DNA of 20,097 nucleotides, taken from a virus. The notes under the pieces are model-generated. The model ran no database searches, was not told the origin of the DNA, and saw only the letters and a program-made list of their open reading frames with translations. Shown piece after piece: positions 1 to 20,097 of this stretch (position 1 is the first letter of the stretch; each line of letters starts with the position of its first letter). Location of the stretch: IMG/VR virus record IMGVR_UViG_3300045769_000015, positions 1-20,097 of that record. One strand, written 5' to 3'. Position numbers and translations under genes: made by a program.

Positions 1-1176
1 TTCGGGAGCCAGGGACGGCAGGTCCGCAAGTCGGTCGCGCCCAGGTTGCGGTTCATCGCCCGGTCCCGCGGGTCCGGGCGCGCGTTCACCTGCGACGCGT
101 TGTTCTACGACGAGGCGATGATCCTGTCGGCGGAGCAGGTCGGAGCGTCGCTGCCGACTTTGAGCGCCGTCCCGAACCCGCAGGTCTGGTATACAGCCTC
201 GGCGGGGATGCAGGACTCCACCCAGCTCGACGCGGTCCGCAAACGGGGCCTGGCCGGCACGTCATCCGCGCTGGTCTGGCTGGAATGGTCGATCGACCCG
301 CACAACGACATGTGCGACCTGATGACCTGCACCCGGCACGACAACCCCGCCGACCCCGCGTCGTGGGCGAAAGCGAACCCCGCGCTCGGCACCCGGATCT
401 CGCTGGAGCATGTCCAGCGGGAAATGGAAGGCATGCCGGCGAGGGAGTTCGCCCGGGAACGTCTCGGGGTCGGTGACTGGCCCCCCGACGAGCTCGGGTG
501 GGCGGTGATCCCCGAGCAGGTGTGGGACGACTGCCTGATAGAAGCCCCGCCCGTGCCGTCCCGGATCGCGGTCGCCGCGGACGTCACCCCCGACCAGTCG
601 ACCGGCGCCCTGGCGATCGCCGGGATCATCGACGTCCCCTCACCCGCCGGGAAGATCCGCCGGACCCTCGTCGAGATCGGGCAGGACACCGGCGGGCGGC
701 AGGACCACCGGGCCGGCACCGACTGGATGGTCCCCCGGCTGAAAGAACTGAAATCCCGGCACCGGGTCGCCGCGGTCATCGTGGACCGGCAGTCCCCCGC
801 CGCGGTGCTGATGACCGCGCTGGAAGAAGCCGGGATCGACGTGATCACCCCGGCGACCGGGGAAGTCGCGCAGGCGTTCGCCCAGTTCTACGCCGGCACC
901 GCGAAAGGCTCCCTCGCGCACCTCGGGCAGCCCGACCTCCGCAAGGCCGTCGCCGGCGGCGCGCGGCGGGAAATCGGCGACGGGCTGTACTCCTGGACCC
1001 GCAAGGCCACCACGGTGGACATCTCCCCGCTGTGCGCGGCGACGCTCGCCGCGTGGGGAGCAGGCAAATACGGGAGGCCGTATGACGTTCTCAAGTCGAT
1101 CGGCGGTGTCAGCGACGACACCCCCGAAAACCCCGGCGGCGGGTACGCCCCGGAGGGCGACCCTGGCGAACCCTGA
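1..1176 (+). CDS. Phage terminase large subunit, 5'-truncated by the window edge
   Basis: This is the ATPase/nuclease motor that packages phage DNA into the prohead and cuts the concatemer. The frame is open from base 1, so the N-terminus and Walker A lie outside the window. Visible codons 35-39 give the Walker B motif, LFYDEAM, with Asp37 and Glu38. From about codon 185 an RNase H-like nuclease domain follows. Its three likely metal-binding acids are Asp194 (VAADVTPDQS), Asp262 (AVIVDRQSP) and Asp340 (TTVDISPLCAATLAAW), spaced as expected for the family. The end, after GKYGRPYDVL, is a short Gly/Pro-rich tail. It heads the structural gene block and overlaps the next small gene. An internal TTG at 46 is not a credible start because the conserved frame continues upstream of it. 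The family call is very secure; the packaging type (cos or pac) cannot be told. Confidence 0.95.
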   Translation, partial: FGSQGRQVRKSVAPRLRFIARSRGSGRAFTCDALFYDEAMILSAEQVGASLPTLSAVPNPQVWYTASAGMQDSTQLDAVRKRGLAGTSSALVWLEWSIDPHNDMCDLMTCTRHDNPADPASWAKANPALGTRISLEHVQREMEGMPAREFARERLGVGDWPPDELGWAVIPEQVWDDCLIEAPPVPSRIAVAADVTPDQSTGALAIAGIIDVPSPAGKIRRTLVEIGQDTGGRQDHRAGTDWMVPRLKELKSRHRVAAVIVDRQSPAAVLMTALEEAGIDVITPATGEVAQAFAQFYAGTAKGSLAHLGQPDLRKAVAGGARREIGDGLYSWTRKATTVDISPLCAATLAAWGAGKYGRPYDVLKSIGGVSDDTPENPGGGYAPEGDPGEP

Positions 1177-1333
1177 CGGGTGGGCCCGGCAGCCCGGCGC
1201 CCGCCACACCGACCCGCCCCGCCGGGTCCCCATCGCGCTGCTCGACATGCCCGCCGCGACCCCGCCCGCCCGGCAGGTCCGGCTCGGGAAAGCCGCCCGC
1301 GGGATCGCGCCGGTCACCCGGGACGACTGGTGA
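1082..1333 (+). CDS. Small hypothetical phage protein
   Basis: I do not recognise this gene. It encodes a basic, Pro/Arg-rich protein of about 83 residues overlapping the terminase 3' end. Two starts are possible. ATG 1082 has GGGAGG four bases upstream but codes a low-complexity N-terminus in the shadow of the terminase. A CTG at 1163 has GGAGGG (1152-1157) five bases upstream and starts where the sequence looks more protein-like (LANPDGWARQPGARHTDPPR). The C-terminal half, with VPIALLDMPA and a final VTRDDW, has normal codon bias for this genome. Its stop TGA overlaps the following GTG start in a GTGA arrangement, which suggests translational coupling. No membrane segment or metal site is visible. 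Confidence 0.5.
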   Translation: MTFSSRSAVSATTPPKTPAAGTPRRATLANPDGWARQPGARHTDPPRRVPIALLDMPAATPPARQVRLGKAARGIAPVTRDDW

Positions 1334-1527
1334 GCGCCGAGACCGACGCCGAACGCGCCTACCTCGCGTTCGCCGCCAAAACCGGATGGCAGAACGAGCA
1401 GGGCCTGCCGATGCCCGCCTGGCAGGACCTGACCCCGCAGGTCCGCGGCGGGTGGATCGCCGCGGCGGCCGCGGGACGCGGCGGGCCCGCCCCCGCCGAA
1501 GCGCGGGCACCCGAAGAACGACGCTGA
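1330..1527 (+). CDS. Small hypothetical phage protein, 65 aa
   Basis: I chose GTG 1330 because it overlaps the previous stop (GTGA) and because reading upstream in this frame gives Arg/Pro-rich noise. The product starts VSAETDAERAYLAFAAKTGW and continues with PAWQDLTPQVRGGWIAAAAA. That pattern (acidic start, aromatic helix, then a LTPQVRGGW helix) looks like a small helical domain, followed by a disordered Ala/Pro/Arg tail. Similar short proteins with a W..L.P..R..W pattern are common between packaging and head genes in actinophages, where their role is not established. The function is unknown. Confidence 0.55.
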   Translation: MSAETDAERAYLAFAAKTGWQNEQGLPMPAWQDLTPQVRGGWIAAAAAGRGGPAPAEARAPEERR

Positions 1528-1563
1528 CCCGGAGGGCAGCACGGACAGGAAGCAGACACGACG

Positions 1564-1878
1564 TTGACGATCGCCGCTGAGCGCACCGCGCCGCACCGCA
1601 CCCGGCTGGACCCCGACACCATCGCCGCGATCACCGCCCAGGCCCGCCAGGCCAAACCGGGGCAGGCGGCCCTGTCGGTGATCGGCGGGCTGCTGTTCAC
1701 CGTCGGGTGGGTCATCGCGAAGGTCTTCGCGGTGCTGTGGCTGTCCGCCGCGTGGTGTTTCGCCGCGACCCGGATGGGCTGGCGGCAGGCCCGCGGGATC
1801 CCGCTGGACCAGCCGTCCGTCGAAGACGTCCTCGCCGAGAACATCCGGCTCCGCGCTGAGCTGTCCCGGGTCACCTGA
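1564..1878 (+). CDS. Small phage membrane protein, about 104 aa
   Basis: The function is unknown but the architecture is clear. A charged N-terminal stretch (about residues 1-35) is followed by a long hydrophobic region, residues about 36-68, containing SVIGGLLFTVGWVIAKVFAV. That fits one long or two short membrane segments. The C-terminus (LDQPSVEDVLAENIRLRAEL) is a likely short amphipathic helix or coiled coil on the soluble side. The start is TTG 1564, with a weak AGGAAG about 11 bases upstream; no better in-frame start is seen. Its place between terminase and portal genes does not define a role. It could act at the host membrane, but nothing in the sequence shows this. Confidence 0.6.
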   Translation: MTIAAERTAPHRTRLDPDTIAAITAQARQAKPGQAALSVIGGLLFTVGWVIAKVFAVLWLSAAWCFAATRMGWRQARGIPLDQPSVEDVLAENIRLRAELSRVT

Positions 1879-1910
1879 TGCCGCCCGGCGCAGCCCGGGC
1901 CCGCGGGATT

Positions 1911-1929
1911 CCTGGCCGGCCGGGCCAGG
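1911..1929 (+). terminator. GC-rich hairpin before the glycosyltransferase-like gene
   Basis: CCTGGCC (1911-1917) and GGCCAGG (1923-1929) form a perfect 7-bp stem with a 5-base loop. A second short palindrome, CCCGGCCGGCCGGG, follows around 1942-1955. There is no T-tract. It lies in the gap between the membrane protein and the next gene, whose GTG start has no visible Shine-Dalgarno site. It could be a terminator, an mRNA-stabilising structure or chance in GC-rich DNA. Confidence 0.3.
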
Positions 1930-1966
1930 CGGAGCAACCCCGCCCGGCCGGCCGGGTCCACCCGCG

Positions 1967-2785
1967 GTGACCCTCGCAGTCCGGCATTTCTACCACCTGT
2001 GCACCGACCGGGCGTGGGAAGACGTCGCCGCCGAGCACTGCGCGGCGCTCGCCGCCGCCGGGTGGCCCTACCCCGTCACCGTCGGGCTGATCGGCGACTC
2101 CGAAACCCGCGCCGAAGCGCGCGGCTGGTGGCGCGGCTGGTGCCGCGGGCAGGTCACCGTCACCGAGTTCCTCCAGGCCAACCGGGGATACGAAGAACAG
2201 ACCCTGTGGCACCTCCGCGAATGGGCCCGCGAACAGGACGGCCCCGCCGCCGTCCTGTACATGCACGCCAAGGGCACCTACAACCGGATCCCGCTGAACC
2301 ACCGGTGGCGCCGGCAGATGACCGAGGCGCTGCTGTCCGACTGGCCCCGCTGCCTGGATGAGCTCACCGCCGGCGACTACGACGTGATCGGTCCTTACTG
2401 GGTCACCCCCGGCCAGTACCCCGGCGTTCCCGCCCCGCACTTCTCCGGGAACTTCTGGGTCGCCTCAGCCGCCTACCTCGCGGACCTGCCGGAGCCGCTG
2501 TGGAAAGGGTCCCGGTTCGACGCGGAAATCTGGATCGGGCTCGGCCAGCCGCGGATCCGGAACCTGCTTCCCGGCTGGCCCCCCGACATCGACGCTCTCC
2601 CCCCCGCCGCGCCGGAAGATCAGCCTGAACTGGCCCTCGCCGCGGATGTTTCGCCGGCGTTAGCCGCTGCGGCCAGGATCGCCCGGGCGGTGTCCTCGGG
2701 GACACCTGTGATGTCCGCCAGGACCTCAACGGGGTTGGTGTCCAGGAACGCGAAGACGGTCAGGGTGGCGCCGACGGCGCGGTAG
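1967..2785 (+). CDS. Glycosyltransferase-like protein
   Basis: This resembles a family of viral and bacterial nucleotide-sugar transferase-like proteins. I recognise it by spaced motifs: VLYMHAKGTYNR around residues 99-110, a helix with WRRQMTEALL, then DYDVIGPYW, HFSGNFWVA (about 160) and RFDAEIWIGLG (about 185-195). The last two resemble the acceptor/active-site segment of that family. Such enzymes usually work in the cytoplasm on glycans or glycoproteins. It begins at GTG 1967 with no clear ribosome site. The conserved part ends near residue 205. The last 55 or so residues (from about base 2620) have poor codon bias and lie opposite a better minus-strand coding signal, so the original stop was probably lost or the tail is a read-through extension. 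It sits between terminase and portal, away from the main glycan cassette. Donor and acceptor are unknown. Confidence 0.7.
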   Translation: MTLAVRHFYHLCTDRAWEDVAAEHCAALAAAGWPYPVTVGLIGDSETRAEARGWWRGWCRGQVTVTEFLQANRGYEEQTLWHLREWAREQDGPAAVLYMHAKGTYNRIPLNHRWRRQMTEALLSDWPRCLDELTAGDYDVIGPYWVTPGQYPGVPAPHFSGNFWVASAAYLADLPEPLWKGSRFDAEIWIGLGQPRIRNLLPGWPPDIDALPPAAPEDQPELALAADVSPALAAAARIARAVSSGTPVMSARTSTGLVSRNAKTVRVAPTAR

Positions 2786-2829
2786 TCGGCACCGGTCTCA
2801 AGCTGCGGGGAGGTGATTGCCGTATGAAT
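2620..2829 (-). pseudogene. Minus-strand coding fragment without a start codon
   Basis: The minus strand from about 2820 down to the TGA at 2622-2620 encodes a convincing protein fragment. It reads ITSPQLETGADYRAVGATL, then VFAFLDTNPVEVLADITG, then VPEDTARAILAAAANAG. The third codon positions are nearly all C or G, unlike the + strand read across the same bases. The second half (VLADITGVPEDTARAIL) could be a small helix-turn-helix. There is no ATG, GTG or TTG in the frame, and a TAG stands just upstream at 2832-2830. Only ATT 2829 or ATC 2817 could start it, with no Shine-Dalgarno site. I therefore call it a 5'-truncated remnant, though a rare-start gene cannot be excluded. It lies tail-to-tail over the 3' end of the glycosyltransferase-like gene. 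Confidence 0.5.
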
Positions 2830-2846
2830 CTAGTAGGTCGGATAAA
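2817..2846 (+). promoter_or_regulatory. Possible sigma-70-like promoter for the portal operon
   Basis: TTGCCG (2817-2822) and GATAAA (2841-2846) are separated by 18 bases in the most AT-rich stretch nearby, 40 bases upstream of the portal start. The fit to the -35 and -10 consensus is moderate. The gap between genes and the loss of the usual gene overlap here support a new transcription start, but this is only pattern matching. Confidence 0.28.
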
Positions 2847-2885
2847 CGCTGAGGTCAGGACGCTCGGAGGGGTGCCCTGGATGCC

Positions 2886-4595
2886 TTGGGCAAACCCTTA
2901 CTGGAAATTTTTAACCTGGGGGGGCCGGCTCACCCGTCGCAGCAGGTGCAGGGCGCTGAGCGGGTCCTGGGCCTGGCGGCGGTGTACTCCGCGGTGCGGT
3001 ACATCGCTGACGCGGTGGCGTCGCTGCCGATCCTGGTGTACCGCACGGGGCGGAACGGCGAGCCGGTCAAGGTGCCGTATTCCCCGTTCCTGACCCAGCC
3101 GGGGGTGGCGGGCACCGCGTACGACTGGAAGTTCACGTGCATGTCCTCGGCGCTGCTGTGGGGCAACGCGTGGGGGCTGATCACGTCCCGGTCCGGTTTG
3201 ACCGCCCCGAACGGCCTGGGTTACCCCACGTCGGTGGAGTGGCTGCCGCCGGACCGGGTGTCGGTGCAGGACGACGAGCAGCAGCCGGAGAACCCGATGC
3301 GCGCCCGGGTGTACTACAACGGCGCGATCATGAACCGGGACAACCTGGTCCACGTGCGGGCGTTCCCGGTCGCGGGGAAGCTCGAGGGGATCTCCCCGAT
3401 GCGCGCGTTCGCGACGCTGTACGCGCAGGGCCTGTCGGCGCTGGATTACTCCGCTGAGTGGTTCCGGAACGGCGGGTTCCCGCCGGGGGTGTTCAAGAAC
3501 CAGACCGAGGAAGTCGACGCTGAGCAGTCGCGGGAGATCCGGCGGATGCTCACCGACGTGCTGCGCGCCCGGCAGCCGCTGGTGATCGGGAAGGACTGGG
3601 AGTACACCGCGATCAACGTGCCGCCGAACGAGGCGGTGTTCGTGCAGGCGATGCAGCTGAACGCGACGCAGGTCGCGGCGATCTACGGGCTGCCGGCGGA
3701 GAAGGTCGGCGGTACCCGCGGGTCTTCTCTCACGTACTCGACCGTGGTCCAGGAGACCATCAGCCTGATCACGGACACGCTGCGGCCGTGGCTGATGCGG
3801 CTGGAGGACCTGTTCACCCAGCTGCTGCCCGGCCCGCAGTACGCCAAGTTCGACACCGACTCGCTGCTGAAAACCGACTTGAAGACCCGCAACGAGATCT
3901 GGGAGATCCAGCGGAACATGGGCACCCGGACCGCGGATGAGCTCCGCGCGTACGACGACCTGCCGCCGCTGCCGGACGGGGTCGGCGCGGAGACCATCCC
4001 GCTGTCGATCGCGGAGCGGATGGCGGCGTCGGCGCGGGCGATCCCGAAGTCGATGATCGGGCAGCTGGTCCTGGAAACCGAGATCGCCGCGCAGCTCCTG
4101 GAGAAACTCCAGAAGGAAGGCCTCACCTCCGCGCCGGTGCCGGGGGTCCCGCCGATCCCGATGAGCCCGGAGTCCTACCTGGGGCATCAGGTCACCCTGG
4201 CGCGGATGTTCCCCGACGGGCAGAAAGAAGTCCGGGCGACCGGCTCGGACCGGGACCGCGCCGCCCGCCACATCCGCGCGGCGTGCGCCGCCGGGTGCCT
4301 GGACCCCGACGAGCAGGACACCCGGGTCAGTAACGCCCTCAAGGCCGGCACGACCCGCGGGCAGCTGAACGAGCTGACCGCGGACCTGCCCCCTGAAAAC
4401 GAGCTCGCCACTACCGCCGGTGGTGGCGTCAACGGCAGCAGCAGCCGGGCTGGGGATAAGCCGCGTCCCCTGTTCGGCCCGGCGGCCCTCGCGCTCCTGC
4501 ACGCACGGAGCATCGACATCGGCAACACGGCGGAGCCACCCCTGGCCGCCATGAACGGAAAGGACAGCGGCAGTGGCAGTCATCTCCACCACTGA
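2886..4595 (+). CDS. Phage portal protein (HK97/SPP1-type)
   Basis: The portal forms the dodecameric ring at the capsid vertex through which DNA passes. The family is shown by GLAAVYSAVRYIADAVASLP near residues 30-49, WLPPDRVSVQDD, the YSAEWFRNGGFPPGVFK segment, and LPAEKVGGTRGSSLTYSTVV followed by RPWLMRLEDLFTQLL. About 569 residues is slightly long for the family because of a C-terminal extension with a disordered Gly/Ser patch and the motif PRPLFGP (526-532). The start is uncertain: TTG 2886 is in frame but 13 bases from GGAGGGG (2866-2872), while ATG 2881, with ideal 8-base spacing, is in another frame that would need a shift at a run of seven G (2918-2924). The 3' end overlaps the protease start by 23 bases, implying coupling. 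Confidence 0.93.
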   Translation: MGKPLLEIFNLGGPAHPSQQVQGAERVLGLAAVYSAVRYIADAVASLPILVYRTGRNGEPVKVPYSPFLTQPGVAGTAYDWKFTCMSSALLWGNAWGLITSRSGLTAPNGLGYPTSVEWLPPDRVSVQDDEQQPENPMRARVYYNGAIMNRDNLVHVRAFPVAGKLEGISPMRAFATLYAQGLSALDYSAEWFRNGGFPPGVFKNQTEEVDAEQSREIRRMLTDVLRARQPLVIGKDWEYTAINVPPNEAVFVQAMQLNATQVAAIYGLPAEKVGGTRGSSLTYSTVVQETISLITDTLRPWLMRLEDLFTQLLPGPQYAKFDTDSLLKTDLKTRNEIWEIQRNMGTRTADELRAYDDLPPLPDGVGAETIPLSIAERMAASARAIPKSMIGQLVLETEIAAQLLEKLQKEGLTSAPVPGVPPIPMSPESYLGHQVTLARMFPDGQKEVRATGSDRDRAARHIRAACAAGCLDPDEQDTRVSNALKAGTTRGQLNELTADLPPENELATTAGGGVNGSSSRAGDKPRPLFGPAALALLHARSIDIGNTAEPPLAAMNGKDSGSGSHLHH

Positions 4596-5595
4596 GGCCA
4601 ACGAGCTCCCGGACAGTGCGTTCGCGTGGATCGAGCCTGGCGGCACCAAGGACAGCGGAGGCCGGACGGTACCCCGGTCGCTGCGGCATTTCCCCATCAT
4701 GGACGCCGCACATGTCAGGAATGCCCTGGCCAGGGCCCCGCAGTCCCCGCACGGGGACAAGGCCATGCCGAAGATCATGGCGGCGGCGAAGAAGTTCAAC
4801 ATCCACGTCGGGGAGCATTCCATTCCCGGCGACGAGGAATCCCGCGAGCTGCGGGTGAGCTCGGTGTACCGGAACTTCGACCGGGCGCTGGAAATCCGCA
4901 AGGACGGCGAAGCCGCGTGGATCGGCGGGTACGCGTCGGTGTTCATGCCGCGGATGTCGCGGAACCTCGGCGGGTTCGTCGAGCGGGTCGCGCCGTACGC
5001 GTTCGACGAGATGCGGACCTCGGGCTGGCGGGACGCGCTCGGCGCGGGTGTCGTGTGCCGGTACAACCATGACTCGAACATGGTGCTGGGCACGACGCAG
5101 GCGAACACGCTGCGGCTCAACACCGACCAGATCGGGCTGGACTACGCGGTGCTCCCGCCGCCGTCCCGCACCGATATCACCGAGCTGGTGCAGCGCGGCG
5201 ACATCCGGCATTCCTCGTTCGCGTTCCGGGTCCAGCCCGGCGGGGACGAGTGGGACGTCACCGAACAGAATTTCCCCAGGCGTACCTTGCATAACATCGA
5301 GCTGGTCGACGTCGCGCCGGTCCTGTCGCCGGGGTATCCCGACGCGACCGCCGCGGTCCGCGCGACCAACGCCGCGCTGCGGTCGCTGGCGAACTGGGCG
5401 CAGGCCTCGGTCGATGAGATCCGCAAGCTCGCCGAGGACGACGAGCTGCGGCGCCTGTTCACCCGCACCGACCAGAAGACCGCCCGGGACAAGACCCTCG
5501 GCGTCACCCGGCCCGCGCCGCGGACGCTGTTCGGTCCGCAGGCTGCGGCGATGCTACTGGTCCGCAAGCAAGACCCGTATGATGAAGGTGCGTGA
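4573..5595 (+). CDS. HK97-type prohead protease (S78 family) with N-terminal accessory domain
   Basis: This serine protease matures the prohead, cutting the capsid delta domain, scaffold or portal. Residues 10-75 (LPDSAFAWIEPGG, PRSLRHFPIMDAAHVRNAL) form a small domain often found fused to, or near, such phage proteases. The protease domain follows from about 95. Likely catalytic residues are His166 in CRYNHDSN and Ser215 in RHSSFAFRVQP, with the usual D..GL.Y segment between them and ELVDVAPVLSPGYPDA after. The start GTG 4573 lies inside the portal gene. The C-terminus carries PRTLFGPQAAAMLL (316-329), strikingly like the portal C-terminus. About 150 bases without a gene follow before the capsid gene. 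Confidence 0.92.
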   Translation: MAVISTTEANELPDSAFAWIEPGGTKDSGGRTVPRSLRHFPIMDAAHVRNALARAPQSPHGDKAMPKIMAAAKKFNIHVGEHSIPGDEESRELRVSSVYRNFDRALEIRKDGEAAWIGGYASVFMPRMSRNLGGFVERVAPYAFDEMRTSGWRDALGAGVVCRYNHDSNMVLGTTQANTLRLNTDQIGLDYAVLPPPSRTDITELVQRGDIRHSSFAFRVQPGGDEWDVTEQNFPRRTLHNIELVDVAPVLSPGYPDATAAVRATNAALRSLANWAQASVDEIRKLAEDDELRRLFTRTDQKTARDKTLGVTRPAPRTLFGPQAAAMLLVRKQDPYDEGA

Positions 5596-5745
5596 GGAAC
5601 CTTCTGGGTTTCTCGCACAGCCCCCGGACGGTGCAGGCCGCACCGACCGGGAAGGCCGCAACCCCTGGCCGGCGAAGCCCGCCGGCTCCCGGCTGGAGCC
5701 CGCCGGATTCCTATCGGAACCCGGGCAACAGCCAGGAGGTTGCAG

Positions 5746-7047
5746 ATGCCCAGTGAAGTGACCAAGCGCTTGCGTGACCGTCGTCTGCAGGTGTGGGAAG
5801 AGTGCAAAGCCACCGCCGACACCGCAGCTGAGAACAACCGTGCTTTCACCGCCGAAGAGCAGGGCCGGTGGGAAGTTCTCAACGAAGAGATGGACACCTT
5901 GGACAAGCGGATCAAGGCGGCTCTCGACGCGGAGGTGCGGCAGCAGGAAGCCGATCAGGCGTTCAACCGGCTCCACACCAAGGACAAGGAAGCCGAAGGC
6001 CGCCAGAACAAGCCGCAGATCAAGCAGCTGAACGAGGAGATCCGCGCGTTCCTGCGCGGTGACGCCGGCGCGCCGAAGGTGATGGAGATCGCCCGGCCGG
6101 AGACCTCCGGGATCCAGTGGAACTACGGCCCGGTCCAGTACCGGACCCTGACCGGCCCCGGGTTCGCACCGTCCGCGCAGGGGACCGGCGCTGCGAACAT
6201 CATTCCGATTGACTTCTACGACCAGCTGATCAGCCACTTGATCCAGGTGTCGGGGATTCTCCAGGCCGGCCCGACCGTGCTGAACACCGCGGGCGGGGAA
6301 ACGCTCCAGATCCCGAAGACGACAGCACATTCGACTGCGGCGTCCGCCGCGCAGGCCGGTGCGCTCCCGACTTCGGATCCTGCCTTCGGCCTGGCAACTC
6401 TCTCCGCATACAAGTACGGGATCCTGCTCCAGGTCGCCCGGGAACTTCTGGACGACAGTGGTGTCGACCTGATCGGGTACCTCGCGATGCAGGCCGGCCG
6501 GGCCCTCGGGAACAAGTTCGGGTCCGACCTGATCACCGGGACCGGGACCGGGCAGCCCACCGGCCTGATCGGCGGGGGCCTGACCACCGTCGGGGTCACC
6601 GGGTCCACCACCGGGGTCGGCGGTGCCGCGCAGTATGCGGACCTTGTCAACCTCGAGTACTCCGTGATCGCTCCGTACCGTCAGTCCAGGTCGTGCTACT
6701 GGATGGCGGCGGACCAGACGATCGGGTCGTTCCGGCTGCTCACCGACAAGAACGGCCGGCCGATCTGGGAACCCTCCATGGTCCTCGGGTCCCCCGACAT
6801 GCTCCTCGGCAAGCCCCTCGTCGCGGACCCGTTCATGCCCGCCGTCGCGACCGGCGCGAAGTCCGTCGCGTTCGGGGACTTCTCCCAGTTCTTCGTCCGC
6901 ATCGTCGGCCCGGTCAGGTTCGAGCGTTCCGACGACTACCTCTTCGGATCCGATTTGGTGGCCTTCAGGGCTCTGATCAGGGGCGATGGCACCCTCGTGG
7001 ATACCGCGGGCGGCGCGATCAAGACATATCAGGGCAACGCCGCCTAA
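5746..7047 (+). CDS. Major capsid protein, HK97 fold
   Basis: This is the shell protein. I chose ATG 5746 because AGGAGG (5734-5739) stands six bases upstream; TTG 5740 touches that site. Residues 1 to about 100 are charged and predicted coiled coil (RRLQVWEECKATADTAAENN), the usual delta domain that acts as an internal scaffold and is cut by the protease. From about residue 120 the HK97 fold shows typical elements: IIPIDFYDQLISHLIQVSG, TLQIPKTTAHST, YGILLQVARELLDDSG, GRALGNKFGSDLITGTGTGQ and, near the end, FERSDDYLFGSDLVAFRAL. About 433 residues is normal for the family. The cleavage site is not obvious; the region around RAFLRGDAGAPKVMEIARP is a candidate. It lies directly downstream of the protease, the canonical order. 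Confidence 0.94.
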   Translation: MPSEVTKRLRDRRLQVWEECKATADTAAENNRAFTAEEQGRWEVLNEEMDTLDKRIKAALDAEVRQQEADQAFNRLHTKDKEAEGRQNKPQIKQLNEEIRAFLRGDAGAPKVMEIARPETSGIQWNYGPVQYRTLTGPGFAPSAQGTGAANIIPIDFYDQLISHLIQVSGILQAGPTVLNTAGGETLQIPKTTAHSTAASAAQAGALPTSDPAFGLATLSAYKYGILLQVARELLDDSGVDLIGYLAMQAGRALGNKFGSDLITGTGTGQPTGLIGGGLTTVGVTGSTTGVGGAAQYADLVNLEYSVIAPYRQSRSCYWMAADQTIGSFRLLTDKNGRPIWEPSMVLGSPDMLLGKPLVADPFMPAVATGAKSVAFGDFSQFFVRIVGPVRFERSDDYLFGSDLVAFRALIRGDGTLVDTAGGAIKTYQGNAA

Positions 7048-7146
7048 ATTGGGGCAAATCGGACTAACGGTTACGTGGCTGGCGTCCTCCCGGGGCAACC
7101 CGGGGGGATCCCCGCCGCGCCGGGAAACCGGTAATCCGGGAAACCA

Positions 7147-7181
7147 GCCCGCCTTCCCCCCGGACGGGAGGGAAGGCAGGC
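7147..7181 (+). terminator. Strong hairpin after the capsid gene, possible terminator
   Basis: GCCTTCCC (7151-7158) pairs with GGGAAGGC (7170-7177). The stem extends inward through CCC/GGG around one bulged A to a GGAC loop, and outward by GCC/GGC (7147-7149 with 7179-7181) after one mismatch. It lies in the 195-base gap after the capsid gene. No T-tract follows, which is not unusual in high-GC bacteria. It may lower transcription past the most highly expressed gene or protect the capsid mRNA end. Confidence 0.5.
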
Positions 7182-7242
7182 AGTCCGAGCAGCCGGGCCT
7201 GCACCCGGACCGCGCGCCGGTGACGTAACCGGGGAGTGCCTG

Positions 7243-7539
7243 ATGTGGATTAACGGCCGGGTGAGCGTGGGGACCGGCGCGACACCAATCACCGGGGTCC
7301 CCCGTTCGGGGCTGCTGGTGCGGGTGATCGGCGCGGGGACGGTGTACCTCGGCGGGTCCAGGGTCGCTGTCAGCGGTGAGGGCGGCGGGGGGCCGCTGGT
7401 CGCGGACGACGGGTGGGTGACCCTGCCGCCGCCGCCGCCGGCGACCAGCCAGCAGCTCGGTGTCCCCGAGGACCCCGCCACGCTGTTCGGCGTGGTCGCT
7501 GAGGGGACCGCCGAGCTGGCGTGGATGGCCGTCACTTAA
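7243..7539 (+). CDS. Small probable virion protein, 98 aa
   Basis: I do not recognise a named family. The protein is rich in Gly and Val with a beta-strand rhythm (INGRVSVGTGATPITGV, GLLVRVIGAGTVYLGG), a Pro run in the middle, and a final FGVVAEGTAELAWMAVT strand pair. That is consistent with a small beta-sandwich, such as a capsid decoration or head protein, and the position right after the capsid gene fits. ATG 7243 has GGGGAG a few bases upstream. Decoration is an inference from size, composition and place only. Confidence 0.6.
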   Translation: MWINGRVSVGTGATPITGVPRSGLLVRVIGAGTVYLGGSRVAVSGEGGGGPLVADDGWVTLPPPPPATSQQLGVPEDPATLFGVVAEGTAELAWMAVT

Positions 7540-7625
7540 CTCCCAGGCGGAGTCCCCGGCGTGGCCCGGGAAGCCCCGGCCCTGTTCAGGGCGAAGATGA
7601 AGGTATCAACCGGAAGGAGGCTGCC

Positions 7626-8147
7626 GTGGCAGCCTACGACAGCGAATCGACCATCCAGCCGGGTCAGTGGCCCGCGACGGACGCGTTCACCTTGATGGGG
7701 CTCCCCGCGCAGGACGAGTCGACCGGCGCGGGCGGCAGCACGGCACCGGAGTCGGGACTCGACGACGGGCACACCGAGCAGCCCGGCCAGTACCCTGCCT
7801 CGATGCCGATCGTGGGGACGCCGCTCGGCGGGACCGGCGCGCCGGGCACGGCGGGGATCCCCCCGCAGTCCCAGCACAACGGCCCGGACTCGGTGACGTT
7901 CTCCCCGTTCACGCAAGGGTACAAGCCGTCCCGCGACGAGCAGGAAGGGCAGGACACCCAGACGTACACCGCGCCGGTGTCCGGGACGTCGGACTGGACC
8001 CAGGCGAACGGGCAGTCGTACGGCGGCGCGGACCAGTTCTTCCTCCCGGGGATCGCGGGGAACATGCCGCAGCCGGGGTCGGGGCGGTTCACGACCGGCG
8101 CCGGAACGGTCCGGGTCGGCGGGAACGTCAACGGGCAGCGCGGCTGA
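7626..8147 (+). CDS. Hypothetical Gly/Pro/Gln-rich probable structural protein, 173 aa
   Basis: GTG 7626 is chosen because AAGGAGG (7614-7620) lies five bases upstream; reading further upstream gives only Arg/Pro noise. The product begins VAAYDSESTIQPGQWP and is low in hydrophobic residues, with repeated turns such as EQPGQYPASMPIVGTPLGG, FSPFTQGYKPSRDEQEG and PGSGRFTTGAGTVRVGG. It looks largely extended or disordered with short beta segments. No catalytic or binding motif is visible. Its place in the head gene block suggests a virion or assembly role, and its many Ser and Thr residues could accept glycans, but that is speculation. Confidence 0.6.
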   Translation: MAAYDSESTIQPGQWPATDAFTLMGLPAQDESTGAGGSTAPESGLDDGHTEQPGQYPASMPIVGTPLGGTGAPGTAGIPPQSQHNGPDSVTFSPFTQGYKPSRDEQEGQDTQTYTAPVSGTSDWTQANGQSYGGADQFFLPGIAGNMPQPGSGRFTTGAGTVRVGGNVNGQRG

Positions 8148-8163
8148 CCGGGAGGAACCCTCC

Positions 8164-8460
8164 ATGCAGGATCTGACGGGCCGTTTCCCGATGGCGCTCG
8201 CCCCGACTTCTCAGGAGGGCGGCGGGCTGGTTGACCACGGGCAGGGGCAGGCGGCGATGACCGCGCCGGGTTCGGTGCCGGTCACCCCGATGCCGCCGCC
8301 CGCTGACGGCCCGGTGCTGCCGATGCCGCAGGTGAGCGGCACCACGATTCCCCTGTCCCACGCGCCGGGGTCGGCTGAGCCGCCCCCGGAGCCCGGCGGT
8401 TTCGGTGCCTGGGCGGGTAAGCCGTCCGGCGCCGCCGGTTTCTGGAAGGATGTCCCCTGA
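8164..8460 (+). CDS. Small Pro-rich hypothetical protein, 98 aa
   Basis: The function is not recognised. The protein is Pro- and Gly-rich and mostly disordered by composition (TPMPPPADGPVLPMPQVSG), ending in a more ordered stretch with aromatic residues, GGFGAWAGKPSGAAGFWKDV. The start ATG 8164 follows a GGGAGGAA ribosome site, 16 bases after the previous stop. The next gene begins one base after its stop, so the small genes here are probably translated as a series. Confidence 0.55.
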   Translation: MQDLTGRFPMALAPTSQEGGGLVDHGQGQAAMTAPGSVPVTPMPPPADGPVLPMPQVSGTTIPLSHAPGSAEPPPEPGGFGAWAGKPSGAAGFWKDVP

Positions 8461-8461
8461 T

Positions 8462-8650
8462 ATGCCCCAGCCGAATTCTGACCCGGCCATCGTGTCGCCC
8501 CCGGCGGTCCCCGGCCAGCCGTACAGCGCGGCTACCACGGCGACCGCGCCGTGGGCGACGCTGCCCGATTCCGGTCCGTGCAACGCGGCCGGCACGGTGA
8601 CCGGCACGTGGGAAGACTCCCCGCCGTTCACGCAGATCGCCGGGCACTAG
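8462..8650 (+). CDS. Very small hypothetical protein, 62 aa
   Basis: This 62-residue product starts at ATG 8462, one base after the preceding TGA, with AAGGA inside the upstream gene as a likely ribosome site. It is rich in Pro, Ala, Thr and Ser (MPQPNSDPAIVSPPAVPGQP, then CNAAGTVTGTWEDSPPFT). No fold or function is recognised. Being short and low in complexity it is the least certain of the four genes after the capsid gene, but spacing and frame bias support it. Confidence 0.5.
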   Translation: MPQPNSDPAIVSPPAVPGQPYSAATTATAPWATLPDSGPCNAAGTVTGTWEDSPPFTQIAGH

Positions 8651-8660
8651 GCCCGGCTTG

Positions 8661-9845
8661 GTGAGACGCGTCACCTGCGCAGGGTGCGGCGGCGAGCTCG
8701 AGGACTTCCTGGACCTCGGGTCGTCGCCGCTCGCCGACAGGTTCCCCGCCGCACCCGACGCCCCCGAACAGTGGTACCCCCTGCATGTCGCGGTCTGCGG
8801 CAGCTGCTGGCTGGTGCAGCTCCGCGACGTGGTCCCCGATGAGGACCTGTACGGCGCCGACTACGGGTTCAGCACCGGCGCGTCGCCGTCCTCCGCCGCG
8901 TACTTCAAGGGGTGGGCGGAATGGGCGCTGGACCGGTTCCCCGGCGCCCGGCAGCTGACCGTCGAGATCGCCTGCAACGACGGCACCCTGCTGCGGCACT
9001 TCGCCGACGCGGGCTGCCCGGTCCTCGGCATCGACCCGGCCGGCCCGGTCAAGCAGGCCGCCGTCCACGTCCCGGTGATCACCGAGCCGTTCACCCGCGA
9101 ACTCGCCGCGGAACTCGCCGAACTGCACGGCCCCGCCGGGCTGATCATCGCGTGCAACGTCGCCGCGCACGTCGCCGACCCCGCCGATTTCCTGTCCGGG
9201 ATCGCTGACCTGCTCGACCCCGGCGGCCGCGCCGTCACCGAATTCCAGTACCTCGGGGACCTGATCGCCGGCGGGCAGTACGACCACATCTACCACGAGC
9301 ACCGGTTCTTCTACTCCCTGCGGTCCTTCACCGCCCTCGCGCGCCGCGCCGGGCTGGCCGTCACCAGCTGGGAACGGACCCCCGCGCAAGGCGGCAGCCT
9401 GCGGGTCGTGCTCCGCAAGGACACCGGCGGTGACACCGGCCAGGCACCCGGCGAGAACTGGCTGCGGCGCCCCGGAACCTACGCCGAGTTCGCCGGCCGG
9501 GTCGCCTACAGCCGCACCCGGCTCCTCGAGCTCCTCGACGGCGAACTCGCCGCCGGCCGGACCGTCGCCGGGTTCGCGGCGTCAGCGAAATCCGCGACGC
9601 TGCTCAACTACTGCGGGATCGGACCGGACCGGGTCGGCTGGATCGAGGACACCACCCCCGCCAAGTGCGGCCGGTACACGCCCGGCAGCCACATCCCGGT
9701 CACCGCGCCCGGCGCCCGCCCGGCGCCGGACGTGTTCCTGCTGACCGCCTGGAACTACCTGCCCGGGGTGATCCGCCGGGAGAAGAAGTTCCTCGACGGC
9801 GGCGGCCGGTTCCTGGTCCCCGGGGCGCTCCCGGTGATCGTCTGA
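8661..9845 (+). CDS. Sugar C-methyltransferase (NDP-hexose C-methyltransferase family)
   Basis: This family transfers a methyl group from S-adenosylmethionine to a carbon of a keto-deoxyhexose bound to a nucleotide. Three domains are visible. The N-terminal zinc-binding domain has CAGCGG at the start and VCGSCWLVQL near residue 50. The central methyltransferase domain has VEIACNDGTLLRHF as the cofactor loop and LGIDP, then IIACNVAAHVADPADFL. The C-terminal domain has IYHEHRFFYSL, GGSLRVVL, FAASAKSATLLNYCGI, WIEDTTPAKCGRYTPGSHIP and LTAWNYLPGVI. Length, about 394 residues, matches TylC3-type enzymes. Tandem TTG-GTG codons (8658, 8661) open the gene without a strong ribosome site. The dehydratase next door could supply its 4-keto substrate; which carbon is methylated cannot be read from sequence. 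Confidence 0.88.
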   Translation: MRRVTCAGCGGELEDFLDLGSSPLADRFPAAPDAPEQWYPLHVAVCGSCWLVQLRDVVPDEDLYGADYGFSTGASPSSAAYFKGWAEWALDRFPGARQLTVEIACNDGTLLRHFADAGCPVLGIDPAGPVKQAAVHVPVITEPFTRELAAELAELHGPAGLIIACNVAAHVADPADFLSGIADLLDPGGRAVTEFQYLGDLIAGGQYDHIYHEHRFFYSLRSFTALARRAGLAVTSWERTPAQGGSLRVVLRKDTGGDTGQAPGENWLRRPGTYAEFAGRVAYSRTRLLELLDGELAAGRTVAGFAASAKSATLLNYCGIGPDRVGWIEDTTPAKCGRYTPGSHIPVTAPGARPAPDVFLLTAWNYLPGVIRREKKFLDGGGRFLVPGALPVIV

Positions 9846-9875
9846 CTCCCCTCCACCGCATCGGAGGTTCCTTTG

Positions 9876-10832
9876 GTGAGAGCGCTCATAACTGGTGTCA
9901 CGGGCCAAGATGGTTCATATCTGGCTGAGCAGCTGTCTGCGGACGGGTGGGAAGTCGCGGGGCTGATCCGCGGGCAGGCGAACCCGAAACGGGCGTGGAT
10001 CGCGGCGCTGGTCCCCGGGCTGCGCCTTGTCGACGGGGACCTGCTCGACCAGTCGTCGCTGCAGCGGGCCCTCGCCGATGTCCGCCCGGACGTGGTGTTC
10101 AACCTGGCCGCCGCGACGTTCGTCGGGATGTCATGGCAGCAGCCGACGGTGATGTCCGAGACCACCGGGATGGGTGTCCTGCGGATGCTCGAGGCGATCC
10201 GCGCGACCGACCCCGGCATCGTGATGGTCCACGCGTCAAGCTCGGAGATGTTCGGCTGCGCTGACACCCCGGTCCAGGATGAGCGGACGCCGCTGCGGCC
10301 GGTCAGCCCGTACGGTGTCGCGAAAACGTTCGCGCATCACTGCGCGGTCACCTACCGCGCCTCCCACGGCCTCCGGGTTTCCACGGTGATCATGTTCAAC
10401 CATGAGTCGCCGCGCCGCAGCGCGGAGTTCGTCACCCGGAAAGTCACCACGGCGGCCGCGGCGATCGCCGCGGGCACCCAGGACAAGCTGCTGCTGGGAC
10501 GCCTGGAACCGCGCCGCGACTGGGGGTGGGCGCCGGATTACATGCGGGCGCTGCCGCTGGTCGCGGCGGCGGAACCCGGCGACTGGGTGATCGCGACCGG
10601 TCAGTCCCATTCGGTCGCGGACCTGTGCGCGGCGGCGTTCGCCGAGGCGGGCCTGGACTGGCGGGACCACGTGGTCTCCGACACCGGGCTGCACCGCCCG
10701 TCGGAACTGTGGAGCCTGCGCGGTGACCCCGCCCGGATCCGCCGGGACCTGGGATGGGAACCGCAGGTGATGTTCGCCGACGTGGTGCGGCGGCTGATGA
10801 CCCACGACCTGGAAGCGGCCCGGTCAGCTTGA
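9876..10832 (+). CDS. gmd: GDP-mannose 4,6-dehydratase
   Basis: The enzyme converts GDP-mannose to GDP-4-keto-6-deoxymannose with bound NADP(H). It is an extended short-chain dehydrogenase. The cofactor loop is ITGVTGQDGSYLAEQL at the N-terminus; the catalytic region shows HASSSEMFG (about 110-120) and SPYGVAKTFAH, with Tyr and Lys of the YxxxK motif. The family signatures MFNHESPRRSAEFVTRKVT and LGRLEPRRDWGWAPDYM are complete. About 318 residues is slightly short but normal for viral and bacterial forms. GGAGG (9863-9867) precedes both TTG 9873 and GTG 9876; GTG has the better spacing. No GDP-fucose synthase or other reductase is seen nearby, so the 4-keto product would have to be used by the adjacent C-methyltransferase, a host reductase or a gene outside the window. 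Confidence 0.92.
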   Translation: MRALITGVTGQDGSYLAEQLSADGWEVAGLIRGQANPKRAWIAALVPGLRLVDGDLLDQSSLQRALADVRPDVVFNLAAATFVGMSWQQPTVMSETTGMGVLRMLEAIRATDPGIVMVHASSSEMFGCADTPVQDERTPLRPVSPYGVAKTFAHHCAVTYRASHGLRVSTVIMFNHESPRRSAEFVTRKVTTAAAAIAAGTQDKLLLGRLEPRRDWGWAPDYMRALPLVAAAEPGDWVIATGQSHSVADLCAAAFAEAGLDWRDHVVSDTGLHRPSELWSLRGDPARIRRDLGWEPQVMFADVVRRLMTHDLEAARSA

Positions 10833-10864
10833 AGGATCGCGGGTCACGGGGAGGAATACCCGTC

Positions 10865-10933
10865 CTGAGTCTCGCGAACTGCTCTGTGGTGCTGCTGTCG
10901 GTGCTCGTCCTCGCCCTCATCTTGTGGGCCTGA
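10865..10933 (+). CDS. Possible 22-residue hydrophobic peptide
   Basis: A CTG at 10865, ten bases after GGGGAGG (10848-10854), opens a 22-codon frame. It ends LSVLVLALILWA and stops with TGA at 10931-10933. The product would be a single short membrane helix. Its stop overlaps the next ATG as TGATG, an arrangement typical of coupled genes. CTG is a rare start, so this may instead be only a leader that delivers ribosomes to the next gene. Confidence 0.3.
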   Translation: MSLANCSVVLLSVLVLALILWA

Positions 10934-11181
10934 TGCGACGGCGGCTCAGGTACCGCTGCGTCGCCTGCGGTGAGTACATCCGCAGCGTCAGGCTTCACGT
11001 CTGGCGCCGGCGCGCCCGGAGCTGGGTACGGAAACCGGGTACAGCGAGGGTCCGAGCCCGGCGCATCTCCGTTACCAGCACGAACGTATCGGTCGAATCG
11101 GATGGAGGCGACACGCCGGTGAGCGGAACGCGATTCCACCCCGCCGTGAACGGCAGGCCTTCCGGGGAGTTCCCCCGGTGA
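10933..11181 (+). CDS. Small basic protein with a single CxxC pair
   Basis: I do not recognise this protein. ATG 10933 overlaps the preceding small frame (TGATG), and its own stop overlaps the next GTG (GTGA), so it is likely translated in a coupled chain. The N-terminal 30 residues are strongly basic with one CxxC (RYRCVACGEYIRSVRLHVWR), resembling half of a zinc ribbon or an RNA/DNA-binding patch. The rest is Ser/Thr-rich with no visible fold. Codon bias is weaker than in its neighbours, so a recent or fast-changing gene, or a spacer with coupling function, is possible. Confidence 0.45.
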   Translation: MRRRLRYRCVACGEYIRSVRLHVWRRRARSWVRKPGTARVRARRISVTSTNVSVESDGGDTPVSGTRFHPAVNGRPSGEFPR

Positions 11182-11894
11182 AGGTGCTGACCCCGCGGGT
11201 TTCGTGCCTGATAACCAGCCACATGAAGCCGACGCTGCGGGACACCCTGAACAGCGTGCTCGCGCAGACCCGCCGGGACTTCGAAGCCGTCGTGATCGAC
11301 TCCGGCCAGTGGATCGGGGAGACCGGGAAGATCCCCGAGATCATGGCGGGGATCTACGCGGAGTTCTCCGGCCACCCGCTGATCAACTGGGTGACGACCG
11401 GGGAACGGCCGGGGCTGCCCGCCGCTGTCTGCCCCGTCGCGTGGGCGACGAACCGGGCCATCGAGGCGGGCCTGGCCCGCGGGCCTTACCTGTGCACCTT
11501 CTACGACGATGACCTGTACCGGCCTCCCTTCATGGAAGTGATGGCCGGGTACCTCGACGGGCACCCCGACGACGCCGCGGTGTGCTGCGCGCAGGCCCGG
11601 ATGGTGCTGCAGCGGGACGGCGGGACCCGCGCTGTGGGGGAGATCCGCTCGCCGCTGCCGCGCCGGATGGGGCAGTTCGACTGCCAGGTCGACGGTGCGA
11701 TGATCATGTTCCGGCGGGAGCTGCTCGACAAGCTGCCCGCCGGGCAGTGGCTGCCGGAGGACCCCGGCGGCTGCGGTCATTCCGACGGGGTGTTCATGGA
11801 GCGGCTCGCCGCCGCCGCCGGGATCATCCCCGGCATCGACGAGGTGCTGTGCGAGCACCGGAACACCCCCTGGTCCACCTACTCCCCCTCCTGA
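11178..11894 (+). CDS. Glycosyltransferase, GT-A fold (family 2-like)
   Basis: The enzyme would transfer a sugar from a nucleotide donor in the cytoplasm. The N-terminus has the GT2 pattern VSCLITSHMKPTLRDTLNSV followed by AQTRRDFEAVVIDSG. The metal-binding DXD motif is FYDDDLYRPPF near residues 112-122. A later HSDGVFMERLAAAAG segment (about 200) fits the position of the catalytic-base helix, though the usual ED pair is replaced by SDG. At 238 residues it is a single catalytic domain with no membrane helices. GTG 11178 overlaps the upstream stop, and GGGGAG lies nine bases before it. It belongs to the run dehydratase - small genes - GT - GT, which points to one glycan. Donor and acceptor are unknown. 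Confidence 0.82.
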   Translation: MKVLTPRVSCLITSHMKPTLRDTLNSVLAQTRRDFEAVVIDSGQWIGETGKIPEIMAGIYAEFSGHPLINWVTTGERPGLPAAVCPVAWATNRAIEAGLARGPYLCTFYDDDLYRPPFMEVMAGYLDGHPDDAAVCCAQARMVLQRDGGTRAVGEIRSPLPRRMGQFDCQVDGAMIMFRRELLDKLPAGQWLPEDPGGCGHSDGVFMERLAAAAGIIPGIDEVLCEHRNTPWSTYSPS

Positions 11895-11903
11895 CCACCC
11901 GAC

Positions 11904-11924
11904 CTGCCCTGCCCTGCCCTGCCC
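11904..11924 (+). repeat. Short tandem repeat CTGCC x4
   Basis: Four copies of CTGCC plus one C lie in the gap between the two glycosyltransferase genes. A six-codon frame (MPDTWT, ATG 11944 to TGA 11964) follows, with GAAGGGG upstream, and ends just before the GTG 11967 start. Such pentamer runs can vary in copy number and alter the spacing of ribosome sites, but no effect can be shown here. Confidence 0.5.
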
Positions 11925-11966
11925 GCCGAAGGGGTACATCCGCATGCCTGATACCTGGACCTGACC

Positions 11967-14153
11967 GTGCCTGCCAGCGGCGCACCTGCGGTGTGGGGGA
12001 TCCACGACACGCAGCCCGACGATTCCGGGCGGCCGTCGGGCTGCGGGTTCTACCGGATCGTGCTGCCGCTGCGGACCCTGAAAGCGAACGGGTGGGACAC
12101 CCGGTGGCAGGCGGGGACCCCGCCGCCGGAATCAGCGCCGTACCGCCTCGTCGTCGGGGAACGCCTCGACCGCGCCGAAGCCCAGGGGCACTGGCGCCGG
12201 CTCCGCGCCCGCCACCGGCTGGTCTACGAGATCGACGACGACGTGTTCCACGTCGACCCGACGAACCACATGGCGTACCGGGTGTACGGCCAGCCCGGCG
12301 TGCAGGACGTCGTGTCCCACCTGGCCGCGACGTCCGACCTGGTCACCGTGACCACCGAGCCGCTCGCGGAGGTGATGCGGGAGCATAACCCGAACGTCGC
12401 GGTCCTGCCGAACTGCGTCCCCGGGTGGCTGTGCGACCACCCCCGCCCCCGCAACACCAAACCGGTCGTCGGGTGGACCGGCGGGGCGTCCCACACCCTC
12501 GACATCGCGATGATCGCCGAGACCGTCCGGGAGTTCATGCGGACCCGCCCGGACTGGGACCTGCACATCGTCGGGACCGATTTCCGGCCGACGCTGCACC
12601 TGCTCACCGCCCGGTTCACCCGCTGGGAACCAGACCCGGAGGACTACTACCGCAAACTCGACTTCGACATCGGGCTGTGCCCCCTCACCGGGTCGGTGTT
12701 CGACGCCGGCAAATGCATAGACTCTGGTATGAGAATTTCGACCGATCAGGGTGTCCTTGAAGCGGGCAGTATCGAGCCGGGCATCAGGGTCTGGCTGGAC
12801 GGCTGGCGCGAGGTGCGGGCGGTAGAACATCAACTCCAGCGGGCCGGGCTGCGTATCACCACGGTTCGCGGACTTCAGGTCACGGTCACTCCCGAGCACC
12901 GGCTGATGAACGGCTCCGGGGAATGGCGGCAGTCCCGCGACCTGAGCGTGGGGGATGCCCTGAAGCTAGTCCGGGAGGAATGCCCGGAACTGCCCTACCG
13001 GCGGGCGCCGTGGCCTGCCGACGGGCGGGTAACGCGAGCTGGCGCGGCGAACCCGATGGCGTTCCTGGACGTGCCCGAAGGACCGTCGGTCGCCATTACG
13101 GAAACCTGGGGCCGGATTCTCGGGCTTTTCACCGGCGACGGCAGCTTCTCCGGGAAGACCTCGATCCGCTTCTCTTGTGACGGTCAGGACGGTGACCTGA
13201 TCAAGTCGCTGATCGCCGACCTGGAATCAGCAGGTTTCCGGGCCACGACAGAACGAGTGACCACCTGGAAAGGCCAGGTGCTGCGACGTCGGCCAGTTAA
13301 CGTGTCCAGCGCCCATCTATCCCGCTTTCTGTGCGGGATCGGCGCCGCCAGGCCGCACTCGCGAACCGGCCAGCGGTGGGAACGGACCCTGCGGGTACCG
13401 GATGTTATTTTCCGCAGCCCGCTCACCGTACGGGCCGCGTTCCTGGCGGGGCTGTTCGAGGCCGACGGGACCGCAGCGCGTCAACGGGCTGATGTAACGC
13501 TGACGACCAAGAGCGAGGACCTGGCCCGGGACGTCCAGCGGTTGCTGTGGAGCATTGGGATATCTTCTGGCCTAGGCCAGAGCCGGGGGCCGAAGGGCAC
13601 AAAGTACGAGGACCGCATCTACTGGTCGGTCCGGCTGCGGTCTGCGGAAGCTGAGCTATTCGCGGCACACGTCGGTTTCCTCTCGGAACGCAAGCAGACC
13701 AGGCTCGCAGAAACCGTGAACCGGAGCCGTAGCAGGAACCAGGACAGGTCCCGGCAGCGGCCGAACAACGCCCGGCGGCCCATCCGCTGGGCCGACGAGA
13801 TCGCCTCCATCGAGCCCTGCATGGTATGCCCGGTCGACATCCAGGTCGACGGCGAGGCGTTTTCCGCCGCAGGGATACACAGCCACAATTCGGCCATCAA
13901 GGCGCAAGAGCTAGGCGCGCTCGGGATCCCGGTGATCGCCTCCGATGTGGAGGCGTACCGCGGTTACGTCGTCGACGGGGTGACGGGGTTCCTGGTGTCG
14001 ACTCCGAAGCAGTGGCGGGCCAGGTTGCGGGAGCTGGCCGGCGATGAGGCGCTCCGCGAGTCGATGGGCGCTAAGGCGAGGGAGCTGGCCCGGCAGCACA
14101 CCATCGAGGGCAACTGGCAGCGGTGGGCGGACGCGTACACGCCGCTTCTCTAG
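11967..14153 (+). CDS. Glycosyltransferase, GT-B fold (family 4-like), interrupted by an intein
   Basis: After protein splicing this is a 336-residue GT4-like glycosyltransferase. The N-terminal half has GCGFYRIVLPLRTLKANGWD, YEIDDDVFHVDPTNHMAYRV and LVTVTTEPLAEVM, followed by NVAVLPNCVP. The C-terminal half has KPVVGWTGGASHTLDI, the strand DLHIVGTDF, and IGLCPLTGSVFDAGK. This joins precisely to SAIKAQELGALGIPVIASDV, rebuilding the conserved sugar-nucleotide site in which family members read roughly K-S-x-x-K-x-x-E. The 392 residues between are the intein, described separately. The gene ends with TAG 14151-14153, overlapping the stop of a minus-strand gene. Start GTG 11967 lacks a close ribosome site but follows a six-codon frame that may couple it. 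Activity should depend on splicing, since the intein splits the substrate-binding motif. Confidence 0.88.
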   Translation: MPASGAPAVWGIHDTQPDDSGRPSGCGFYRIVLPLRTLKANGWDTRWQAGTPPPESAPYRLVVGERLDRAEAQGHWRRLRARHRLVYEIDDDVFHVDPTNHMAYRVYGQPGVQDVVSHLAATSDLVTVTTEPLAEVMREHNPNVAVLPNCVPGWLCDHPRPRNTKPVVGWTGGASHTLDIAMIAETVREFMRTRPDWDLHIVGTDFRPTLHLLTARFTRWEPDPEDYYRKLDFDIGLCPLTGSVFDAGKCIDSGMRISTDQGVLEAGSIEPGIRVWLDGWREVRAVEHQLQRAGLRITTVRGLQVTVTPEHRLMNGSGEWRQSRDLSVGDALKLVREECPELPYRRAPWPADGRVTRAGAANPMAFLDVPEGPSVAITETWGRILGLFTGDGSFSGKTSIRFSCDGQDGDLIKSLIADLESAGFRATTERVTTWKGQVLRRRPVNVSSAHLSRFLCGIGAARPHSRTGQRWERTLRVPDVIFRSPLTVRAAFLAGLFEADGTAARQRADVTLTTKSEDLARDVQRLLWSIGISSGLGQSRGPKGTKYEDRIYWSVRLRSAEAELFAAHVGFLSERKQTRLAETVNRSRSRNQDRSRQRPNNARRPIRWADEIASIEPCMVCPVDIQVDGEAFSAAGIHSHNSAIKAQELGALGIPVIASDVEAYRGYVVDGVTGFLVSTPKQWRARLRELAGDEALRESMGAKARELARQHTIEGNWQRWADAYTPLL
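12714..13889 (+). other. Intein with LAGLIDADG homing endonuclease (392 aa) in a glycosyltransferase
   Basis: The insert starts at Cys (codon 12714) and ends His-Asn (13884-13889) before Ser+1 (13890), the exact chemistry of a class 1 intein. Block A is CIDSGMRISTDQGVLEAGS; block B is LQVTVTPEHRLM with Thr59 and His62; the C-terminal blocks read CPVDIQVDGEAFSAAG then GIHSHN. Between them lie two dodecapeptides of a LAGLIDADG endonuclease, ILGLFTGDGSF (Asp142) and FLAGLFEADGTA (Asp251), both with the catalytic acid, so the endonuclease may be active. Base use is visibly less GC-biased at third positions than in the flanking extein, suggesting a later arrival. Positions are intein residues counted from Cys1. 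All splicing residues are present, so splicing is expected. Confidence 0.93.
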
Positions 14154-14410
14154 CGCTTGGCGCGGGCCGCTAGGCGTTCATCGACCCACGCCCAGTAAGC
14201 GTCCTCGCTGATCTGCCGGCCGGGCTCCGCTCCGGTGAGCCGTCCGGGGCAGCGGACGCCCTGCCAGAGTCCCCAGTGGTCCCAGCCGGTCAGCGTGGCG
14301 CGCCCGCGGCCGGGCGGCATGGGTGCGCAAAGGCGCGGACCGGTCTTGCGGCAGCGGCGGACGGGACAGTCGCAGTTCGCGCACATCGTCACGGGTCCGA
14401 GCAAGCCCAC
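14150..14410 (-). CDS. Small zinc-finger-like protein on the minus strand
   Basis: This is the only convincing complete minus-strand gene. Good codon bias runs from GTG 14410 or ATG 14386 to TAG 14152-14150. The ATG start gives MCANCDCPVRRCRKTGPRLC, a dense cluster of Cys residues that fits a zinc-binding site, followed by TGWDHWGLWQGVRCPGRL and an acidic-aromatic helix, EDAYWAWVDERLAARA. The function is unknown; a nucleic-acid-binding or regulatory role is possible. It converges on the glycosyltransferase, sharing bases of both stop codons (CTAG), and diverges from the next + gene across a 62-base AT-richer gap (14411-14472) that could hold promoters for both. Isolated opposite-strand genes in late operons are typical of independently expressed accessory genes. 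Confidence 0.6.
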   Translation of the reverse strand: MGLLGPVTMCANCDCPVRRCRKTGPRLCAPMPPGRGRATLTGWDHWGLWQGVRCPGRLTGAEPGRQISEDAYWAWVDERLAARAKR

Positions 14411-14472
14411 AGGCGAAGCCTAGGCCCGCTGGCCGGATGTAACCACATAACACCAAAGAAAAGAGGCGCACG

Positions 14473-15057
14473 ATGAGCGGCACTGTCCGGGTCCGGGTGA
14501 TGCAGCAGGCAGGCGGCCCGCGGTACGACGGGCGGTCCTGGCCGGCGGCCGGGGAGGAATTCGACGTCCCCGCGTGGGAAGCCGACGAGATCACCCGCGC
14601 GGACCCGCACCAGTCCGTCCCGCTGGCCGCCCTGGTCCGCGGCGCCGACGGCGGCGGCCCGGAGATCAAGGACGGGCAGTGGACCGTTCCCGCCGCGGAC
14701 TCCGGCCCTGAAGAGAAGACCACCGAGGTCGCAGAGCCGCTGAAGGCCACCGTGAGCCCGGCAGGCGAGCCGAAGGCGCCGGCGCACGAGCACGAGCACG
14801 GTCCTGGACAGCACGTTCCCGCAGACCGGGACAACGATGAAGAGAAGGGCACCGAGGAGCCCCGGTCCGCCCGGACCGGCAGCCCGGCCGCGGTGACCAG
14901 CACGGTCGAGTCTCCCGTCGAGGCGCCTGCGTCTTCGGCGCCCAAGCAGGACTGGGTCGCCTACGCCGTCAGCCAGGGCGCCGACCCGCACGAAGCCGGG
15001 AGCATGACCAAGGCCGACCTGATGAGCCGTCACGGGGGCCGGCCCGGTTCTGAGTAA
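14473..15057 (+). CDS. Phage head-region protein with C-terminal LEM/SAP-like helix pair
   Basis: The N-terminal 50 residues (VRVRVMQQAGGPRYDGRSWP, then AWEADEITRADPHQSV) resemble a small domain common just after capsid genes in actinophages. A long acidic, Pro/His-rich linker follows (AHEHEHGPGQH). The last 30 residues, QDWVAYAVSQGADPHEAG then MTKADLMSRHG, match the short helix-turn-helix of the HeH/LEM or Rho-N-like type found at the end of phage head-tail proteins. ATG 14473 has AGAGG seven bases upstream. Its exact role is not established. In related phages such genes lie directly beside the capsid gene; here the glycan cassette stands between. Confidence 0.68.
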   Translation: MSGTVRVRVMQQAGGPRYDGRSWPAAGEEFDVPAWEADEITRADPHQSVPLAALVRGADGGGPEIKDGQWTVPAADSGPEEKTTEVAEPLKATVSPAGEPKAPAHEHEHGPGQHVPADRDNDEEKGTEEPRSARTGSPAAVTSTVESPVEAPASSAPKQDWVAYAVSQGADPHEAGSMTKADLMSRHGGRPGSE

Positions 15058-15210
15058 CTCCAGCCATGCCCAGGTGCGGCGCCGCTTGATGCTGCCGGCG
15101 TTCGGGATGCTCACCCGCACCGCCCGGCGATTTCCTTCCACGGTGTCTTCGCGGCGAGCAGCCGCCGGATCTCCCGGGACCTGATCTGCGGATCTGCCTC
15201 ACGGTGAGCG
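15058..15210 (-). pseudogene. Frameshifted helix-turn-helix remnant
   Basis: On the minus strand, one frame reads HREADPQIRSREIRRLLAAK then TPWKEIAGRCG and hits TGA at 15113-15111. Shifting by one base at that point continues with VSIPNAGSIKRRRTWAWLEL. Joined, the two parts make a textbook helix-turn-helix (KEIAGRCGVSIPNAGSIKRR), of the kind seen alone or at the C-terminus of phage HNH homing endonucleases. No complete frame, start or ribosome site exists, so this is a decayed gene or gene fragment. A third frame just upstream (MWGFWQFSRGRPERRRLRYG) may be another piece. It fills the 243-base gap between two + genes. Confidence 0.5.
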
Positions 15211-15300
15211 GGTCCCCGTACCGCAGCCGCCGCCTTTCCGGGCGCCCGCGAGAAAACTGCCAGAAGCCCCACATATCGACTTCAACTAGCACAAAAGGGG

Positions 15301-15591
15301 ATGAGTCCTATCATTCACGTCCAATGCGACTCGTGTGGCGCGTTCGCGATCACCGACAATCACGCTGACCCGGACAGCGAAGTCCGCTGCCGTTCCGGGG
15401 CGGATGACCCGGCAGGTTCGGTGGAGGGCAGCTGCTGCACCGCCGGCCACACCCACGAGGAGCACGCCGAGTACGCCCGCAGCACCCACGACGCGTCGTG
15501 CCGCACGATCACCATCACGATCATGCCGGGGCCGGGCGCTGTCCAGGTCGGCGGCGCCGCTGCCCAGCCGGCGTACGGCAGCCCCAACTAA
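15301..15591 (+). CDS. Small Cys/His-containing hypothetical protein, 96 aa
   Basis: The function is unknown. The N-terminus has CDSCGAFAITDNHADPDSEV followed by RCRSG and a CC pair in SVEGSCCTAGHTHEEHAEYA. That is compatible with a zinc-ribbon-like fold whose ligands would be Cys9, Cys12, Cys30 and Cys46/47. A His-rich helix follows, then a beta-like ITITIMPGPGAV and a Gly/Ala tail. ATG 15301 directly abuts the AAAAGGGG ribosome site (15293-15300), leaving no spacing; the in-frame ATC 15310 or ATT 15313 would have normal spacing. It lies between head-type and tail-type genes. Confidence 0.6.
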   Translation: MSPIIHVQCDSCGAFAITDNHADPDSEVRCRSGADDPAGSVEGSCCTAGHTHEEHAEYARSTHDASCRTITITIMPGPGAVQVGGAAAQPAYGSPN

Positions 15592-15610
15592 GGGAACAGG
15601 GGAAATTACG

Positions 15611-16102
15611 TTGTTGAAGAACTACCTGCGGCTCGCCAAGGCGTACGTGCTGTGGCGGGTCGCGTTCGCCGGGGCGATGACCGACAGCAACAGGGTCACC
15701 GCCATCCTGAACTCCATCATGAACGCGGCCGCCTCCACCTCCACCATGGTGTACCCCACGTCGTGGAAACTCCGGCTCATGACCACCAACGGCTCCAACA
15801 CCGCCAACGGCACCGAGGCGACCACCGCTAACTGCCCCGGGTACACGGCGCTCGGAACGGTCATGGCCGCGTGGTCCGCTGCGGCGAACACCGCCGCTAC
15901 GGTGTCCGGCCCGTCCGTGGCGATCTCGTGGACCGCGTCGGGAGCGTGGACAGCGATCGCCGGCATCGAGATCTGGGACACCGCCGCCACCCCGCTGCGA
16001 TGGTTCAACGGGGCGCTGTCCGGAGGCGCGGTCACCGTGAACAACCTGAACACCCTCCAGTTCGCGATCAACTCGATCTCGCTGAACGGGACGGCGTGGT
16101 AG
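15611..16102 (+). CDS. Probable phage tail-fibre or minor virion protein, 163 aa
   Basis: No gene starts with ATG here. TTG 15611 (or 15614) is preceded by AGGGGAAA at correct spacing. After a helical N-terminus (LRLAKAYVLWRVAFAGAMTD) the protein has the pattern of small beta-rich actinophage tail-fibre-like proteins: TSWKLRLMTTNGSNTANGTE, then YTALGTVMAAW, VAISWTASGAWTAIAGIEIW, and TPLRWFNGALSGGAVTVNN. It is similar in style to Gp80-like putative fibre proteins, a recognition by motif rhythm only. It lies just before the long fibre-like gene. The region between them holds a strong hairpin. Confidence 0.65.
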   Translation: MLKNYLRLAKAYVLWRVAFAGAMTDSNRVTAILNSIMNAAASTSTMVYPTSWKLRLMTTNGSNTANGTEATTANCPGYTALGTVMAAWSAAANTAATVSGPSVAISWTASGAWTAIAGIEIWDTAATPLRWFNGALSGGAVTVNNLNTLQFAINSISLNGTAW

Positions 16103-16113
16103 GAGGGTCCCAC

Positions 16114-16143
16114 GTGGCTCTCCCGGCTGACGGCATCGCCTGA
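16114..16143 (+). CDS. Possible nine-codon leader peptide
   Basis: GTG 16114 stands seven bases after AGGAGGG and encodes VALPADGIA before TGA 16141-16143. The stop lies within the 5' arm of a strong hairpin (16136-16180). The frame could be a leader peptide, or the first codons of a gene lost to deletion. It is too short for any confident call. Confidence 0.22.
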   Translation: MALPADGIA

Positions 16144-16180
16144 CCTCGCTCCCGCCGCAGGAGGGAGCAGGGTCAGGCGA
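16136..16180 (+). terminator. Strong two-part hairpin upstream of the fibre gene
   Basis: TCGCCTGACC (16136-16145) pairs perfectly with GGTCAGGCGA (16171-16180). After a two-base internal loop, GCTCCC (16148-16153) pairs with GGGAGC (16163-16168), closing a nine-base loop. Sixteen base pairs in all make this the strongest hairpin seen in the window. No T-tract follows. It would act on transcription from either side and may reduce or time expression of the fibre gene. Confidence 0.6.
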
Positions 16181-16283
16181 GCCGCCTGGTAAAGGGGGCT
16201 GAAGGGGCGGCGGCTAGGCCGCGGGGCGGCTCTGGCGGAGAAACGGGCTCGTGATCATCACCTGCTGGTAAGGGGGGATACCA

Positions 16284-19200
16284 GTGCCAGTTTCAGGTGC
16301 CGCGGCGCTGACCGGAACCGGTGCCCTGACCGCCGCCGGAACCCAGCAACCCGGCGCGGCGCTGGCCGGCGCCGGCACGCTGACCGCCACGACCAACATC
16401 ACGCCCGCCGCGGCGGCGCTGGCCGGTACCGGCGTGATGGGCTCACCGTCAGCTTTCACCGTCGTCACCGCCGGCGCCGCCCAGTCCACGGCCGGCAACG
16501 CGCAGTCGGTGAGCAACCCCGCGTGGAACGGGACCTCAACCCCGGCCGGGTCGCTGGTGCTGCTGTGGTGCGTCGCCAGCTCGGTCTCGGACACGTTCAC
16601 CTGCACCGGGTTCACTGCGGTCACCGCGACCAGCGGCGGCGCGAACGGCTCCGCGCAGCTGCTCTACCGCACCACCGACGGCACCGAAGGCGCGACGTTC
16701 GCGGTGACCGCCGCGGTGACCCACACCCTGAACGTCGCGGCCGCGGTCATCACCGGGCAGTTCAGTACCAGCCCGTTCGACCCTGCCCCCGTCAGCTCGG
16801 GTACGGTGAACGCCGCGACCGGGACCACCCTGCCCGCCGCCGGCCCCGTCACCACAAGACCCGGTGACCTGCTGGTCTGGTTCGGGTTCTCCCGGGTCCC
16901 GTCCGGCACCCCGGTCGCGATCACCCCGCCGGCCGGGTACACCACCGTCCTAGCCCAGGTCAACAGCACCACCACCGGCGCGAACCTCGGCGTCCTCATC
17001 GCCACCGCCGTCCAGCCGGCAGCCGGGACAACCGCCACCGCGGCCGGCAGCATGCCGTCGGCGAACGGCGGCGCGTTCCTGCTCGCCGTCGCAGCGGCCC
17101 CCGCCACCGCGGCGCTGTCCGGAACCGGCGTGTTCTACGGCTACGGCGAATGGACCCCGCCCGGCGCCGCGCACCTGTCCGGCACCGGCGTGATGAACCC
17201 CGTGCCCGGCACGTTCTGGATGACGAACTCCGCCTACATCACCGACCTGTACGGCGTCGACCCGGTCACCACCGGGGTTTACTTCAACACCCCCCTGTCC
17301 TTCTCGATCGGCACCAGCCAGTCGGCACCCGGCTCGCTGCCCAGCGGGTACACCACCACCCCGCTCCTGAAATACGTCGCGTACGGGCAGTTCCTCGCCG
17401 ACATCACCGGCGTCGCCCAGACCATCAGCGGCATCACGTACACCCCCGTCGCGATCAGCCCGCTGTACCACTGGCTGATGTACGACAACGAGGACTGGAA
17501 CCCGAACCCGCCGGCGCCGTATACCTCCGCCGTGGCGCAAGCCGAGATCGACGACCCGTGGACGTACATGGGGTTGTTCGTCGCCCTCGCGCACGCGAAC
17601 GGGTACCAGGTCATCTGCGCGCCTGGCCGGGACCTCGGCAACGACCCGACCTGCGTGAACCCGCCCCTCGCCGGCGAGGGGCTGGACGCCTGGTTCCTCC
17701 GCACGAACATCGCGGGGGCCGCCGCCGCCGCCGGCGCTGACATCGTGCACATCCAGACCCAGACCGACCAGGGCACCGGCGAATTCGCGTACCTGTACGC
17801 CACCGCCGCCGCGCAGGTCGCCGCCGCGGGGACCTCCGCGCAGGTTTCCGCCGGGGTGTCGACCACCACCCCCGTCGGGATCACGGCACCGGATATGGTG
17901 TGGTCGGCGTACTCCGTGTTCGCCCAGACCGGCGGGTTCTGGCTTAACGCCACCGCCGCGACCATCACCATGGCGGACCAGTTCCTGCTCTTGATGCTGC
18001 CCGGTGTCCCGTCCGTGTACGGGTACGGCATCGGGGCCCTGACCGCCGGCGGCCTCGTTCAGCAGCCCGCCGTGCCGCTGGCCGGGACCGGGACGCTGAC
18101 CGTCGCCGGGGCCCTCCAGGAACCCGCCGCGGCGCTGGCCGGGACCGGGACGCTGACCATCGCCGGGGCCCTCCAGGAACCCGCCGCGGCGCTGGCCGGG
18201 ACCGGGACGCTGACCATCGCCGGGGTCACCCAGCAGCCCGCCGCGGCGCTGGCCGGGACCGGGACCCTGGCAGCGGCTGCGCTCACGCGGGCCACGGTAG
18301 CCCTGGCGGGCACCGGGTCGGCCGTCACCGGTGTCGCCGGCGCCGAATCGGTCGCGCTCGCCGGGACCGGGACCCTGACCATCGCCGGGGTCACCCAGCT
18401 CCCCGCCGAGCCGCTGGCCGGGACCGGGACCCTGACCGTCGCCGGGGTCACCCAGCAGCCCGCCGCGGCGCTGGCCGGGACCGGGACGCTGACCGCCGCC
18501 GGGCGCCCCCCCGGCACCGCGGCGCTGGCCGGGACCGGGACCCTGGGCACGGCGGCGCTCACGCGGGCCACGGCGGCGCTGACCGGAACCGGGACCCTGG
18601 GCGCGACGGGCTGGGCGGTCACCTTCGCCGGCGCGGCGCTGACCGGAACCGGGTCGCTGGGCGCGGTGCCCGGCACGTTCTGGATGTCGAACACCACCTA
18701 CATCACCTCGCTGTACGGCGTCGACCCGGTCACGACCGGGATTTTCTTCAACAACCCGCTGTCCTTCGCGATCTCCACCAGCCAGACCACCCCCGGCACC
18801 ATGCCGTCGGGGTACACCACCACCCCGGTCCTGAAATACATCTCCTACGGGCAGTTCCTCGCCGACATCACCGGGATCGCCCAGACCATCTCCGGGATCA
18901 CCTACACCCCCGTCGCGATCAACGCGGTCTACCAGTGGCTGATGTACGACAACGAGCTCTGGTCCCCGAACCCGCCCACGGGATTCACCTCCGCCGCCGC
19001 GCAGGCCGAGATCGACGACCCGTGGACCTACATGGCCGACTTCGTCACCTTGGCGCACGCCCACGGATTCCAGGTCATCTGCACCCCCGCCCGGGACCTC
19101 GGCAACGACCCGACCAGCGTGATCCCGCTGAACAACGGCGAAAGCCTGGACGCCTGGTACGTGCGGGTGAACCTCGCCGGGACCGCCGCCGCAGCCGGCG

Positions 19201-20097
19201 CTGACGTCGTGCACATCCAGACTCAGGCCGACCAGGGCACCGCGGAGTTCGCGAGCTTCTGGGCCAGCACCTACGCCCAGGTCCGCGCGGCGGCCGGCGG
19301 GTCCTCCACCGTCATCTCCGCCGGGGTGTCGACCACCTCTCCGGGCGGGGTCACGGCCGCGCAGATGGCATCGTCGGCGCAGTCCGTGCTGAGCCAGGCC
19401 GAGGGGTTCTGGCTGAACGCGTCCACCGCCACCATCTCGGTGGCGGACGCGTTCCTGCTCGCGATGCTCGGCGTCGCGCCCGCCACCGCGGCGTTCGCCG
19501 GCACCGGGACGCTGGGCGCCGCCGCCGTCCAGCAGCCGGGCGCGGGCCTGTCCGGTTCGGGTGCCCTGACCGCCGCAGCCGTCCAGAAGCCCGCCGCCGC
19601 GCTGGCCGGCACCGGGACCATGACCGCCGGCGCCGGCCAGCTCCCCGCTGCGGCCCTGGGCGGCGCCGGCACGCTGACGGCGGCCGCCGTGCTGGCCGGG
19701 GCGGGGACCCTGACGGGGGCAGGGGCGCTCACCGCCGCGGTCACCTGGCCGTCCGCCGCTGCGCTCACCGGCACCGGGACCCTGGGCGCCGGGGTCACCT
19801 GGCCGTCCGCCGCTGCGCTCACCGGCACCGGGACGCTGGGCGCCGGGGCGACCCAGCAGCCCGCCGCGGCGCTGGCCGGGGCCGGGACCCTGGGCGCCGC
19901 CGCGACGGACATCATCGGCGGGTACAGCGGCAACTTCATCAGCGACCCGAACTTCTCAGACGGCACCACCGGACCGTGGGCCCCGGGCACCGCCGGGGCG
20001 TGCACCCTGGCCGCGTCGACGGCGCAGGCGCACAGCGGCGCCTACTCCCTCGCCCTGACCGCCGGGCTGAACGTCTCCACCCCGTACGCCGAGATCT
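16284..20097 (+). CDS. Very large repetitive tail-fibre/receptor-binding-like protein, 3'-truncated by the window edge
   Basis: GTG 16284, six bases after AAGGGGGG, opens a frame that stays open for 1271 codons to the window end. Residues 1-50 carry three copies of an ALAGTGTLT-type repeat. Residues about 52-285 form a beta-rich domain (SLVLLWCVASSVSDT, RPGDLLVWFGFSRVP). Residues 307-574 and 795-1067 are two copies of one domain, opening with GTFWM and LYGVDPVTTG and containing WLMYDNE, DDPWTYM, GYQVICAPGRDLGNDPT, DIVHIQTQTDQGT and GFWLNA. The alternating strand-helix rhythm and acidic residues suggest a TIM-barrel, glycoside-hydrolase-like fold (inference). Repeat arrays fill 575-794 and 1068-1210. 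From 1213 a carbohydrate-binding-module-like sandwich begins (FISDPNFSDGTTGPW, HSGAYSLALT). The likely role is host-surface contact or glycan digestion at the tail. Confidence 0.75.
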   Translation, partial: MPVSGAAALTGTGALTAAGTQQPGAALAGAGTLTATTNITPAAAALAGTGVMGSPSAFTVVTAGAAQSTAGNAQSVSNPAWNGTSTPAGSLVLLWCVASSVSDTFTCTGFTAVTATSGGANGSAQLLYRTTDGTEGATFAVTAAVTHTLNVAAAVITGQFSTSPFDPAPVSSGTVNAATGTTLPAAGPVTTRPGDLLVWFGFSRVPSGTPVAITPPAGYTTVLAQVNSTTTGANLGVLIATAVQPAAGTTATAAGSMPSANGGAFLLAVAAAPATAALSGTGVFYGYGEWTPPGAAHLSGTGVMNPVPGTFWMTNSAYITDLYGVDPVTTGVYFNTPLSFSIGTSQSAPGSLPSGYTTTPLLKYVAYGQFLADITGVAQTISGITYTPVAISPLYHWLMYDNEDWNPNPPAPYTSAVAQAEIDDPWTYMGLFVALAHANGYQVICAPGRDLGNDPTCVNPPLAGEGLDAWFLRTNIAGAAAAAGADIVHIQTQTDQGTGEFAYLYATAAAQVAAAGTSAQVSAGVSTTTPVGITAPDMVWSAYSVFAQTGGFWLNATAATITMADQFLLLMLPGVPSVYGYGIGALTAGGLVQQPAVPLAGTGTLTVAGALQEPAAALAGTGTLTIAGALQEPAAALAGTGTLTIAGVTQQPAAALAGTGTLAAAALTRATVALAGTGSAVTGVAGAESVALAGTGTLTIAGVTQLPAEPLAGTGTLTVAGVTQQPAAALAGTGTLTAAGRPPGTAALAGTGTLGTAALTRATAALTGTGTLGATGWAVTFAGAALTGTGSLGAVPGTFWMSNTTYITSLYGVDPVTTGIFFNNPLSFAISTSQTTPGTMPSGYTTTPVLKYISYGQFLADITGIAQTISGITYTPVAINAVYQWLMYDNELWSPNPPTGFTSAAAQAEIDDPWTYMADFVTLAHAHGFQVICTPARDLGNDPTSVIPLNNGESLDAWYVRVNLAGTAAAAGADVVHIQTQADQGTAEFASFWASTYAQVRAAAGGSSTVISAGVSTTSPGGVTAAQMASSAQSVLSQAEGFWLNASTATISVADAFLLAMLGVAPATAAFAGTGTLGAAAVQQPGAGLSGSGALTAAAVQKPAAALAGTGTMTAGAGQLPAAALGGAGTLTAAAVLAGAGTLTGAGALTAAVTWPSAAALTGTGTLGAGVTWPSAAALTGTGTLGAGATQQPAAALAGAGTLGAAATDIIGGYSGNFISDPNFSDGTTGPWAPGTAGACTLAASTAQAHSGAYSLALTAGLNVSTPYAEI
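17202..18003 (+). repeat. Duplicated barrel-like domain, copy 1
   Basis: This segment encodes residues 307-574 of the fibre-like protein and is homologous to 18666-19479. Shared landmarks in order are VPGTFWM, LYGVDPVTTG, QFLADITG, AQTISGITYTPVAI, WLMYDNE, AEIDDPWTYM, RDLGNDPT, GAD.VHIQTQ and GFWLNA. The copies differ at many scattered sites, so the duplication is not recent. Confidence 0.85.
18006..18665 (+). repeat. Array of about 11 degenerate 51-60-base repeats in the fibre gene
   Basis: The unit encodes about 17-20 residues of the form ALAGTGTLTIAGVTQQPA. Two neighbouring units near 18120-18235 are almost identical at the DNA level with a 57-base period. The array links the two barrel-like domains. 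At protein level the Leu, Gly and Thr spacing suggests stacked short beta turns forming a rod, an inference. Confidence 0.85.
18666..19479 (+). repeat. Duplicated barrel-like domain, copy 2
   Basis: This encodes residues 795-1067 and is the partner of 17202-18003. It keeps the YDNE, DDPWTYM, RDLGNDPT and VHIQTQ landmarks, so both copies retain the same conserved acidic positions. It is followed directly by the next repeat array. Confidence 0.85.
19480..19905 (+). repeat. Second array of about 8 degenerate repeats in the fibre gene
   Basis: Units again follow the ALAGTGTLGAA pattern with 18-19-residue periods and some shorter ones. Two adjacent units starting at 19740 and 19794 (54 bases apart, VTWPSAAALTGTGTLGAG) are nearly identical in DNA. 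The array joins the second barrel-like domain to the carbohydrate-binding-like segment. Confidence 0.82.

Follow-up and report, generated by a model that had tools for sequence, protein, structure and literature searches.

A class 1 intein with a LAGLIDADG homing endonuclease very probably interrupts the predicted sugar-nucleotide-binding loop of a phage GT-B glycosyltransferase, and has spread repeatedly at the same lysine-serine (K|S) junction. The copy that we examined resides in a 20,097-nucleotide stretch of viral DNA (IMG/VR record IMGVR_UViG_3300045769_000015, hereafter called the window), in which all features described below are encoded on the plus strand. The host gene (11967..14153) begins with a GTG start codon and encodes a 728-amino-acid glycosyltransferase precursor, of which residues 250-641 (nucleotides 12714-13889) constitute a 392-amino-acid, in-frame insert that carries neither a stop codon nor a frame change. 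The insert separates a 249-amino-acid N-extein that ends in VFDAGK (11967..12713) from an 87-amino-acid C-extein that starts with the Ser+1 residue (SAIKAQELGALGIPVIAS...; 13890..14150). A sequence-only reading had proposed a full-length class 1 intein with an endonuclease at this location; its coordinates proved to be exact, and all the residues and both of the motifs that it listed are present.

The intein (CIDSG...HSHN) is defined by its ORF translation, by an alignment of eight copies, by profile matches and by its predicted fold. The first splicing nucleophile, Cys1 (12714..12716), is invariant in all eight copies, as is the histidine of block B, which reads T59-P-E-H62 in the window (12888..12899) and thus matches the TxxH pattern. 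Two LAGLIDADG motifs follow, GRILGLFTGDG (13110..13142, with GLFTGDG at intein residues 137-143) and AFLAGLFEADG (13437..13469, with GLFEADG at residues 246-252). Their acidic residues, D142 and D251, are retained in every copy along with the surrounding GDG and FEADG sequences. Block F (CPVDIQVDGEAFSAAG; 13827..13874) carries PVD and QV-G segments that are likewise invariant, and the histidine usually found in this block is replaced by glutamate in the window copy, at a position that is less conserved. The intein ends with the block G residues H391-N392 (13884..13889), directly followed by Ser+1, and both the terminal S-H-N and the HN|S junction are found in eight of eight copies. A class 3 assignment is ruled out by the criteria of PMC4031507, because position F:4 is an aspartate (Asp375) rather than a cysteine and Cys1 is present, as is the case for class 1 inteins.

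Profile searches and structure models are consistent with this anatomy. When residues 250-641 were compared with profiles, as the sequence-only reading had suggested, LAGLIDADG_3 (PF14528) matched intein residues 239-316 with an E value of 1.1e-17, and Hom_end matched as well. PF14528 matches all eight copies, TIGR01445 (intein_Nterm) matches seven of the eight, and the splicing-domain profile PF14890 (Intein_splicing) matches all eight with a best E value of 2.1e-9, the match of the window copy being weak (E 9e-4) and under Pfam's curated cut-off. An AlphaFold model of the precursor (pLDDT 81.8, with low confidence at the junctions and in some linkers) has as its closest PDB structures the TliVMA intein (E 9e-16) and PI-SceI, followed by I-DmoI, while its extein part matches BshA and MshA.

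An assembly artefact is an unlikely source of the insert, because the ORF is intact and the identical precursor protein is encoded by a second contig of the same phage (IMGVR 3300037136_000044; 17,488 bp, with 99.1% identity across 14 kb), with zero nucleotide differences within the intein. Most of the differences between the two contigs fall in a long ORF at 16284-20096, which contains many imperfect AALAGTGTLT-type repeats, includes two copies of a longer module that are ~75% identical (17161-18501 and 18628-19902), and probably encodes a tail-fibre-like product.

The claim that the host protein is a glycosyltransferase was borne out. The PHROG 7162 glycosyltransferase profile (E 2.7e-45) matches the exteins in two stretches, the best of which spans residues 22-249, and GT1 Pfam families (Glycos_transf_1; PF00534 and PF13692) match the C-terminal side. 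Together with the predicted BshA/MshA fold, these matches identify the extein as a GT-B (GT4-like) enzyme. The model of an intein-free relative (L003; pLDDT 94.3) likewise finds its best PDB matches among BshA and MshA GT4 structures (E 4e-15). In these models, the K|S junction lies in a loop preceding a helix with an invariant glutamate, within the stretch equivalent to the EX7E motif of MshA, and the insertion point is therefore predicted to be the sugar-nucleotide-binding loop, a conserved location as had been proposed. Both the lysine and the serine that flank the insertion are invariant in the aligned family, and so the Ser+1 splicing nucleophile was already part of the ancestral enzyme. 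The earlier description of a perfect GT4 site is too strong: removal of the insert does rebuild the site, and the second glutamate of the family consensus FNxSK|SxxKxxE is invariant, but the first glutamate position is not conserved and the motif is not a textbook EX7E.

Three further sugar genes precede the interrupted gene and lie outside the intein. These encode a C-methyltransferase-type protein (8658..9845; PF08484, PF08421 and PF13489), a GDP-mannose 4,6-dehydratase-like protein (9873..10832; PF16363, E 1.4e-98) and a GT2-like glycosyltransferase (11178..11894; PF00535, E 1.5e-9). The capsid gene lies on one side of the sugar genes, including the interrupted glycosyltransferase, and the large repeat-rich ORF starting at 16284 lies on the other; the probable product of the cassette is a sugar for the virion or for the host surface. 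GC content and the existence of a Streptomyces relative suggest an actinobacterial host. Rfam and tRNA searches of the window found nothing. Elsewhere in the window, the ORF for the portal protein (2886-4595) carries a C-terminal match to a DUF1707 SHOCT-like domain (E 9e-13), which is odd for a portal.

Intein-free alleles, which the sequence-only reading had called for, proved to be abundant. More than 150 viral contigs carry an uninterrupted gene, and alignment across K/S is clean; the failure to align that had been named as evidence against an intein was not seen. For example, L003 aligns gaplessly across the junction, with 51% identity in the N-extein and 63% in the C-extein, and such alignments speak against a chance resemblance to an intein. 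The insert is absent wherever the site is readable among 80 further loci from one alignment search, and an N-extein search yielded 15 more loci that lack it. Among the 80 contigs of a second clade, of Streptomyces type, 76 have a vacant site, and the intein is carried by the other four, which represent three distinct genes. Some contigs recur between these searches, and the counts therefore represent loci rather than unrelated phages. The window's own gene shares no more than ~55-57% identity with its closest empty relatives. An apparently free-standing HNH-like endonuclease ORF was noted by eye in L003 (2531-3349), downstream of its capsid gene.

The identical K|S site is occupied by the same intein in seven further distinct environmental phage transferase genes (L008/L011, on a 210 kb contig; L012; L013/L014; L015; L016; L017; and L018/L019), on contigs whose GC content ranges from about 39% (L018/L019) to 71%. 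L016, which is the same as L009, derives from plasmid pS1D4-14.2 of Streptomyces sp. S1D4-14. This plasmid, which is probably a phage-plasmid, includes a phage tape-measure gene. Its glycosyltransferase precursor with intein (L009 7239-9425; WP_143599400.1) is annotated only as ‘LAGLIDADG family homing endonuclease’. For each carrier the intein is closer to that of the window than is the extein, with intein versus extein identities of 74% and 47% for L011, 68% and 48% for L012, 48% and 26% for L013, 45% and 23% for L015, 46% and 28% for L016, 46% and 26% for L017, and 40% and 28% for L018. No member of this lineage was found among 50,697 GenBank phage records, and the only intein found in bacterial chromosomes, in what appears to be a ribonucleotide reductase gene of Dictyobacter, is unrelated. 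Weak second matches were also observed on some carrier contigs. In L018/L019, a hit to the N-terminal portion of the intein profile (G008:C1:114719-115000 and G009:C1:65759-66040) sits in a 1302-amino-acid open frame and may represent a further intein in the same phage, and the L012 contig has a weak intein-like match in a 674-amino-acid open frame (G002:C1:55924-56283).

Two extein trees were used to count changes in the presence of the intein. At least five are required on the first (73 rows), and on the second (69 rows) the four carriers represent four separate changes (at least four), although such counts on extein trees alone do not separate gains from losses. For the first tree, topologies that unite all carriers in one clade, or that group only the window, L011 and L012, are rejected (AU p 0.0005 and 0.0003). 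The four carriers of the second tree also have close empty relatives, with best identities of 91% (L013 and L172), 86% (L017 and L167), 81% (L016 and L124) and 79% (L015 and L160). Such a combination of a shared intein, diverged exteins and closely related empty genes is what homing usually leaves behind. Because of the extein trees and the empty genes that are 81-91% identical, we regard repeated horizontal mobility of the intein at one glycosyltransferase site as established by these comparisons.

Additional observations bear on this mobility to differing degrees. In the 120 nucleotides upstream of the site, two of four carriers diverge from their nearest empty relative beyond all 35 empty-empty control pairs, as expected if donor flanks had been co-converted; the other two show no excess, and this comparison was conceived only once the data had been seen. 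Intein dN/dS values of 0.08-0.23 indicate purifying selection. Two candidate lines of evidence were set aside. Use of AAA for the junction lysine as a homing signature is weak (4/7 versus 8/47 in high-GC genes, p 0.036, post hoc), and the conflicting placement of L011 and L012 in the intein tree has supports of 91/92, yet the AU test does not reject a vertical grouping (p 0.12). The lower GC of the intein had been taken as a sign of recent transfer. Although third-position GC is indeed 0.78 in the window's intein versus 0.93 in its extein, the offset is found in eight of eight copies, even in the contig with 39% GC, and the nearest copies are already saturated at synonymous sites, making synonymous-rate dating uninformative. 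Therefore, the offset is a family trait that does not date the transfer.

These data suggest a conventional life cycle. The precursor would be translated as a single chain and would excise the intein by the standard route, in which an acyl shift at Cys1 is followed by transesterification to Ser+1, cyclisation of Asn392 and an O-N shift. Judging from the residues, the fold and the family, this would join K to S and yield an active transferase, and splicing would be needed before sugar transfer. Once free, the intein may cleave the DNA of alleles that lack it, at the codons for K|S, and repair of the cut allele would copy the intein in.

Endonuclease activity is often lost by inteins. The glutamate in place of the block F histidine in the window copy would be compatible with an endonuclease that is no longer active, the splicing-competent intein being vertically inherited in each phage. 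We consider this unlikely, given that none of the eight copies has lost either of the acidic LAGLIDADG motifs, that dN/dS is low, and that a sporadic pattern with 81-91% identical empty sisters points to recent mobility of the family. Far less probable is cleavage that is not followed by ligation, in which a bacterial intein-like domain, or a homing endonuclease fused into the protein, would leave two extein halves. The public annotation of the Streptomyces relative, which names the whole protein a LAGLIDADG endonuclease, could be read in this way, but this outcome is very unlikely when every splicing residue, including Ser+1, is present in eight of eight copies and the extein halves, placed end to end, line up precisely with an uninterrupted family.

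The possibility that the intein serves as a post-translational switch, keeping the glycosyltransferase inactive until an infection cue, had also been raised. The predicted sugar-nucleotide site is interrupted, and so the precursor should be inactive; moreover, conditional splicing has been described for other inteins, such as that of mycobacterial DnaB (PMC8557812). However, the intein is missing from the vast majority of homologues, which presumably function without it, no sign of a cue is present at the locus, and as of 2014 no physiological role had been found for conditional splicing (PMC4031507). Purifying selection and a sporadic distribution fit a selfish homing element, and we consider the switch very unlikely. 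A broader version, in which a dedicated intein lineage of phage surface-sugar rather than DNA-metabolism genes times the glycosylation cassette by conditional splicing, is extremely unlikely. The reading that we favor thus remains that of a homing intein that has spread repeatedly at K|S.

The window thus holds a well-supported, novel intein lineage whose host protein is unusual and whose mechanism is probably ordinary. Chitin synthases are GT2/GT-A enzymes, not GT4, and so a shared insertion site is not expected. The inteins of fungal chitin synthases (PMC5784728) resemble that of the window in having a sugar-transferring host enzyme, but they reside in nuclear fungal genes; the earlier view of the host as unusual therefore stands for a phage intein, although it is not unique. 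Mycobacteriophage inteins (Kelley et al., 2016; PMC5050341) share with the window's a sporadic occurrence, conserved active-site motifs, high-GC actinobacterial phages and horizontal spread. In contrast, their 13 host protein groups, which include terminase, helicase, portal and methylase but no glycosyltransferase, are described as nucleic-acid binding. The best structural matches, TliVMA (7qsu, 7qss) and PI-SceI, have the same combined splicing and LAGLIDADG fold but V-ATPase hosts and ~12-16% identity. Among GenBank phages, the most similar intein found is that of the crAss-like phage cr56_1 terminase (NC_055890; 27-30% identity over the full length), which lies in another protein and at another site. 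MshA and BshA (3c4q, 3mbo) share the predicted extein fold, with K|S mapping inside the MshA EX7E loop, but they carry no intein, and the first glutamate of EX7E is not conserved in the phage family. A search of the open-access literature found no paper on a phage glycosyltransferase intein.

Phage intein hosts have been thought to be nucleic-acid-binding proteins, and accounts of intein mobility lean on this association. The findings described above add a new set of inteins at a Lys|Ser junction, where splicing is expected from the conserved residues. They also correct annotation, in that such glycosyltransferase genes can carry only a ‘LAGLIDADG homing endonuclease’ label. At a single site, one intein lineage appears to have invaded a sugar-transfer gene on many occasions; the numerous empty alleles serve as controls, and the empty sisters that are 91%, 86% and 81% identical provide a matched system for homing in a gene unrelated to DNA metabolism.
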